Positions 1 through 64,000 of a stretch of DNA of 64,000 nucleotides are shown here, in pieces; within the stretch, counting starts at the first letter, position 1; each line of letters starts with the position of its first letter. The notes beneath the pieces are model-generated. The model ran no database searches, was not told where the DNA came from, and worked only from the letters and a program-made list of their open reading frames with translations. The stretch is from NCBI GenBank assembly GCA_944325865.1, contig CALVBS010000002.1, positions 124,001-188,000 on the forward strand, given 5' to 3'. A program made the position numbers and the translations under genes. This stretch comes from Candidatus Gastranaerophilales bacterium (GTDB taxonomy: Bacteria; Cyanobacteriota; Vampirovibrionia; Gastranaerophilales; Gastranaerophilaceae).

Positions 1-812
1 TTTTTGATTACAGCTTCCTGAATCTGCATGTCTGCATCTTTGTTTTCTAGTATTCTTAATGAAAAGTTTAACGGATTTAAGTAATTAAGTAAATACGTTA
101 TTTTGCTTAGATCCATTTTTACATAATCATTCATAACATTAGTTTGTGTAAAGATTATTCTTCCGTTATGGACATTAATGTCAGAAGTAATGACAACACT
201 TTTACTCATTCCAAACATAGGAAAAGCTATCTTTATAACATACATGAATTTGTTATTCTTAATTTTTACTTTTGCAGATTGAATATTAAACAGGCTTATA
301 CTTTTTCCGAGAGAATTAATTTCGTCAATCAAATATTTATATTCTTTGTTCTGCATAGAATTATTAATGTCACTCTCAGTCATAACCGCACCGAATGTCA
401 TGCCGAAATCTTCCTTAAATGTTGCGGTATTGTTTTTCTTATCAAGCACAATATAATTGTAATCGCAAATTGTCTTTAGATTGAGATAGCTTAAATAAAC
501 ATCATCCGATACAATATTTTTACCTGTAATAGAAAGCGATTTAAATCTTCCTGCCGCAAGATCTGCAGCACTAAAACTTTCAAGTTTTACATCAAAATCA
601 CCTTCCGCATCATTTTTAATTGACTTTTTAATTATGGATTCTCCGGCTTTTCTTGCAATAAAATTGGCACCGGTAACAGAACCCATAAATTTTGAAAATC
701 CGCTAGAGGTTTTGTAATTTTGCGGACACTGAAAATCGGTGTAACTGCACTGTGCATTTGCGGATAGTCCGAAAATCATTATCGTAATTACAGATATAAG
801 TAACTTTTTCAT
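1..812 (-). CDS. Secreted DUF2993/LmeA-like lipid-binding protein (3' end outside window)
   Basis: Reading starts at the ATG complementary to 810-812 and runs off the left edge, so about 270 residues are visible and the C terminus is missing. Residues 1-20 form a signal peptide (MKKLL, a hydrophobic core, then SANA before QCSY), so the protein is exported. Residues about 72-110 (FDVKLESFSAADLAAGRFKS and what follows) have the pattern of the DUF2993/LmeA family, in which a beta-rich sheet binds phospholipids in the envelope. That match is by eye and the lipid role is inferred. The start lies one base after the truB stop codon (TAA, T, ATG), so translation is probably coupled to truB and the gene is the distal part of the rbfA-truB transcript. 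Four cysteines fall in the first 120 residues. Confidence 0.6.
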   Translation of the reverse strand, partial: MKKLLISVITIMIFGLSANAQCSYTDFQCPQNYKTSSGFSKFMGSVTGANFIARKAGESIIKKSIKNDAEGDFDVKLESFSAADLAAGRFKSLSITGKNIVSDDVYLSYLNLKTICDYNYIVLDKKNNTATFKEDFGMTFGAVMTESDINNSMQNKEYKYLIDEINSLGKSISLFNIQSAKVKIKNNKFMYVIKIAFPMFGMSKSVVITSDINVHNGRIIFTQTNVMNDYVKMDLSKITYLLNYLNPLNFSLRILENKDADMQIQEAVIK

Positions 813-813
813 A

Positions 814-1734
814 TTATTCAAACACTTTCTTAATTAAAATCTTCTTATTATCTATAAGTCCTACTGCACTTACACTCTTATTATAAATCAAAATAATAAA
901 ACCGGCACAATCACTGTTATTTTGAATAGCCATACCATGAAGCACTTTTTCATGCTCAATTTCATTGAGTTCAATTTTGGGCAGCGTTAATACATCGACC
1001 GGATTTATCAAAAGTTCTCTGACTTTTTCCGGATGCTCTTTCAAAAATACCAGATCTGTGCTGTCATTTATTTCAAAACCTCCTGCCTGACATCTCACAA
1101 GTTTTATTAAATGTCCGCCGCATCCAAGTGTTTTGCCCAAATCATACGCAATAGAACGAATATAAGTCCCTTTAGAACATTTTATAAATATTTCGGCAGT
1201 TTGAGTTTTTTCATCAAAATTCTTCAATTCAATATTATAAATAATAACTTTTCTTGGTTTAATCTCTACTTCTTCACCTTTTCTGGCATATTCGTAAAGT
1301 TTTTTACCGTTTACTTTTATTGCGGAATAAATAGGAGGAAGTTGAGATATCTCACCTTCAAAATTTTTCAATCCGGCAATGACATCTTCTTTCGTAACTT
1401 TTTTGTCATATGTTCCGGTTATTTCACCTTCAATATCGTATGTAGCGGTATTAGAACCTAATTGAATAGTGGCAATATAAGCCTTGTCATCCTCAAGATA
1501 TTCTATTAATCTGGTAGCTTTTCCGATACAAACCGGCAACACTCCCTGTGCAAACGGATCTAAAGTTCCGGTATGTCCAATCTGCTTAATTTTTGTAAGC
1601 CGTCTTAAAACCGCAACAACATCGTGAGACGTCATGCCTTTGGGTTTATAAATATTTAAGAATCCAAATAAATTACCATTGCCGGCAGAAACAGCTTCAA
1701 TGCCGTAAGCTTTTTCATCCTTACCTGCAGTCAT
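814..1734 (-). CDS. truB: tRNA pseudouridine(55) synthase TruB
   Basis: Isomerises U55 in the T-loop of most tRNAs to pseudouridine, in the cytoplasm. The 306-residue length fits the family. The catalytic segment GHTGTLDPFAQG places the nucleophilic Asp at residue 59. It is preceded by the conserved NIYKPKGMTSHDVV segment (residues about 27-40), and KCSKGTYIRSIAYDLG marks the C-terminal half of the catalytic domain. Residues beyond about 225 look like the short C-terminal extension of bacterial TruB. A TAGGAT ribosome-binding site lies about 9 bases before the ATG. The gene is 11 bases downstream of rbfA and directly precedes the LmeA-like gene. The rbfA-truB order is the classical one. Confidence 0.97.
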   Translation of the reverse strand: MTAGKDEKAYGIEAVSAGNGNLFGFLNIYKPKGMTSHDVVAVLRRLTKIKQIGHTGTLDPFAQGVLPVCIGKATRLIEYLEDDKAYIATIQLGSNTATYDIEGEITGTYDKKVTKEDVIAGLKNFEGEISQLPPIYSAIKVNGKKLYEYARKGEEVEIKPRKVIIYNIELKNFDEKTQTAEIFIKCSKGTYIRSIAYDLGKTLGCGGHLIKLVRCQAGGFEINDSTDLVFLKEHPEKVRELLINPVDVLTLPKIELNEIEHEKVLHGMAIQNNSDCAGFIILIYNKSVSAVGLIDNKKILIKKVFE

Positions 1735-1745
1735 AATCGTAAATC

Positions 1746-2090
1746 CTAGATTTCACCTCTTGAAATTTTATCAATAAGTTCACTGACTCTTGAACCCTTC
1801 TCAAGAGAATCTGTATAAACAAATTTTAATTCAGGTGTAAGACGTAGTCTTATACGTTTGCCGACTTCAAAACGAATTTTCGGAGTGTTCCGTTCTATAA
1901 CTTCCTTTGTCTTTTCAACCTGATTTTCGGCTCCAAGAACACTGTATATAACCTTTGCAAAAGAGTTATCATGAGAAACTTCAACATCCACAACAGACAC
2001 AACGCCTTCAAGACCTCGAATTTCTTTTCTCAATATTTCAGATATATCTCGCATTAATTCTTTTCTTACTCGTTCATTTCTAAGAGTCAT
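1746..2090 (-). CDS. rbfA: 30S ribosome-binding factor A
   Basis: RbfA is a small KH-fold protein that binds the 5' helix of 16S rRNA during late 30S maturation and cold adaptation. The 114-residue sequence has the family pattern: an N-terminal helix (NERVRKELMRDISEILRKEI), then VVSVVDVEVSHDNSFAKVIYSV, then RIRLRLTPELKFVYTDSLEKG. I place the start at the ATG at 2090. An AAGGAG ribosome-binding site abuts an earlier in-frame ATG at 2096, leaving no spacing, but it lies 6 bases from 2090. The gene usually follows infB directly; here about 1.1 kb containing a pseudopilin and an HTH gene separates the two, so rbfA-truB must have its own promoter. Confidence 0.96.
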   Translation of the reverse strand: MTLRNERVRKELMRDISEILRKEIRGLEGVVSVVDVEVSHDNSFAKVIYSVLGAENQVEKTKEVIERNTPKIRFEVGKRIRLRLTPELKFVYTDSLEKGSRVSELIDKISRGEI

Positions 2091-2180
2091 AATCATCTCC
2101 TTGTATTCAGATTATAACATAAAATAATATAACTCAATTATCCTATTAATCAACACTGAATAGTAATTTCAATTACCGTA

Positions 2181-2405
2181 TCATTTGCCGAGACGAATTT
2201 CATCTATATCAATATAAATTCTGTAACCTAATATTTTGCAGATTAATTTCATTTCAGTATATTTTAATGACTCACTTGCAAGTTTATGGGAAATAAGACT
2301 TTGGGTATAATTTTTTCCGCTGAGTTCACTCATACGTTTTGCAAGTTCCGTAATTGTCATACATTTAGAACCCAGCATAATTTTTACTTCTTCCCGTACA
2401 TTCAT
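2181..2405 (-). CDS. Small helix-turn-helix DNA-binding protein
   Basis: A 74-residue cytoplasmic protein. Residues about 7-60 fit a lambda-repressor/Xre-type helix-turn-helix: a first helix, then MTITELAKRMSE, then a recognition-like helix SLISHKLASES, and finally TEMKLICKILGYRIYIDI. No effector domain is present. I place the start at ATG 2405 because a TATAAT box (2412-2417, minus strand) ends 6 bases upstream and there is no Shine-Dalgarno sequence, which implies a leaderless transcript. An in-frame ATG at 2432 would add 9 residues but would lie upstream of that promoter. The gene is divergent from the pseudopilin at 2513 and probably controls it, itself, or both. Two other pseudopilin genes in this window also face a small DNA-binding protein gene. 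Confidence 0.75.
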   Translation of the reverse strand: MNVREEVKIMLGSKCMTITELAKRMSELSGKNYTQSLISHKLASESLKYTEMKLICKILGYRIYIDIDEIRLGK

Positions 2406-2411
2406 AGCAGT

Positions 2412-2417
2412 ATTATA
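2412..2417 (-). promoter_or_regulatory. -10 box placing transcription start at the HTH gene ATG
   Basis: The minus strand reads TATAAT here and the ATG at 2405 follows after 6 bases. The -35 region (17 bases further up, TTCACG) is weak. No Shine-Dalgarno sequence precedes the ATG. Confidence 0.5.
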
Positions 2418-2450
2418 CCTTTGTATTGACATTTCGTGAAAATAATTGCA

Positions 2451-2470
2451 TATTCATGAATAATATTCAT
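2451..2470. promoter_or_regulatory. Operator-like palindrome between HTH gene and pseudopilin
   Basis: TATTCATGAATA (2451-2462) is a perfect 12-base palindrome. Its half-site ATATTCAT (2450-2457) recurs as a direct copy at 2463-2470. The elements lie in the divergent intergenic region. Binding by the adjacent HTH protein is inferred; an AT-rich palindrome of this size can occur by chance. Confidence 0.4.
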
Positions 2471-2512
2471 AAAAAATGAAATAATTAGATTATTTGTAAA
2501 GAAGGAGAAGTT

Positions 2513-3196
2513 ATGAAAAAAGGTTTTACACTTGCAGAGGTTTTAATAACTCTTGGAATAATAGGCATTGTTGCAGCACTAACCATTCCTAATTTAATCG
2601 GAAATTATGAAAAATACATAACTGTCGTAAAACTTAAAAGAGCTTACTCCATAATCTCTCAAGTTACCGAAAGGGGTGTTGCCCAATATGGAGATATGAA
2701 TGGTTGGGATCCGTTTTACAACGACAATGATAATTGTGAAAAATATTATAACAAATATTGGAAACCATATATACAAATTGCAAAAGGACCGGTAAAATTT
2801 GACAGATATTATGATGCGGATTTATTTAAAAAATATGGTTATAAAGGGCCATTCTCAACCATTAACGGTTCTCCATGGTATGACTTATATGGTCAACAAA
2901 ATTTAAGTATAACTGTAGGATTTGATTTTATTACCACAGATAACATTTTTATTCGAGTTGATATGAATAACAATATAATTGTTGATTTAAATGGTCCACA
3001 AAAACCCAATAAAGCAGGACGAGATGTTTTCTGGTTTTCTATTAATAAAATAAAAAATAAAGTTATACCTCTTACTGATTATATGGGTGAAAAAGAATGC
3101 GGAACTATAAAATCAAACACCAAGGGCGGAGGATACACCTGTGCTGACAAAATAATGAAAGACGGATGGACAATCAAAGATGATTATCCATGGTAA
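2513..3196 (+). CDS. Pseudopilin / type IV pilin-like secreted protein
   Basis: A 227-residue prepilin-like protein. Its leader is only MKKG, followed by FTLAEVLITLGIIGIVAALTIPNLI. Cleavage would fall after Gly4, with Phe as first mature residue and Glu at mature position 5, as in type II secretion pseudopilins and type IV pilins. The hydrophobic helix anchors the subunit in the membrane or packs the fibre core; residues about 35-227 form a soluble head. The C terminus has the motif CxxxIxxxGWxIxxDYP, shared with the pseudopilin at 31852-32598 and with the remnant at 38100-38174. The ribosome-binding site is GAAGGAGAAG. The gene lies in inverse orientation between infB and rbfA and ends 6 bases from the infB stop, with no terminator between them. 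Confidence 0.85.
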   Translation: MKKGFTLAEVLITLGIIGIVAALTIPNLIGNYEKYITVVKLKRAYSIISQVTERGVAQYGDMNGWDPFYNDNDNCEKYYNKYWKPYIQIAKGPVKFDRYYDADLFKKYGYKGPFSTINGSPWYDLYGQQNLSITVGFDFITTDNIFIRVDMNNNIIVDLNGPQKPNKAGRDVFWFSINKIKNKVIPLTDYMGEKECGTIKSNTKGGGYTCADKIMKDGWTIKDDYPW

Positions 3197-3202
3197 CATT
3201 AA

Positions 3203-5737
3203 TTACAGGCTGTCGCGTTCAATTTCTTCTGTTGTGGTAACTTCAATTACGTCACCAACTTCAATATCATTCCATTTGCTGAACGAAATACCGCATTCAA
3301 ATCCTTGAGCAACTTCTTTAACGTCATCTTTGAATCGTTTAAGCTGGTCAATCGCACCTTTGAATATTTCTTCGCCGTTACGCAGTAGTCTTGCAGCCTT
3401 ACTTCTTACAATCTTACCTTCAGTAACATAACATCCTGCAATTTTCGTAGTCTTACCGATTGTAAATACCTGACGAACCTCTGCTTTTCCGAGTTCAACT
3501 TCTTTAATTTCAGGCTGTAAAAGTGAAAGCATTGTTTTTTCCATATCTTCAAGAATTTGATAAATAATATCGTAAGTCTTGATAGTAACACCTTCTCTGT
3601 CTGCTGCTGCTGCTGCATTATTATCGGCTTTTACTGTAAATCCGAGAATTAATGCTCCCGATGCAGACGCAAGCATTACATCAGCTTCAGAAATATCTCC
3701 GACTCCAACGTGAATAATTTTTGTAGTAATTTCTTTAGATTCAAGCTGGGCAATAGCCTGAGAAACAGCTTCCGCAGAACCATGCGTATTGGCCTTTATA
3801 ATTAAATTAAGATGAGGAATATTATCATCACCTGCAACTGCTTCACGGCGTATATGAGCAGGGAGCATTGCCTCTAATCGTTTATCACGTTCTTTTTCTT
3901 TACGTTTTTCAACGATTGCTTTCATTTCTTTTTCGTTCTTAACAACTTCAAACCTGTCACCAGCCTGCGGAACTTCAGTAAGCCCTAAGATTTCAACAGG
4001 GGTTGAAGGTTCTGCTTTTTGAATTTTTTCACCGCTGTCGGATAGCAATGCTCTCACTCGACCGCAAGCTGTTCCGACAACAACACAATTACCTATTCGC
4101 AATGTACCGTTTTGAACCAGTAGTGTTGCAACAGGCCCTTTGCCCTTATCAAGGTTAGCTTCAATAACAACACCTGAAGCTTCTGCTTTAGGATTAGCTT
4201 TTAAATCCTGAATATCAGCAACAAGCAGAATATATTCAAGAAGTTCATCAATACCCGTACCCTGCAAAGCAGAAACTTTTACAGTAATTGTATCACCGCC
4301 CCATTCTTCAGGCACAAGACCGTGTTCCGTTAACTGTTGTAAAATTTTGTCAGGATTTGCCCCCGGCTTATCAATTTTGTTAACAGCAACAATTATAGGT
4401 ACATCTGCAGCTTTTGCATGGTTAATAGCCTCTATTGTCTGAGGCATAATACCGTCATCCGCAGCAACAACAAGAATTGCAATATCCGTAGCCTTTGCAC
4501 CTCTTGCCCTCATTTCCGTAAATGCTTCGTGTCCCGGTGTATCTACAAATACAATCTTTTTCTCTTTATTATTATCAAGATAAACGGTATAAGCACCTAT
4601 TGACTGTGTGATTCCACCGACCTCGGTTGCGACAATTTTATGTTTTGATGCTCTGATACTGTCAAGTAATGTTGTTTTACCGTGGTCAACGTGACCCATA
4701 ATACTTACTACCGGAGCTCGTTTTTTAAGTAATTTTTTATCAACTTCACTGAGTGCTTTCTTTTCCTGTTCTTTTTCAAGTTCTTCTTCTATATAAGCAT
4801 CCAGATCCTCGTCAAGAACTTCAAGGTTATATTCCGCACAGATTTTTTTGATAACATCAACATCAATAAGCTGGTTAATTGTAGCTATAATACCGTTCAT
4901 CATAAGAAACTTAACTATTTCAGCAGGAGTTTTCTGAATTTTTTCAGAAAGTTCAGAAATAGTCATAGCATGATTTACGACTATTGATGTAACTTCTTTT
5001 ACTTCTTCATCTTTATGAACTTTTTTCTTATGTTTCTGAGCAGCAGCTTTTTCTAATGAAATTCTTTCCTGTTCTTCTTTTTTGGAATTAAAATCTTTAT
5101 CTTTTTTTCTGTTATCCGAACGTTTTTTACCTGAACCTTTATTTTCATAGATATCCTGTGAAATAATATGACGCTGAATAGGTTTTTTAACACCGTCAGG
5201 TCTTTCCGGACGTTTAACTGCAGAAGCAGGTTTTCCATCCTGTCCTTCTTTTGGCGGGAAAGGTCTTTTACCGCGTTCACCTTCCGGACGTTGACCTTTT
5301 GGCGGGAATTTTCTGCCTTCAGAATCTTTTTTGTATGGAGGCTTTGCAGCTGCAGTATTACCTTCTGCGGAAGGCTGCGGACGCGGAGCTTTTCTCACAA
5401 TTTCCAAACGGTTTTGCGGTTTTACAACCTCTACACGCGGTCTTTGTATTTCAACAGCAGGAGCTTTCTTTTCAGGTTCAACTTCTTTTTTCTCTTCCGG
5501 TTTAACTTCAGGTTCCGCCGGTTTTGCCTTTTTAACAATAAACGCTTTCGGTTTTTTAACCTCTTTTACAGAGCCGGCACTTATAAAATCTTTTAATCTC
5601 TTTACTTGATCAACAGTTAAAGTACTTGAATGAGTTTTTCCTGTTATTGAAATTTGGGCAAGCTTTTCAATAACTTCTTTGCTTGTCATTTTCAATTCCT
5701 TTGCTAACTCATTTATTCTTATTGATTCAAAACTCAT
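3203..5737 (-). CDS. infB: Translation initiation factor IF-2
   Basis: GTPase that brings initiator fMet-tRNA to the 30S subunit and promotes subunit joining. 844 residues. An IF2_N-like helical motif is at about 5-50. A long Lys/Pro/Glu-rich disordered segment is at about 55-240, and a second IF2_N-like domain is at about 255-305. The GTPase core carries G1 GHVDHGKT (about 343-350), DTPGHEAFT (about 400) and NKID (about 454). The C-terminal beta-barrel and fMet-tRNA-binding domains complete the protein. A ribosome-binding site AAAGGA lies 10 bases before the ATG. The first 11 bases overlap ylxR, so the two are translationally coupled. nusA and rimP, the usual leading genes of this operon, are not present; prfA occupies that place. 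Confidence 0.98.
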
Positions 5738-5972
5738 TTAGTAATTTTCCTTTCAACTCCTGCGGTATCGGAGTTTTTAATGTTTTTTGCAATTTATTTT
5801 TTTTAAATGCCGCTTCTATACACGAATTATTATAACAAAGATATACGGATCTGCCAAATATTTTGGAATCACCGTTGATAACGAGGTCTTGATGTGTTTT
5901 CTGCTTAGTAATTTTTATTAAATCATCCCGATTTTTAATTATTCCGCATCCGACACATTTTCTTTCAACCAT
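5727..5972 (-). CDS. ylxR: YlxR-family RNA-binding protein
   Basis: YlxR (DUF448) is a small basic protein normally encoded between nusA and infB; in Bacillus it has been described as an RNase P modulator. The 81 residues hold the signature RKCVGCG near the N terminus and GRSVYLCYNNSCIEAA in the middle, corresponding to the family's GRGAYVC segment. The C-terminal half is Lys-rich. I use the ATG at 5972, because AGGGA lies 6 bases upstream; an in-frame TTG at 5978 is too close to it. The gene starts 9 bases after the prfA stop and overlaps infB by 11 bases, so prfA-ylxR-infB is one transcription unit. Confidence 0.9.
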   Translation of the reverse strand: MVERKCVGCGIIKNRDDLIKITKQKTHQDLVINGDSKIFGRSVYLCYNNSCIEAAFKKNKLQKTLKTPIPQELKGKLLNEF

Positions 5973-5981
5973 TATCAATCC

Positions 5982-7064
5982 CTAATTTACTTCTGCTAAT
6001 TTTTCCAGCTTTAACTTCTGGTCATATTCCATCAAAAGCTTGATGAGTTCATCCAAATCACCGTCAATAACAGTCCACACATTAAGGTTATGATTAATTC
6101 TGTGGTCAGTCAAACGACCCTGCGGGAAATTATAAGTACGAATTCTTTCACTTCTGTCACCGGTACCTACCTGTGAACGGCGAAGATCAGTAATCTCCTG
6201 CATTTGTTTTTGAACTTCCATATCATAAAGTTTTGCTTTCAAAATCTGCAGTGCACGTTCTTTATTCTGTAGCTGTGAGCGTTCTTCCGTACAAAATATC
6301 ATAATTCCGGTAGGTTTGTGAAATACTCTTGCCGCAGTTTCAACTTTGTTAACGTTCTGACCGCCTGCACCGCCCGAACGTGCAGTTGTAATTTCAATAT
6401 CATTCATATTGAGTTCAACTTCAACATCGTCAACTTCAGGCATAACTGCAACGGTTGCTGTAGATGTGTGAACTCTGCCCTGAGATTCAGTTGCAGGAAC
6501 TCTTTGGACACGATGTACCCCTGATTCGTATTTCAATCTTGAATAAACAGCATCACCTTTGATTGAAATAATAATTTCCGAAACACCGCCCGCTTCACAT
6601 TCAGTTTTACTCAAAACCTGAGTCTGCCAGCCCTGCTTGTCTGCATATCTCATATACATTCTTGCAAGGTCACCGGCGAAAATATTGGCTTCGTCACCGC
6701 CGGCTCCGCCTCTGATTTCAAGCATAATATCTTTATCATCCATAGGATCACGCGGAAGAAGAAGTATTTTCATTTTTTCTTCAAATTCCGGAATTTTTGC
6801 TTCATTTTCTTCGATTTCAGCTTTTATCAAAGCCTTCATTTCTTCATCCGACTCTGAATGAAGCATTTCTTTTGCCTCTGCAATGGCATCTGTTGCTTTT
6901 TTCCAGTCATAATAGAGTTGAACGGTCTCTTCCATTGACTTTCTCTGCTTTGATAAATCACGGAAACGTTTATAATCCTGTATTACAGCCGGATCAGAGA
7001 GTGTTTCTCCGAGCTCTTTATATTTCTTTTCTATCTGTAAAATCTTATCTAACATATCTTTCAT
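5982..7064 (-). CDS. prfA: Peptide chain release factor 1
   Basis: RF1 reads UAA and UAG stop codons and triggers peptidyl-tRNA hydrolysis. The 360 residues match the family length. The codon-recognition PxT motif appears as PAT in [10 protein letters not shown] (about residue 189), where RF2 would have SPF, so this is RF1. [11 protein letters not shown] (about 233-243) carries the catalytic GGQ. Residues 1-100 form the helical domain 1. The start ATG lies 6 bases after a TATAAT box that pairs with TTGAAA at 16-base spacing. Transcription should therefore begin at or next to the start codon, giving a leaderless mRNA. It is the first gene of the prfA-ylxR-infB unit; hemK/prmC is not adjacent. 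Confidence 0.98.
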
Positions 7065-7070
7065 ACCCCG

Positions 7071-7098
7071 ATTATAACAAGAACAAAATTTTTTTCAA
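7071..7098 (-). promoter_or_regulatory. prfA promoter (TTGAAA-16-TATAAT), apparently leaderless
   Basis: On the minus strand TTGAAA (7098-7093) and TATAAT (7076-7071) are 16 bases apart. The prfA ATG follows after 6 bases, so the expected start site falls on or within a base or two of the AUG. This is one of the best sigma70-type matches in the window. Confidence 0.75.
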
Positions 7099-7155
7099 AT
7101 ACGCTATATACATTCAAAATTTATTTATGGTAATATAAAAATCGGAGAAAACATT

Positions 7156-7947
7156 ATGCCGCCAAATTACGGAATAGCACTGTTAATAACATTTTTAGCC
7201 GGTCTTGCAACCGCAATAGGGGCAGTAGTAGCTTTTGTTGTGAAAAAAGATAATATGAAGGCTTTATCAATAGGGCTTGGGTTTTCTGCCGGTGTAATGA
7301 TATTTTTATCTTTTGTTGATATAATTCCTGCTGCAAACCAAATGCTTAACGGAATTTTTCCGCAAAAACACGATTGGGTTGTTTATTTTAGTTTTATTAT
7401 AGGGCTGACTATTGCAATATTAATTGACTACTTTCTGCCTGATCACGTCGATGAGGAAGAGCTGCTTCATCCGGATATGCCTACAAAACATAACAGTATG
7501 ATTAAACGAGCAGGTTTATTAACGGCCATAGCAATTTGTGTGCACAATTTTCCGGAAGGTATGGCAACATTTATGACTTCAACTCAGGATTTAACACTTG
7601 GATTGTCTGTAGGACTTGCTATTGCAATACATAATATTCCGGAAGGTATTGCCGTTGCGTTACCTGTTTATCAGGCTACAGGGAAAAAACGTTATGCAAT
7701 GCTTTATGCGGCGTTGTCAGGAATTTCGGAACCTATCGGGGCTGTTATAGGAATGTTTTTACTTCATATGTTTCTGCCTGAAGTGATGGTGGGAGCATCA
7801 ATGGCTGCCGTTGCCGGAATTATGATTTACATATCTTTTGATACACTGCTTCCGCTTGCAAAAGAATACGGAAACTGGCACCTTTCAATGGTCGGAATTG
7901 TTTCCGGAATGCTGTTCATATGGACAAGTCTATTATTAATGCCGTAA
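7156..7947 (+). CDS. zupT: ZIP-family divalent metal transporter (ZupT-like)
   Basis: Inner-membrane ZIP transporter moving zinc and related divalent cations into the cytoplasm. The 263 residues have about eight hydrophobic segments. TM4 carries the metal-binding HNFPEG (His130, Asn131, Glu134) and TM5 carries HNIPEG (His159, Asn160, Glu163), the paired signature of the ZupT/GufA branch. The loop between TM3 and TM4 is acidic and His-containing (DHVDEEELLHPD). GGAG lies 9 bases before the ATG. The gene is divergent from prfA, and the next gene downstream has its own promoter. No metal-responsive operator is recognisable, so zinc control is not shown by the sequence. Substrate preference within the family is inferred. 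Confidence 0.9.
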   Translation: MPPNYGIALLITFLAGLATAIGAVVAFVVKKDNMKALSIGLGFSAGVMIFLSFVDIIPAANQMLNGIFPQKHDWVVYFSFIIGLTIAILIDYFLPDHVDEEELLHPDMPTKHNSMIKRAGLLTAIAICVHNFPEGMATFMTSTQDLTLGLSVGLAIAIHNIPEGIAVALPVYQATGKKRYAMLYAALSGISEPIGAVIGMFLLHMFLPEVMVGASMAAVAGIMIYISFDTLLPLAKEYGNWHLSMVGIVSGMLFIWTSLLLMP

Positions 7948-8088
7948 AGGGCAAAAATAATGATTAATAAATTGGATTCTCATCCGCAGACTATTGCTCA
8001 TAACCATATTATGGAAAAATTCCTTCCGCCTTTACTACAATGTTTTTCTACTACACTGCAGATACTTCCTATCTCAATACTTTTAAGG

Positions 8089-8094
8089 TATAAT
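8089..8094 (+). promoter_or_regulatory. -10 box for the radical SAM gene
   Basis: A perfect TATAAT lies 31 bases before the ATG at 8126. A GGAGGG ribosome-binding site (in CCGGAGGGAGA) sits between them. The -35 region is poor. Confidence 0.5.
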
Positions 8095-8125
8095 TTCTGT
8101 ATAAATTAATTCAGCCGGAGGGAGA

Positions 8126-9196
8126 ATGACTAATTTATCAGAACTATTTGATATAGGCAGAAATCTTTATGCAATGCCTTCTTACCTGTCAAATTCAGGA
8201 AAAGCTTTAGTACCTTTAAGATACTTTTTTGAACTTACCTATCGTTGCAACCTTCAATGTCCGTATTGTTACGTTGGAGAAGACAGAAACAAAGAAGAAT
8301 TAACAACGGAAGAATGGTTCAGCATAATTGACCAGATTCCGTTTTACTCTTTTGTAACCCTTGTAGGGGGGGAACCTCTGGTAAGAAAAGATTTTACAGA
8401 TATTCTGATGAAAACCGCTAAAAAAACAATGGGAAAGCTCAATGTCGTCTCAAATGGGATATTAATCAATGATGAAATTATTGATGCATTTATTAAAAGT
8501 AAAATGATGCTTTTGTCAGTATCGCTGGACGGTTACGGGGAAAATCACGACAAAAACCGTGCCAGAGCCGGTATCTGGGATAAAATTATGAATAATTTCG
8601 AAAGAATGAATGCCCGTAATAAACGCCCTATGATTGATATTAAAACCATTGTTCTTGAAAATAACCTTGATGACCTCGTAAAACTTTATAAAATGTGTGA
8701 TGAAATGAAGTTTAACTTCTTATCCATATCTTTTTTGCGAAATAATAATTTAAAACAAAATTCTGTTTTATTCGACAGTTTTGTTCCGGAATTTAATGCG
8801 AATTATCCGATAGAAAAATATTTTGATATGGAACATTTCAAAGAGGTTTATAAAGAACTGGAAAGTCTAAATAAAAAGTCAAAAGTCCAAATTAGATTCT
8901 CTCCAAAATTTGAATATGCAAAAAATCCGCTTGCAAAAATTGAAGAATTTTTTAATACTCCAAGTGACAAACCTGTCTCTGAAATATATAAACCTTGTAT
9001 TTATCCGTATTCAAATATGATGATTACACCTGCAGGAGACGTATATCCGTGTCTTTCTCAAAAAATAGGCAACGTAAAAGAGATGAGCATCAAAGAAGCC
9101 TTCAACCTTCCGCATTACAGATGTTTTCGAAAAAATCTTAAAGCCGCAAAAGTATTCGGAGCTTGCCAGATGTGCTGTGAATTGTGTGTTAAGTAA
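8126..9196 (+). CDS. Radical SAM protein with C-terminal SPASM-like cluster region
   Basis: A 356-residue radical SAM enzyme. The [4Fe-4S]-binding motif is CNLQCPYC (Cys41, Cys45, Cys48) after a short N-terminal extension. VGGEPL (about residue 77) matches the SAM-contacting GGE motif. The last 70 residues hold further cysteines (KPCIYPY, YPCLSQ, CFRKN, ACQMCCELC), which suits one or two auxiliary iron-sulfur clusters of SPASM/twitch type. Such proteins usually modify peptides or proteins or act as anaerobic sulfatase-type maturases. No precursor peptide or partner is encoded next to it (zupT upstream, trpS convergent downstream), so the substrate is unknown. A leading GGAGGG ribosome-binding site is present. 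Confidence 0.85.
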   Translation: MTNLSELFDIGRNLYAMPSYLSNSGKALVPLRYFFELTYRCNLQCPYCYVGEDRNKEELTTEEWFSIIDQIPFYSFVTLVGGEPLVRKDFTDILMKTAKKTMGKLNVVSNGILINDEIIDAFIKSKMMLLSVSLDGYGENHDKNRARAGIWDKIMNNFERMNARNKRPMIDIKTIVLENNLDDLVKLYKMCDEMKFNFLSISFLRNNNLKQNSVLFDSFVPEFNANYPIEKYFDMEHFKEVYKELESLNKKSKVQIRFSPKFEYAKNPLAKIEEFFNTPSDKPVSEIYKPCIYPYSNMMITPAGDVYPCLSQKIGNVKEMSIKEAFNLPHYRCFRKNLKAAKVFGACQMCCELCVK

Positions 9197-9315
9197 AACT
9201 TATCTTTTAAAGGATTTCAAAGCCCTATATTGCCCGTCAATGGTTATCTATACAGTTTGGATTGAAGTATGCCACAAGCCGGCTTAACAATACAATTTCA
9301 ATTTTTATATTTTGA

Positions 9316-10317
9316 TTAATACATTTTAACAAGTCTTCTGACTTCTGTTAGAATTTTTTGGGCCTCTATGCGTGCCTTTTTTGAACCTTCATTCAAAATA
9401 TCCTTAACTTCATCAATATGATTTTCGTAATATCTTCGTTTCTCTCTGATTGGTGCAAATTTTTCGTTAATCAATGCACCAAGCTGACGTTTACAGTCGG
9501 CACATCCTCTTTCACCCTTTTCGCATTCAAAACGGACTTTTTCAATCTGCTCTTTTGTTCCGAAAATTTCCCAGTATTTAAATGCAACTTCACATTCATC
9601 AGGATGTCCCAAATCTGTTTTTCTCAACCTGCTTCTGTCTGTAATTGCAGTCATAATCTTCTTTGCAGTTACTTCTTCCGTATCTGAAATTTTTATATCA
9701 TTCTGGAAAGACTTACCCATTTTGTTTCCGTCCAAACCGCAAATCAAAGAACAGTGATTCAACAGAGGTTTAGGCTCATTAAAAAATTCTTCTTTATAAA
9801 TATGATTAAAACGTCTTGCAATATCACGTGTAATCTCAATATGAGCAACCTGATCAATCCCGACCGGAACATGTGTTGCATTCATCATCATGATATCAGC
9901 ACTCATCAAAACAGGATAACCGAGCAGACCGTAACTCATTTGAGAATCCTGACCGTCTTTTGTACGCAGAATCTTAACCATATCTTTAAGACATGGATCA
10001 CGCTCAACCCAATTTTGCGGAGTAATCATACCGAGATAAACATTTAATTCAGCAATTTCCGGCACCATAGACTGAACATAAACTGTTGAAATTTCAGGAT
10101 CAATGCCTGATGCCAGCCAGTCTATTGCAACATCAATAACATCATCTCTTAAACTTTCAGTCTTATCATATTTTGTCGTAAGAGCGTGCCAATCTGCAAC
10201 AAAGAAAAAGCTGTCATATTTATGCTGTAATTCAACCCAATTTTGAATTACTCCGAGATAATGTCCCAGATGCAATTTACCCGTTGGTCTCATTCCCGAA
10301 ACTATTCTTTCTTTCAT
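9316..10317 (-). CDS. trpS: Tryptophanyl-tRNA synthetase
   Basis: Class I aminoacyl-tRNA synthetase that charges tRNA-Trp. The 333 residues match the bacterial family. The ATP-binding HIGH motif appears as HLGH (residues 16-19) in SGMRPTGKLHLGHYLG. The KMSKS motif appears as KMGKS (about 197-201) in GLDGNKMGKSFQND. A four-cysteine segment, CEKGERGCADCKRQLG near residue 270, is a feature of the C-terminal part. I use the ATG at 10317: AAAGGA lies 10 bases upstream, whereas the in-frame GTG at 10326 is only one base from it. The gene is divergent from the envelope protein gene at 10408, with 90 bases between. Confidence 0.97.
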   Translation of the reverse strand: MKERIVSGMRPTGKLHLGHYLGVIQNWVELQHKYDSFFFVADWHALTTKYDKTESLRDDVIDVAIDWLASGIDPEISTVYVQSMVPEIAELNVYLGMITPQNWVERDPCLKDMVKILRTKDGQDSQMSYGLLGYPVLMSADIMMMNATHVPVGIDQVAHIEITRDIARRFNHIYKEEFFNEPKPLLNHCSLICGLDGNKMGKSFQNDIKISDTEEVTAKKIMTAITDRSRLRKTDLGHPDECEVAFKYWEIFGTKEQIEKVRFECEKGERGCADCKRQLGALINEKFAPIREKRRYYENHIDEVKDILNEGSKKARIEAQKILTEVRRLVKMY

Positions 10318-10372
10318 AATTGTCACGTCCTTTCTTACAACTAAAAATTATACACAAAACATAAAGTTTTTG

Positions 10373-10400
10373 TTGAATAATCAAAAAAAAATGTTATAAT
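10373..10400 (+). promoter_or_regulatory. Promoter of the 10408 gene, leaderless arrangement
   Basis: TTGAAT (10373-10378) and TATAAT (10395-10400) are separated by 16 bases. The ATG at 10408 begins 7 bases after the -10 box, where transcription would start. No Shine-Dalgarno sequence precedes the ATG. Confidence 0.7.
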
Positions 10401-10407
10401 AAAACTT

Positions 10408-11010
10408 ATGAAAAAATGGTTGGTAATTTTAGCAGTATTAATGTTCGGAACGGGTTTAACCTGTATAGCCGAAGAGACCCCCGTGATGGAGGATGTCCAG
10501 CTTGAAACACGTGGATATGATTTAGTAGAAGTTCCTGCAGGGACCTTCATACCTGTCTCCAGTTCACAGGAAATTTCAACAGAATACTGTCCCGAAGGGT
10601 TCAAAGTAAGATTCACATCTACAAACGATCTTTACATGTATGAAACAAATATAATTCCGCAAAATACAACATTTTACGGATTTATTGAAAAACTCAACGA
10701 ACCTGTTATCGGTACAAACGCAGCTATGACAATTAAAATTACTAAAATGATTCTTCCGGACGGTTATGAAGTTCCGATAAGAGGATATATTTATACATCA
10801 AACAATAATATTATCGGCGGTGGAATTTCTGAACCTGCCGAATGGAGGAAAATGCCGCATTACCAAAGAGATATCGGGAATAATATCACCCTTCAGATTC
10901 GCCCTGGCAGAGCAAGAAAAATGGGAAAACATACAAAAATTCCTGCAGGAGAGGATGAACTTATTATCCTGACTGACTCTGCGTGGATTACACATACCGT
11001 AACAAATTGA
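10408..11010 (+). CDS. Exported beta-rich envelope protein, unknown function
   Basis: I do not recognise a named family. The 200 residues start with a signal peptide (MKKWLVILAVLMFGTGLTCIA, cleavage near residue 21), so the protein is periplasmic. The mature part has VPAGTFIPV (about 42-50), then a segment ending in IPQNTTFYGFIEKL, then MTIKITKMILPDGYEVPIRGY, and finally IPAGEDELIILT. This series of PAG turns and beta strands resembles the C-terminal barrel of TrbI/VirB10-type proteins and recurs in the next gene. The two are probably distant paralogues; that is inference from the pattern. The promoter is leaderless. The gene precedes the lipoprotein gene and the TonB system and may share their role at the envelope. 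Confidence 0.6.
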   Translation: MKKWLVILAVLMFGTGLTCIAEETPVMEDVQLETRGYDLVEVPAGTFIPVSSSQEISTEYCPEGFKVRFTSTNDLYMYETNIIPQNTTFYGFIEKLNEPVIGTNAAMTIKITKMILPDGYEVPIRGYIYTSNNNIIGGGISEPAEWRKMPHYQRDIGNNITLQIRPGRARKMGKHTKIPAGEDELIILTDSAWITHTVTN

Positions 11011-11034
11011 CAAATTAAATTATAAAAATATAAT
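11007..11034 (+). promoter_or_regulatory. Consensus promoter before the 11077 lipoprotein gene
   Basis: A perfect TTGACA (11007-11012) overlaps the stop codon of the previous gene. TATAAT (11029-11034) follows at 16-base spacing. A 36-base leader carrying GGAAGG leads to the ATG at 11077. Confidence 0.75.
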
Positions 11035-11076
11035 ATTATAAAATAAGTGTATAGTTTTAGAAAGGAAGGTACGTAT

Positions 11077-11820
11077 ATGAATAAAAAAATCAGCCTTATT
11101 GCGGCAGTAATAGTACTTGCCGGTTGTAGTGCAAATGCAGCAGGCAATTATAATTATACCGAAAATACTATCGCACCTTCATTTCAACCGGGTTATTACA
11201 ACAGCCCGACAGTTTCGGGCAACCAGACTTTAAAAGGCAGTGTTGTTACGGTTCCGGCAGGTCAGGCATTTCCGGCCGTAGCAATGATGCCTATAAGTTC
11301 CGCAACGCTAACACTCGGACAAAACGTAACACTCGCACTCGGCTCTGATTTTTATTACAACAATAAAATGATAGCACCTGCAGGAAGTACTGTTACAGGT
11401 TCTGTTCTTGAAGTTTCAAAAGCAAAACGCGGAAGCATGAACGGGAAATTAACGTTGAGATTTACTCAAATAACAACACCTTACGGAACTCAAATTCCTA
11501 TTTCGGCAGTTATTAAAACCGAAGATAATTCAGGTACGCTCGTAGGCGGAACCAAAATGGATGTAACTAAAGATTATGCAAAAGATCTTACTGTCGGAGC
11601 AGGTGCAGGAGCAGTTTCCGGAGTTGTATTCGGAGCTCTGGCAGGCGGAAATATCGGCCGCGGGGCTGCTCTCGGTACAGCAGTAGGAGCCGGCGGAGGG
11701 CTAGTTAAGTCATTGTGGGACAAAGGGGATGATGTCGAAATTCCGGCAAATTCCGGCATAGAATTGGTTCTTACCCAACCAATTACAGTTAATCCCGCAA
11801 TTTATAACTCAAATTATTAG
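11077..11820 (+). CDS. Lipoprotein with glycine-zipper segment, paralogue-like to the upstream gene
   Basis: A 247-residue probable lipoprotein: MNKKISLIAAVIVLAGC gives a lipobox (LAGC) with Cys17 as the lipidated residue. The ATG at 11077 follows GGAAGG by 7 bases and is preferred over an in-frame GTG at 11047. The mature region has VPAGQAFPAV, IAPAGSTVTGSV, LRFTQITTPYGTQIPISAV and IPANSGIELVLTQPI, the same PAG-turn pattern as the protein at 10408 and similar to TrbI/VirB10-like barrels. A Gly/Ala-rich segment (about residues 180-215) resembles a glycine-zipper membrane-interacting helix. A perfect TTGACA/TATAAT promoter lies upstream. tonB follows after 69 bases, so co-transcription with the TonB system is plausible. 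Function unknown. Confidence 0.65.
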   Translation: MNKKISLIAAVIVLAGCSANAAGNYNYTENTIAPSFQPGYYNSPTVSGNQTLKGSVVTVPAGQAFPAVAMMPISSATLTLGQNVTLALGSDFYYNNKMIAPAGSTVTGSVLEVSKAKRGSMNGKLTLRFTQITTPYGTQIPISAVIKTEDNSGTLVGGTKMDVTKDYAKDLTVGAGAGAVSGVVFGALAGGNIGRGAALGTAVGAGGGLVKSLWDKGDDVEIPANSGIELVLTQPITVNPAIYNSNY

Positions 11821-11889
11821 CCAGCCGTGCAATAATTTTATTTTCAATTTAAAATAAGATTATTGAGAAATCAGATTAGGGAAAAAAGA

Positions 11890-13116
11890 ATGTCAATCTT
11901 AGGAAAATACAATAGTAATTTAATTGAAGATGAGGACTTACAGGAAACTTCAGGCTATAAAACACCTGCAGTCATTCGTGAAGACAAAGATGACTTAACC
12001 CTGAAAAAATCCATTGTAATTTCAACATTACTCCATCCGACGGTAGCCGGAGCAATTTGGCTAATATTAATTATACTTGCACTTCTGGGCATTCATCTCA
12101 GTATATTTGACAAACCGACACCTAAAAAAAATGACATAGAATTTGTTCTTGTTGATAAAGAAGATACTCCTATAAATAAAAATACGCCATATAGAGCTGA
12201 TAGAAACTCACGTGCAGGCGGACACCATGATCCGACAAGAAAAGTTTCAATGCCGTCAGCACCTGCAGCGGCTACACAAAAACCAAAACCGGCTTCACAG
12301 GCATCTACTCCCCAAAAATCTGTGCAGCCACAAAAACCGCAACAGGTAAAACCACAACCGGCAAAAAATCCTGTTCAGCAAATTGCAAAAGAAATTTTCC
12401 AAAAACCTGCACCAAAACCGGCCCAGCAGCCAGCTCCGACTCCGGCAAAACAAGCTGCAAAACCGAACCCTCCAACAGCAAGACCTTCAATAAAACCGCC
12501 TAATACACCAAAACCTGTGTCAAAACCTACATCAGGATTTCAGGTTCCTGTTCCGAAGGCAACTACACCGTCAAACGGCGGGCATTACTCAACAGGTCCT
12601 GTAAGCGGTTCAGGTAAACTCGCAAACGGAGGTTCCTCAGCCGGCGGCAGCAGCAGCTCAGGAAGATATACACCTGCACCGGTTTTGGCTCCTACAGGTT
12701 CTTCAGGCTCAAAACTCGGTAAATCAGCTTCCGGAACCGGCGGAAGTGCCGGCGGCTCAGGAATGGGGAATCCTGGTCCGGGCAATCCTAACGGAAGACC
12801 GGGCATTGACGCTATCAGAGAACCGGATTTCGGACCTTATATGAGAGATTTACAAAGACGTATTAAAATGAACTGGAATCCGCCTAAAGGAAACGAAAGT
12901 AAACGTGTTGTACTCTTATTTAAGATTGCAAAAGACGGAAGACTCCTTTCATGCAGCGTGTTCAAATCGTCAGGTCTGCCGAGTGCAGACAAAGCAGCGA
13001 TAGACGCGGTAAAATTAACAGCACCGTTTAAGCCGCTTCCTGCAGAATTTAAAGGACAAAGCATTGATATTCAGTTTACGTTTGATTACAACGTATTCGG
13101 AGCATCAGGATACTAA
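11890..13116 (+). CDS. tonB: TonB-family energy transducer
   Basis: A 408-residue TonB-like protein linking the inner-membrane proton motor to outer-membrane or cell-surface partners. Residues 1-55 are cytoplasmic; one transmembrane helix lies at about 56-82 (VAGAIWLILIILALLGIHL). A Pro/Lys/Ala/Gln-rich then Gly/Ser-rich spacer covers about 110-300. The C-terminal domain (about 315-400) holds the pattern YMRDLQRRIKMNWNPP, VVLLFKIAKDGRL, VFKSSGLPSADKAAIDAV and the final ITF-like strand IQFTFDYNV. I choose ATG 11890, which follows AGGGA by about 8 bases; an in-frame TTG at 11863 is weaker. The long cytoplasmic leader before the helix is unusual. exbB follows after 41 bases and two exbD genes complete the unit. 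Confidence 0.88.
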   Translation: MSILGKYNSNLIEDEDLQETSGYKTPAVIREDKDDLTLKKSIVISTLLHPTVAGAIWLILIILALLGIHLSIFDKPTPKKNDIEFVLVDKEDTPINKNTPYRADRNSRAGGHHDPTRKVSMPSAPAAATQKPKPASQASTPQKSVQPQKPQQVKPQPAKNPVQQIAKEIFQKPAPKPAQQPAPTPAKQAAKPNPPTARPSIKPPNTPKPVSKPTSGFQVPVPKATTPSNGGHYSTGPVSGSGKLANGGSSAGGSSSSGRYTPAPVLAPTGSSGSKLGKSASGTGGSAGGSGMGNPGPGNPNGRPGIDAIREPDFGPYMRDLQRRIKMNWNPPKGNESKRVVLLFKIAKDGRLLSCSVFKSSGLPSADKAAIDAVKLTAPFKPLPAEFKGQSIDIQFTFDYNVFGASGY

Positions 13117-13157
13117 AATAAAAACTAAGTAATTACAAAATAAAGAGGATTAAAATT

Positions 13158-13811
13158 ATGGAACTTTTATTACACTCAATTCAGTTAGACTGGCCGGTAT
13201 TATTACCGATTCTGGTATGTTCAATTCTCGTTGTTGCAGTTGTACTCAACAGATTCTCTTTTTATAAAAGAAATAAAAGAGACGTTGTGTTGCTAATCCC
13301 GAGATTACAAAAAGAATTGGCAAAAAGTGACCTTAAGGGAGCTCAAAATCTTGCCGTACAATGCGGCGGAGTTATCGGCGAAGTTACGGAAGAGGCCGTC
13401 AGAATTTTCTCGGAACAGAGAAACGGATTTTCTCGTTCTTTTGATATTGCTGCAGCTCTTGCAACCAGAAAATTGGAAAGTCATTTGACAATCCTTGGTA
13501 CAATCGGTGGTGTTGCTCCGTTCTTAGGGTTGTTTGGAACTGTTGTCCGTATTCTTTATACATTTCAGGATCTGGCTCAACAGGGTAATCAATCAGCCGC
13601 AGTTGCAATGGGAATCGGTTCTGCGTTAATCGCAACGGCTTTCGGTCTTGGTGTTGCGATTGTTGCGGTTGTATTTTATAACTCTTTCCAATCAATCGTA
13701 AAACGTTACGAAGATGATTTTCAGTTAATCAAGTTACTGTTCCTGAGTTTTGTTGATTCTGAAGGTACTGTTTCAAATCAATCAACACAAAACAGTAATG
13801 TTTCAATGTAA
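13158..13811 (+). CDS. exbB: ExbB/TolQ proton channel subunit
   Basis: Inner-membrane MotA/TolQ/ExbB-type subunit that forms the pentameric proton channel powering TonB. The 217 residues have three hydrophobic segments: about 14-33, about 110-135 (ILGTIGGVAPFLGLFGTVVRI) and about 150-178 (AVAMGIGSALIATAFGLGVAIVAVVFYN). The GxxAPFLGLFGTVxG-like turn and the conserved Thr in IATAFGLG are family hallmarks. An AGAGGA site precedes the ATG. Spacing to exbD is 18 bases. Whether this pair works with TonB or in a Tol-like envelope system cannot be settled from the window; the TonB-like gene immediately upstream favours ExbB. Confidence 0.92.
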   Translation: MELLLHSIQLDWPVLLPILVCSILVVAVVLNRFSFYKRNKRDVVLLIPRLQKELAKSDLKGAQNLAVQCGGVIGEVTEEAVRIFSEQRNGFSRSFDIAAALATRKLESHLTILGTIGGVAPFLGLFGTVVRILYTFQDLAQQGNQSAAVAMGIGSALIATAFGLGVAIVAVVFYNSFQSIVKRYEDDFQLIKLLFLSFVDSEGTVSNQSTQNSNVSM

Positions 13812-13829
13812 AAATAAGGATTAGACAAA

Positions 13830-14288
13830 ATGGCAATAGGTTCTTCCAACAAAAAAGCAAAAATGTTCACGGAAATAAATATCACACCTTTAACAGATAT
13901 TTTCCTTGTACTGCTTATTATCATGATGGTAGTTGCACCTTCATTCCAGTCAATGGATAATGCAATTACGGTTCCTGAAATAAACAGCGGGGTAGCAATA
14001 GAAGAAAAAAATGCAACTGTTTCCATTACAAAAGAAGGCTTGATGTATATTAATGGCCGTGAAATTCCCGCAGAAACTTTGACCGATGAACTTATTGCCC
14101 TCAAACCGACTCTGGAAAAACCGGAAGTCGTTGTAAAAGCTGATGAGAAAGTAAAAAGTTCCGAAATAATGAAAGTGATGAATGCGGCTCAGGATGCCGA
14201 ATACAAAAAACTTATTGTTGCAGGCGAGCCGCTTACAAAAAAAGAACAACGTGATTTAGAAAAACAAAATGATAATCAGGGAGCATAA
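13830..14288 (+). CDS. exbD: ExbD/TolR biopolymer transport protein, first copy
   Basis: A 152-residue single-pass inner-membrane protein. The signature FTEINITPLTDIFLVLLIIMM contains the proton-relay Asp23 just inside the transmembrane helix. Residues about 45-140 form the periplasmic domain, with the usual ITKEGLMYINGREI and VVVKADEKVKSSEIMKVMNAAQDA elements. The highly charged tail (KKEQRDLEKQNDNQ) is absent from the second copy. It lies 18 bases after exbB and 2 bases before the second exbD. Two ExbD paralogues are known in some TonB systems and may form a heterodimer; that is inferred here. Confidence 0.92.
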   Translation: MAIGSSNKKAKMFTEINITPLTDIFLVLLIIMMVVAPSFQSMDNAITVPEINSGVAIEEKNATVSITKEGLMYINGREIPAETLTDELIALKPTLEKPEVVVKADEKVKSSEIMKVMNAAQDAEYKKLIVAGEPLTKKEQRDLEKQNDNQGA

Positions 14289-14290
14289 CA

Positions 14291-14680
14291 ATGGTACGCG
14301 AACGTGATACTTTTAATGAAATAAACATAACACCGCTGACAGATATTTTTCTGGTACTGTTAATTATCATGATGGTAATTGCACCGCTTCTTGATCAACA
14401 GGGATTAAATCTGACAGTTCCGGAAAATGTGGCCGAAGAACAGGTAAATAAAGATACCAAAATTTTAACAGTAAATGTATCTGCCGATAACAGATATTTC
14501 ATTGACGGTTCTGAAGTTTCAGCAGCAGAACTTGAAAATTCATTAAAATCACAGGTTTCAAATTACCCTGACGGAATGATGATTGCAACAGACGGAGATG
14601 CAACCCATGGTGCAATCGTTAAACTTATGGATTCTGCAAGAAACTCAGGATTTAAGAGCATTTCTGTTTCAGAAATGTAA
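14291..14680 (+). CDS. exbD: ExbD/TolR biopolymer transport protein, second copy
   Basis: A 129-residue paralogue of the preceding gene. EINITPLTDIFLVLLIIMMVIAP carries Asp18 in the transmembrane helix; this stretch is nearly identical to the first copy, while the periplasmic domains are divergent (VNVSADNRYFIDGSEVSAAEL, MIATDGDATHGAIVKLMDSA). Start and preceding stop are 2 bases apart, so translation is coupled. It is the last gene of the tonB-exbB-exbD-exbD unit. The next gene is convergent and begins 6 bases beyond the stop, with no terminator hairpin visible. Confidence 0.92.
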   Translation: MVRERDTFNEINITPLTDIFLVLLIIMMVIAPLLDQQGLNLTVPENVAEEQVNKDTKILTVNVSADNRYFIDGSEVSAAELENSLKSQVSNYPDGMMIATDGDATHGAIVKLMDSARNSGFKSISVSEM

Positions 14681-14686
14681 ATAGCC

Positions 14687-16354
14687 TTATAAATCCATAC
14701 CATAAGGATTCATTCTTATTGGCTGTCCGGGTTTCCAATTCTTTGTAATATAATCGTATGCTTTATCCATATGTCTTTCAAACATTTTTGACAGTTTTGG
14801 ATTATAAATTTCAAGACAGCTCGTTCTTAAAATTCCAAAAACAGCCTGCACATCATTTGCATCAAGAATTTTGAACGCATTTTCTTCAAAAGGCAAATCC
14901 GGATGCTCAAATAATGATTCTTTTATTATTCTCTGAATAGCTCTGCATGTAGCTGCAGTTTCCTTATCAAATTTTGACAAATCCATTTTAGAAATTTCTC
15001 TGTTTATATTCAAAAGTGCAAGAAAATATGAATTAGCCATCATAGTACTTCCGCCTGGGGTACTGTCAACAAAAGCTCTTGTATATTTATCAAGCAACGA
15101 ATTTTTATAATTTTTTTCGCCTCCGTTAGGATCAAATTTACCTATAAAATCTTCTTCTTTAAGATTTATCCCCTGTTCTTCTGCCCATTTAACCATTCTT
15201 TTTATAAAGTTCTGCGGAGCCAGCCGAACATCATAAACAATAGTTTGTTCTTCTTTTACCTTTTTCCAGGCATATGTCATATTTTTTGAAAAAGATTTTC
15301 TTGCCCAGTCATGAGATGCCCAGAATTTTTTCATTACAGAACTTTCTTCTTTAGTTAAGGCAAGAGGCGTTTCAAGTTTTGATGTATCAAAAGTTTTTAC
15401 ACCTTGCTTTTTCATAAAAGCTGACATGGCAGCCTTAATTTTATCGGCCCCGAATACATACCAAGCTTTTGTGGTCACACGGCTTAGCAGTTTTGCCCTG
15501 TCAGGGTTTTCTTCATAAAATTTACGCTGACGCTCTGAAAGATTATACACTGCTTCAGGATTCTGCTCGTAATATTTTTGTAATCCTTCTGAAATATGTT
15601 TTTTATGCTCGGCAGAAAGCGGTCCTCTTTTTATGTAAACAGGTTCTCCTGAAGCTTCCTGTGCCTTTCTGTCAAGAGCCGCCAATCGTTTTGCTGTCAT
15701 TTCTTTTGTGAGACGTTCGTTATATTCAGGATCGGAAAGCTTTAATAACTGTCCGTAGGTTCTGTCAACTGTAGGGATATTCAATTTATTTAATGTATGG
15801 CTTAAGTTTTTCCCGTCAGAATATCTGCGTAAATCGTTTATAGAAAACCCTTCACCCCAGTATAATTTTAAAAGCTGAAGCGATAAATCTTCATCATTGT
15901 CAAAGTATTCAAGCTTACCTTTTTGGAAATCATCAATAAAACTACCTTCATGAACCTTTACATTTTCTGCCGGAATAACATCTTTAAATTCCGGAAATTT
16001 TTTCTTTGCTTCATCAAGTGTAAAACAGTCTTTTAAGCTTTCATAAAACTTTTTATGAACACTGATTAATGTTTCTTTTGTTTTGTTACCCTCTTCAAGA
16101 ATAATCCCCGCCCATTCTCGGATTTGCGGCGGGTAAACATCTGATTTTTTTGAAGCAAGCTTATCTAAATGTTTTATTGTCTCAGCCAGATTAAGACTAT
16201 AGCCTCCTGTAAAACTCAAAATTTGAGCGGCAGAAGGTACCGGAAGTTTAGCTTTTTCATCAGCAGATGTAATTTGCTGATTATCTATTTTATTTCTCAT
16301 CTTCAATTTATTTTGTGAGTTTACATGGGTAAATTTAACTTTTTCAACTTGCAT
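14687..16354 (-). CDS. Uncharacterised protein with a NUMOD3-like basic helical segment
   Basis: I do not recognise this 555-residue protein. It has no signal peptide or membrane helix, so it is probably cytoplasmic. Residues about 241-296 (beginning IKRGPLSAEHKKHISEGLQ, then two related YEQNP/YEENP elements) resemble the NUMOD3 helices found beside homing-type nucleases, and the central part is rich in Lys and aromatic residues. The C-terminal third has a Gly-rich TPGGSTMMANSYF segment followed by helices. The Gln-rich N-terminal 35 residues look unstructured. The gene is convergent with exbD and faces no obvious partner. A DNA-binding role is only suggested by the NUMOD3-like stretch. An AAGGAA site lies 10 bases before the ATG. 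Confidence 0.55.
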   Translation of the reverse strand: MQVEKVKFTHVNSQNKLKMRNKIDNQQITSADEKAKLPVPSAAQILSFTGGYSLNLAETIKHLDKLASKKSDVYPPQIREWAGIILEEGNKTKETLISVHKKFYESLKDCFTLDEAKKKFPEFKDVIPAENVKVHEGSFIDDFQKGKLEYFDNDEDLSLQLLKLYWGEGFSINDLRRYSDGKNLSHTLNKLNIPTVDRTYGQLLKLSDPEYNERLTKEMTAKRLAALDRKAQEASGEPVYIKRGPLSAEHKKHISEGLQKYYEQNPEAVYNLSERQRKFYEENPDRAKLLSRVTTKAWYVFGADKIKAAMSAFMKKQGVKTFDTSKLETPLALTKEESSVMKKFWASHDWARKSFSKNMTYAWKKVKEEQTIVYDVRLAPQNFIKRMVKWAEEQGINLKEEDFIGKFDPNGGEKNYKNSLLDKYTRAFVDSTPGGSTMMANSYFLALLNINREISKMDLSKFDKETAATCRAIQRIIKESLFEHPDLPFEENAFKILDANDVQAVFGILRTSCLEIYNPKLSKMFERHMDKAYDYITKNWKPGQPIRMNPYGMDL

Positions 16355-16439
16355 AACTTTATTATTCCTTACTGTTTACAAAAAAAGTAAAACCCATAAA
16401 TATAATAAATTGCCATAAATTCAAAAACACTTTACAAAA

Positions 16440-17825
16440 CTAAAAAATTTTATATGGATTAAGAATATTATCAGGATCAAAAGTTTTTTTAATCTGACGC
16501 ATATAATTCAATGCGGTCTCGTTAATTACCATATGAATATGAGCTCTCTTATCTGCTCCGATACCATGCTCGCCTGATAAAATTCCGCCAAGAGAAGCCG
16601 TTAATTCATAAATCTCTGATTTAGCTTTCTTAAATCTCTTATATTCGTCTTCATCTCTGTAATCAATAGGAATTTGAGGATGAACACTGCCATCTCCGAC
16701 ATGTCCCACCATACAGACATCAAGATTATATTTTTCACAAATTGCACGGATACCCAGAACGAGTTCTGCGAGATTTTTTCTCGGCACAATGACATCATCA
16801 GTGGTAACATTCGGCTTCAATTTTGCACATGCCCCCATAGATGAACGTCTTGCCGTCCAAATTTTTTCATACTCATCATCATTTGTTGAATATTGGATAG
16901 CTGAAGCATTACAATGTTCAAGAATGGAAACTATTGCTTTCTGCTGGTATTCTATTGCAGATTCAAAGCCGTCAACCTCAATAACAAGTGCCGCTTCTTT
17001 CTCACACAAAAGATTTGCGGGATAAAATTTTTCAACGGTTTGAATAGCATTTTTATCCATAAAATCAAGAGTTGCAGGAAAAATTCTCTGTTCAATAATT
17101 GCATCAACGGCATCAACCGAATCTTGAACAGTATCAAAATATGCCATCAAAACTCTTTTAGCTTCAGGTTTCGGAATAAGTTTTAAAGTTGCCTCTACAA
17201 CAATACCGAGAGTTCCCTCAGAACCAACAAACAAACTGTTCAGGTTGTATCCTGTAGCATTTTTAATAGTACTTGCTCCTGTTCTTAAAATCTCACCGGA
17301 TGCGGTAACAACTTTCAAATCAATAACATAATCCTTTGTAGAGCCGTATTTAAATGTTTTAGCTCCGCCCGAAGCCTGAGCGATACTTCCGCCGATTGTT
17401 GATACAGCCAGATTAGAAGGATCCGGAGGATAAAAAAGGCCAAGTTTATCAGCCTCTTTTTGCAAATTACCCACAATGACACCCGGCTGCACAGTAGCCG
17501 TCATATTTTCACGGCTTAAATCCAGAATTTTATTCATTTTAGAAAAGTTAAGAATTATACCGCCATGTTCCGCTCTGCATGCCCCGACGACATTAGTGCC
17601 CGCACCCCGGCATATTACAGGGGTTCTATATTTTCTTGCAAGTTTTACAACATCCTGAACCTGCTCTGTATTCTCAACAAAAACAACAACATCAGGAAGA
17701 TTTTTTATAGAACGGGAATTGGCAGCATCCTGTGCATAGGCATACCTTTCCTCAAGCTCCGACAATACATTGTACGGGGTTAATGTATTTTTTAAATCCT
17801 TTATTAAATTATTCTTCATCAACAT
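16440..17825 (-). CDS. glcD: FAD-linked oxidase, glycolate oxidase subunit GlcD / D-lactate dehydrogenase type
   Basis: A 461-residue flavoprotein of the FAD-linked oxidase C family that oxidises a 2-hydroxyacid such as glycolate or D-lactate. The N-terminal PCMH-type FAD-binding domain holds VICRGAGTNVVGACRAEHGG (about 73-92) and PPDPSN...TIGGSIAQASGG (about 137-155). The C-terminal domain has VGHVGDGSVHP (about 375) with its substrate-binding His residues, and GGILSGEHGIGADKR near residue 425. The 5' end overlaps the coiled-coil gene by 17 bases; an ATG at 17819 is an alternative start and neither has a clear ribosome-binding site. No glcE or glcF lies adjacent, so the electron acceptor is unknown. 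Confidence 0.88.
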   Translation of the reverse strand: MLMKNNLIKDLKNTLTPYNVLSELEERYAYAQDAANSRSIKNLPDVVVFVENTEQVQDVVKLARKYRTPVICRGAGTNVVGACRAEHGGIILNFSKMNKILDLSRENMTATVQPGVIVGNLQKEADKLGLFYPPDPSNLAVSTIGGSIAQASGGAKTFKYGSTKDYVIDLKVVTASGEILRTGASTIKNATGYNLNSLFVGSEGTLGIVVEATLKLIPKPEAKRVLMAYFDTVQDSVDAVDAIIEQRIFPATLDFMDKNAIQTVEKFYPANLLCEKEAALVIEVDGFESAIEYQQKAIVSILEHCNASAIQYSTNDDEYEKIWTARRSSMGACAKLKPNVTTDDVIVPRKNLAELVLGIRAICEKYNLDVCMVGHVGDGSVHPQIPIDYRDEDEYKRFKKAKSEIYELTASLGGILSGEHGIGADKRAHIHMVINETALNYMRQIKKTFDPDNILNPYKIF

Positions 17826-20800
17826 ATGCAGTGAGCTTTTCTATATTTTCAGTTAATTTTCCTAATTGTTTGTCCAGTCTGTCAATTTTTGCAGTTATGA
17901 TATTTTCATCATATTCAGAAAGCATTTCCAGAGCCTTTTCAAGTTTCTGTTCAAGTCTGTCAATTCTCGTCTGCTGTTCTTCAAATCTTTCTTCAACAAC
18001 TTTTAACAAATCAGTCTGCTCCGGTGCCGTAAGTTTTATATTTTCCAACAGTTCATGTACTGATGCAGCCTTGACTGATTTATCATAAATACTGGAAATG
18101 GTTTCAGAAGTTCCGTCCATCCATTCACCAAGATACATCATAACATTCTGTAAAACTTTACCTGAACTTACAGTTTCATCAATTTTGTTTTCAATAAGCG
18201 ATAATCTTGAATCTATCTGCTTGTTATCCAGTTCATTTAATCTGTTTTCAAGCAGCGTACTGCGGCGTGAAAAATCTTCCAGACTCAAGCTCATTATACG
18301 CTGGGATTCTGTCGAATTCAAGAGAATTTTATTTGTTCTCGCACTTAAACTTAATATATCTTCACTAAGTTTATCAAAATCAGCCTTCAGATTAGGAGTT
18401 GCATTGTTATGCGATGCCATATTAATTTGAAGCTGTTCTATTGATTTAGCCATTTTGTTAATATTGGCGGAAATAACACCAAATTCATTTGAAGAAGTTG
18501 ATGATGATGAAATTTCATTCAATGTCAGACGCAGTTTCGCAAAATCAGATTCTACATCCTGAAGAGTATATGAATAAAAATCCATATCGCTGCCTGAACT
18601 TGAAATATTACTGAGCTGTTTTTTTACGTCCAGCAATGTTTGGTTAATGGCATTTGTTTTTTCTTCTACAAAATCTTTAATTTCCTCAGTTTCTTCTACA
18701 AACGACACCTGATCCATTGCCGAAAGAATTGCTGTCATAACAGAATCTTTTATGTCTTGAGAATTTTTCTCCAGATCAAGCTCTGAAACATTTTTCTCAA
18801 TTTTATTAATTTCTCCGATTAATTTTTGAAGATGAGTACTGATTTCTTTTGATTTTGCATCATCTGTATCGTTTTCAAAAGAAGCTCTCTGTTTTTCAAT
18901 TAATTCTTTTATATTTTGAATTTCTTCTTTTATATCATTATCATCAGCCATTGCCAAAATATCGACTTTGTTATGCAAAAGTTCAAGAGTTTTGGCAATC
19001 TTATCCTCTGAATTATCCAGTGTGTGAAGAATATCATCAAGTTTTGATGCTACTTCATCATCAATGGCAGTTCCTGCCATTTTTTGTCCGTTTTGTATAA
19101 GTTCTTTGATTTCTTCAATATCATCCTGAATAGCTGAGTTATCTTCCTGAGCAAGAATATCAACTTTCTTATGAAGCTCATTGACTGCATTTAAAACTTT
19201 TTCTGAAGAATCGGCAATTTCATCCTTCAACTCAGTTCCATCGTTCATTGCAAGAATATCTATCTTTGAATTTAGTTCTGCAACTGATTTAGATATCTTA
19301 TCCGATAATGAGGAAAGTTCATCACTCAACGCTGATTCACTCGACATTGCAATAATATCAACTTTCGAATGCAATTCCTGCAAAGAATGCAATAATTTTT
19401 CAGAAGATTCTGACACTTCATCACGAAAATCCGAATCATCACTCATAACAAGAACATCTATTTTAGAGCTTAACTCTGCAACTGACTGAGCTACCTTATT
19501 CGATAATTCCGAAATCTCATCATTATCAGCACTGTTGTCAGACATAGCAATAATATCCACTTTTGAATGAAGTTCTTCCAGCGAGTGCATCAATTTATCC
19601 GAAGTTTGAGAAATCTCGTCCTGCAATTCCGAATTATCTGCCATTGCAATAATATCAACTTTCGAATGCAATTCTTCAACAGATTTTTGAATATTTTTAT
19701 AAGATTCGGAAAGTTCATTACCTTTATCATTTCCTTCAAATGAAACAATTCTGTCAACTTTATCCTGAAGCTCCAATACTGTTTTTTGAATAACCATGCA
19801 TGAATCAAACAGCTCATCAAGTCCGTTATCTTCAGTATCTGTCATTGCCAGAATATCAACTTTCGAATGCAGTTCTGATATAGATTTTTCAATCTCTTCA
19901 CAATTTGAATTAATTGCCTGCAAATCTTGTGCATTATCTTTAATATTAAAATTTTCAATCTTTATACCGAGTTCATCCAATGAACTTATAATTTTTTCGG
20001 AAGACTCGGTAATACCATCAATCATTTCAGTATTATCATTTCGGGCAATAACATCCAGTCTTGCATCGATTGCATCGAATTTATCATTCAATATAGCAAT
20101 GGAATTTTGTAAAATTTTTCTGATTGAATCAATTAAATCTTCAGGAACAAACTCTGATTCAAGCCCATCAGTAATACCAAACTTTAGTTCTTCGATTTTA
20201 TCAGCAAGTTCTTTATTTGCACCTTCAATCAACTGTACAAAATTTTGTTCCTGAAGAATACGACTGAAATAGTCCTGAATGTCTTTCTCGTTTGAAAGAA
20301 GTTTCTCATCAAGAGTTCTGTCAATATGATCAAGGATATCAACCAGTGAATGTTCAAATTCTTTTCCGTTGTCACGAAGACATGAGTTTAACTCCTCAAC
20401 GGAGTTTCTCCAGTCATCAAAAAATGAATTAGTTTTATCTAAATTAACTTTTACATTATTATCAATATTTGCTATTGTTGAACTCATCAACTCAAGATTA
20501 TTTTTCGTAAAATCGTTCAAATAATCTTCCAGAGAAGTACAACGGGACACAATATCTCTGTATGTATTTTCTATTTTTACATAAGCGTCCTGATTATCCG
20601 TAAGGTTATCATTTATTTCGGAAAGCAAATTCAAATACGATAGCTGAATCTGATTTTTAATCTCTTCAATAATATTTTCAAAGTTAAATGAAGTAAATTT
20701 ACTTATCGCATCCTTTAAAGGTGCAAATTCCGAAAGTAAAAATTCGCCTTTCTCACCCAGAGCCTGAATAATATCCGTATTAATCAGAGAAAGCTGCTCT

Positions 20801-23544
20801 TTTAATTCATTAATCTTCTCATCAACGGTTTCAGTAATATTTTGAAGGTTATTTGTCTGACCTGACTTAATCTCACCGAGATTTGCAGAAATATATCCCA
20901 AACCCTTATCAACAAATTCAATACTGTCCTGAATCGAGGTTCTAAAGTTTTCACCGATTCCGTCACGCGAAGAATCTATTTCAGTTATAACATCATTTAA
21001 CTTATTAATTACAATCTCAAAGTGTCTTTCCGTATCGCCATTATTATTAACACTTAAAGAGTCAAACTTTTCATACAGATTTTTTAGTTCATTCTTAATT
21101 TCTACAACTTCAAGCAAAGAATTTTCTATTTTTGAACCGGTCTCAGACGCAATTTTTTCGGCGGAAATTACATATTCACCGAGTTTATTTTGAAGAACCG
21201 TCAAATTTTCATCATAAGCTGAATAATTATCACTGAGTTCCAGTTCAAGAGCCGATAATTTTTCTTCTATCTTTACAAGACTGTTACCGCCGAAATTGTC
21301 AACTGAACCCTTTACTGCAGAAATAAGTCCGCTTATTTCAGAAATTTTTTCATAAGTATCAAGCTTGTGCTTAGCACTATAATCCTGAATTCTTGTTTCC
21401 AGCTCTTTCAACTGATTCAGAAAATTTGCTTCCATAAGTTCTGTATGAGAACCGTTTTCAGAAATAACAGATTGCAGATTTTCATTTTTAGTTTGAATCT
21501 CTTGAAAAACGGAATTGATTAATTCTTTTATTTCTTTAATATTACTTATTTGCTCATCGGTTTTGCCTGCAACACCATAGAGTGTCTCTGAAATTTTTCC
21601 AAGAGGTTCTGTATAATCTTTTTGAGCTATCAATTCTTCAATAGCAGCAATTTTTGCTACAACCGAATTTTCAATTCCAATCCCTGAAGACGAAATCATA
21701 TCTTCCAATGTAACGAGATAATTATGTATTTCTGCTATTTTTTCATCAATATAGCCTTTATAATTTGATTCCTTGTAATTCAGATCTGCATCTAATTTTT
21801 GAATATCCTGAGAAATATGCTGCAATTCCGTTAATTTTTGCTCTATTTCTTCGGAATCAAATGAATCCTGAACTGCCCTCATATCATCGGAAAAACTTTC
21901 AAGTGCATCTTTAATTGCCGTCAAATATTCACTCATATGCAACGAAACATTCTCTTTAAATTCACCGATTTCTGAAGATGAATTTTGCAGTCCGGTCATA
22001 ATCTGGGAAAGTGCATGAGTGGAAACCTGATTCATTTCCTCCTTAAGTAAATCTACTTTATCACCTGCAACGGATATATCAGTTTTCAAATCGCTTATTT
22101 GATTTGAAAGGTTTGTTCTTATGTTTAATGCAATTTCATCAGTTTTACCTGAAACATTGTTCAAAACATCTGATACTGAATTTACTTTTGAAGTTATACT
22201 GTCATCAAAAGTTTTAAATTCCACATCAAAGCGGTTTAAATTATCTTTAATTACAGATAAATAATCATTAAGCGTATTCTCAAGAGTTTCAAGTTTTTCA
22301 TCTTTCAAAAGACTCTTTTTGAGAATCATGTCTTCTATAACCGCAATTTTTTCAGAAAGCGATGAATTAATTTCATAATTAGAGGAAGAAATTAACTCTT
22401 TGACGGTTTCCATTGAATTATAAACTTCTTCAAGCTTATGAGATACAAAATCCTTATAATCTGCTTCTCTGGCAACTAAACCCTCATCCAGTTTATTAAA
22501 ATCGTCAGATAATTTTTGAAATTCTTCTAACTTTTTGTCATAAAGCTCGGAGTTAAAACTTTCCTGAGAAGCTTTCATGTCATCAACAAAAGACCCGAGA
22601 GCCTCTCTTATAGAATTTAAATAATCAGCCAGCTTTGATGCAACATTTTCTTTAAAGTCACTTATCAATTCTGTAGAATTTTGAATACTTTCAAGAACGG
22701 AGGCAATCTCACTTTTGTAAGATTTTTTCAAATCTTCCTTTGCAGAATCTACTCTTGTAGTAATAAGAGCTATATCCATCTTCAAATCATCAAGTTGTTC
22801 CGCAAAATTTGCACTAAGGAGAGATTCAATCTCATCAACTTTAGATTTTGCGGAGTTAAGCATATTAACGAATTCATCTTTATCATTAATACGGGCAGAA
22901 ACCATTGACATAAGTTCGTCAATTTTAACAACAAGCCCTGCTGTATTTCCGCTCATAATCTGCATATTGGAAGCAATTTGAGCAACCCCGTCAGAACCGT
23001 TTGCAGTTATATCTTTCTTAATTTTTTCCAGATAACCGTATAAAGCTCCGATAGCCTGTGCCAACATTTCGTAATCTTCTTTAATATGTCCGTTTATATT
23101 ATTTTGAACATTAGCAAGATTATCTCCTATAGTTTTTTTAATATCATCCAAATAATCCGAATTTTTACTCGGGTATAATTCCTCAAGATAAGCCGATTTT
23201 TCAATAACTTTTACAATATCGTCCTTAAGGCCTTCAAGAAGACGCTCTTTATCAAATGTAACATTCAGAATTTCATTTTTAAAAGATTGTTCAAGTGTTC
23301 TCAATGCGTCAAGAATCTGTCCGGAATCCCCTGCATTCATGCCGTTATCAAGCATAGATTTGATATTATTCAAATCTTCAGAAAATTCCTCAAGCCTTTC
23401 AATTTCAACACTGCTTTTATTGTCAAAAGCATTTTTCATACTTTCTATCAGGACTGATTTCTCCTCGCTGTCAGATGCCAAATTGTCAATCTTTGCATTT
23501 ATATCCGCAAGAATTTTGTTAAAATCATCAACATTATAAGCCAT
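17809..23544 (-). CDS. Giant coiled-coil protein (1911 residues) with internal repeats
   Basis: No enzymatic domain is visible. The 1911 residues are almost entirely charged heptad- or hendecad-like helix, with no signal peptide and no membrane segment, so a cytoplasmic structural or cytoskeletal role is the simplest guess. Two repeat scales exist. A block at about 248-413 is repeated with divergence at about 482-641 (both contain an FKENV...L..YL.AI..AL..F.DDM pattern). Seven consecutive 33-residue units at about 1224-1455 begin ELHSKVDIIAM or a variant. The C-terminal 120 residues form a further coiled coil. I use ATG 23544 (MAYNVDDF) rather than an in-frame upstream start. The gene overlaps glcD by 17 bases, and kor is divergent. 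Confidence 0.75.
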   Translation of the reverse strand: MAYNVDDFNKILADINAKIDNLASDSEEKSVLIESMKNAFDNKSSVEIERLEEFSEDLNNIKSMLDNGMNAGDSGQILDALRTLEQSFKNEILNVTFDKERLLEGLKDDIVKVIEKSAYLEELYPSKNSDYLDDIKKTIGDNLANVQNNINGHIKEDYEMLAQAIGALYGYLEKIKKDITANGSDGVAQIASNMQIMSGNTAGLVVKIDELMSMVSARINDKDEFVNMLNSAKSKVDEIESLLSANFAEQLDDLKMDIALITTRVDSAKEDLKKSYKSEIASVLESIQNSTELISDFKENVASKLADYLNSIREALGSFVDDMKASQESFNSELYDKKLEEFQKLSDDFNKLDEGLVAREADYKDFVSHKLEEVYNSMETVKELISSSNYEINSSLSEKIAVIEDMILKKSLLKDEKLETLENTLNDYLSVIKDNLNRFDVEFKTFDDSITSKVNSVSDVLNNVSGKTDEIALNIRTNLSNQISDLKTDISVAGDKVDLLKEEMNQVSTHALSQIMTGLQNSSSEIGEFKENVSLHMSEYLTAIKDALESFSDDMRAVQDSFDSEEIEQKLTELQHISQDIQKLDADLNYKESNYKGYIDEKIAEIHNYLVTLEDMISSSGIGIENSVVAKIAAIEELIAQKDYTEPLGKISETLYGVAGKTDEQISNIKEIKELINSVFQEIQTKNENLQSVISENGSHTELMEANFLNQLKELETRIQDYSAKHKLDTYEKISEISGLISAVKGSVDNFGGNSLVKIEEKLSALELELSDNYSAYDENLTVLQNKLGEYVISAEKIASETGSKIENSLLEVVEIKNELKNLYEKFDSLSVNNNGDTERHFEIVINKLNDVITEIDSSRDGIGENFRTSIQDSIEFVDKGLGYISANLGEIKSGQTNNLQNITETVDEKINELKEQLSLINTDIIQALGEKGEFLLSEFAPLKDAISKFTSFNFENIIEEIKNQIQLSYLNLLSEINDNLTDNQDAYVKIENTYRDIVSRCTSLEDYLNDFTKNNLELMSSTIANIDNNVKVNLDKTNSFFDDWRNSVEELNSCLRDNGKEFEHSLVDILDHIDRTLDEKLLSNEKDIQDYFSRILQEQNFVQLIEGANKELADKIEELKFGITDGLESEFVPEDLIDSIRKILQNSIAILNDKFDAIDARLDVIARNDNTEMIDGITESSEKIISSLDELGIKIENFNIKDNAQDLQAINSNCEEIEKSISELHSKVDILAMTDTEDNGLDELFDSCMVIQKTVLELQDKVDRIVSFEGNDKGNELSESYKNIQKSVEELHSKVDIIAMADNSELQDEISQTSDKLMHSLEELHSKVDIIAMSDNSADNDEISELSNKVAQSVAELSSKIDVLVMSDDSDFRDEVSESSEKLLHSLQELHSKVDIIAMSSESALSDELSSLSDKISKSVAELNSKIDILAMNDGTELKDEIADSSEKVLNAVNELHKKVDILAQEDNSAIQDDIEEIKELIQNGQKMAGTAIDDEVASKLDDILHTLDNSEDKIAKTLELLHNKVDILAMADDNDIKEEIQNIKELIEKQRASFENDTDDAKSKEISTHLQKLIGEINKIEKNVSELDLEKNSQDIKDSVMTAILSAMDQVSFVEETEEIKDFVEEKTNAINQTLLDVKKQLSNISSSGSDMDFYSYTLQDVESDFAKLRLTLNEISSSSTSSNEFGVISANINKMAKSIEQLQINMASHNNATPNLKADFDKLSEDILSLSARTNKILLNSTESQRIMSLSLEDFSRRSTLLENRLNELDNKQIDSRLSLIENKIDETVSSGKVLQNVMMYLGEWMDGTSETISSIYDKSVKAASVHELLENIKLTAPEQTDLLKVVEERFEEQQTRIDRLEQKLEKALEMLSEYDENIITAKIDRLDKQLGKLTENIEKLTAYVDEE
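19180..19875 (-). repeat. Seven tandem 33-residue (99-base) coding repeats
   Basis: Units begin at 19875, 19773, 19674, 19575, 19476, 19377 and 19278; the first is 102 bases and the other six are 99. Each encodes ELxSKVDIxAM, an Asp/Ser-rich turn, then DExSxxSxK and a closing hydrophobic turn. A degenerate eighth unit follows to about 19090 and a further half-unit (LLHNKVDILAM) lies near 18960. Thirty-three residues equal three hendecads, which suits a right-handed or straight coiled coil. Confidence 0.85.
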
Positions 23545-23671
23545 TAATTTCCACTTTCTTTTAAAAATAAAATATCCCTTTTTATATTTTAGCAGAATTG
23601 TAACTTTACGCAAAAATATTAACTTTATTTATTACAACTTGTAAACATAAAGGCTCTTTTTCATTATGAAG

Positions 23672-23680
23672 TGCTATAAT
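23672..23680 (+). promoter_or_regulatory. Extended -10 promoter of the kor operon
   Basis: TGCTATAAT is an extended -10 element (TGn followed by a perfect TATAAT), 33 bases before the korD ATG. An AAAGGA ribosome-binding site lies between. The -35 region is weak, as is common with extended -10 promoters. Confidence 0.6.
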
Positions 23681-23713
23681 AGTATTTAGGCATGGTGAGA
23701 AAGAAAGGATAGT

Positions 23714-23926
23714 ATGGGTCGAATAGTTATTGACGAAACAAAATGTAAGGCATGCTATTTGTGCATAGAAGAATGCCCTAAAAAGTTAATAAAAAAAAGT
23801 TCAAAGACAAATAAGCTCGGAGATCATCTGGTTGAATTCGATGACCCGGATAATCAATGTATAGGATGTGCAATGTGTGCAACAAGATGTCCTGATATGG
23901 CAATCACCGAGGTTTACAGAGGATAA
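23714..23926 (+). CDS. korD: 2-oxoacid:ferredoxin oxidoreductase delta (ferredoxin-like) subunit
   Basis: A 70-residue two-[4Fe-4S] ferredoxin-like subunit. The cluster motifs are CKACYLCIEECPKK (about 12-25) and CIGCAMCATRCPD (about 51-63). It passes electrons from the TPP-containing catalytic subunit to free ferredoxin. The order delta-alpha-beta-gamma and the short separate delta subunit are typical of KOR/VOR-type enzymes. It is the first gene of the operon, 8 bases before korA, behind an extended -10 promoter. Confidence 0.9.
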   Translation: MGRIVIDETKCKACYLCIEECPKKLIKKSSKTNKLGDHLVEFDDPDNQCIGCAMCATRCPDMAITEVYRG

Positions 23927-23934
23927 AATAATTT

Positions 23935-25008
23935 ATGGAATGCTTAACAAAAACAAATAAAAAAGTTTTAATGAAGGGGAATTATGCCATTGCAAACGCA
24001 GCAGTTATGGCAGGATGCGAATGTTATTTCGGGTATCCGATTACACCTCAGAGCGAAATCGGAGAATTTATGAGCGGAAAAATGCAGGAATTAAACAGAG
24101 CATATGTTTCTGCAGAAAGTGAACTTGCCGCAATTAATATGGTAATAGGAGCATGCTCCACCGGAGCAAAAGCAATGACATCATCATCTTCATGTGCAGT
24201 AGCACTTATGCAGGAGGCAATTTCCTATGCTTCCGCAGATGAACTGCCTGTAGTTCTGGTAAGTGTAATGAGAGGCGGCCCCGGCTTAGGCAATATATAT
24301 CCTTCTCAGGGAGATTATAATCAGGCTACCATCGGCGGCGGCGACGGAGATTATCAGAATATAGTTCTTGCTCCGTCAACAGTTCAGGAATGTATTGATT
24401 TAACTTATAAAGCTTTTTATCTTGCACACAAGTATAGAAATCCTACAATTCTTCTTGCTGACGGGCTGTTAGGTCAAATGATGGAGCCAGTTGAATTCGG
24501 AGAATATCCGTATCCGGAAATTGACAATTCAGGCTGGGCTTTAACAGGAGCAAAAGGCAGACACGGAAGAGTTATACGCTCCTACGCTCCTCTTGCTGAA
24601 GACCAGTGCGTATTTTTAAATAAACTGTTCGGCAAATATAAACAAATAGAAGAAAACGAAACTGATTGGGAAGAAATTAATACTGAAGATGCAGATATTG
24701 TTGTGGTAAGTTTCGGCAGCCCTTCAAGAAATGTTAAATCAGCAATGAAAATTTGCAGAAAAGAAGGTTTGAAAGTCGGAATTTTAAGACCAATTACGCT
24801 ATGGCCGTTCCCGTCTAAGAGAATTTATGAACTTACACAGTCAGTTAAGAAATTTTTGGTTGTGGAAGTAAATATGGGGCAGATGCTTCGTGACGTAAAA
24901 CTTGCGGTAAACGGTGCGGCACCTGTTGAATTTTTCAACAGACCTGTAGGCAACCCGCCGGAAGTTGATGATATAGTAAATAAAATTAAAGAAATTATAA
25001 AGGAATAA
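23935..25008 (+). CDS. korA: 2-oxoacid:ferredoxin oxidoreductase alpha subunit
   Basis: The 357-residue alpha subunit carries the pyrimidine-binding TPP half and the C-terminal transketolase-like domain. YFGYPITPQSEIGEFM (about 32-47) and VSAESELAAINMVIGACSTGAKAMTSSSS (residues about 58-86) are the conserved substrate and TPP segments. FGSPSRNVKSAM and VEVNMGQMLRDV lie in the C-terminal half. The enzyme decarboxylates a 2-oxoacid (2-oxoglutarate or a branched-chain oxoacid) to an acyl-CoA and reduces ferredoxin. It works only without oxygen, which points to an anaerobe. The stop and the korB start are 1 base apart. Which 2-oxoacid is used cannot be decided from sequence alone. Confidence 0.9.
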   Translation: MECLTKTNKKVLMKGNYAIANAAVMAGCECYFGYPITPQSEIGEFMSGKMQELNRAYVSAESELAAINMVIGACSTGAKAMTSSSSCAVALMQEAISYASADELPVVLVSVMRGGPGLGNIYPSQGDYNQATIGGGDGDYQNIVLAPSTVQECIDLTYKAFYLAHKYRNPTILLADGLLGQMMEPVEFGEYPYPEIDNSGWALTGAKGRHGRVIRSYAPLAEDQCVFLNKLFGKYKQIEENETDWEEINTEDADIVVVSFGSPSRNVKSAMKICRKEGLKVGILRPITLWPFPSKRIYELTQSVKKFLVVEVNMGQMLRDVKLAVNGAAPVEFFNRPVGNPPEVDDIVNKIKEIIKE

Positions 25009-25009
25009 A

Positions 25010-25768
25010 ATGGCAGTACAAACATTTAAAATACCTGAATCTATACGAGAAGGGGCAAAATTTTCATTTTGTCCGGGATGTGACCATGGTGTTGCAGTAC
25101 GTTTGGTTGCGGAAGTTCTTGATGAACTGGGATTAACAGAAAATACAATTTTAGCGGCATCTATAGGATGTTCCGTTACTATTTATGACTTTCTTGACAT
25201 TGATGCCGTTGAAGCTCCGCATGGGAGAGCTCTGGCAGAGGCTACCGGTATAAAAAGAGCAAGACCCGACAAATGCGTTTTTACATATCAGGGAGACGGA
25301 GACTTTGCGTCAATAGGACTTGCTGAAAGTTTACACGCAGCCCTCAGAGGCGAAAGTATCACTGCAATATGTATTAACAATACCACTTATGGAATGACGG
25401 GCGGCCAGCTCGGGCCTACAACTCTTCTAGGACAAAAAACAACCACTTCTCCGACAGGCAGAAATGTTGAATATTACGGCTACCCGATTAAAATTGCCGA
25501 ACATGTTGCTCTTTGCGACGGCACCGCTTACAGTGCAAGAGTTTCTCTTGATACTGTTGCGAATATAAGAAAAGCAAAACAGGCAATAAAAAAAGCTTTT
25601 GAAATACAAATGCAAGGTTTAGGCTTTACTTTCATAGAAATACTTTCAACATGCCCGACAAACTGGAAAATGACACCGCAAGAATCGCATGAACGTGTCA
25701 GAACTCAGATGATGGAAGTATTCAAACCTGGTGTATATAAAGATATAACTTTAGAGAAAACAGTTTAA
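25010..25768 (+). CDS. korB: 2-oxoacid:ferredoxin oxidoreductase beta (TPP-binding) subunit
   Basis: The 252-residue beta subunit binds the diphosphate of thiamine. Signatures are FCPGCDHGVAVRLV near residue 20 and GDGDFASIGLAE (about 93-104) followed by INNTTYGMTGGQ (about 122-133); together these form the GDG-to-NN Mg-TPP motif. The TGGQLGPTT stretch is typical of KOR/VOR-type enzymes. Separation from korA is 1 base and from korC about 15 bases, so the complex is made from one mRNA. The length suits a separate beta subunit of a four-subunit enzyme. Confidence 0.93.
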   Translation: MAVQTFKIPESIREGAKFSFCPGCDHGVAVRLVAEVLDELGLTENTILAASIGCSVTIYDFLDIDAVEAPHGRALAEATGIKRARPDKCVFTYQGDGDFASIGLAESLHAALRGESITAICINNTTYGMTGGQLGPTTLLGQKTTTSPTGRNVEYYGYPIKIAEHVALCDGTAYSARVSLDTVANIRKAKQAIKKAFEIQMQGLGFTFIEILSTCPTNWKMTPQESHERVRTQMMEVFKPGVYKDITLEKTV

Positions 25769-25783
25769 GTAAAAAGGATTTTG

Positions 25784-26338
25784 ATGATTATGGAAAAAAA
25801 TTTTGTAATAGCTGGTTTTGGCGGACAGGGTGTATTATTGGCGGGAGAAGTGCTTGCCAATGCATTTATGCTTGCAAATAAATACGTAACATGGTATCCG
25901 TGTTACGGTGCAGAAATGAGAGGCGGAACCGTTAATTGCGAAATTGTTGTAAATGACAGCGAGGACGTAAGTGCAGTTAACAAAAAAGAAGCAGATTTTG
26001 TTATTGCTTTAAATCAGGCATCAGTTGACAGATTTATCTCAAAAATAAAAAAAGGCGGCTGGTTGATTGCAAATTCATCGCTTGCTAAAGAAATAAGAAC
26101 CAGAGCGGATATCAATTATTTATTTGCACCTGTAACAAAGCTGGCTGAAAATTTAGGCAACATAAAAATGACTAATATACTTGCATTAGGTTTAGCTGCA
26201 AAAGTGAGCAAACTGGTTTCTGTTGAAACTCTGGCAGAAGCTCTTGATAATGTCATTCCGGCTCACAGAAAACACCTTTTGCCGCTTAATTTGAAAGCTT
26301 TAAAAATAGGCTATGAGTATGATTTATTGCCTGCATAA
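25784..26338 (+). CDS. korC: 2-oxoacid:ferredoxin oxidoreductase gamma subunit
   Basis: The 184-residue gamma subunit, which contributes to the CoA-binding side of the complex. FVIAGFGGQGVLLAGEVLANAF and YPCYGAEMRGGTVNCEIVV are the family segments. I use ATG 25784, 5 bases after AAAGGA; ATG 25790 (11 bases after it) is an alternative, and a TTG at 25781 is unlikely. It ends the kor operon. No terminator hairpin is visible downstream. Confidence 0.92.
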   Translation: MIMEKNFVIAGFGGQGVLLAGEVLANAFMLANKYVTWYPCYGAEMRGGTVNCEIVVNDSEDVSAVNKKEADFVIALNQASVDRFISKIKKGGWLIANSSLAKEIRTRADINYLFAPVTKLAENLGNIKMTNILALGLAAKVSKLVSVETLAEALDNVIPAHRKHLLPLNLKALKIGYEYDLLPA

Positions 26339-26464
26339 GCATAAAATCACCTAAAAAGTCGATTTAAAAATTTCACAATACGCTTATCCTGATAATGTAG
26401 ATAATGATATAAAATTTGAAACAATTTTTCATTGACTATTTATATTATTTAAGAGGTTTTTCTG

Positions 26465-26701
26465 GTGAAAAAGGAACTATTACAAGCAATAAAAGAGAAA
26501 GAGGAACAACTGTCGAAATTAAAAGCACATATTGATAAGAGTGTGATTTGTTCCGAACTCTACAATAAGGTCGTTTTAGAAAAAGCAATCCTAAAAAAAG
26601 AAATCGACAATTTAGCTGAAAAGAGCTTTACAAACAAAATAAGATATCTTTTTCCGCGTAAAAAAGACAGAATATGCGATTATTTTAACACTCCGGCATA
26701 A
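26465..26701 (+). CDS. Small basic coiled-coil protein, unknown
   Basis: I do not recognise this 78-residue protein. It starts at a GTG, supported by AAGAGG about 8 bases upstream. Residues 1-55 alternate Lys, Glu and Leu with heptad-like spacing (KEEQLSKLKAHI, KAILKKEIDNLAEK) and should form a coiled coil. Residues 56-78 are basic and aromatic (KIRYLFPRKKDRICDYF). No signal peptide. It sits alone between kor and opp with no obvious partner. Confidence 0.45.
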   Translation: MKKELLQAIKEKEEQLSKLKAHIDKSVICSELYNKVVLEKAILKKEIDNLAEKSFTNKIRYLFPRKKDRICDYFNTPA

Positions 26702-26751
26702 ATTAATCTACAGGCTATAAAAAAAGTTATTTTTTATGGTAAGCTTTTTAT

Positions 26752-28608
26752 ATGAAAAAAGCGGGTTATGTTGTATTAATTTTAATATTACTTGCATTTT
26801 TGGCAAAAGCGTGTATTCATGCAGATATTCCGGAAACAACATCCAAACCTGAAATAAACAATTCGTCGGTTGAGAATATTAATTATCCGGCACCGCAAAA
26901 AAATGTTACCATAGACGGTATTGATTATCTTCAATCACAGGCACCCGTCGGGAAATTCGGAGGTACACTTGTTGCATCAACTATAGGAGAAGGTCCGAAA
27001 ACATTTAATCCGTTTAATTCAAAAGACAATATCTCTTCTCAACTTTCAGAAATAATGTATGACGGACTTTTGACCACCAATGCGGTAACAGGTGAACCTA
27101 TACCGAAACTTGCAAAAGATTTTACTGTTGACGGAGATACTTATTTAATACATTTAAGAAAGGGGATAAAATGGTCTGACGGGAAGCCTATTACTGCCGA
27201 TGATGTAGTGTTTACCTGGCAGAACATTGTTTTTGACGGATTTGGAAATACGTCAATCAGAGATTCTATAGTTATTGACGGCAAACTTCCAACAGTCCGA
27301 AAAATTGATGACTACACCGTCGAATTTAAAACTCCGCAGCCTTTTGCACCGTTTATTCGAATGCTGTCAAATCCCATAGCACCTAAACATGTCTTTGAAC
27401 CCGCCGTAAAAAAAGGAAAAGCCTATTTTGATACATTTTTGTCAACAAATGCCAATCCGAAAACTTTTGTAACTTCGGGAGCATTCAGGCTAAAAGAATA
27501 TGTTCCTGCACAGCGTGTGGTGTTTGAGCGTAACCCGAATTATTATATAATCAATACAAAAGATGAAAAACTGCCGTATCTGGATAAACTTGTGTATCTG
27601 ATTGTAGGTGACATAAATAATGAAGTTTTAAAATTTGAAGGCGGAGAGCTGGATGTAATAGGGCTTCAGGGTGCAAATGTGGCAAGATTCAAAGAACTTG
27701 AAAAACATTCCGATTTCAAGATTTATAACCTCGGACCGAATACAGGAACAATGTTTATTTCTTTTAACTTGAACAACAGAAAAGACAAAGACGGAAAATT
27801 TTACGTAGATATAAAAAAACAACGCTGGTTTCAGGATAAAAATTTCAGGCAGGCAGTGGATTACGCCATAGACAGAAAAAATATGGTTATGAATATTGCA
27901 AACGGACTCGGTGCACCATTATACACCGCAGAAAGCCTTAATTCCATTTTCTTAAACGAGAATCTTCCCGCATACGAAAGGAATATTGAAAAATCAAAAG
28001 AATTATTAAAAAAATCAGGCTATAACTGGAGTAAAAAAGGACATCTTCTTGACAAATACGGTAACCATGTGGAATTTGACCTTTATACAAATGCAGGGAA
28101 TACCGAACGTGAAGCAATCGGAGTTATGGTCAAACAGGATTTGGAAGATCTGGGAATGAAGGTTAATTTTAAACCTATAGAATTTAATTCTCTTGTCAAT
28201 AAACTTGTCAATTCTCTTGACTGGGATATGGTCATAATGGGTCTGACAGGTTCTCCTCTTGAACCGAACGGCGGGAAAAATGTCTGGATGTCAAACGGAA
28301 CACTTCATATGTTCAATCAGCGGCCTGCTGATTACACACAAGATGACCGTTACCCTTGGGAAAAACGAATTGATTATCTTTATACTCAGGGAGCTCTGGC
28401 AACTGATTTTGAAAGCAGGAAAAAATTCTATGACGAATATCAGGCGATAGCTTATGAAGAAAAGCCTTTTGTTTACATATATTCGCCATTAATTATTTCA
28501 GCAATCAGAACTAAATTCCGGAATGTCTATCCGACATCACTCGGCGGAATTATGTATAATATAGAAGAAATTTATCTCGACAACGGGCAAAAGGGTAAGG
28601 GGTCTTAA
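26752..28608 (+). CDS. Peptide/solute-binding protein of an ABC importer (family 5)
   Basis: A 618-residue extracytoplasmic solute-binding protein of the SBP_bac_5 (OppA/DppA) family. A signal sequence (about residues 1-23, ending LLAFLAKAC) is followed by Cys21. The preceding AKA departs from a strict lipobox, so lipidation is possible but not assured. Family segments include the start of the mature domain (GGTLVASTIGEGPKTFNPF), YLIHLRKGIKWSDGKPITADDVVFTWQNI (about residues 132-160) and RQAVDYAIDRKNMVMNI in the second half. It binds peptides or related solutes and hands them to the permeases encoded next. The stop overlaps the next start by one base. No Shine-Dalgarno sequence is clear before the ATG. 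Confidence 0.88.
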   Translation: MKKAGYVVLILILLAFLAKACIHADIPETTSKPEINNSSVENINYPAPQKNVTIDGIDYLQSQAPVGKFGGTLVASTIGEGPKTFNPFNSKDNISSQLSEIMYDGLLTTNAVTGEPIPKLAKDFTVDGDTYLIHLRKGIKWSDGKPITADDVVFTWQNIVFDGFGNTSIRDSIVIDGKLPTVRKIDDYTVEFKTPQPFAPFIRMLSNPIAPKHVFEPAVKKGKAYFDTFLSTNANPKTFVTSGAFRLKEYVPAQRVVFERNPNYYIINTKDEKLPYLDKLVYLIVGDINNEVLKFEGGELDVIGLQGANVARFKELEKHSDFKIYNLGPNTGTMFISFNLNNRKDKDGKFYVDIKKQRWFQDKNFRQAVDYAIDRKNMVMNIANGLGAPLYTAESLNSIFLNENLPAYERNIEKSKELLKKSGYNWSKKGHLLDKYGNHVEFDLYTNAGNTEREAIGVMVKQDLEDLGMKVNFKPIEFNSLVNKLVNSLDWDMVIMGLTGSPLEPNGGKNVWMSNGTLHMFNQRPADYTQDDRYPWEKRIDYLYTQGALATDFESRKKFYDEYQAIAYEEKPFVYIYSPLIISAIRTKFRNVYPTSLGGIMYNIEEIYLDNGQKGKGS

Positions 28609-29579
28609 TGCAAATATTAATCTACATCTTAAAACGAATACTTCAATCTATACCGCTTTTGATAATAGTATCAATCATAAGTTTTTTTATAATACGATTA
28701 AGTCCTGTAGATCCGCTTGCAGAATTAAGGTTAAATCCTTCCGTTTCTCAGGAAACACTGCAGAAAGAGACTGAACGCCTCGGGCTTGATAAACCTATCA
28801 TCGTTCAGTATGGTAAATGGGCAGCATCGTTTGTAAAAGGGGATCTTGGAATAACTTCCAATGGAGAGCGGGTTTCTGCCAAGTTAAAAGAAAGAATTCC
28901 AAACACATTGCTTTTGACAACAATAGTCATTGCCCTGACCTGGCTTGTTGGAATTCCGCTGGGAGTTGCTGCAGCTTTGAACTGGAAAACCCCGTTTGAC
29001 AGAATATTAACTATCCTGACGAGTATAGGGATGGCAATTCCGTCATTTTTCTTTGCGGTTTTGCTGTTGATTTTTGCGGTAAAAACAGGCTGGTTCCCTA
29101 TAGGAGGATTAACAAGCTCAAACTTTTTGGAAATGACTTTCCCGCAGCAGGTTTGGGATATCACTCATCATCTAATTCTTCCTGTTACTGTTTTGTTTAC
29201 TCTTTCACTGGCAGGACTGCAGAGACAGATGAGAGCAAATCTGCTAGATGTTCTGGACAGCGATTATGTAAAATTTGCAAGAGCTAAAGGCTTGAGTGAA
29301 TTTGATGTAGTTTATAAACACGCTTTGAGAAATGCAATTAACCCGATGATTACTCTTTTAGGATTTGAATTTGCAGGACTTTTAAGCGGAGCAGCATTAA
29401 CCGAATACGTATTTCAATATCCGGGACTCGGACGTTTAATACTTGAAGCGGTTTTAAAATCTGACATAAATTTAGTAATGGCGTCATTAATGATGGGAGC
29501 AATAATGCTTATTCTCGGTAATTTAATTGCCGATATTCTTCTCATTATAACTGACCCGAGGATTAGGGTGAAAGCATGA
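28608..29579 (+). CDS. ABC peptide-type permease, OppB/DppB family
   Basis: A 323-residue inner-membrane permease with about six transmembrane segments. The first is MQILIYILKRILQSIPLLIIVSIISFFII, then the conserved periplasmic segment RLSPVDPLAELRLNPS. The EAA-type cytoplasmic loop, DSDYVKFARAKGLSEFDVVYKHALRNAINP, would contact an ATPase. It overlaps the binding-protein gene by 1 base and the second permease gene by 4 bases. The operon has no OppD/OppF-type ATPase, so the energising subunit must be encoded elsewhere. Confidence 0.92.
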   Translation: MQILIYILKRILQSIPLLIIVSIISFFIIRLSPVDPLAELRLNPSVSQETLQKETERLGLDKPIIVQYGKWAASFVKGDLGITSNGERVSAKLKERIPNTLLLTTIVIALTWLVGIPLGVAAALNWKTPFDRILTILTSIGMAIPSFFFAVLLLIFAVKTGWFPIGGLTSSNFLEMTFPQQVWDITHHLILPVTVLFTLSLAGLQRQMRANLLDVLDSDYVKFARAKGLSEFDVVYKHALRNAINPMITLLGFEFAGLLSGAALTEYVFQYPGLGRLILEAVLKSDINLVMASLMMGAIMLILGNLIADILLIITDPRIRVKA

Positions 29580-30643
29580 TTAGAGAAGTTTTCAATCAAT
29601 TAATGAAAGATAAATTTGCAAAAATTGCTCTTATTGTTTTAGGAATAATTTACCTTGCACTGTTTCTTGCTGATTTTATCGCACCTTATACAAAAGATTT
29701 CTCCGATCGTACAATGGCTTATGTTCCGCCTTCAAAAATTTTTGTTATTGATGAAAACGGAAAACTTTCAAAGCCATACACATACAATTACATAAGGAAT
29801 TTTGACCCTGAAAACTTACGCATAACATATGATTTGGACAGAAGCCAAAAGCATTATTTAAAATTTTTCTCAAAAGGCGAGCCGTACAAATTTTTGGGTT
29901 TAATCCCTATGAAACGCCACCTTATCACAACAGACAGTGGCGGCAGATTATTCCTTCTCGGGGCGGACATAAACGGACGTGACGTATTTTCAAGACTTTT
30001 GTTCGGCGGAAGAATTTCTATGACAATAGGATTTCTTGCATTGTTTGTGTTGTTCCCGATAGGATTGTTATACGGCGGCATTGCGGGATATTTCGGCGGT
30101 GTTGTCGATACTGTGATGATGAGGTTTGCAGAAGCAGTTATGTCGATTCCAAGTTTTTATCTTTTAATAATCTTAGCCTCAATACTTCCTTCAGGAATGA
30201 CAAGTATTCAGAGATTTATGCTGATTGTTATAATTCTTGCGTTAATAGGCTGGGCAGGATTTGCAAGGGTAGTCAGAGGTATGGTTTTGTCAGTTAAAAA
30301 TCAGGAATTTGTACAGGCAGCAAAATCAATCGGAGCCTCAAGACTTCGTATAATCGTAAAACATATACTTCCTCAGACTGCAAGCTTTGTAATCGTTGCT
30401 ATGACATTATCAGTTCCTTCTTACATTCTGTCGGAATCCGGTTTGAGTTTTCTGGGGCTTGGAATTCAACAGCCGGACGCAAGCTGGGGAAATATGCTTA
30501 AAGAAGCACAGGAATATACAAACATCATCTACAGACCATGGCTTTTGACTCCCGGATTTTTAATTTTTATTGCGGTGTTGGCATTTAACCTTATAGGTGA
30601 TACAATAAGAGATGTTTTGGATCCGAAAAGTAAGGTAAGATAA
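29576..30643 (+). CDS. ABC peptide-type permease, OppC/DppC family
   Basis: A 355-residue partner permease with about six transmembrane segments and a large first periplasmic region. FLLGADINGRDVFSRLLFGGRISM and the EAA loop QEFVQAAKSIGASRLRIIVKHILPQ mark the OppC/DppC family. The N-terminal part before the first conserved permease motif is about 60 residues longer than usual (residues about 40-115, including TMAYVPPSKIFVIDENGKL), a feature seen in some binding-protein-dependent systems with extended periplasmic loops. Overlaps by 4 bases with the first permease and by 1 base with the MgtC-like gene. Confidence 0.9.
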   Translation: MIREVFNQLMKDKFAKIALIVLGIIYLALFLADFIAPYTKDFSDRTMAYVPPSKIFVIDENGKLSKPYTYNYIRNFDPENLRITYDLDRSQKHYLKFFSKGEPYKFLGLIPMKRHLITTDSGGRLFLLGADINGRDVFSRLLFGGRISMTIGFLALFVLFPIGLLYGGIAGYFGGVVDTVMMRFAEAVMSIPSFYLLIILASILPSGMTSIQRFMLIVIILALIGWAGFARVVRGMVLSVKNQEFVQAAKSIGASRLRIIVKHILPQTASFVIVAMTLSVPSYILSESGLSFLGLGIQQPDASWGNMLKEAQEYTNIIYRPWLLTPGFLIFIAVLAFNLIGDTIRDVLDPKSKVR

Positions 30644-31395
30644 TGGAAAATTTTTTAAATCACCCGATTGTACAAACGGAAATAACAGTTACAATTCGAT
30701 TGCTCTGTGCTGTGCTGCTGAGTTTTGCTATAGGTCTTGAAAGAGAAATGACAAACAAATATGCCGGTTTGAGGACAAATATTCTTGTCTGCGTCGGGGC
30801 ATGCGTATTTACTCTTCTTTCCATTTACGGGTTTCCGACATTTGCAACAGGGGATAATGTTTCCGTTGACAATGCTACAGGGATAAGAGATACTGCACGA
30901 GTTGCGGCACAGGTTGTAACAGGTATCGGTTTTATCGGCGGCGGTGCCGTACTGCGTCATGGTGCAACTATATTCGGACTTACTACAGCAGCAACACTGT
31001 GGATGGCTGCATCAATCGGAATGGCCTGCGGAACCGGAATGTATGGACTTGCAGTCACTGCAACCATTTTAACAATCATAGTCCTTGTTTCTATAAGATT
31101 TTTTGAAAGAAATGTTCTTACTAACAGTACCAAAAATCTTCAGCGTCTGAAAATAAATCTTACATGTGAAAATTCCGCATCTAATAACATTTATGATTAC
31201 ATAGTTGAAAAATATTCAAGACTGCGTGAAATTACCAAAAAACAAAGCAAGCAGGACGAAAATATTACTAAAATAAGTATTATTATAGACGTAAATACGA
31301 AAAAGCCTATGCAGACCATCTATAAAGATTTTCAAAAAATTGAAGGTGTAGAATCTATTTCAATACAGGAATTCAACGAAATGGTTGTTAAATAA
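30643..31395 (+). CDS. MgtC/SapB-family membrane protein
   Basis: A 250-residue protein with an N-terminal hydrophobic domain of about five helices (residues about 8-160) carrying the family signature SFAIGLEREMTNKYAGLRTNILVCVGACVFTLLS, then GIGFIGGGAVLRHG, then LTTAATLWMAASIGMACGTGMYGLA. The C-terminal 80 residues form a soluble ACT-like domain. MgtC-type proteins modulate ATP synthase and Mg2+/acid adaptation in pathogens; the role of distant SapB-type members is uncertain. The start overlaps the permease gene, so it belongs to the opp operon; a perfect terminator follows. Coupling of a peptide importer to an MgtC-like protein is unusual. Confidence 0.85.
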   Translation: MENFLNHPIVQTEITVTIRLLCAVLLSFAIGLEREMTNKYAGLRTNILVCVGACVFTLLSIYGFPTFATGDNVSVDNATGIRDTARVAAQVVTGIGFIGGGAVLRHGATIFGLTTAATLWMAASIGMACGTGMYGLAVTATILTIIVLVSIRFFERNVLTNSTKNLQRLKINLTCENSASNNIYDYIVEKYSRLREITKKQSKQDENITKISIIIDVNTKKPMQTIYKDFQKIEGVESISIQEFNEMVVK

Positions 31396-31426
31396 GTATA
31401 ATACTGTCAAAAAGTAACAAATTAAT

Positions 31427-31455
31427 AAAAAAAGCCTGCACATGCAGGCTTTTTT
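31427..31455. terminator. Bidirectional rho-independent terminator
   Basis: A GCCTGC/GCAGGC stem with an ACAT loop lies between seven A (31427-31433) and six T (31450-31455). It ends the opp-mgtC operon on the plus strand and the Cys-rich gene on the minus strand. Confidence 0.9.
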
Positions 31456-31475
31456 GCATCGGTTTTGCGGATAAA

Positions 31476-31769
31476 TTATTTCAATATAGTAAATGCTACA
31501 ATTTCATCAATATTGACATTCAGCCAATCATATTTAAAACATACGTAATCATTGCAGTCACAATCTTCACCTTCACATTCACAATAGTCTTTTAAACGGC
31601 ATACAAGTGCATTGTTAATTGTTAAAATATCCTCATGACACTCCTCGCAGGATTTTTCAGGGGTAAGAACTTCTCCGTCAATCTTTAAATATTCGGTAAA
31701 AATAACAATTCTTGAAGAATCATTCTTTTCTGCAATTTTGTAAATAGATTTAGAAATAGGTTTTGACAT
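31476..31769 (-). CDS. Small cysteine-rich cytoplasmic protein, unknown
   Basis: Not recognised. The 97 residues have no signal peptide or membrane helix and eight cysteines within about 40 residues: CEECHED, LVC, then CECEGEDCDCNDYVC. Closely spaced CxxC and CxC pairs with acidic neighbours suit metal binding, most simply zinc or copper; the cytoplasmic location and the even count favour metal rather than disulfides. The first 40 residues form an acidic beta-rich segment, and the C-terminal 25 are hydrophobic (DYVCFKYDWLNVNIDEIVAF). It is convergent with the MgtC-like gene; the shared terminator lies just beyond its stop. A ribosome-binding site AAGGAG precedes the ATG. Confidence 0.6.
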   Translation of the reverse strand: MSKPISKSIYKIAEKNDSSRIVIFTEYLKIDGEVLTPEKSCEECHEDILTINNALVCRLKDYCECEGEDCDCNDYVCFKYDWLNVNIDEIVAFTILK

Positions 31770-31851
31770 AAAAAATCTCCTTATAATAATTACGATTGAA
31801 TTATAAAGAGATTTGTCAATTATTTAAATTAGACAACATTCTAATACAATA

Positions 31852-32598
31852 TTAATACCTTACCTTTTTAGGATAATCTTTTGGAATTTTCCAGCCATTA
31901 TACTGAATTAATGCAGTACAATAAACGCCATTAGCAGTAGCACAGCCTCTTTCATTATCATTAAACAGTTTATTCAAAGTACCATCCCAGTTATATTTAG
32001 CAGGTTCTACACCTTTATCATAATGATATTTCCAAGAGAAATTTTTTGAGATTGGCATATATTCAAAATTAAAAACACAAATTCCTTTTAAACTGTCAAA
32101 ATTTCCCCCTTGACATTTATCAGGATTTCCCGGATAGAAATAAATATCCCTTAAGGATGGATTATCTTTAGTTCCAAGTTGAAAAGCTGTTCCGTCACTT
32201 AAATAATATAAAACTCTGCCTGATGTGTCTGATTTTCTTTCTAAAACAATAAATCGAGATAGATACTTTTTGAACCATTGGTCAATTTTTGATGTTTCTA
32301 AAATAGGCTTACCGTCTTCATCCAAATCTACACCTGAAGCATCCAGATACCAGTATTTTTTATCTCCGTATTCAGTTTCTGCAAGCTGGATTGCCTGATT
32401 AAATATTGTATAAAATTTTTGCAGTCGAGTTTCCACAACATGGTTGGCATAATTTTGCAGCAGCGCGGGCAATGTCATAGCAGCAACAATTCCGATAATA
32501 CCAATAGTAATAAGAACTTCTGCTAATGTAAACGCTTTTTGTTTACTGCAAACAAAATAAAGACAAAAACGAGTTATTGTGGTAAATCTTTTTTTCAT
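31852..32598 (-). CDS. Pseudopilin / type IV pilin-like protein with a long leader
   Basis: A 248-residue prepilin-like protein. The conserved FTLAEVLITIGIIGIVAAMTLPALLQNY begins at residue 23. Its leader (MKKRFTTITRFCLYFVCSKQKA) is about 22 residues, far longer than the 4 and 9 residues of the other two pseudopilins here, and has Ala rather than Gly before Phe. The mature head contains a disulfide-capable CATANGVYC and ends with CTALIQYNGWKIPKDYP, the same terminal motif as the pseudopilin at 2513-3196 and the remnant at 38100-38174. An AAGGAG site lies 5 bases before the ATG. It is divergent from an AbrB/MazE-like gene; the intergenic region carries a 10-base inverted repeat. Confidence 0.85.
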   Translation of the reverse strand: MKKRFTTITRFCLYFVCSKQKAFTLAEVLITIGIIGIVAAMTLPALLQNYANHVVETRLQKFYTIFNQAIQLAETEYGDKKYWYLDASGVDLDEDGKPILETSKIDQWFKKYLSRFIVLERKSDTSGRVLYYLSDGTAFQLGTKDNPSLRDIYFYPGNPDKCQGGNFDSLKGICVFNFEYMPISKNFSWKYHYDKGVEPAKYNWDGTLNKLFNDNERGCATANGVYCTALIQYNGWKIPKDYPKKVRY

Positions 32599-32680
32599 TT
32601 CATCTCCTTATAATAAATATATAATATAATAGTATAATAATTATATTATCATTATTTTATATTAGTATAACTTATTTAAC

Positions 32681-32713
32681 TGATTTTGTAAAGTGTTTAT
32701 AAGTACAAAATCA
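32681..32713. promoter_or_regulatory. Inverted repeat between pseudopilin and AbrB-like gene
   Basis: TGATTTTGTA (32681-32690) and TACAAAATCA (32704-32713) form a perfect 10-base inverted repeat with a 13-base spacer, just upstream of the AbrB-like gene's ribosome-binding site. The arrangement suits a dimeric autorepressor; binding by the AbrB-like product is inferred. Confidence 0.55.
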
Positions 32714-32729
32714 TGGAGATAGATATACT

Positions 32730-32903
32730 ATGAAGAAAAAACTTTCACGTTCAGGCAGCGGATGGGCGTTATTTATGCCTAAAACGCTTCTTGAACTTAT
32801 TGATGTTGACCCTGAAAAAGATTATCTGGAAGTAAAAGTTGAAAATGACATCGTGAAAATTACAAAAGCAGAAAATGTAACAATTAATGATGTTAACAAA
32901 TAG
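32730..32903 (+). CDS. AbrB/MazE-like DNA-binding protein (57 residues)
   Basis: A 57-residue protein with the SpoVT-AbrB/MazE swapped-hairpin pattern: LSRSGSGWALFMPKTLLELIDVDPEKDYLEVKVENDIVKI, where a Gly/Ser turn leads to a PKTLLE helix and a charged loop is followed by two beta strands. Such proteins bind DNA as dimers, as transition-state regulators or as antitoxins of the MazE class. GGAGATAG lies about 8 bases before the ATG. No MazF-like or other toxin gene is adjacent (gyrB is next), so an antitoxin role is unsupported. The gene is divergent from the pseudopilin at 31852-32598 and probably regulates it, itself, or both. Confidence 0.75.
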   Translation: MKKKLSRSGSGWALFMPKTLLELIDVDPEKDYLEVKVENDIVKITKAENVTINDVNK

Positions 32904-32920
32904 CCAAAATGATTTGTTTA

Positions 32921-32929
32921 TGCTATAAT
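32921..32929 (+). promoter_or_regulatory. Extended -10 promoter of gyrB
   Basis: TGCTATAAT is an extended -10 element, 44 bases before the gyrB ATG. No good -35 sequence is visible. A GGGGAG ribosome-binding site follows at 32958-32963. Confidence 0.6.
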
Positions 32930-32973
32930 TCTGGTATAGTAAAAGACTTTTTAATAAGGGGAGAAATATATAA

Positions 32974-35496
<2,523 letters not shown>

Positions 35497-35532
35497 GCTG
35501 TAAACTAAGAGTAAATTGGCAGCAATAAAGAT

Positions 35533-35558
35533 AACCCCTCTCTAAAGGGAGGGGTTTT
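35533..35558 (+). terminator. Rho-independent terminator after gyrB
   Basis: AACCCCTC (35533-35540) pairs with GAGGGGTT (35549-35556) around an 8-base loop, and four T follow the G-run. Confidence 0.75.
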
Positions 35559-35586
35559 ATATATTCAGCCATGCAAGATTATATGA

Positions 35587-35615
35587 TTGCGATAGAGTCA
35601 TTGTTGTAGTATAAT
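35587..35615 (+). promoter_or_regulatory. Promoter of adk
   Basis: TTGCGA (35587-35592) and a perfect TATAAT (35610-35615) are 17 bases apart. The adk ATG lies 39 bases downstream. Confidence 0.65.
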
Positions 35616-35654
35616 TTTGTTGTAAAGGGTTAATTAGAAGAAAAGAGACGAGAA

Positions 35655-36314
35655 ATGACAAAAAAAGAATTGATTTTTTTAGGACCGCCTGCATGCGGTA
35701 AAGGTACTCAAACAGACAAACTTGCACAGTTTTTGAATTTTCCTCACGTTGACACGGGTTCTCTTTTAAGAGCAGAAATTAAAAATGAAACCCCTGAAGG
35801 TAAGTTTGCAAAAACGTTTATTGACAAAGGAGAATTGGTTCCTGCAGATTTAGTGGCTAAGATTATTAAAAACAGACTTTTACAGGATGACTGTAAAAAT
35901 GGATTCATCCTTGACGGTTATCCGAGAAGCGTTGAGCAGGCCGACATATTAGAAGAAATAAAAAAAGAAATTAACAAAGGCACTGAGGAGGATTTCAGAG
36001 CAATTTATTTTGATATTGATACAAATATTCTTGTTGAAAGAATCGTAAACCGCCGTTCTTGTCCTGTATGCGGAGAAATTTACAATCTTGAATTTAAACC
36101 TCCGAAAGTTGAAGGCCACTGCGATAAAGACGGTGCTGAACTCACTCAGAGAAAAGACGATACAAGAGAAGTTGCTCAGGCAAGATTTGATACATACTTC
36201 AAAGAAACAGCTCCGCTCATTGATTATTACAAATCAAAAGGTGTTTTGAGAACTATCAATGCAAACGGAACTATTGATGAAGTTTGGGAAAGATTGTTAG
36301 AAGTAATTAAGTAA
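35655..36314 (+). CDS. adk: Adenylate kinase with zinc-type LID
   Basis: Converts ATP and AMP to two ADP. The 219 residues are typical of the long form. The P-loop is GPPACGKGTQ (about 10-19); the common form has GS where this has AC. The AMP-binding segment includes DTGSLLRAE and DGYPRSVEQAD. The LID (about 134-160) holds CPVC, a further Cys (GHC) and an Asp, the set that binds structural zinc in Gram-positive and some other adenylate kinases. It has its own promoter; map, SMR and the following gene could be read through from it. It stands next to map, an order common beside the ribosomal protein operon, but secY is not adjacent here. Confidence 0.95.
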   Translation: MTKKELIFLGPPACGKGTQTDKLAQFLNFPHVDTGSLLRAEIKNETPEGKFAKTFIDKGELVPADLVAKIIKNRLLQDDCKNGFILDGYPRSVEQADILEEIKKEINKGTEEDFRAIYFDIDTNILVERIVNRRSCPVCGEIYNLEFKPPKVEGHCDKDGAELTQRKDDTREVAQARFDTYFKETAPLIDYYKSKGVLRTINANGTIDEVWERLLEVIK

Positions 36315-36328
36315 AGAGAAAGGATTAC

Positions 36329-36359
36329 GGAAACTTTCGGGTGAAACTTAAAAGTTTCC
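36329..36359 (+). promoter_or_regulatory. Competing hairpins between adk and map
   Basis: GGAAACTT (36329-36336) and GAAACTT (36343-36349) can each pair with the single 3' arm AAGTTTCC (36352-36359). The two structures are mutually exclusive: a short hairpin or a hairpin with a 15-base loop. They lie 27-57 bases before the map ATG. Whether this regulates map is inferred, and no U-run follows, so neither is a terminator. Confidence 0.35.
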
Positions 36360-36385
36360 CCGAAATCCCCGTAAGCTATAGCAAG

Positions 36386-37138
36386 ATGATTAAACGTAAA
36401 TCCAGAGAAGAAATCAAATTAATGAGACACGCAGGGCATATCGTAGCCCTTGTTCACCAGAAAATGAAGGAAGTTGTAGAACCGGGAATTTCAACTAAAG
36501 AACTTGATGATATAGCATACCATATTATCAAAGAAAACCGTGCGGTTCCAACATTTTTAGGTTACAGCGGATTTCCGGCCAGCATTTGCACATCAATTAA
36601 TGAGCAGGTGGTTCACGGAATTCCTCATGAAGATGTAAAACTTAAAGAAGGCGATATTATCGCAATAGATGTAGGAGCAACATACCACGGACTTGTCGGG
36701 GACAGTGCCTGGTCTTATGCTGTCGGTAAAATTGACGAAGAAAAACAACGTCTTATGAAGGCTACAGAAGAAGCCCTCTACGCCGGAATTGATAAAATGC
36801 GTATAGATAATGTACTTGACGACATTTCCGGAGCGGTGGAAGATGTTGCAAACAGTTACAAATTCGGAATAGTAAGACAATACGGCGGCCATGGTGTCGG
36901 TCATAATATGCATGAAGAACCGTTTCTGTTTAACTACAGAGTAGGCGATAAAACCGTTATTAAACAGGGTTATGCAATAGCTATAGAGCCTATGTTGAAT
37001 CTGGGCGGTGATGAAGTTGTTGTAGGCGATGATGAATGGACAGTTTCTACTGTTGACGGAAAACCTTCAGCACACTTCGAACATACGGTTATCGCAACAG
37101 AAGACGGGCCTTTGATTACTACGAAATTAATGGAGTAG
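36386..37138 (+). CDS. map: Type I methionine aminopeptidase
   Basis: Removes the N-terminal Met from nascent proteins. The 250 residues starting at ATG 36386 carry the metal ligands in order: His78 (substrate), Asp95, Asp106, His169 (GGHGVGHNMHEEP), Glu201 and Glu232, the pita-bread fold dinuclear site of type Ia MetAP. An in-frame GTG at 36341 would add 15 residues (KLKSFPEIPVSYSK...) and sits inside a hairpin; AAAGGA lies about 16 bases before that GTG, so I prefer the ATG although its own ribosome-binding site is poor. The SMR gene follows 2 bases after the stop, so the two are coupled. Confidence 0.95.
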   Translation: MIKRKSREEIKLMRHAGHIVALVHQKMKEVVEPGISTKELDDIAYHIIKENRAVPTFLGYSGFPASICTSINEQVVHGIPHEDVKLKEGDIIAIDVGATYHGLVGDSAWSYAVGKIDEEKQRLMKATEEALYAGIDKMRIDNVLDDISGAVEDVANSYKFGIVRQYGGHGVGHNMHEEPFLFNYRVGDKTVIKQGYAIAIEPMLNLGGDEVVVGDDEWTVSTVDGKPSAHFEHTVIATEDGPLITTKLME

Positions 37139-37140
37139 TA

Positions 37141-37455
37141 ATGGGCTGGCTTTATCTGATTCTGGCAATTATACTGGAACTGTTCGGCACATCGATGATG
37201 AAACTTTCAAACGGTTTGACCGTTTTATGGCCTACGATTGCAATGTTTGCAGGGTATGTATTATGCTTTATATTTCTGTCGTTCGCCTTAAAAACCATAG
37301 ACATGAGTGTTGCTTACGCAATCTGGAGTGCTGTGGGAATTGTATTAATTGCCATTATCGGAATTGTATTCTTTCACGAAAACATTACATTTGCAAAATT
37401 AGCAGGTATTTTACTTATAGTAACAGGTGTAATTACGGTAAAATTAAACTCATAA
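37141..37455 (+). CDS. Small multidrug resistance (SMR) transporter
   Basis: A 104-residue inner-membrane protein with four transmembrane helices, the size of EmrE. Glu13 in LAIILELFGTSMMKLSNG corresponds to the essential Glu14 of EmrE, and MSVAYAIWSAVGIVLIAIIG is the family signature of the third helix. Such proteins exchange cationic drugs or guanidinium for protons as antiparallel or parallel dimers. Subtype (Qac or Gdx) is not settled: the Gdx guanidinium exporters have a different conserved set around the Glu. The start follows the map stop by 2 bases. No partner SMR gene is nearby, so it may act as a homodimer. Confidence 0.85.
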   Translation: MGWLYLILAIILELFGTSMMKLSNGLTVLWPTIAMFAGYVLCFIFLSFALKTIDMSVAYAIWSAVGIVLIAIIGIVFFHENITFAKLAGILLIVTGVITVKLNS

Positions 37456-37464
37456 GGAATAAAT

Positions 37465-38091
37465 ATGAAATATTACATAGGATTATCACTGGCATCAGGT
37501 TCAAGTATGGATTCAGGGCTTGCAATATTTGACGAAGAAAATACCCTGATTATGGTTGATAAACTTTACAAAGTAAATGACATAATATACTTTTTTGATA
37601 ACTATCCTTCAACCGCAAATTCAGAAATTTGTGTATCTCTGGCGTGGGACAGAACAATGCTTAACGGAAAATGGCGTGTACTTTCAAAACCTTACCAGAT
37701 GGTTGCAACAAATCCTCATATTCCTAATCAGGATAACTGGACTCAGCGTTATGCTACAAGAGGGAGTGATTATTTTAAATCACTTACTGAAAAAGGTACT
37801 GTTATAAATCGTTTTGAATTGTATTTGACACGTCAGAGCATGCATTTGAATTCGTGTTTTAAAGAGCGTTCACCGGCAGATTGTAAATTTCTTCAGCAGG
37901 CATTAACAAACGAATGGGGACTTGATTTACCTGCAAATATGATGCCGATGTCGCAGCTTGAGGCAATAGTAGGAGCTATGCTTGCAAAAGAGCACTCAAA
38001 AAATCCATCCAACATAAAAGTCATCGGCGATTTCAGAGATTTGCCGGTAATAGATGTTATCAGAAATCCGAATCTGCTTAAAGCCGGCTAA
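37465..38091 (+). CDS. Uncharacterised protein, possibly RNase H-like (DUF429-like)
   Basis: Not recognised with confidence. The 208 residues have no signal peptide. The N-terminal hairpin (MKYYIGLSLASGSSMDSGLAI) and the internal QLEAIVGAMLAKEHS segment have the rhythm of RNase H-fold proteins of the DUF429 type, but the usual first Asp is replaced by Ser (GLSLAS), so catalysis is doubtful. WDRTMLNGKWR and RFELYLTRQSMHL are notable aromatic/basic segments. TAAGGA lies 7 bases before the ATG, so the gene is probably co-transcribed with map and the SMR gene. A pseudopilin fragment lies immediately beyond its stop. Confidence 0.4.
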   Translation: MKYYIGLSLASGSSMDSGLAIFDEENTLIMVDKLYKVNDIIYFFDNYPSTANSEICVSLAWDRTMLNGKWRVLSKPYQMVATNPHIPNQDNWTQRYATRGSDYFKSLTEKGTVINRFELYLTRQSMHLNSCFKERSPADCKFLQQALTNEWGLDLPANMMPMSQLEAIVGAMLAKEHSKNPSNIKVIGDFRDLPVIDVIRNPNLLKAG

Positions 38092-38099
38092 ATCATTAG

Positions 38100-38174
38100 C
38101 CCAGATTTTATTGTACAGCAATAATCAAGCATAACGGCTGGAAAGTTCCACAAGATTATCCGTACAATTTTTAA
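38100..38174 (+). pseudogene. 3' remnant of a pseudopilin gene
   Basis: The frame from 38112 to the TAA at 38172-38174 encodes CTAIIKHNGWKVPQDYPYNF. It matches the C termini of the pseudopilins at 31852-32598 (CTALIQYNGWKIPKDYP) and 2513-3196 (CADKIMKDGWTIKDDYP). No FTLAEVLI start remains: a stop codon (38097-38099) precedes the fragment and the upstream bases belong to the previous gene. The last three bases of the fragment's stop region overlap the tmk 3' end. This looks like the decayed tail of a fourth pseudopilin gene. Confidence 0.75.
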
Positions 38175-38782
38175 TTAAGAGATTCGTATAAGGCAACTAC
38201 TTCTTTATGAATATCCTCAATAGATTTTGATGCATCAAGAACTTTTACTCTTTCAGGTTCAAGTTCAGAAATTTTATGATAACCATTTCTCACACGATTA
38301 AAAAATTCTACTCCTGCACTTTCCATTCGGTCTTTTTCATTTCCGACACGTTTCATTGATGTTTCTACATCAATATCAAAAACGAAAGTTAAATCAGGTC
38401 TTCTGTCACCTGTTGCCAGATTATTCAACATTTTTATACGGTCAATATCAAGCCCTCTGCCGTATCCCTGATAGGCAATCGTACTATCTGTATGCCTGTC
38501 ACAGAGTACAATTTTCCCGTTTTTCACAGCAGGGTTAACAATCACATCAATATGCTGGGCTCTGTCAGCAAGAAAAAGAAATGCTTCAGCCTGTGATGAA
38601 ACTTCTCCGTCATAGTTTAATAAAATTTCCCGAATTTTTTCACCCAATCCTCTTGCACCCGGTTCCCGCGTTACAATTACATCACGCCCCTTTGATTTTA
38701 AATATTTTGCCAAAAGCATAAGCTGGGTAGTTTTTCCGCACCCGTCAGCACCTTCAAACGTAATAAATAAGCCTTTTGTCAT
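38171..38782 (-). CDS. tmk: Thymidylate kinase
   Basis: Phosphorylates dTMP to dTDP. The 203 residues carry the P-loop GADGCGKT (about 11-18), the substrate motif TREPG (about 40-44), CDRHTDSTIAYQGYGRG (the DR-x motif near residue 96) and the LID segment RVGNEKDRMESAGVEFF. The family is compact and complete. An AGGAAA site precedes the ATG. Its 3' end overlaps the pseudopilin remnant on the other strand. The M29 aminopeptidase gene upstream ends at a hairpin terminator at 38811-38834, so tmk should have its own promoter in the 56-base gap. Confidence 0.95.
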   Translation of the reverse strand: MTKGLFITFEGADGCGKTTQLMLLAKYLKSKGRDVIVTREPGARGLGEKIREILLNYDGEVSSQAEAFLFLADRAQHIDVIVNPAVKNGKIVLCDRHTDSTIAYQGYGRGLDIDRIKMLNNLATGDRRPDLTFVFDIDVETSMKRVGNEKDRMESAGVEFFNRVRNGYHKISELEPERVKVLDASKSIEDIHKEVVALYESLN

Positions 38783-38810
38783 ATCTTTTCCTGTGTTGTT
38801 GAATAACTTA

Positions 38811-38834
38811 AAAAAGCGGGAAAAATTCCCGCTT
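38811..38834 (-). terminator. Terminator after the M29 aminopeptidase gene
   Basis: On the minus strand AAGCGGGAA pairs with TTCCCGCTT over a 3-base loop and runs into a T-rich tail (TTTTTAAG). Confidence 0.8.
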
Positions 38835-38838
38835 ACTA

Positions 38839-39942
38839 TTATATAATAAACTTGCCGTTTTCGTAAATCAGAACATCATCAGCAAAAATTTTTCCGCCGT
38901 TTTTCATATTTTTAATCATATCCCAGTGAAGTCCCGAAACATTTTTACCCCCTGTTTCAGGATACGATGCCCCGACTGCCATATGAATCGAACCCCCTAT
39001 TTTTTCATCAAAGAGAATATTACCGGTAACATCCTGAATTTCATCATTAGTTCCGATTGCGATTTCACCGATTCCGCGTGAACCTTCATCCATATCTAAC
39101 ATTGCATTCAGAAAATCTTCGCCGCGTTCTGCCGTTGCTTTTATTATCTTTCCGTTTTCAATAAAAAGATGTACCCCGTGGGCTTCATTGCCTCTATAGA
39201 TTTGAGGGAAATCAAAGTATATTTCACCGTTAATGTCATCTTCAACAGGTGAGGTAAAAACTTCACCGTCAGGATAATTATTTAAGCCTGAACAGCTTAT
39301 CCATTTTCTGCCTTCAACTCCGAATGTTATATCCGTCTTTTCACCGATAATATGTAACTTTTTAACTCTGTCAAGATAATTTGCCCATTTAGTTTGTTTT
39401 TCGTCAAGTTCGCGTAATTTTGCAACAGGATCATCTAAATCAAGATAGCAGGATTTAAATAGAAAGTCTGAATATTCATCAAAAGACATTTTAGCTTCCT
39501 GAGCAAGTGCGTGCGTTGGAACATCCGCAATAACCCATTTTGCCGAACCTTCAGCAGAACGTTTCATAAGCATTTCCGAAAGGAATTTAGTTGCCTTACC
39601 CCGTCTTGAAAGTTTTTGTAAATCAGCCCTTGCCATATTTTTAGTATTCATAGGTCCGCCAATAGAGATAAATTTATCAACTGTTTCATATTCTAACTTT
39701 GTTACAGGGTCAACATAATCAAGCTGTTCATCAGTTGCAAGTTTAATAAAAGTATCGGACAGATCCTCAATAGAAGTTCTCACAATCGGATGCCCGCCCC
39801 GTTCAAGAACCCTTTTATAAACAGCCTTAACCAGCTCTTTTGTATAAACACTTGTCCCTCTTATTTGTACAAGATCACCCTTTTGTACGTCAACAGAATA
39901 ATCAACAAGAACTTCTGCGTATTTATCCCAAATTGTTTTCAT
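38839..39942 (-). CDS. M29-family aminopeptidase
   Basis: A 367-residue metallo-aminopeptidase of the M29 (AmpS/PepS, thermophilic) family, which trims N-terminal residues from peptides in the cytoplasm. Conserved family segments are VLVDYSVDVQKGDLVQIRG (N-terminal domain), GLNNYPDGEVFTSPVED and AERGEDFLNAMLDMDEGSRGIGEIAIGTN with the metal-ligand Glu and His residues in the C-terminal domain, and IHMAVGASYPETGGKNVSGLHWDMI near the end. It ends at the terminator at 38811-38834. A GAGAGGGG site precedes the ATG. Specificity cannot be read from sequence. Confidence 0.88.
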   Translation of the reverse strand: MKTIWDKYAEVLVDYSVDVQKGDLVQIRGTSVYTKELVKAVYKRVLERGGHPIVRTSIEDLSDTFIKLATDEQLDYVDPVTKLEYETVDKFISIGGPMNTKNMARADLQKLSRRGKATKFLSEMLMKRSAEGSAKWVIADVPTHALAQEAKMSFDEYSDFLFKSCYLDLDDPVAKLRELDEKQTKWANYLDRVKKLHIIGEKTDITFGVEGRKWISCSGLNNYPDGEVFTSPVEDDINGEIYFDFPQIYRGNEAHGVHLFIENGKIIKATAERGEDFLNAMLDMDEGSRGIGEIAIGTNDEIQDVTGNILFDEKIGGSIHMAVGASYPETGGKNVSGLHWDMIKNMKNGGKIFADDVLIYENGKFII

Positions 39943-39997
39943 AAAAATTCCCCTCTCTTATTTTGTTCTATTCTCAATATTTTAATATTAAGACAAA

Positions 39998-40028
39998 AGT
40001 CCCTTATCACACATCGTGAAAAGGGACT
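39998..40028 (-). terminator. Terminator after lpxA
   Basis: AGTCCCTT (39998-40005) and AAGGGACT (40021-40028) form a stem that extends through TCAC/GTGA with single-base bulges. On the minus strand a T-rich run (TTTTGTC) follows; this ends lpxA transcription before the M29 gene. Confidence 0.75.
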
Positions 40029-40054
40029 AATTATATTATAATTTTCAAATAAAA

Positions 40055-40864
40055 CTATTCTTCGCTTTCAAGTGACTCGTGTCCTGTTTTGTGAGATTTC
40101 AAAAGAACACCGCGTTTTGAAGTCTTAATAAAATTAATCATATTTTCAATATATTCGTTAGTAGGAATTTCAGCTCTGATTTTTTCAATAGCCTGAGTTG
40201 TATTCAAATCTTCTGAAATCAAAAGTTTAAATGCTTCATTTGTTGCCGTTCTGATTTCCTGAGGCACACCGCGGCGTTTCATTGCAATTACATTAATTCC
40301 GCGTGGAACCGGAGGTCTTCCTTCACCTTTTGAATATGGCAGAATATCCTGACGTGATGCTGAGAATCCGCTTATAATAGCCATATCACCAATTCTTATA
40401 TTTTGATGGAATACACTCATTCCTCCGACAAATGCTCCAAATCCAACATGAACATGTCCGCCGAGCGTTACAAGATTAGCCAGAATAACCTGATCTGCAA
40501 GTACACAGTTATGAGCGACATGAGACCCGACCATTAAAAGACATTTGTTACCTATTCTTGTTGTGAAATCACCGCAGGCAGCTCCTCTGTGAACTGTTAC
40601 ATTTTCTTTAATAATGGTATCATCACCTATAACAACTTTAGTCGGTTCACCCTTGTAACCCAGATCCTGCGGTTCGGAACCTATAGTCGCAAACGGGGAG
40701 ATTGTACATCTTTCCCCTATCTCGGCATGTTCAATATAAGCATTTGCAATAACTCTTGTCTTGCTTCCTATTTTAACATTTTCACCAATAATAACATATG
40801 GTCCGATAATAGCATCATCAGCAATTTGTGCCGAAGGATGAATAACCGCTGTCTTGTCAATCAT
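40055..40864 (-). CDS. lpxA: LpxA-type acyl-[ACP]--UDP-N-acetylglucosamine acyltransferase
   Basis: LpxA transfers a 3-hydroxyacyl chain to UDP-GlcNAc, the first step of lipid A synthesis. The 269 residues begin with a left-handed beta-helix of hexapeptide repeats (I/V-x-x-x-x-x periodicity, residues 1-190), then a helical C-terminal domain from about 200. HVAHNC (residues 115-120) corresponds to E. coli HIAHDC, giving catalytic His118 for E. coli His125. GFSASRQDILPYSKGEG follows. No other lipid A gene is nearby, so this alone does not show that the cell makes LPS. GAGAGG precedes the ATG. The C-terminal tail (KSHKTGHESLESEE) is acidic and longer than usual. Confidence 0.88.
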   Translation of the reverse strand: MIDKTAVIHPSAQIADDAIIGPYVIIGENVKIGSKTRVIANAYIEHAEIGERCTISPFATIGSEPQDLGYKGEPTKVVIGDDTIIKENVTVHRGAACGDFTTRIGNKCLLMVGSHVAHNCVLADQVILANLVTLGGHVHVGFGAFVGGMSVFHQNIRIGDMAIISGFSASRQDILPYSKGEGRPPVPRGINVIAMKRRGVPQEIRTATNEAFKLLISEDLNTTQAIEKIRAEIPTNEYIENMINFIKTSKRGVLLKSHKTGHESLESEE

Positions 40865-41112
40865 TTCTATACCTCTCTTTTCTTAATCAATAGGTTAATT
40901 ATATTACAAACTAACGCTCCCCTCAAGAATTTTAATATTAATTTAATAAGTAAAAGACTTGCGGTTGAGAATGAGAAGCATTCATTTCAAATAGTTTATT
41001 TATAATCTGTAAACTTTTGTTAAAAATTCTTTCGTAAATTTAAAGGTTTTGAAAAGAAATGCCGTAATAAGAAGTATAGAGTTACGACACAAGAAAGGAT
41101 TATTTCAGACCT

Positions 41113-42246
41113 ATGGGAATGTCTGCGTCACAAGCCAGATTATTAAGTTTGACAGCAAGAATGACCGATAACGAAAATTCCGCTCAGGATATTACGTATT
41201 CGAAAATCAGGCTTGCCAACCAAACTCAGGAATTAAATAATGAATATCTTGATGCTCTTGACGCAACAAAACTTACCGTATTAACAGGATTTAATAATTC
41301 TGAAGAGGTTTATACCGATATTTCCTACGGACTTATGACAGGTTATAATACAGTAGCTACAGGAAAACAATATGTGGTTACTGATGCAAAAGGCAGAGTT
41401 CTTGTAACTGCACAATATGCAGCGGCCTTTGAAGCAGGAAACGGAGATTTAAATAAATTTTTGGCTGAATTGGGTTATTCACAGGCTACTATTGATGTAT
41501 CAGAAAACAGTGGTGCCTCAGATACTGATAAAGCTCTTGCAAAACAGAAAGTCCACGAAGCATGGGATCAATACCTGACATCAGTAGGACTTCATTATGG
41601 TGATGACGAACACGGTCTTGAATTCGGATACACATCTTTCGGAAATGACCCTTATAACGGTTATCCGACATACACACTTATTGATTTGAATACAGGAGAA
41701 AAAAGTACAAAAGCTCTGGTGTACGAAGGTTCAACTCAAGAACAACGGGAATTTTATGATTACGCTGTTGCATTGACTGAAGCCTATTACGGAACGTCAG
41801 ATTCTATAAACACTTTAAAAACAGCTGCCGATTCAGAAAATGCAGGATACGTAAAATACCTTACAAACATATTCCAGAAAATGTTGAGTGCAGGTTACTA
41901 TACGGAAGATGAACCTAACGAAACAATTAAAGACAATGCCTGGTTTGAGCAACAGTTGAGAGACGGCAAACTTCTGCTTGAATACTATTCAACAACAGAA
42001 AAGAAATTTGTCTCAACTTCTATCGATTCCGATACTGCAATACAGGAAGTTGAAGATGAAAGAGAACTGTCGTTGATTGAACAGGAATATAATAACAAAC
42101 TTGATGATTTGGAAGCAAAAGACAATCAATTTGACCTTGAACTTAAGAAACTTGATACCGAACATAACGCACTACAAACTGAATATGATGCAGTTAAATC
42201 GGTAATCGAAAAGAATGTTGAGAAAACATTCAATATTTTCTCATAA
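41113..42246 (+). CDS. Lineage-type protein with filament-subunit-like helical ends
   Basis: Not recognised as a named family. The 377 residues start MGMSASQARLLSLTARMTDNENSAQDI without a signal peptide. Long charged helices lie at both ends (about 1-60 and 310-377; the latter NKLDDLEAKDNQFDLELKKLDTEH), and the middle (about 65-300) is beta-rich and rich in Tyr and Asp. Helical termini around a variable centre is the architecture of flagellin, hook-associated proteins and needle or EspA-type filament subunits, but no sequence signature of those families is visible. The gene stands alone and ends at a strong terminator. An in-frame ATG at 41119 is an alternative start; AAAGGA lies 13 bases before the first ATG. 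Confidence 0.5.
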   Translation: MGMSASQARLLSLTARMTDNENSAQDITYSKIRLANQTQELNNEYLDALDATKLTVLTGFNNSEEVYTDISYGLMTGYNTVATGKQYVVTDAKGRVLVTAQYAAAFEAGNGDLNKFLAELGYSQATIDVSENSGASDTDKALAKQKVHEAWDQYLTSVGLHYGDDEHGLEFGYTSFGNDPYNGYPTYTLIDLNTGEKSTKALVYEGSTQEQREFYDYAVALTEAYYGTSDSINTLKTAADSENAGYVKYLTNIFQKMLSAGYYTEDEPNETIKDNAWFEQQLRDGKLLLEYYSTTEKKFVSTSIDSDTAIQEVEDERELSLIEQEYNNKLDDLEAKDNQFDLELKKLDTEHNALQTEYDAVKSVIEKNVEKTFNIFS

Positions 42247-42308
42247 AAGATTTAAGCGATTCCTTTTCCTATATTTCCTTAAATTTAAATTTCGTAACTT
42301 TTCCCCTG

Positions 42309-42336
42309 CCACTTTTCAGATAAAAGTGGTTTTTTC
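42309..42336 (+). terminator. Rho-independent terminator after the 41113 gene
   Basis: CCACTTTT (42309-42316) pairs with AAAAGTGG (42322-42329), loop CAGAT, followed by six T. The T-run reaches the last codon of the convergent gene at 42337. Confidence 0.9.
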
Positions 42337-42582
42337 TTATTTATGTGTATTAACAGTAAAGTTTATGCCAAGATTTTTTAAGCTCTCAAAAAGTTTATTT
42401 TCTGCCGATTTATGAGGAAAAATTTCTATACCATCATTCTTGATATTTGTAAGCAGATGATTTTCTTTAACCACACTGAGAACTTTATTATACATATATT
42501 GAACATTTTTATTTGCACCGGAATTAGGAACAACCACTTTTGGGGAAGGCTGACTGTAAATTTTTATCGGGGTAATTTTCAT
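42337..42582 (-). CDS. Small uncharacterised protein
   Basis: Not recognised. The 81 residues begin MKITPIKIYSQPSPKVVVPNSG, a flexible Ser/Pro-rich stretch, and are followed by two helices (VQYMYNKVLSVVKENHLL and HKSAENKLFESLKNLG). No signal peptide. Its N terminus resembles the Gln/Ser-rich start of the protein at 14687-16354 only in general style. Its stop lies beside the terminator of the convergent gene. Codon use is like its neighbours; as a short gene its reality rests on the plausible start and the uninterrupted frame. Confidence 0.4.
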   Translation of the reverse strand: MKITPIKIYSQPSPKVVVPNSGANKNVQYMYNKVLSVVKENHLLTNIKNDGIEIFPHKSAENKLFESLKNLGINFTVNTHK

Positions 42583-42652
42583 ATTTTCTCCTGCTAATTG
42601 AACTGTATTTATTAATAATTACATAAATATAAAAAAATAGAAAGTTGTTATA

Positions 42653-42691
42653 TAAATAAAAAAAGGACCTCTTTTAAAAAGAGGTCCTTTT
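42653..42691 (-). terminator. Terminator after fusA
   Basis: On the minus strand AAAAGGACCTC pairs with GAGGTCCTTTT over a short AT loop, and a long T-rich tail follows. Confidence 0.9.
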
Positions 42692-42705
42692 CAACAATAA
42701 TAACG

Positions 42706-44796
42706 TTATGCCTTACTTGCACCTGCTTTTTCGATAATTTCTTTTTCGATATTAGCAGGAACCTGTTCATAGTGGTTAAATTCCATAGAGAATGTACCAC
42801 GACCCTGAGTATTACTTCTCAAGTCTGTTGCATAACCGAACATGTTTGCAAGCGGAACAATAGCTCTGATAATAACGTTTCCGGTATTACCCTGAGGTTC
42901 CTGTCCTTCAACACGTCCGCGTCTTCTTGAAATGTCGCCGATAATTGTTCCGGTAAATTCATCCGGAATTTCAATTTCAACTTTCATCATCGGTTCAAGG
43001 ATACAAGGCTGAGCTTTGCGGCAGCCTTCTTTAATAGCCATAGAACCAGCAATTTTAAACGCCATTTCAGAAGAGTCAACTTCGTGATAAGAACCATCAT
43101 AAAGTTCAACTTTAACGTCAATCATCGGGAATCCTGCTAAGATACCGCCTTCAAGAGCTTCTTCCATACCTTTTCTTGCAGGTTCAATGTATTCTCTAGG
43201 AATAGCACCACCGACAATTTTGTTTTCAAATACAAATCCGGCATTTTCTTCAGCAGGTGAAATTTTAACTTTAACGTGACCATACTGACCTTTACCACCT
43301 GACTGACGGATAAATTTAGAATCCTGATCAGCAGTACCTCTGATAGTTTCACGGTAAGCAACCTGAGGTTTACCGATATTAGCTTCAACTTTAAATTCTC
43401 TCAACATACGGTCAACGATAATATCAAGGTGAAGCTCACCCATACCGGAGATAATTGTCTGACCTGTTTCCGTATCGGATTTAACACGGAAAGAAGGATC
43501 TTCTTCAGCAAGTTTCTGAAGAGCAATACCCATTTTATCCTGATCCGCTTTTGTTTTTGGTTCAATAGCAACAGAGATAACCGGTTCAGGGAAAGACATT
43601 TTTTCTAAGATGATAGGTGCTTTTTCATCACACAAAGTATCACCGGTAGTGGTATCTTTCAAACCAACTGCAGCACAGATGTCGCCTGCATAAACTTCTT
43701 GTTCTTCAAGTCTTTGATCAGCGTACATACGAACAAGTCTTGCAATACGTTCTTTTTTACCGTTAGTTGCGTTAAGAACGTAAGAACCTGAAGTAATAAC
43801 ACCTGAATAAACTCTCAAGAATGTCAAACGACCTACATAAGGGTCTGTCATAACTTTGAATGCAAGAGCTGAGAAAGGTTCTGAGTCAGAAGAATGTCTT
43901 TCAACTTTTGTACCGTCTTCAAGCTCACCTTCAATAGCCTTAACATCAACAGGAGAAGGCATATAGTCAACTACGTTATTCAACAGCAACTGAACACCTT
44001 TGTTTTTGAAAGCTGTACCACAGCAAACAGGAACAATCTTGTTTTCGCAAACAGCTTTTCTTAATCCTGCTTTCAATTCATCAACAGTAATAGAGTCAGG
44101 ATCTTCAAAGAATTTTTCCATCAAAGTATCATCTTCTGATGCGATAGCTTCAACCATAGCATCTCTGTATTCTTTAGCTTTATCAGCCATATCTGCCGGA
44201 ATTTCTTCTTCTCTGATATCTGTACCCAAATCGTTTGTATAAATTTCAGCCTTCATTGTCATCAAATCAATAAGACCTGTAAATTTATCTTCAGCACCGA
44301 TAGGGAGCTGTATAGGAACAGCATTTGCTCCTAATCTTGTTTTAATCTGGTCAACAACTCTGTAGAAATCTGCACCGGTTCTGTCCATCTTGTTAACGAA
44401 TACCATACGAGGAACTTCGTATCTGTTAGCCTGTCTCCAAACAGTTTCAGACTGAGACTGAACACCGCCTACGGCACAAAATACAGCAACAACACCGTCC
44501 AATACACGAAGAGAACGTTCTACTTCAATAGTAAAGTCAACGTGCCCCGGAGTATCGATGATGTTAATCTGGTGGCCTTTCCATTCTGCAGTAACAGCTG
44601 CAGACTGAATTGTGATACCTCTTTCACGTTCCTGTTCCATAAAGTCCGTTACGGCAGCACCGTCATGAACTTCCCCGATTTTATGAGTTTTTCCGGTGTA
44701 GAACAAGATACGCTCTGTAGTAGTGGTTTTACCTGCATCAATGTGTGCGGCAATACCAATGTTTCTGATTTTTTCCAATGGAGTTTTTCTTGCCAT
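42706..44796 (-). CDS. fusA: Elongation factor G
   Basis: GTPase that drives translocation on the ribosome. 696 residues, the usual length. GTPase motifs: [17 protein letters not shown] near the N terminus (P-loop about 16-24), the switch-region [10 protein letters not shown] and [12 protein letters not shown] (NKMD). The domain IV tip follows [19 protein letters not shown], and the C-terminal domain V ends the protein. A ribosome-binding site AAGGAA precedes the ATG. fusA stands alone here rather than in the rpsL-rpsG-fusA-tuf string. A second EF-G-like copy cannot be excluded elsewhere. Complete and well preserved. Confidence 0.97.
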
Positions 44797-44917
44797 TTTG
44801 TTTTTCCTTTTTTATTATAATTGTGTACTTCTGCTATTTATAAATTTAGCCTCATTATAATTATCTCATAAACATGTTTTTTTTCAACAAAACGCTTAAC
44901 AATCAAGACATAAAATT

Positions 44918-46834
44918 TCAAGATAAGTTAACATTTTTATTATGAACATACACGCTAAAATTTTCAGAATCTTTACGAACATTAGGAATCATAAAACTTT
45001 CAGGAAGTAATTGATTTTTCCATAAAATATACATAAAACTTAACTGATCTCTGTGTGAAAAATTTTCCAGCATTTGCCACCATTCTTCCATCAGTTTTAT
45101 AATCATTTCACTATGATGACATCTGTAAATAATACTATTTTCCGTCAAACCATAATGATACGGAAATTTTGATTTTAATAAAAACTGTTTCAGTTTCATC
45201 ACTCTAACAAAATCATCCAAACCTAAATCTATAACAGTATCTATTTCCTGAAAGACACAATCCCGTGCATAATGTTTTTGTAAAAGAAAATTTTTCTGTA
45301 AATTATCAATATCTTCAAATATTTTGTTACTTAAAATATTTATATTTGAATCTATATAAAGACTTTCTGTATATATATCAGGCAGAACAATATGCGGATT
45401 TATTTTATAAAATCTGTTTGTAAGAATACCATTCTCCTGATAATATGTAACGGGTAAAATTTTCCAGCCTCCGGCATAGCCGGCCCGAATCAACTCAAGA
45501 TTATCCGTAAAATACAGATAATCCCATTCCGGATTGGTATATGAAAGCTTAAAAAATATATCATAATTATCTGTATTACATGTATATACTACTTTTTTAT
45601 TACTGACGGGTGCATCAATAATGTGCGAATAGCCAGCAAACCCGGATATATGAACATTATCCGGGCTGGAAAGCCCATTGGCTTCCGTACTAAAACGTTT
45701 CCCAAAAAATTTTATGACAAAATAATCTTTATATAAATTTATTGAAAAAATATATTTTAAAGCATATTTTATACGTTCTAGTAATATAAAACCATCATCG
45801 TTAAAAGTTATTCGTATTATATTGACCAGTTTAGACAAATATGCACTTCTTTGAATTAAAGAATCAATATAACTTCTGCCCTGACATTTATTTGTTTTAA
45901 TAAATATATTCAAAAATAATGCGACCTGCCTTTTCAAAAAAGCCAAAAGACTTGTCTTTTTTCGTTTAGGCATTTCAACAAGAAGAAGAGGGCAATCTTT
46001 ATATGGAGATTTTAAATAGTACTCATACCATCTGAGACTAAACGGGAGATCTTTGTATTGCCATGGTTTTAATGATCCGGTATAATGAAAAATCACAGGC
46101 GAATTTACAGCTTCGTCAATTTCTTTTTCCATAAAAAATAATTCTGTATGTTTTTTACTTTTATAAATAGGGTAATTTGTATAAGTAACATTATACTTAC
46201 ATGGTAACAGTTTTACTCTGCCATAGCACACTATATTAAATATATGCTGATCCACCGAATCATCAAATTTACCGATTAAAGCCTCCAGTTGTGTTCGTAA
46301 ATTATCCTCCCTCATAAGTTTCAAATTCATTAAAAGCACACCGGCATTAAAATAATTTGACATATCTTTCAAATTAATTCTTTTATAATATTTTTTCCGC
46401 TCAATATAATGGTATAAACTTAAAACAGCACCTAAATAATTTGCTCCAAGATTTATATTGTATAAGGATGATAAATCCTCATTTACTATAACATCCGTGT
46501 CAATATACAGGACTTTATCATATTGAGGGAGCAATTCCGGTATCAAAAACTTATACAAAGATGCATTTGAAATATATACGTGCTTACAAACTTTATCCCT
46601 GTATGAATCTCCGGCTTCAAGTATTCTTATTGAACAATTATCATAATTCTTACTAATAGACAGAATCTTTTCTTTATCTGATTTATCAACGTCATAGCCA
46701 ACAATACAAAAAATATCATAAAAAGTATTTTCATTTGAATTTTCCAATACGGAAACAATCGCCGCGGCAACAGAGAAACAATACTTTTTATCTGTTATAA
46801 AACAAATTGGCACACGCGAACTAAAACTATCCAT
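44918..46834 (-). CDS. Two-domain glycosyltransferase: GT8 plus DUF616
   Basis: A 638-residue protein. Residues about 1-280 form a GT8 domain with the metal-binding DxD as YIDTDVIV (about 111-118), NAGVLLMNLKLM and the downstream FHYTGSLKPWQ. Residues about 405-638 match DUF616, a glycosyltransferase-like domain (TOD1/MUCI70-type): VVYTCNTDNYD, QKHYARDCVFQEID, HYGLTENSIIYRCHH and HRDQLSFMYILW. It probably adds sugars to a surface polymer, with two activities in one chain; no partner is adjacent. A hydrophobic/basic linker (about 285-380) may touch the membrane. A TATGAT -10 box lies 11 bases before the ATG with no Shine-Dalgarno sequence, so the mRNA may be nearly leaderless. Confidence 0.8.
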   Translation of the reverse strand: MDSFSSRVPICFITDKKYCFSVAAAIVSVLENSNENTFYDIFCIVGYDVDKSDKEKILSISKNYDNCSIRILEAGDSYRDKVCKHVYISNASLYKFLIPELLPQYDKVLYIDTDVIVNEDLSSLYNINLGANYLGAVLSLYHYIERKKYYKRINLKDMSNYFNAGVLLMNLKLMREDNLRTQLEALIGKFDDSVDQHIFNIVCYGRVKLLPCKYNVTYTNYPIYKSKKHTELFFMEKEIDEAVNSPVIFHYTGSLKPWQYKDLPFSLRWYEYYLKSPYKDCPLLLVEMPKRKKTSLLAFLKRQVALFLNIFIKTNKCQGRSYIDSLIQRSAYLSKLVNIIRITFNDDGFILLERIKYALKYIFSINLYKDYFVIKFFGKRFSTEANGLSSPDNVHISGFAGYSHIIDAPVSNKKVVYTCNTDNYDIFFKLSYTNPEWDYLYFTDNLELIRAGYAGGWKILPVTYYQENGILTNRFYKINPHIVLPDIYTESLYIDSNINILSNKIFEDIDNLQKNFLLQKHYARDCVFQEIDTVIDLGLDDFVRVMKLKQFLLKSKFPYHYGLTENSIIYRCHHSEMIIKLMEEWWQMLENFSHRDQLSFMYILWKNQLLPESFMIPNVRKDSENFSVYVHNKNVNLS

Positions 46835-46862
46835 ATAAAAAATTTATCATAAATAACAGAAC

Positions 46863-46894
46863 AAAAAAAAGAGGCTTTTAAAAGCCTCTTTTTT
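46863..46894. terminator. Bidirectional terminator between the small gene and the GT8 gene
   Basis: GAGGCTTT (46871-46878) and AAAGCCTC (46881-46888) sit between eight A and six T. It ends the small minus-strand gene at 46893-47048 and insulates the glycosyltransferase gene. Confidence 0.9.
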
Positions 46895-47048
46895 ATACAA
46901 GTCCTAAAACTTTTTTATACCAGCTGAATGTTTCCAATTCGATACCATTGAATGTAGTTTTGAGACATTGTTTTCTTAAATAATTTTCAAATTCGTCATT
47001 AAATTTCGATTTTGATTTTTTTGATTCAGTTTTTGTCATAGTTTTCAT
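46893..47048 (-). CDS. Small basic protein (51 residues), unknown
   Basis: A short gene supported by AAAGGAG 8 bases before its ATG and by a strong terminator just beyond its stop. A TATAAT box lies at 47098-47103 on the minus strand. The product starts MKTMTKTESKKSKSKFND, a Lys/Ser/Thr-rich flexible region, then continues FENYLRKQCLKTTFNGIELETFSWYKKVLGLV; no signal peptide. Charge and size would suit a nucleic-acid-binding or stress-type protein, but there is no sequence proof. It is divergent from the pterin-binding gene at 47336. Confidence 0.6.
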   Translation of the reverse strand: MKTMTKTESKKSKSKFNDEFENYLRKQCLKTTFNGIELETFSWYKKVLGLV

Positions 47049-47097
47049 AGAACGTACTCCTTTACCATTATTTTACACACCCCTATTTTATTCTTGC

Positions 47098-47103
47098 ATT
47101 ATA
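47098..47103 (-). promoter_or_regulatory. -10 box of the 51-residue gene
   Basis: TATAAT on the minus strand, 49 bases before the ATG at 47048. The -35 region is weak. Confidence 0.4.
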
Positions 47104-47335
47104 ACTTTTTCTTGACACAATTACTACTACCTAAAAGTATTAATTTTCCGACATTCCCACTCCAAGCCGACATTTAGGCGTTAATTTTTATTAAGTGTAT
47201 TTGTTTTATTAATATTATGGCATTTAAAATGTTAATTTTATGAACAATAAAATATAAAAAACATTAACAAACTCCTCACAAATCAACTATTCCATTATCT
47301 TTTCATATTAATTTTTTTATGCTAGTATAACAGTT

Positions 47336-48256
47336 ATGAAATTAATCGGTGAAAACATACACATTATTTCGAAGAATGTTCAAAAAGCCCTTCTTGAAAA
47401 GGATAAAGAGTATATTACCTCCCTGATAAATATCCAGAAAAATATGGATTATGCTGATTTGAACGCAGGTCCTGCCAAGGGAAATTTCGCAGGAATTCTG
47501 CAATGGCTTGTCGAGCTTGTTCAGGAGAACTCAAATCTTAAAATATCACTTGATACAACCAATACGGATGAAATGACAAATGCACTTAAACTTTGTAAAA
47601 ATCCGCAGGATACTTTTTTGAACAGCACAAGTAAAGACGAACCAAGACTTGAAAAAGTTACAAATCTCGCCGCCGAATATAACAGCAATGTCATAGCACT
47701 GACATTGAGTAAAGAAACAGGCATACCAAAAACAGCAGACGGCAGATTAGAAATCGCATTTGAAATTTACGAAAAATGTATAGAAAAAGGAATCGAAAAC
47801 GAAAAAATTTATTTTGATCCGCTTATTTTGCCTGTATGCGTTGAACAATCACAAGCCGCAGAAGCATTGAATACCATAAAAATGCTTAAAGAGAGTTTTG
47901 ACCCTCAGGTTAATACTGTAATCGGGCTCTCTAATATTTCAAACGGATGTCCTCTTGAATTAAGACCTCTTATTAACAGAGTTTTTGCGGTTCTGGCATT
48001 CGGAGCAGGCCTTGATGCAGCTATAATTGATGCAAAAGATACCGAACTTTACAGGGTGTTAAGAATGCTTGAAACTTCAACTCCTGAAAAAGAAGTTGAT
48101 AAACTCTACATTGATATTGCCTCAATGATATCCGACTTTGGAGAAATTGAAGACATAAAATATAACTCCGAAGACACGGAACAAAACCAAATTATTAAGA
48201 CGGTTAATATTCTTTTAGGCAAAAAAATTTATTCTCACAGCTTTACACAAATATAA
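47336..48256 (+). CDS. Pterin-binding (DHPS-like) methyltransferase family protein
   Basis: A 306-residue TIM-barrel of the pterin-binding family, closest by eye to methyltetrahydrofolate:corrinoid methyltransferases (AcsE) and the folate domain of MetH rather than to dihydropteroate synthase. Key segments: MKLIGENIHI at the start, DLNAGP (about 42-47), SLDTTN (about 72-77), LNSTSKDEP (about 93-101), FDPLILPV near residue 162 and GLSNISNGCP near 200. It could transfer a methyl group from methyl-tetrahydrofolate to a corrinoid protein, but no corrinoid protein, MetH or acetyl-CoA synthase gene is adjacent. The TPR gene is 51 bases downstream. Start has no Shine-Dalgarno sequence; a TATGCT/TATAAC-type -10 lies close upstream, so the leader is very short or absent. 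Confidence 0.7.
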   Translation: MKLIGENIHIISKNVQKALLEKDKEYITSLINIQKNMDYADLNAGPAKGNFAGILQWLVELVQENSNLKISLDTTNTDEMTNALKLCKNPQDTFLNSTSKDEPRLEKVTNLAAEYNSNVIALTLSKETGIPKTADGRLEIAFEIYEKCIEKGIENEKIYFDPLILPVCVEQSQAAEALNTIKMLKESFDPQVNTVIGLSNISNGCPLELRPLINRVFAVLAFGAGLDAAIIDAKDTELYRVLRMLETSTPEKEVDKLYIDIASMISDFGEIEDIKYNSEDTEQNQIIKTVNILLGKKIYSHSFTQI

Positions 48257-48295
48257 TTTTTTGCTAAAATACTGTTGTATAAATAAAAAGTTGTT

Positions 48296-48310
48296 AGGAG
48301 TAAGACAATT
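48296..48310 (+). promoter_or_regulatory. Shine-Dalgarno site pointing to an AUU start codon
   Basis: AGGAG (48296-48300) is followed after 7 bases by ATT (48308-48310), which opens the frame for a complete signal peptide. The nearest ordinary start, TTG at 48335, lacks a ribosome-binding site. Confidence 0.6.
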
Positions 48311-50653
48311 AATAAGAAGATAATCATATCAGCTTTGGTTTTATGCAGTATTTCAGCCTTATCAGTGCAGGCAGCAATGACTCCTGAGGCAAATACTTTA
48401 TATCAGGAAGCCTGTACCCTTGAATATCAGCATGATGCTCAAGGTGCCGTTGCAAAACTGCTTGAAGCAATTAAACTTGCGGGTGATGAAGCAATGCTTT
48501 ATACAAAACTTGCAGGTTTATACACAGACATGGATGAATATGACAAAGCTGTAGAAGCTTATAAAAAAGTTGTAACCCTCCGTCCTAATGATGCTTTCGT
48601 TTATATAAGCCTCGGAAATATTTATGAAACACAAAGCAAGTATGCCGAAGCCCTTGAGGCGTATAATGAAGCGTTGAAGATTTTTCCTGAATACAAATAC
48701 AATTATCTTAATATAGCAAATGTTCAGTATCAGATGAGAAAATATAAGGATGCAATAGAAAACTATAATCTGTTTTTATCCACTTACTCACAACATACTG
48801 ATGCAAGAAAAAGCCTTGCTAATTCATATCTTGCAGACAGTAACTACGAAAATGCAGCTGCAGAATACGAAAAATTATATATGAAAAATATGAAGACATT
48901 TGATAATTTTTCAAACTACGGCATGGCATTGTTCAAAATAAAAAATTATGAAAAGGCCGCAGAAATTTTGGAGCGGGCAATAGAAACAAATCCTGAAAGT
49001 ACAATAGATCATGTACGTCTTGCTCTGACATATCAGGAACTTGAAAAAAATGATCTTGCTCTGCCGCAATTTGAGGTTGTATTTGAACAGAATCCTAAAT
49101 TACAATGGCTGAGATTTGATTACGGAAATCTTCTTGCAGATATGGGCAAAAATACTGAAGCTCTTGAGCAGTATAATATTTATACCGCAAGTTTCCCTAA
49201 CGACGGCAGAGTTTATCAGAATTTAGGTATTGTCTATAAGAGATTAAAAAATTATAATATGGCAATAACAAATTTTGAAAAGGCTATTGCTTTGAATGCG
49301 GCGAATACGGATGCAAAAAAAGATTTAGCTTTTTGTTATCATATTCAAAAAGATTATAACAATGCCATTAAGTATTACGATGAAGTTCTGGCAGTTGACA
49401 ACAGTGACTACGGAACCAAGTTGAATAAAGCTATTGCCCTGCAGGCAATCCATAAATACGAAGATGCAATCAGCTTATATAATGAAATTATTGCGGATAA
49501 ACCCAGTGATATTGCACAGAACAATTTAACCGAAGCTCTGGTATCACAAGGATTGGAAGATTTAAAAATTCATAACTACTCGAAGGCAACCGACGAATTT
49601 ATTAAAGCCATTTCAAGAGGAACAAAAGACAGCAAGGCTTATTTTGGTCTGGCCCAAGCCTACAGAGCCTGCCAAATTAATGATAAGGCAACGGAATACT
49701 ATGAAAAAGCCATAGCAATGGCACCGGATAATACGGCATACAGCAACGAATTCGCAGAGTTTATTGCGGAAATTAATGCTGTGGAAGCCGAACAAAATAA
49801 AAATAAAGAATTTCCTACACTTTCCACATCGGAAGAACTTGACGAAATTACGCTTTCTATCGGGGAAGATTCAAAGACTTCTGCAACAGTAACACATCCT
49901 GCTGTAGCTGCAACAGCAGAAACAATCACAACCACAACTGCAACAGCGGCAGAAACGGGAGCAGGAGCCGTAACGGCAGCTGCGAGTCTAACGGATAATA
50001 AAACCGATACAACAGCCCGACCGGCAGTAAGTACAGAGAAACAGGACTTACAAGAAGAAATTGATACTGAAAGTGATACAGCGGCTGCAAAAGAAACCTC
50101 CGTTTCGACTGAAACTACAACGAAACCAACAAATAGTCCGGCTAATGTTGCGACATCAGCAAGTACCGATACAAATGCTGTCTCTGAACTTGAAAAAAGC
50201 AAAAGCCTTATTGCAATAGCAGATGAAAATTATAAAAAACAAAAATACGACGATTCAATAAAAAATTATAAAGAAGCTTTAAAAATAAATCCGAGCGATG
50301 AGGTTACTCTTTTAAAAATAGGCAATGTTTATAAAATAAAAAATGATGATACAAACGCCATAGATTTTTATAAAAAAGCAATATTTGTAAATCCGGCATA
50401 TGCTGACGGATGGTTTAACCTAGGGCTTGTTTACGCAGGTCAGAAGAAAGTTGAAGACAGTAAAAAATGTTTCAATAAAGTGGTTTCTCTAAATCCTGAG
50501 TACGCATATGCATATTATGCACTCGGACTTGCATATGAATCAGAAAAAAATACTCAGGAAGCATTAAAAAATTACGAACTTTTTGTTAAATACGGAAAAG
50601 ATTCAAAAACCGTTAATCAGGTAAAAGACAAAATTAAGAATATGACAAAATGA
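48308..50653 (+). CDS. Exported TPR-repeat protein with an apparent AUU start
   Basis: A 781-residue exported protein if read from ATT 48308: the leader NKKIIISALVLCSISALSVQA gives a normal signal peptide (two Lys, hydrophobic core, VQA cleavage), which a TTG start at 48335 would destroy. Residues about 30-480 hold about a dozen tetratricopeptide repeats of 34 residues (patterns such as DEYDKAVEAYKKVVTLRPND). Then comes a Thr/Ala-rich linker (about 520-625), probably extended, and three more repeats to the C terminus (YADGWFNLGLVYAGQKKVEDSKKCF). It is a scaffold for protein contacts in the periplasm or on the surface. The stop overlaps the next lipoprotein gene by 4 bases. Confidence 0.85.
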   Translation: MNKKIIISALVLCSISALSVQAAMTPEANTLYQEACTLEYQHDAQGAVAKLLEAIKLAGDEAMLYTKLAGLYTDMDEYDKAVEAYKKVVTLRPNDAFVYISLGNIYETQSKYAEALEAYNEALKIFPEYKYNYLNIANVQYQMRKYKDAIENYNLFLSTYSQHTDARKSLANSYLADSNYENAAAEYEKLYMKNMKTFDNFSNYGMALFKIKNYEKAAEILERAIETNPESTIDHVRLALTYQELEKNDLALPQFEVVFEQNPKLQWLRFDYGNLLADMGKNTEALEQYNIYTASFPNDGRVYQNLGIVYKRLKNYNMAITNFEKAIALNAANTDAKKDLAFCYHIQKDYNNAIKYYDEVLAVDNSDYGTKLNKAIALQAIHKYEDAISLYNEIIADKPSDIAQNNLTEALVSQGLEDLKIHNYSKATDEFIKAISRGTKDSKAYFGLAQAYRACQINDKATEYYEKAIAMAPDNTAYSNEFAEFIAEINAVEAEQNKNKEFPTLSTSEELDEITLSIGEDSKTSATVTHPAVAATAETITTTTATAAETGAGAVTAAASLTDNKTDTTARPAVSTEKQDLQEEIDTESDTAAAKETSVSTETTTKPTNSPANVATSASTDTNAVSELEKSKSLIAIADENYKKQKYDDSIKNYKEALKINPSDEVTLLKIGNVYKIKNDDTNAIDFYKKAIFVNPAYADGWFNLGLVYAGQKKVEDSKKCFNKVVSLNPEYAYAYYALGLAYESEKNTQEALKNYELFVKYGKDSKTVNQVKDKIKNMTK

Positions 50654-51057
50654 AAAAACTTATTTTAGCACTGACACTGTTAATTTTAACACTTACAACC
50701 TCAGCCTGCAACACTGATAAAGCGGCAATCCTTTTTAACAGAGATCCCATAACGGAAGAAAACGTACTTAATAACTCAACGATATTTGAACGTAATGAGA
50801 GAATTTATTATTTGATTTTGATGCCCAAAACAGTGCATTCAAGATACATTTATATACAGGTTATCAAAAAAGACAATGATTATGCACAATTAGGTTACAA
50901 ATTATACTGGGCAAACACATTCAGGTTAAAAGATGAACAGGTCAATTATTACAATGATTATATTGTACTTAATGAATCAGGAGCATATATAATGAAAGTT
51001 TACTCCAAAGATAATCCACAAAAAGTTTTAACACAGGCACAGTTTTTTGTCAGATAA
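50650..51057 (+). CDS. Small lipoprotein, unknown
   Basis: Not recognised. The 135 residues start MKKLILALTLLILTLTTSAC, a signal peptide with lipobox-like TSAC and Cys20, so it is probably lipid-anchored on the periplasmic side. The mature part (about 115 residues) is beta-rich with alternating Tyr: RIYYLILMPKTVHSRYIYIQVIKK, then YKLYWANTFRLKDEQVNYYNDYIVL and YIMKVYSKDNPQKVLTQAQFFV. The start overlaps the TPR gene by 4 bases, so the two are translationally coupled and likely partners. Confidence 0.6.
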   Translation: MKKLILALTLLILTLTTSACNTDKAAILFNRDPITEENVLNNSTIFERNERIYYLILMPKTVHSRYIYIQVIKKDNDYAQLGYKLYWANTFRLKDEQVNYYNDYIVLNESGAYIMKVYSKDNPQKVLTQAQFFVR

Positions 51058-51095
51058 GATTCCTTTAATTATTTGCATATAAAAATTTAAAGTAA

Positions 51096-51101
51096 TATAA
51101 T
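51096..51101 (+). promoter_or_regulatory. -10 box just before alr
   Basis: A perfect TATAAT ends 9 bases before the alr ATG, so the expected leader is only 2-3 bases. AGGG (51105-51108) lies too close to the ATG to act as a normal ribosome-binding site. Confidence 0.45.
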
Positions 51102-51110
51102 ATTAGGGCT

Positions 51111-52232
51111 ATGAAAAATATAAGACAAACAAAAGCAAATATACTAAGAGATTCATGGGTCGAAATTAATATAGAAAACCTTGCACATAACGCAAAAGAA
51201 TTCAGAAAACATGTTCCCTCAGACACAAAACTCCTTGCAGTGGTAAAGGCTGACGCTTACGGACATGGCTCCGTCATGCTTGCCCCGACACTTCTGGCCT
51301 CAGGATTTGATATGCTCGGAGTTGCCTCAATAGATGAAGGTGTTGATTTAAGAAATGCAAAAATAAATTGCGATATACTGGTTCTCGGAGCAGTTCCTGT
51401 CTGGGCAGTGGAAAGTGCAGTACAGGCAGATTTATCTATAGCTATTTTTTCTAAAGAACATCTTACTGCCTGTAAAAATGCCTTTGAAAGAACTGGGACA
51501 AAGCCAAAAGTTCACATAAAATTAGATACCGGAATGAACCGAATAGGAGTTTCATTTGAAGATGCCGTTGAGTTCATAAAGGAGGCACAAAAAGCCGATT
51601 ATCTTGATTTACAGGGAATATTCACCCACTTTGCAAATGCGGAAAACCGTGAAAAAACTCAAATGCAAATTGATAAATGGAATTCCGTTCTATCGCAGAT
51701 TGACACAACCGGACTGCTGCTCCATATCCAGAATACTGTCGGAACAATGTGTTATAATGTGCCGAAATCAAACATGCGTCGGGTAGGAATAGCACTATAC
51801 GGGTTATTAACCGATTTACCTGATAATAATGGATTTCACCCTGATTTAAGACCGGTAATGTCATTAAAAGGACGTATAGTGAATATTCATACCGCAAAAG
51901 ACGGAGAAGGTGTAAGTTATTGCCATACATATACGGCAAAAGGCAACAGAAAAATTGCAACAATTCCGATAGGTTATGCTGACGGGGTTTCAAGAGGGCT
52001 GTCAAATAAGATTTCAGGAACACTTAACGGTCAACAGGTGCCGCAGGTCGGAAACATTACCATGGATCAGATGATGTTTGATATCACAGGAGTTGATGCT
52101 CAAATCGGAGATATCATAAGCCTTATTGACGACAAAAATACAATCGACAACTGGGCACAAATTCTCGGAACAATTAATTATGAATTAACCTGCCGTTTGA
52201 AAGTAAGACTTCCAAGAGTTTACACAAGATAA
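51111..52232 (+). CDS. alr: Alanine racemase
   Basis: PLP enzyme making D-alanine for peptidoglycan. The 373 residues match the family. The PLP lysine is Lys46 in VVKADAYGHG. The second base Tyr lies near residue 270 in GVSYCHTYT. RVGIALYGLL and TIPIGYADGVSRGL are further signatures. The C-terminal domain (from about 245) is the usual beta-rich one. The start is nearly leaderless. lpd follows 16 bases after the stop and could be co-transcribed. Confidence 0.95.
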   Translation: MKNIRQTKANILRDSWVEINIENLAHNAKEFRKHVPSDTKLLAVVKADAYGHGSVMLAPTLLASGFDMLGVASIDEGVDLRNAKINCDILVLGAVPVWAVESAVQADLSIAIFSKEHLTACKNAFERTGTKPKVHIKLDTGMNRIGVSFEDAVEFIKEAQKADYLDLQGIFTHFANAENREKTQMQIDKWNSVLSQIDTTGLLLHIQNTVGTMCYNVPKSNMRRVGIALYGLLTDLPDNNGFHPDLRPVMSLKGRIVNIHTAKDGEGVSYCHTYTAKGNRKIATIPIGYADGVSRGLSNKISGTLNGQQVPQVGNITMDQMMFDITGVDAQIGDIISLIDDKNTIDNWAQILGTINYELTCRLKVRLPRVYTR

Positions 52233-52248
52233 TACGGAGAGAACATCC

Positions 52249-53478
52249 ATGTATGATTTAGGAATTATAGGCGGAGGACCTGCAGGATATACAGCAGCAC
52301 TTCATGCAGGCACAAAAGGACAGAAAGTCATTTTGTTTGAAAAAGATAAAGTTGGCGGAACCTGTCTCAACAGAGGCTGTATTCCGACAAAAGCCATCCT
52401 GCATTCGGCAGAATTATATGAAGAAATTAAAAATTCCGAATCACTTGGAATTCATGCAGATAATGTAACTTTTGACTTTGCAGAAGTTATGGAACATAAA
52501 AATCTTGTTGTTGAAAAATTAAGAAAAGGTCTTGAACTCTCGCTCAAAAACCGTAAAGTTGAAGTTTTAAATACAGAAGCACGACTTTTATCAGAACATA
52601 AAATTGAAGCTGACGGACAGATTTTCGAATGTAAAAAAATCATTATCGCAACAGGTTCAGAACCAAAAAATTTTAATGGAATGGAACGTGACGGGATATT
52701 TGTGCTGAATTCCGATGATATATTAAATCTGTCAAAACTTCCGAAAAATATTGTTATTGTAGGCTCAGGAGCAATAGGAATTGAATGGGCGAGAATTTTT
52801 TCTGCATTTGAAACTGATGTAACAATCATTGAAGCTGCAGATTATCTTTTGCCTGCTGCCGATATTGACGTTTCAAAAAGAATTGAGCGTATTTTTAAAT
52901 CCGGAAAAATTAAGATATATAAGTCAAACGGTGTTGAAAAAATTCAAAATAAAAAAGTTTATCTTACAGGCGGAGAAATTCTTGAACCTGAAATTGTTCT
53001 TGTTGCTATCGGCAGAAAAATTTGCAGAATAGACAACAGCGATTCAGTAATATGTATAGGTGATGCCTGCGGAGAAATACAGCTTGCACATTATGCATCT
53101 AAACAGGCAGTAGAATGTGTTGACAATATTGTGTTTAACAAAAATTTTGTTCCTTTTGTTGTTTACGGAAATCCAGAAATTGCTTGGGCAGGAAAACGCG
53201 AGCAGGATTTAGAAGAAGGAACATATCAAAAAGCAACTGTCCTTATATCCGCACTGGGTAAATCTCACTGTGATAACTCAACAGAAGGTTTTATAAAAAT
53301 CCTTTCACAGGAAGATAACATTATCGGTGTTCATATAGTATCAAAAGAAGCTTCGGCTATGCTTCAGCAGATAATCATTGCAATGCAAAACAAAATCTCC
53401 GTCAGCAAGCTGAAAGAGATTTGTTTTGCCCATCCGACATATTCGGAAGGAATATTTGAATGTCTTTTCGGCCTGTAA
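52249..53478 (+). CDS. lpd: Dihydrolipoamide dehydrogenase
   Basis: Flavoprotein that reoxidises dihydrolipoyl groups of 2-oxoacid dehydrogenase or glycine cleavage complexes with NAD+. Signatures: FAD motif GIIGGGPAGYTAALHAG (about 5-21), redox pair GGTCLNRGCIPT (Cys39 and Cys44), a second dinucleotide motif VIVGSGAIGIEWA near residue 168, and the C-terminal active-site His395 and Glu400 in HPTYSE. At 409 residues it is about 50 short of typical enzymes, mostly in the NAD-binding and central regions. lipA follows after one intervening opposite-strand gene, suggesting a lipoylation/glycine-cleavage theme. GGAGAG precedes the ATG. Confidence 0.88.
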   Translation: MYDLGIIGGGPAGYTAALHAGTKGQKVILFEKDKVGGTCLNRGCIPTKAILHSAELYEEIKNSESLGIHADNVTFDFAEVMEHKNLVVEKLRKGLELSLKNRKVEVLNTEARLLSEHKIEADGQIFECKKIIIATGSEPKNFNGMERDGIFVLNSDDILNLSKLPKNIVIVGSGAIGIEWARIFSAFETDVTIIEAADYLLPAADIDVSKRIERIFKSGKIKIYKSNGVEKIQNKKVYLTGGEILEPEIVLVAIGRKICRIDNSDSVICIGDACGEIQLAHYASKQAVECVDNIVFNKNFVPFVVYGNPEIAWAGKREQDLEEGTYQKATVLISALGKSHCDNSTEGFIKILSQEDNIIGVHIVSKEASAMLQQIIIAMQNKISVSKLKEICFAHPTYSEGIFECLFGL

Positions 53479-53823
53479 TTACCAGCGTCCTGTAGAACCG
53501 TTATTAGAAAATCCGGTTCCGAATTTTACACCGCCGTGATTATAATATTTGTCCTGTCTTGTACGATAAGTAGATTCGTGACCGGCTTTGTATCTCTTTT
53601 CGTAAGAAGATTCATTTGTAACCGTTGTTTGATTTTGTTCTCTCAAATTCTGGGTTTTCATAGTTTGAACATAAGGATCTTCACTGTAAAATGTAGTGTT
53701 GCTTTTGCCATACCAGTTATTTTGTCCTGTTGCATCCTGCGGAGTAGTGTAAATCATAGTTCCGCCTGCAAATACTGCCGGAGCAAATGCTAACATGCAG
53801 AATAAAATTAAAATATTTTTCAT
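53479..53823 (-). CDS. Small exported protein, unknown
   Basis: Not recognised. The 114 residues begin with a signal peptide (MKNILILFCMLAFAPAVFA, cleavage before GGTM) and continue with a flexible Thr/Asn/Gln/Tyr-rich mature part ending HGGVKFGTGFSNNGSTGRW; no cysteine in the mature protein. The gene is convergent with lpd, the stops adjoining directly, and sits between lpd and lipA on the other strand. AAAGGAGTAA precedes the ATG. Composition resembles small secreted or surface proteins; no function can be assigned. Confidence 0.55.
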   Translation of the reverse strand: MKNILILFCMLAFAPAVFAGGTMIYTTPQDATGQNNWYGKSNTTFYSEDPYVQTMKTQNLREQNQTTVTNESSYEKRYKAGHESTYRTRQDKYYNHGGVKFGTGFSNNGSTGRW

Positions 53824-53907
53824 AGTTAATTACTCCTTTTTCTTTCGACTATATCTATATTATAATTTTATTTTTCAAGAAATGCAATCCTTTTGTAACG
53901 TTTATTG

Positions 53908-53913
53908 TATAAT
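53908..53913 (+). promoter_or_regulatory. -10 box placing transcription start at the lipA ATG
   Basis: A perfect TATAAT ends 7 bases before the ATG at 53921. No Shine-Dalgarno sequence is present. The -35 region is not consensus-like. Confidence 0.55.
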
Positions 53914-53920
53914 TAAATAT

Positions 53921-54763
53921 ATGAGAGAACGGCTTCCCGAATATTTAAAAAGACCTGTAATTGATACCGATACCACGAGAACGGTACGAAGAATACTTAA
54001 AAATCGTTGTTTAAACACTGTTTGTGAAAATGCAAGATGTCCGAATAAAAATGAATGCTACACAAAACAGACTGCAACATTCCTTATTATGGGAAATGTC
54101 TGCACAAGAAACTGCCGCTACTGTAATATAGGATGTGAAAAACCGCAGCCGCTTGATAGCATGGAACCGTTACACGTTGCTCAGGCCGTCAAAGATTTAG
54201 GATTAAAATATTCTGTTATAACTTCCGTTACACGTGACGATTTACCTGATGGCGGAGCTTCTCACTTTGCAGAGTGCATAACAAATATTAAAAAACTTGC
54301 TCCTGATGTTAGAATAGAAATTCTTACACCTGATTTTAAAGGAAATAAAGATTCTCTTAACACAATAATTAATGCACATCCGGATGTTTTTAATCATAAC
54401 ATTGAAACTGTACGTTCAGTATTTAAAATAGCCAGACCGCAAGGAAATTATGATATGTCACTGGAAATTTTGAAATATGTTAAAGACAACAGTGACATTA
54501 TCACAAAATCAGGCTTAATGGTTGGACTCGGTGAGACTTATGAGGATATTGAACATACATTATCTGATTTAAAAAATTCAGGCTGTGACATTGTAACAAT
54601 AGGTCAATACATTCAACCGTCTAAACAGCACCTTCCGGTTGCAAAATATTATACCCCTGAAGAAATCAAAGAACTGGAAAAACTTGCGGAAAAATGCGGA
54701 ATATTTCATTATCAAATAGCCCCGCTGGTCAGAAGTTCATATCGTGCAGCGGAACTTGTTTAA
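53921..54763 (+). CDS. lipA: Lipoyl synthase
   Basis: Radical SAM enzyme inserting two sulfurs into protein-bound octanoyl groups. From ATG 53921 the protein has 280 residues: the auxiliary cluster motif Cys35, Cys40 and Cys46 (CENARCPNKNEC) and the radical SAM motif Cys61, Cys65 and Cys68 (CTRNCRYC). SVTRDDLPDGGASHFAE and the C-terminal RSSYRAAEL complete the family. An in-frame upstream extension (to 53795) is hydrophobic and lies upstream of the promoter, so it is not used. The TATAAT box is 7 bases before the ATG and no Shine-Dalgarno sequence is present. No lipB or lplA is adjacent. The M14 peptidase gene follows after 9 bases. Confidence 0.95.
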   Translation: MRERLPEYLKRPVIDTDTTRTVRRILKNRCLNTVCENARCPNKNECYTKQTATFLIMGNVCTRNCRYCNIGCEKPQPLDSMEPLHVAQAVKDLGLKYSVITSVTRDDLPDGGASHFAECITNIKKLAPDVRIEILTPDFKGNKDSLNTIINAHPDVFNHNIETVRSVFKIARPQGNYDMSLEILKYVKDNSDIITKSGLMVGLGETYEDIEHTLSDLKNSGCDIVTIGQYIQPSKQHLPVAKYYTPEEIKELEKLAEKCGIFHYQIAPLVRSSYRAAELV

Positions 54764-54772
54764 GGAGTAAAA

Positions 54773-55393
54773 ATGCAAACACTGAAAAAAACTTTCTCCA
54801 AAAATCACAACGAAATAGTCTTACTTGGTAATGATAATTTTAAAAACATTCTGGTTATCGGAGTATTCCACGGTGACGAACCGCAGGGAAAATTCTTAAT
54901 AGAACAATACTTAAAAGAAAACAATGACACCCGTTTACTTTTTATACCATGCCTGAACCCTGACGGAATGGCTCAAAACACCCGTACAAATGCTAACGGC
55001 GTTGATTTAAACAGGAATTTCCCCACACAAAACTGGGAGTTAACCGAAAGAAATGAATTTTTCGGAGGAGAAAGTGCCGGTTCGGAAATAGAAACCGGAT
55101 TTATAACAGAAATAATCGAAATATATAATCCGGAATTAATCCTCACACTCCACGCCCCTTTCAAAGTAGTAAATTACGATGGGAATGCACAAGAAATCAG
55201 CGAAAAAATTTCCCAAATAATAAATTACCCCGTCGAACCTTCTATAGGATATCCGACTCCCGGAAGTTTCGGAACATATGCAGGTATAGAACAAAAAATT
55301 CCGACAATCACTCTTGAACTTGATGAAGAATGCCCTGTTGAAAATTTAACAGAGCCGGTTCATAAAATCTTCAGATTGTTAGAAGAATATTAA
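54773..55393 (+). CDS. M14-family zinc carboxypeptidase / amidase-like
   Basis: A 206-residue zinc peptidase fold of the M14 family, closest by eye to the MpaA-like murein-peptide amidase branch. Zinc ligands: His33 and Glu36 (HGDE) and the His in LTLHAPF near residue 127. DLNRNFP (about 79-85) carries the substrate-binding Arg/Asn, and the general-base Glu is in TLELDEE near residue 182. No signal peptide, so it acts in the cytoplasm, where it could recycle peptidoglycan peptides. It is translated from the lipA mRNA (9-base gap, GGAG). Confidence 0.8.
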   Translation: MQTLKKTFSKNHNEIVLLGNDNFKNILVIGVFHGDEPQGKFLIEQYLKENNDTRLLFIPCLNPDGMAQNTRTNANGVDLNRNFPTQNWELTERNEFFGGESAGSEIETGFITEIIEIYNPELILTLHAPFKVVNYDGNAQEISEKISQIINYPVEPSIGYPTPGSFGTYAGIEQKIPTITLELDEECPVENLTEPVHKIFRLLEEY

Positions 55394-55485
55394 GTTTGTA
55401 ACAATATATAACAATTATAGCAATTTTATATCTCCAAATTTTTTTAATTATATATAACTTAATTAATATGAAGGAGATAGTTCCA

Positions 55486-55932
55486 ATGTCGTTAGAGATT
55501 AACAAGCTGAATGGTGTGAATCCTTTTGGACAAACAGGAGGTGTGCAGGCCGCTCAACAGGAAACAAAAATTAACAGTGTATTTACGCACTCCAATAAAA
55601 CCTCTGCGGCAGAAGGTGCTGCACAAAACGGTGAAAACACATATTTTACAGATGCGGTAAATAATGGAAATGTCTCACTTAAAAAAGGATTTTTAAATTT
55701 TGGAAACAGTTATAATTTCAAAGTCGGAGATGATGAAACTCTTGCGAAATTCAGCCAGAAAATGGGGCTTTCTCCGGAAATGGTAATGGATAATATCATA
55801 GGCGGCGGTTCGGATTTAAACTGCAAAGCTCCTATGGGACCGGACGGAGGAAGATACGTGAACGTCAGTGAAAAGGATTTAGCTGAAGCAACAGGCAAAT
55901 CACCGCAAGAATTACGTGACATGTTTTCATAA
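55486..55932 (+). CDS. Small lineage-type protein with a LysM-like stretch
   Basis: Not recognised as a named family. I use ATG 55486, because AAGGAG lies 9 bases upstream; an in-frame ATG at 55468 precedes that site. The 148 residues start MSLEINKLNGVNPFGQTGGVQAAQQ (flexible, Gln/Gly/Asn-rich, no signal peptide). From about residue 72, YNFKVGDDETLAKFSQKMGLSPEMVMDNIIGG resembles the ends of LysM motifs (start strand, then G-rich loop and L-x-x-N), but the full motif is not complete. The next gene is of similar style and 47 bases downstream with its own AAGGAG, so the two may be co-transcribed. Confidence 0.45.
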   Translation: MSLEINKLNGVNPFGQTGGVQAAQQETKINSVFTHSNKTSAAEGAAQNGENTYFTDAVNNGNVSLKKGFLNFGNSYNFKVGDDETLAKFSQKMGLSPEMVMDNIIGGGSDLNCKAPMGPDGGRYVNVSEKDLAEATGKSPQELRDMFS

Positions 55933-55979
55933 CAAAATATAAAATATTTGTGTGCTACATATTTATAAGGAGATAAACT

Positions 55980-56486
55980 ATGCCGAATGAAATTAAAAAT
56001 GTAAGCCCTGCAACAGGGAGATACACTGTGACAACTACAGAAACCAAAAACGGTGCAAAAGTTGAAACAACTAAATTTTTTGCAAAAGACGGAACACAAA
56101 TAAAAGCAGATTATTATACCGCAGCTGAAATTTCCGATGCTGCAAATAACAGCGACTATGCAGATTATTATTCAACAAAAGTTGTTCAAAAAGACGGAAA
56201 ATATTTTGTTGCAGTGACAGCAAAAGATAATTTTAAAGTAGGAATTCTTGCAAATGATTTTATAGGAAAAGTTGATGACGGAACACTTTCAAAATATAAT
56301 CCGGAATACTTTAAAAATTACGATCCGGGCTATACAGATGACGGGAAACCGCTTAGCCGCTCAAATAAAGAAATGCAGGAAGGAGATACCCTTTTGATTC
56401 CTGCAGAAAACATTAATCTTACAAGTCCTACAAGCTGGTTCTTCCGAAAAATAGTTACGCCTGTATATCAAGCCCGAAGTAATTAA
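55980..56486 (+). CDS. Small lineage-type protein, unknown
   Basis: Not recognised. The 168 residues begin MPNEIKNVSPATGRYTVTTTETK, without a signal peptide. The protein is Lys/Asp/Thr-rich and probably mostly beta (YTVTTTETKNGAKVETTKFF and YFVAVTAKDNFKVGILAND). Near the end KEMQEGDTLLIPAENINLTS resembles the terminal GDTLxIP of a LysM motif. AAGGAG lies 6 bases before the ATG. It follows the similar protein at 55486 and ends near a strong terminator, which closes this pair of genes. Confidence 0.45.
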   Translation: MPNEIKNVSPATGRYTVTTTETKNGAKVETTKFFAKDGTQIKADYYTAAEISDAANNSDYADYYSTKVVQKDGKYFVAVTAKDNFKVGILANDFIGKVDDGTLSKYNPEYFKNYDPGYTDDGKPLSRSNKEMQEGDTLLIPAENINLTSPTSWFFRKIVTPVYQARSN

Positions 56487-56555
56487 CAGATAATAAAAAT
56501 AAGGGCAGTGCAAGTTCCGGCTTGCCCGATTAAAAGCCCGTTAGTAAATTAATTC

Positions 56556-56597
56556 AAGCGTTAATATTATCATAAGAATTAATATTAACGCTTTTTT
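56556..56597 (+). terminator. Rho-independent terminator after the 55980 gene
   Basis: AAGCGTTAATATTA (56556-56569) pairs with TAATATTAACGCTT (56580-56593) over a 10-base loop, followed by T-rich sequence. It closes the two-gene unit at 55486-56486. Confidence 0.85.
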
Positions 56598-56756
56598 GAT
56601 TATACTGACATTTAGGTTTCTCACCATTTTTCTAACATTTACGATTTTGAAGAGTTATAAAAAGAAGAAGAAAAGGGTTGTTTTTTATAATAATTCTATA
56701 CCGTCCTGCCAAAATAGACAAAGCAATTAGCGAAAATAATATTAACAATGATATTA

Positions 56757-57302
56757 TTATTTTATATGTAGCGGTACTTTGCCAGAGCAAACAAGCTTTT
56801 GAGTGCAAAATACCTGCTCACTTTCTCTGAGTCTAGGTTTAACCGTAACATATTTAACCAGAGAATTTATATTTTTGGGTTTATTTTTACATAGATTTGC
56901 AAGTTTTTTACACAAATAGCGTTCTTTTGACTCTATATTTTTTGGACAATTTTGTCTTAATGGAGAAACTATAAATGCCGCAACATTGTTATTTTGTATA
57001 AGGTAACTATAATATTTATCTTCTTCTAAATGCAAAATAGTTTTTTCAATTTGTTCATATGCTTCTTTTATTTCACTACCTTTTAATTCAATAAAATTAG
57101 TATCACTATCACTATAACTCAGATAATCACATTTTTTTATACCTTCTTTGTAATTTTTAATAATACCATTATCAACTTTAATAATATATATCTTATTATC
57201 AGCTTGAAGGTACAATTTTGTTTTATTATCTTCTATTGTATGACGGTCACCTGTATTTAGGGATTTAAAATACGATTTATGTTCTTGCTTGATATTATTC
57301 AA
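56757..57302 (-). CDS. Partner of the ATPase: possible PD-(D/E)xK nuclease-like protein
   Basis: Not recognised by name. The 181 residues have no signal peptide. After beta strands (YLQADNKIYIIKVDNG) comes CDYLSYSDSDTNFIELKGSEI, whose Asp59, Glu72 and Lys74 have the order and spacing of a PD-(D/E)xK nuclease core, followed by a helix with Gln84. The C-terminal half is Lys/Cys-rich (CPKNIESKERYLCKKLANLCK) and might bind metal or nucleic acid. The gene follows the ATPase gene and overlaps it by 8 bases, so the products are made together. The nuclease call is a motif-level inference. Confidence 0.45.
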   Translation of the reverse strand: MNNIKQEHKSYFKSLNTGDRHTIEDNKTKLYLQADNKIYIIKVDNGIIKNYKEGIKKCDYLSYSDSDTNFIELKGSEIKEAYEQIEKTILHLEEDKYYSYLIQNNNVAAFIVSPLRQNCPKNIESKERYLCKKLANLCKNKPKNINSLVKYVTVKPRLRESEQVFCTQKLVCSGKVPLHIK

Positions 57303-58611
57303 AGGTATTCTCCAGATAAAATAATTCCGAATAAGTTTTTCCTATAGACTCTGAAATTTCATCAATTAATTCCGTACTAATTTCTCCATATTGTTCATCA
57401 AGTAAATTTTGGCATTTTGTAGAATTACACTCAGAGGTAAGTTTACAAACATTTATTTTATCAGGATTGATATAATTATATTTCCCTATCTTTCTTTCAA
57501 CATCAGCAACCAAATTCTTATCCTGTCTAATTTTACCGGCATAATATAAATTATTTACATTATTTAAAATATATGGACTATGAGTTGTAACAAATATTGT
57601 ACTATTTGTGATATTCATAAATTGAACTATAAAATCAATTACATTTTTCTGAAGTGACGGGTACAAATGTGCTTCAGGTTCTTCTATAATTATAAAAGAC
57701 TTTTCATTTCTTAAAAGCAAAATATAAAGTTGATTTAAAAGCCATAAAATCTCCTGCTGCCCGGATGATATAAAATTAATTAAAACTTTTTCATCCGAAT
57801 CAGGAATTTTCAAATATTCCTGTCCGTTTTCAAAAGTATATTCTCCTTTTAAACCTTGAATAATTTCTTGTGCAATTTTATGAACATCAAAACGTCTTTG
57901 ACCTTCCGGATAATATTTATGAGCGTTGGCTATTCCCATATCAAACTTTGGCTGAATATTTTCAATAAACTGCATAAATTTTCGATTAACAAGGTCTATT
58001 GTTTCATAATCAAGTTTTGTTTTTTGATTGGTCATCAGAGTTAAAAGGCTTCTTCCTGCAGGAATATAATAGGTTTCCAACTCGTCATTAAACAGCAGAT
58101 TAATTTTCTTTATTATATCTTGATGTAATCTTAGTCTCTCCGTTGAAACAAAACTAGAAATATTATCATAAGACCTTATATTATCATGATAACTTAATGA
58201 TTGTTTCTCTAATTCTTTAATTCGACTTTTTAACTGTTCACTAAATTCAAGATTAATAAATTTTTTCCCTCTATAATACTTTTTCAATGAAACTTTTATA
58301 GAAATATCTTTAGAATAGATATATTTCATATTAAGATTTTCAGGTAACTTCCAGCTATAGCCGAACAATCCTATAAATAATTGTTTGCTTATAGAATTAA
58401 TCGCTTTAGGAAATAGTTCTTCTTTTTGTCCGTCGATTGCTATATTATATAGATATCTTATTAGTTCATCTTTTATACTTCTAAAAAAATAAATAGCTTT
58501 ACAGATTGTACTTTTACCGGTAGCCTGTTCTCCGATTAAAAGATTAAACTGATTTATTTCCATTGTAAGTTCAGATATCGGACCTAAATGGTTTATTATT
58601 ATTTTTGCCAT
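57295..58611 (-). CDS. ABC/OLD-like AAA ATPase
   Basis: A 438-residue ABC-type ATPase of the AAA_15/AAA_21 (OLD/RecF-like) class. Walker A GEQATGKST (27-35), a signature-like SSGQQEILWLLN (about 281-292), Walker B SFIIIEEPEAHLYP (about 302-315) and the switch His in THSPYIL (about 342). A coiled-coil-like segment lies at about 105-165. The C-terminal 60 residues include three cysteines (CKLTSECNSTKC). It has no partner toxin domain of its own. It overlaps the downstream small gene by 8 bases and stands apart from neighbouring housekeeping genes. Similar ATPases occur in PARIS, Septu and other two-gene anti-phage systems; a defence role here is inferred. Confidence 0.75.
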   Translation of the reverse strand: MAKIIINHLGPISELTMEINQFNLLIGEQATGKSTICKAIYFFRSIKDELIRYLYNIAIDGQKEELFPKAINSISKQLFIGLFGYSWKLPENLNMKYIYSKDISIKVSLKKYYRGKKFINLEFSEQLKSRIKELEKQSLSYHDNIRSYDNISSFVSTERLRLHQDIIKKINLLFNDELETYYIPAGRSLLTLMTNQKTKLDYETIDLVNRKFMQFIENIQPKFDMGIANAHKYYPEGQRRFDVHKIAQEIIQGLKGEYTFENGQEYLKIPDSDEKVLINFISSGQQEILWLLNQLYILLLRNEKSFIIIEEPEAHLYPSLQKNVIDFIVQFMNITNSTIFVTTHSPYILNNVNNLYYAGKIRQDKNLVADVERKIGKYNYINPDKINVCKLTSECNSTKCQNLLDEQYGEISTELIDEISESIGKTYSELFYLENTFE

Positions 58612-58721
58612 AAATTAACGGTTACCTTTCACAAAGGTTATAATACATAAAATATTAAAATTTTGCTACTTTATTAAGCTATTTTTATGTTAGAATAAGA
58701 GAACAAGATGAGGGATGATTG

Positions 58722-60095
58722 ATGAAATTACATAATTCTTATACCAACCAGACAGAAGAGTTCAAACCTATTGAAGAAAACAAAGTTAAAATGTATGTGT
58801 GCGGTCCGACGGTTTATGATTTTGCACATCTGGGACACGCAAGATGTTATATTACCTGGGATATTTTGTACAGATATTTAAAATTCAAAGGTTATGATGT
58901 GACTTATTGTCGAAATGTTACCGATGTGGATGATAAAATTCTAAAAAAAGCTGAAAAAGAAAACAAAACTCCGCAGGAAGTTTCTCAATACTGGTATAAA
59001 CAATTTGAAAATTCAATGAAAGCTTTGAATACCCTTAAACCCGATATTGAGCCGTTTGCGACAAAAACTCTCGGAGAAATGATTTCCATAGTTAAAGATT
59101 TAATCAAAAACGGTTATGCCTATGAAGCAGACGGGGATGTTTATTTTAGGGTAAAAAAATTCCCTCGTTACGGTTATCTTTCAAAACAGCCGATTGACCA
59201 GCTTGAAAGCGGAGCAAGGATTGAAGTCGGCGAACATAAAGAAGATCCGCTTGATTTTGCACTTTGGAAAAAAGATGAAAAATTCGGCTACAATTCACCG
59301 TGGGGCATGGGCCGTCCGGGCTGGCATATTGAGTGTTCTGCCATGAGCCGAAAATATCTTGGTAAAACCATTGACATTCATGCAGGCGGGGCAGATTTAA
59401 TTTTCCCTCACCACGAGAATGAAATAGCCCAATCCGAATGTGCAAACGGCTGCAAGTTTGTAAACTACTGGCTCCATAACGGATTTGTAACCATTAACAA
59501 AGAAAAAATGTCAAAATCTCTGGGCAACTTTTTAACGATTGATGATTTGTTGAAAAAATATGACGCGAATACAATTCGTTTCTTTATTCTGACAAATCAC
59601 TACAGAATGCCCGTTGAATTTTCTGACGAAGCACTTTCATCGGCACAGGCAGGTGTAAAACGAATGCTCAACGCAAAACGTACCAAAATTAATGAAGATT
59701 TGGACATTACAAAAACAGAAGAATATGCAAAATTTGTCGAGGCTATGGATGACGATTTAAATACCTCAAAAGCTCTTGCCGTTCTTTTTGAACTTGCCAA
59801 TAAAGCAAACAAAGACGACAAAGACGCCTTCACAATTTTGTATAAACTTGCCGGAGTTCTCGGATTTTCATTCGAAAAACCTACACTTTCCGATGATGAG
59901 CTGAAAAATGCCGTCAAACACGTATCGGAAAAACTCGGCAGGGAATTTTCGTCAATGGAAGATTTGATTGCATATAGAAAAGAAGCCCGTGATGCCAAAA
60001 ACTGGGATGTTGCGGACAAAATCAGGATTGCCCTTGATGAAGTAAATATTATTTTAAAAGATTCAAAAGAAGGCACAACCTGGGAAGTAAAATAG
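58722..60095 (+). CDS. cysS: Cysteinyl-tRNA synthetase
   Basis: Class I synthetase charging tRNA-Cys. 457 residues. The zinc-ligand Cys27 opens CGPTVYDFAHLGH; HLGH (36-39) is the HIGH motif. WHIECSAM and HHENEIAQSE hold the remaining zinc ligands. KMSKSLGNF (about 262-270) is the second ATP motif. The C-terminal helical bundle follows. I use ATG 58722, which AGGGA precedes by 6 bases; an in-frame TTG at 58719 is less likely. It ends at a strong terminator shared with the convergent pseudopilin. Confidence 0.97.
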   Translation: MKLHNSYTNQTEEFKPIEENKVKMYVCGPTVYDFAHLGHARCYITWDILYRYLKFKGYDVTYCRNVTDVDDKILKKAEKENKTPQEVSQYWYKQFENSMKALNTLKPDIEPFATKTLGEMISIVKDLIKNGYAYEADGDVYFRVKKFPRYGYLSKQPIDQLESGARIEVGEHKEDPLDFALWKKDEKFGYNSPWGMGRPGWHIECSAMSRKYLGKTIDIHAGGADLIFPHHENEIAQSECANGCKFVNYWLHNGFVTINKEKMSKSLGNFLTIDDLLKKYDANTIRFFILTNHYRMPVEFSDEALSSAQAGVKRMLNAKRTKINEDLDITKTEEYAKFVEAMDDDLNTSKALAVLFELANKANKDDKDAFTILYKLAGVLGFSFEKPTLSDDELKNAVKHVSEKLGREFSSMEDLIAYRKEARDAKNWDVADKIRIALDEVNIILKDSKEGTTWEVK

Positions 60096-60120
60096 TTTTT
60101 TCTTTTAAGATAACAATAAA

Positions 60121-60155
60121 AAAGAGTTTGCATTTTATATAGCAAACTCTTTTTA
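60121..60155. terminator. Bidirectional terminator between cysS and the pseudopilin
   Basis: AAAGAGTTTGC (60121-60131) pairs with GCAAACTCTTT (60142-60152), flanked by A- and T-rich tails on either strand. Confidence 0.85.
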
Positions 60156-60186
60156 TTTATATTCAGTACAAAAATTTTAAGTCTGT

Positions 60187-60975
60187 CTATCTCCCCTTAA
60201 TAAAATCATGCCAGTAATCTTTGTCTTGAAAATAAGGGTGAGTGTTTGAGATAGCATAAATTGCACACGACAAAGCTCCGTTCCAAGATTTATTATTGTA
60301 GTTACAATAATTAGCAATGTTATCTTCAGGCACCCCGCTCTGCTCGAAACTTCCACCATATTGATTATCTTTGTGTTTTTGCCCCCACGGAATTACATAA
60401 CCGTCAGTTGTAAATAAAAATATAAAAAAATCAATCCCGTAAATATTGGGTCCTTTTTCCCCGTTAATATCAATACAAACTTTAGGCCCGTTTTTGCCGC
60501 TGCTAGGCGGGTCATCAAGCAAAATTACTCTTCCGGTACCATCCCAAAAGGCTCCACCCGTATCACATACAGACCTGTAATCCTGTGATTTATCATAAAT
60601 AAATCCCCACCCATGGTATTTGCCGTCCTTACCTTTGTACGGCTTGGCATTTATCGGATTACCTTCATCATCTTCAGTATCATATCTATTATTATTTGTT
60701 TTAAGAATGGTATTGAATTCCTTCTTAAAAAGTTCTTTGGCTTTAGGCGAATCCTCTGCGGCGAATTCACTAACAGACATACCATTATGCACCCTAAATA
60801 GCGTGCTTGCGTTATTTAAATCTGAATATGCTTTTTTGAACTGTGTCTTTAAAACTGCAGACTGATAATTTTGAATTAATGCAGGAAGTGTCATTGCGGC
60901 AACAACACCGATAATTCCAAGTGTTATTAACACTTCCGCCAAAGTAAAAGCTTTTTTAAATATCGTTTTTTTCAT
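60187..60975 (-). CDS. Pseudopilin / type IV pilin-like protein
   Basis: A 262-residue prepilin-like protein: leader MKKTIFKKA (9 residues, Ala rather than Gly at the cleavage site), then FTLAEVLITLGIIGVVAAMTLPALIQNY with Glu at mature position 5. The head contains GAFWDGTGRVILLDD, CIDINGEKGPNIYG and a C-terminal cysteine-containing segment (NYCNYNNKSWNGALSCAIYAI) whose pair could form a disulfide; its end differs from the CxxxIxxxGWxIxxDYP type of the other two. GAGGGG precedes the ATG. It is divergent from an Xre-like gene, with a perfect palindrome between. Confidence 0.85.
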   Translation of the reverse strand: MKKTIFKKAFTLAEVLITLGIIGVVAAMTLPALIQNYQSAVLKTQFKKAYSDLNNASTLFRVHNGMSVSEFAAEDSPKAKELFKKEFNTILKTNNNRYDTEDDEGNPINAKPYKGKDGKYHGWGFIYDKSQDYRSVCDTGGAFWDGTGRVILLDDPPSSGKNGPKVCIDINGEKGPNIYGIDFFIFLFTTDGYVIPWGQKHKDNQYGGSFEQSGVPEDNIANYCNYNNKSWNGALSCAIYAISNTHPYFQDKDYWHDFIKGR

Positions 60976-61015
60976 AAATTCCCCTCATAACAATTATGAT
61001 AATATGTAAAACTCT

Positions 61016-61031
61016 TATCGCGTTCGCGATA
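61016..61031. promoter_or_regulatory. Inverted repeat between pseudopilin and Xre gene
   Basis: TATCGCG (61016-61022) and CGCGATA (61025-61031) form a 7-base perfect inverted repeat around TT. It stands out in AT-rich surroundings. It lies between the pseudopilin ATG (60975) and the Xre gene (61065) and is a likely operator for the Xre protein; binding is inferred. Confidence 0.55.
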
Positions 61032-61064
61032 GGTTATTTATATATTACATTCAAAATTGAAATT

Positions 61065-61325
61065 ATGCAAGATGCCAAAAAGAAAATCATTTTAAACGCC
61101 ATAGCAAAAACGGTTAAACGCTTGCGGGGAACCAAAAGCCAGTTTATGCTCGGGGCGGAATTTGATATCCCCTCTTCAGTATTAAGCGATCTTGAACGTG
61201 CGGTCAAAGACCCGCAGCTTACAACACTTTTTAAACTTGCTGGAGCCTTCGGCCTTTCTATATCGGAATTTATGACAGAACTTGAAAAGGAATTACCTGA
61301 AAATTTTTCTGTATGTGAAGAATAA
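61065..61325 (+). CDS. Xre-family helix-turn-helix regulator
   Basis: An 86-residue cytoplasmic regulator. Residues about 10-68 match the lambda-repressor-like HTH: TVKRLRGTKSQFMLGAEFDIPSSVLSDLERAVKDPQLTTLFKLAGAFGLSISEFM, with the recognition helix near SSVLSDLERA and the conserved P.L.TL.KLA pattern. I use ATG 61065; the in-frame upstream start (60996) would add a hydrophobic stretch and span the palindrome at 61016-61031. No Shine-Dalgarno sequence is clear. It is divergent from the pseudopilin and close to the SpoIID-like gene (21 bases after its stop). Confidence 0.8.
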   Translation: MQDAKKKIILNAIAKTVKRLRGTKSQFMLGAEFDIPSSVLSDLERAVKDPQLTTLFKLAGAFGLSISEFMTELEKELPENFSVCEE

Positions 61326-61334
61326 TTTTTGTCA

Positions 61335-61340
61335 TATAAT
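61335..61340 (+). promoter_or_regulatory. -10 box placing transcription start at the SpoIID-like ATG
   Basis: A perfect TATAAT ends 6 bases before the ATG at 61347. No Shine-Dalgarno sequence is present. The -35 region is weak. Confidence 0.55.
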
Positions 61341-61346
61341 GTTTTT

Positions 61347-63089
61347 ATGAAGAGATTAGGTATTATATTATTTATAAATTTATTTGTATTATCACTTCCT
61401 GTTAATGCAGTTCCTGCAAACATTCCTGCAGCTACATTACAAATTGCCCGCGAAGCCGAAATGCGACAGATTACAAAAACACCTTCATCCGATGTTGTAC
61501 GTGTCGGAATAGGTTCAAATGGTTTTACTACATGGGTATATAAAAATATTTCAATATTCGGCACGGCAGAAATCTTAATTTGTGACGGGGATATGGTTGT
61601 TGCAAATTTTCCTGCAAACACTAATTTAAAATTTACGCTCAACAATGACGGAACAATTACCGTAACTCAGGATGACGGGACTATCATTACGCAAATTTCA
61701 AATACAGTCAGAATTCTTTGTCCGAACGGACTTCTCGGAGTCAAAGACCTTAAACGGGCAGGTACTCAGGCTCTTTATCACGGAGCTTTTGAACTGGCCA
61801 AAACAAATAACGGATACTTTAATCTGGTCAATTTAATTGAAGTTGAAGATTACCTGAAAGGTGTAGTTCCCAACGAAATGCCGGTACATTTCGGTCTTGA
61901 GGCATTAAAAGCACAAAGTGTTTCTGCAAGAAATTACGTACTTTCACCGCGTACAAAATCATCTCCGAATTATGATGTAGTGGATTCAGTGGCAAGTCAG
62001 GTTTACTTTGGAGCAAATACTGAAAAACCGCTTTCAAACCGTGCAGTTGAAGAAACAGAAGGAATTGTGGCATTGTACGATTGGGAATTGATTCTTGCTC
62101 AATACTCATCAACAGCAGGCGGTTATACAGAAAGTTATTCAAATGCATTTTCAGATCCGTCATCAAAAGAATTTCCGTCGAAAGAGAAACCTTATTTGAA
62201 AGCAAAACCTGATATCCTTTCGCAAACTCCGCTTAATACCGAAGAAGCAGCGGCAGCTTACTATAAATCAAGACCTGATGCCTATGATATTCGTTCTTCA
62301 TACTTTCGCTGGACAAGAGAATGGACTGCCGATGAATTAAAAAATGCATTGCAATCAACTCTTGCAGCCCAATCCGCTACAGGATTTGTGAAACCTGCTT
62401 TCAAAAAAGGCGACACCCTTGACGATTTGATTGAATTAAAAGTCGTAAGACGCGGCGACAGCGGAAAAATTATTGAAATGGAAGTTGTAACAAAATCTCA
62501 AACCTACAAAGTGTTCAAAGAACTTGTTGTCAGAAGATTAATAACAAAAGACGGCAAAGCTCTTCCGAGTGCAAATGTTGTGTTTGATAATGAAAAAGAT
62601 GAAAACGGAAATCTTGTTGCTGTAAAAGCTTACGGCGGAGGATTCGGCCACGGTGTCGGAATGAGCCAGTACGGAGCAGGTTTTATGGCCACGGAGTTGA
62701 AATTACCGTTTGATAAAATATTAAAACACTATTATACGGGAATTTCATTAACTACAAAACCTGTAATTATATCTACAGATGTTTCTCAGATTTCGGCAAC
62801 ACAGCATTTCTATGCACCGAAAAAAGAAGCTAAACTAATAATTGATAACAAATTCGGAGTAAGTATGCTTCTTGCCGAAATTAACGGGAAAGAACATATT
62901 TTTGAGCTTCCGAAAGAATTACTTGGCTACAAACGATTCGTTGAAATAGACATATCAAAATTTATCAAACAGGGAAGAAATACCATTAAAGTTACGTCTC
63001 CTGAATTTACAGAAAACTCATTTGCGACAAAAGCATTAAGATTATATGTGGAACTGGTAGGAAAAGATGACAAATCAGACATCTGGTGA
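61347..63089 (+). CDS. SpoIID/LytB-domain protein (amidase enhancer-like)
   Basis: A 580-residue exported protein: signal peptide MKRLGIILFINLFVLSLPVNA. The SpoIID domain lies at about 165-470 with its signature VEDYLKGVVPNEMPVHFGLEALKAQSVSARNYVLS (glycan-strand hydrolase-like, in spores a lytic transglycosylase) and, near the end, GGGFGHGVGMSQYGAGFMA. The C-terminal 100 residues are a separate beta domain. In non-spore formers SpoIID homologues act on peptidoglycan. ATG 61347 follows a TATAAT box by 6 bases, and an in-frame TTG at 61329 is upstream of it. It overlaps murJ by 23 bases, so both serve envelope growth. Confidence 0.88.
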   Translation: MKRLGIILFINLFVLSLPVNAVPANIPAATLQIAREAEMRQITKTPSSDVVRVGIGSNGFTTWVYKNISIFGTAEILICDGDMVVANFPANTNLKFTLNNDGTITVTQDDGTIITQISNTVRILCPNGLLGVKDLKRAGTQALYHGAFELAKTNNGYFNLVNLIEVEDYLKGVVPNEMPVHFGLEALKAQSVSARNYVLSPRTKSSPNYDVVDSVASQVYFGANTEKPLSNRAVEETEGIVALYDWELILAQYSSTAGGYTESYSNAFSDPSSKEFPSKEKPYLKAKPDILSQTPLNTEEAAAAYYKSRPDAYDIRSSYFRWTREWTADELKNALQSTLAAQSATGFVKPAFKKGDTLDDLIELKVVRRGDSGKIIEMEVVTKSQTYKVFKELVVRRLITKDGKALPSANVVFDNEKDENGNLVAVKAYGGGFGHGVGMSQYGAGFMATELKLPFDKILKHYYTGISLTTKPVIISTDVSQISATQHFYAPKKEAKLIIDNKFGVSMLLAEINGKEHIFELPKELLGYKRFVEIDISKFIKQGRNTIKVTSPEFTENSFATKALRLYVELVGKDDKSDIW

Positions 63090-64000
63090 TGATAAAACGC
63101 CGAGTCTTTTAAAAGCGGCGTGGCTGATTGCTGTAGTTACGATTTTCAGCAAACTTATAGGTTTTATACGAGATGTGGTAATCGCCAATTATTACGGGGC
63201 GTCAATGGTATCTGATGCATATTTTTATGCATATCAGATTCCGGCACTTTCAATAATTCTTCTGGGCGGTGTCGGCGGGCCGTTTCACAGTGCGACAGTC
63301 GCAGTATTTTCAAAACTCATTCCGAACTTACGGGAAAAGCCGCAGGAAGAAGTCAAAAAACTATACAGCACTTTTATGACGACTACCATAATATTCTTTA
63401 CAATTCTTGCTGTATTATGTTACTTTTTTGCCCCTCAAATTATGGGAATAATAGCTTCGGGCGGAGATCCTGCACTAATAAAACTCGCGGCAGAACATTT
63501 AAAAATAATGTCTCCTGTTCTCATTATCGGCGGAATTGTAGGAATTTATTACGGGATACTTGTCACATACAGATATTTTATGCTTCCGAATCTTTCTCCG
63601 ATTATTATGTCACTTGTGATAATCGCAATGGTTATTGGTGCAAACGGCAAGGATAATGCCGGAGTTGCTCTTGCGTGGGCAACAACAATCGGGGCCGTCT
63701 GCCAGTGGGTTATGCAGTACCCGAAAATAAGACAGCTCGGATACAGATTAAAACCTAATCTGAATGTGTTTAATAATATTGAATACAAACATATTTGTGA
63801 ACTTCTTTTCCCTGCGGTTTTATCATCAACTGTCGGACAAATTCATATTTATGTTGATATGTTTTTTGCCTCAGCCCTCAGAGAAGGAGCCTGGACTGCA
63901 ATAGGTTATGCAAACAGAGTTTTCCAATTTCCTGTCGGAATTCTCGTTACGGCATTTCTTGTTCCGCTTTTTCCCATATTTGCAAGACTCGTTGCCGATA
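63067..64000 (+). CDS. murJ: MurJ-type lipid II flippase (3' end outside window)
   Basis: Multi-spanning inner-membrane flippase that moves lipid II across the membrane. The visible 311 residues start at ATG 63067 (AGGA about 5 bases upstream) inside the 3' end of the SpoIID-like gene and run off the right edge. Family features: LLKAAWLIAVVTIFSKLIGFIRDVVIANYYGAS near the start, LSIILLGGVGGPFHSATVAVFSK with its conserved Gly turn, then successive membrane segments and an MVIGANGKDNAGVALAWATT segment, ending GYANRVFQFPVGILVTAFLVPLFP. The 23-base overlap with the SpoIID-like gene implies translational coupling. Confidence 0.88.
   Translation, partial: MTNQTSGDDKTPSLLKAAWLIAVVTIFSKLIGFIRDVVIANYYGASMVSDAYFYAYQIPALSIILLGGVGGPFHSATVAVFSKLIPNLREKPQEEVKKLYSTFMTTTIIFFTILAVLCYFFAPQIMGIIASGGDPALIKLAAEHLKIMSPVLIIGGIVGIYYGILVTYRYFMLPNLSPIIMSLVIIAMVIGANGKDNAGVALAWATTIGAVCQWVMQYPKIRQLGYRLKPNLNVFNNIEYKHICELLFPAVLSSTVGQIHIYVDMFFASALREGAWTAIGYANRVFQFPVGILVTAFLVPLFPIFARLVAD

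Follow-up and report, generated by a model that had tools for sequence, protein, structure and literature searches.

The window analysed here, a 64,000-nucleotide stretch on contig 2 of a 14-contig, 2.03-Mb draft genome of a Candidatus Gastranaerophilales bacterium, contains a gene for a TPR-repeat protein of 781 residues (48308..50653, + strand) that raises the question of where its translation begins. An in-frame TAA stop codon (48284-48286) is followed by AAA GTT GTT AGG AGT AAG ACA ATT AAT AAG AAG, and no ATG, GTG or TTG lies between this stop and the ATT at 48308-48310. The Shine-Dalgarno (SD) sequence AGGAG (48296..48300, + strand) precedes the ATT with a correct spacing of 7 nt, and from the ATT the frame reads I-NKKIIISALVLCSISALSVQA-AM, with a charged n-region followed by a hydrophobic core and then by an A-x-A-like cleavage site, before continuing into the TPR repeats. 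The first ordinary start codon of the frame is TTG 48335, which has no SD-like sequence ahead of it, and among ordinary starts with a 4-base SD match the best is codon 69 in the open frame, an ATG far inside the mature protein. There is thus no usable NTG codon that would give the full protein. The preliminary description of this DNA had placed the start at AUU, and the position of AGGAG, the signal peptide followed by TPR repeats in the ATT frame and the lack of a ribosome-binding site before TTG 48335 are all borne out. The draft assembly has no 16S gene and hence no anti-SD sequence of its own; in a 464-kb genome sample, SDs precede most long ORFs.

The TPR identity of the product is given by Pfam (TPR_1, E 8.7e-67), with a low-complexity Ser/Thr/Ala linker between two TPR blocks. 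Its putative signal peptide (48308..48373, + strand, I(fMet)NKKIIISALVLCSISALSVQA) was read by eye from an n/h/c pattern that is also present in relatives, and the protein is accordingly predicted to be exported. All NCBIfam equivalogs for named TPR families (MamA, PilW, PrsT and others) scored under their cut-offs, for example MamA with 180.9 against 200 and PilW with 136.9 against 154. A search of a phage collection gave no match. The TPR stop codon overlaps the start of a lipoprotein gene through ATGA (50650..51057, + strand, 135 residues, lipobox TTSAC). In most species the two genes overlap or abut in this way (ATGA or TAATG), and both the partner gene and the short overlap are conserved in the family. 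The lipoprotein has a conserved ILFN-type motif and matched no family in Pfam or NCBIfam. The upstream neighbour (47336..48256, + strand) resembles a methyltetrahydrofolate:corrinoid/iron-sulfur protein methyltransferase (NCBIfam PRK07535.1, 209.5 bits, under its 259 cut-off). The 3' end of this neighbour is overlapped by a promoter-like pair comprising a -35-like TTTACA (48242..48247, + strand) and a -10-like TAAAAT (48265..48270, + strand), with a spacer of 17 and located 37 nt upstream of the start. About 20 of the 33 species described below have, 25-37 nt before the start, a pair resembling TTTACA-17/18-TAAAAT, and its position therefore suggests a short leader of roughly 30 nt.

The ATT might have been an artefact of sequencing or assembly, or might have arisen from ATG by a recent mutation in this strain, since the two codons differ by one substitution and the 14-contig draft genome lacks a 16S gene. 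The preliminary description had set such an origin beside a regulated low-efficiency start and had proposed a comparison of 5' ends in sister genomes. A protein search found the TPR gene in 13 of 13 genomes of the genus, and the start codon is ATT in all of them except one, which has ATC; none has ATG. When each GTDB species was scanned through a single genome, 80 loci were obtained, of which 32 have ATT or ATC at the homologous place; the nearest named relatives were Candidatus Scatousia and Gastranaerophilales gut MAGs. Together with the window these make 33 species, 32 with ATT and one with ATC, although the TPR proteins are only about 38-86% identical. Since separate assemblies from many independent metagenome projects share the codon, an error or a recent mutation is refuted, and we assign it a negligible probability.

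In the 33 species the SD (AGGAG, GGGGG or GAGGG in relatives), the start codon and the A-rich codons after it are conserved together, with A always present at positions +4 and +7, which upholds the AUU as the start of the TPR gene. A phylogeny computed without the N-terminus places 32 of these 33 rows in one clade (SH-aLRT 100). L066 (ATT) and L067 (GTG) branch outside this clade, and the other side of the tree consists of 45 ATG rows and one TTG row. In the clade around the window AUU is kept without exception (ATT, once ATC).

A start further downstream, at TTG 48335 or ATG 48377, would leave the upstream codons untranslated; these are the only ordinary starts nearby, and a gene finder would pick one of them. 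The TTG has no SD, however, and the charged n-region and hydrophobic core encoded between the ATT and the ATG at the cleavage site are kept in the 33 species. When 72 distinct 5' ends were read upstream from the site to the first stop, for at most 15 codons, 51 showed no in-frame NTG, and in several species that stop is just 4-5 codons from the ATT (L040, TAG GGG GTA ATT ATC ATT; L046, TAA GGA GTT AAA AAA ATT). In 12 of these 51 the first downstream NTG is the ATG at the signal-peptidase site, the use of which would abolish export, and therefore no ordinary start could give an exported protein. A few species are ambiguous, because an ATG or TTG closely precedes the SD or overlaps it (L047, L049, g17, g22 and part of g18), and in the subgroup with GTA-ATT-ATC-ATT the adjacent ATC, of the same codon class, could be the start instead. 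A downstream start would also leave the frozen third base of the ATT (see below) unexplained, and we consider it very improbable. If translation does begin at AUU, gene finders restricted to ATG, GTG and TTG will truncate the TPR protein and drop its signal peptide, such that an exported protein looks cytoplasmic.

The behaviour of the codon itself is informative. On the tree its third base changed once, compared with 7-14 times at ten other Ile codons that are invariant in these proteins and use ATT, ATC and ATA, and with a median of 9 changes over 244 conserved columns. The site therefore behaves as a start codon rather than as an internal Ile codon, and these counts indicate that it is kept by selection across related species. 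Given that 55% of Ile codons in the TPR gene are ATT, the binomial probability of at least 32 ATT in 33 is 7e-8, a value that assumes independent rows, which these are not. Both the position of the ATT start and its selective maintenance are strongly supported by the comparison.

Nucleotide-level conservation of this kind might also have a cause unrelated to initiation: the bases could be held by an RNA structure or an overlapping frame, or as the binding site of a protein, for instance. No significant conserved RNA fold was found at the start (z -0.44), and an overlapping frame or a frameshift from upstream was rejected, there being no frame in another register common to the species. Furthermore, the ATT is free to change once an upstream ATG is available. 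In 6 of 10 rows whose ATG is a few codons upstream (ATG AAA ATN AAA AAG) the former ATT reads ATA or ATC, compared with at most 3 of 51 where it must be the start (Fisher p 2.6e-4 for 6/10 against 3/51; the rows are not independent, and the value is conservative in that L123 and L134, with ATT at the site, were entered as ATA). We consider a non-initiation cause extremely improbable, and return to selection on the AUU as a start.

Over the wider family the TPR gene was found in 119 of 146 genomes at E 1e-120. ATT starts occur in further genera, some of them distant (g2, g5, g7, g10, g12, g13, g17, g18, g27, g32, g35, g38 and g41). Other genera use ATG (g6, g14, g15, g16, g19, g20, g23, g24, g28, g29, g33, g34, g36, g40 and most of g8), GTG (g4 and g11) or TTG (g30 and most of g25), and AUU is therefore not irreplaceable over the whole family. 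A family-wide tree implies about ten changes between the ATT and NTG classes; this tree has no outgroup, as 117 genomes of the class yielded no homologue outside the family at E 1e-60. The make-up of the operon was considered as a reason for the AUU and rejected, because the ATG clades also have the TPR-lipoprotein pair. One locus, L254 (G129, genus g10), has GTT at the site (GAG GTT GTT ACG AAC AAG) where its sister species have ATT, which is either a possible GUU start or an assembly error. Some public MAG records titled uncultured Brachyspira or Acinetobacter (L036, L088, L096 and L110) carry a Gastranaerophilaceae TPR gene that falls inside the tree of that family, and their record names are probably wrong.

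The presence of ATG, GTG or TTG in several lineages, with no evident loss of the gene, is what would be expected if the AUU were a neutral relic, namely an old but adequate start that persisted with no selection for weakness. The codon must in any case remain a usable start at any level, and this requirement may alone explain the avoidance of ATA. However, ATG is a single T-to-G change away and was taken by no species in the 23-row subset around the window, while third positions elsewhere changed 7-14 times, and published surveys show selection toward AUG (PMC5622118). We therefore regard a neutral relic as unlikely, though of the alternatives it deserves the most weight. The reading that we prefer, and hold to be very probable, is that the AUU start is genuine and weak, possibly also sensitive to IF3, that selection has kept it, and that it limits expression of the TPR-lipoprotein pair.

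Initiation factor IF3 discriminates against AUU starts, and in our proposed mechanism this makes initiation weak. AGGAG would position the 30S subunit and fMet-tRNA would pair imperfectly with the AUU at 48308, giving a precursor that has fMet-Asn-Lys-Lys as its first residues and includes the whole Sec signal peptide. The SD, together with the A-rich codons that follow the start, would favour initiation despite the AUU, with IF3 discrimination keeping the level of TPR protein low. That initiation at the AUU is weak we consider highly likely, in view of the expression measured from an AUU start elsewhere (cvfC1 of S. aureus, PMC13009471). Because the TPR stop overlaps or abuts the lipoprotein start, the weak start may govern how much of either protein is made, with the lipoprotein also held low; coupling of the lipoprotein gene to translation of the TPR gene is probable. 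It is plausible that the TPR start is regulated, by IF3 or otherwise, and the level of both proteins may then vary with IF3 or free-ribosome status, as for infC. Whether sensitivity to IF3 is itself the selected property is more doubtful, and we put this at somewhat less than an even chance.

To our knowledge only a handful of genes outside infC have AUU starts. The infC gene, which encodes IF3, starts with AUU, AUC or AUA in E. coli and many other bacteria. The TPR gene shares with infC a non-canonical AUN start, a strong SD and long conservation. It differs in that the infC product discriminates against its own start and so regulates itself, whereas the TPR gene has no such direct loop, its product not being IF3 and infC lying elsewhere in the genome, and has NTG starts in other genera. 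In pcnB of E. coli, likewise a non-IF3 gene, the AUU start limits expression (Binns and Masters 2002, as cited in PMC13009471 and PMC1780047), but pcnB encodes a poly(A) polymerase, in a different phylum, that is not exported. The first gene of a staphylococcal operon, cvfC1 (AUU; S. aureus and other staphylococci), and ccpN (AUA) are also similar, with conserved AUU/AUA-type starts and strong SDs; conservation extends among Staphylococci and, for ccpN, to B. subtilis, and AUU or AUA starts with a strong SD gave about 10% of AUG expression when measured (PMC13009471). These genes are unrelated to ours and were verified experimentally, whereas the TPR start is known from sequence comparison.

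Two further cases concern misannotated genes. The sigR gene of Streptomyces has a conserved GTC start (32 of 34, with GTT in two species), was misannotated and is repressed by IF3 (PMC5472188). As in the TPR gene a rare start codon is kept across a genus, and the GTT of L254 is comparable to that of the two Streptomyces, but the codon is GTC rather than AUU and the product is the regulatory protein of a sigma/antisigma pair. In pncA (bbe22) of Borrelia burgdorferi, as proposed here, an AUU start restores a needed N-terminus; databases list a truncated protein, and the start was confirmed by structure and genetics (PMC13398362). This case differs in being one enzyme in one organism. A survey of 36 genome groups found one AUG-to-AUU switch among 61,358 ancestral AUG starts (PMC5622118), and a search of the literature on start codons in the order Gastranaerophilales returned nothing relevant. 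As judged by comparison, the TPR gene adds to the known rare kind of IF3-discriminated, non-NTG starts, and is distinct in its breadth of conservation, its predicted export as a protein other than IF3 and its natural ATG controls. A large bacterial clade has retained this AUU start, which also occurs in many genera of one family; with ATG lineages as built-in controls, the gene offers a comparative test case for the ways in which a weak start may be held by selection.

Only three genes stood out in the genome sample (464 kb, 357 long ORFs) as having a strong SD before AUU or AUA and no better NTG start, namely the TPR gene, infC and murI. The infC gene (L034, minus strand, G000 contig 1) starts at ATA 1752-1750 and reads AAGGAGATACAACA-ATA-GCTAACGAT. 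Across the family infC begins with AUA in most genomes read and with AUU or AUC in others, and hence this family does employ starts of the IF3-sensitive class. The glutamate racemase gene murI (L156, minus strand, 12356-11556, G000 contig 3) has no ATG, GTG or TTG before its conserved N-terminal motif, and seems to start at ATT ATT inside the overlapping 3' end of an upstream amidase-like gene. It was rejected as a clean second AUU gene and is only suggestive, as the ATT ATT falls on codons N-Y-F of the upstream gene and relatives vary. We tentatively raise the idea, which we rate as rather unlikely, that the Gastranaerophilaceae keep a small IF3-gated set of genes comprising infC (AUA/AUU), the TPR-lipoprotein pair (AUU) and perhaps murI, with output tied to the level of IF3 or free ribosomes. 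If so, the start codon by itself would tie envelope proteins to translational capacity.
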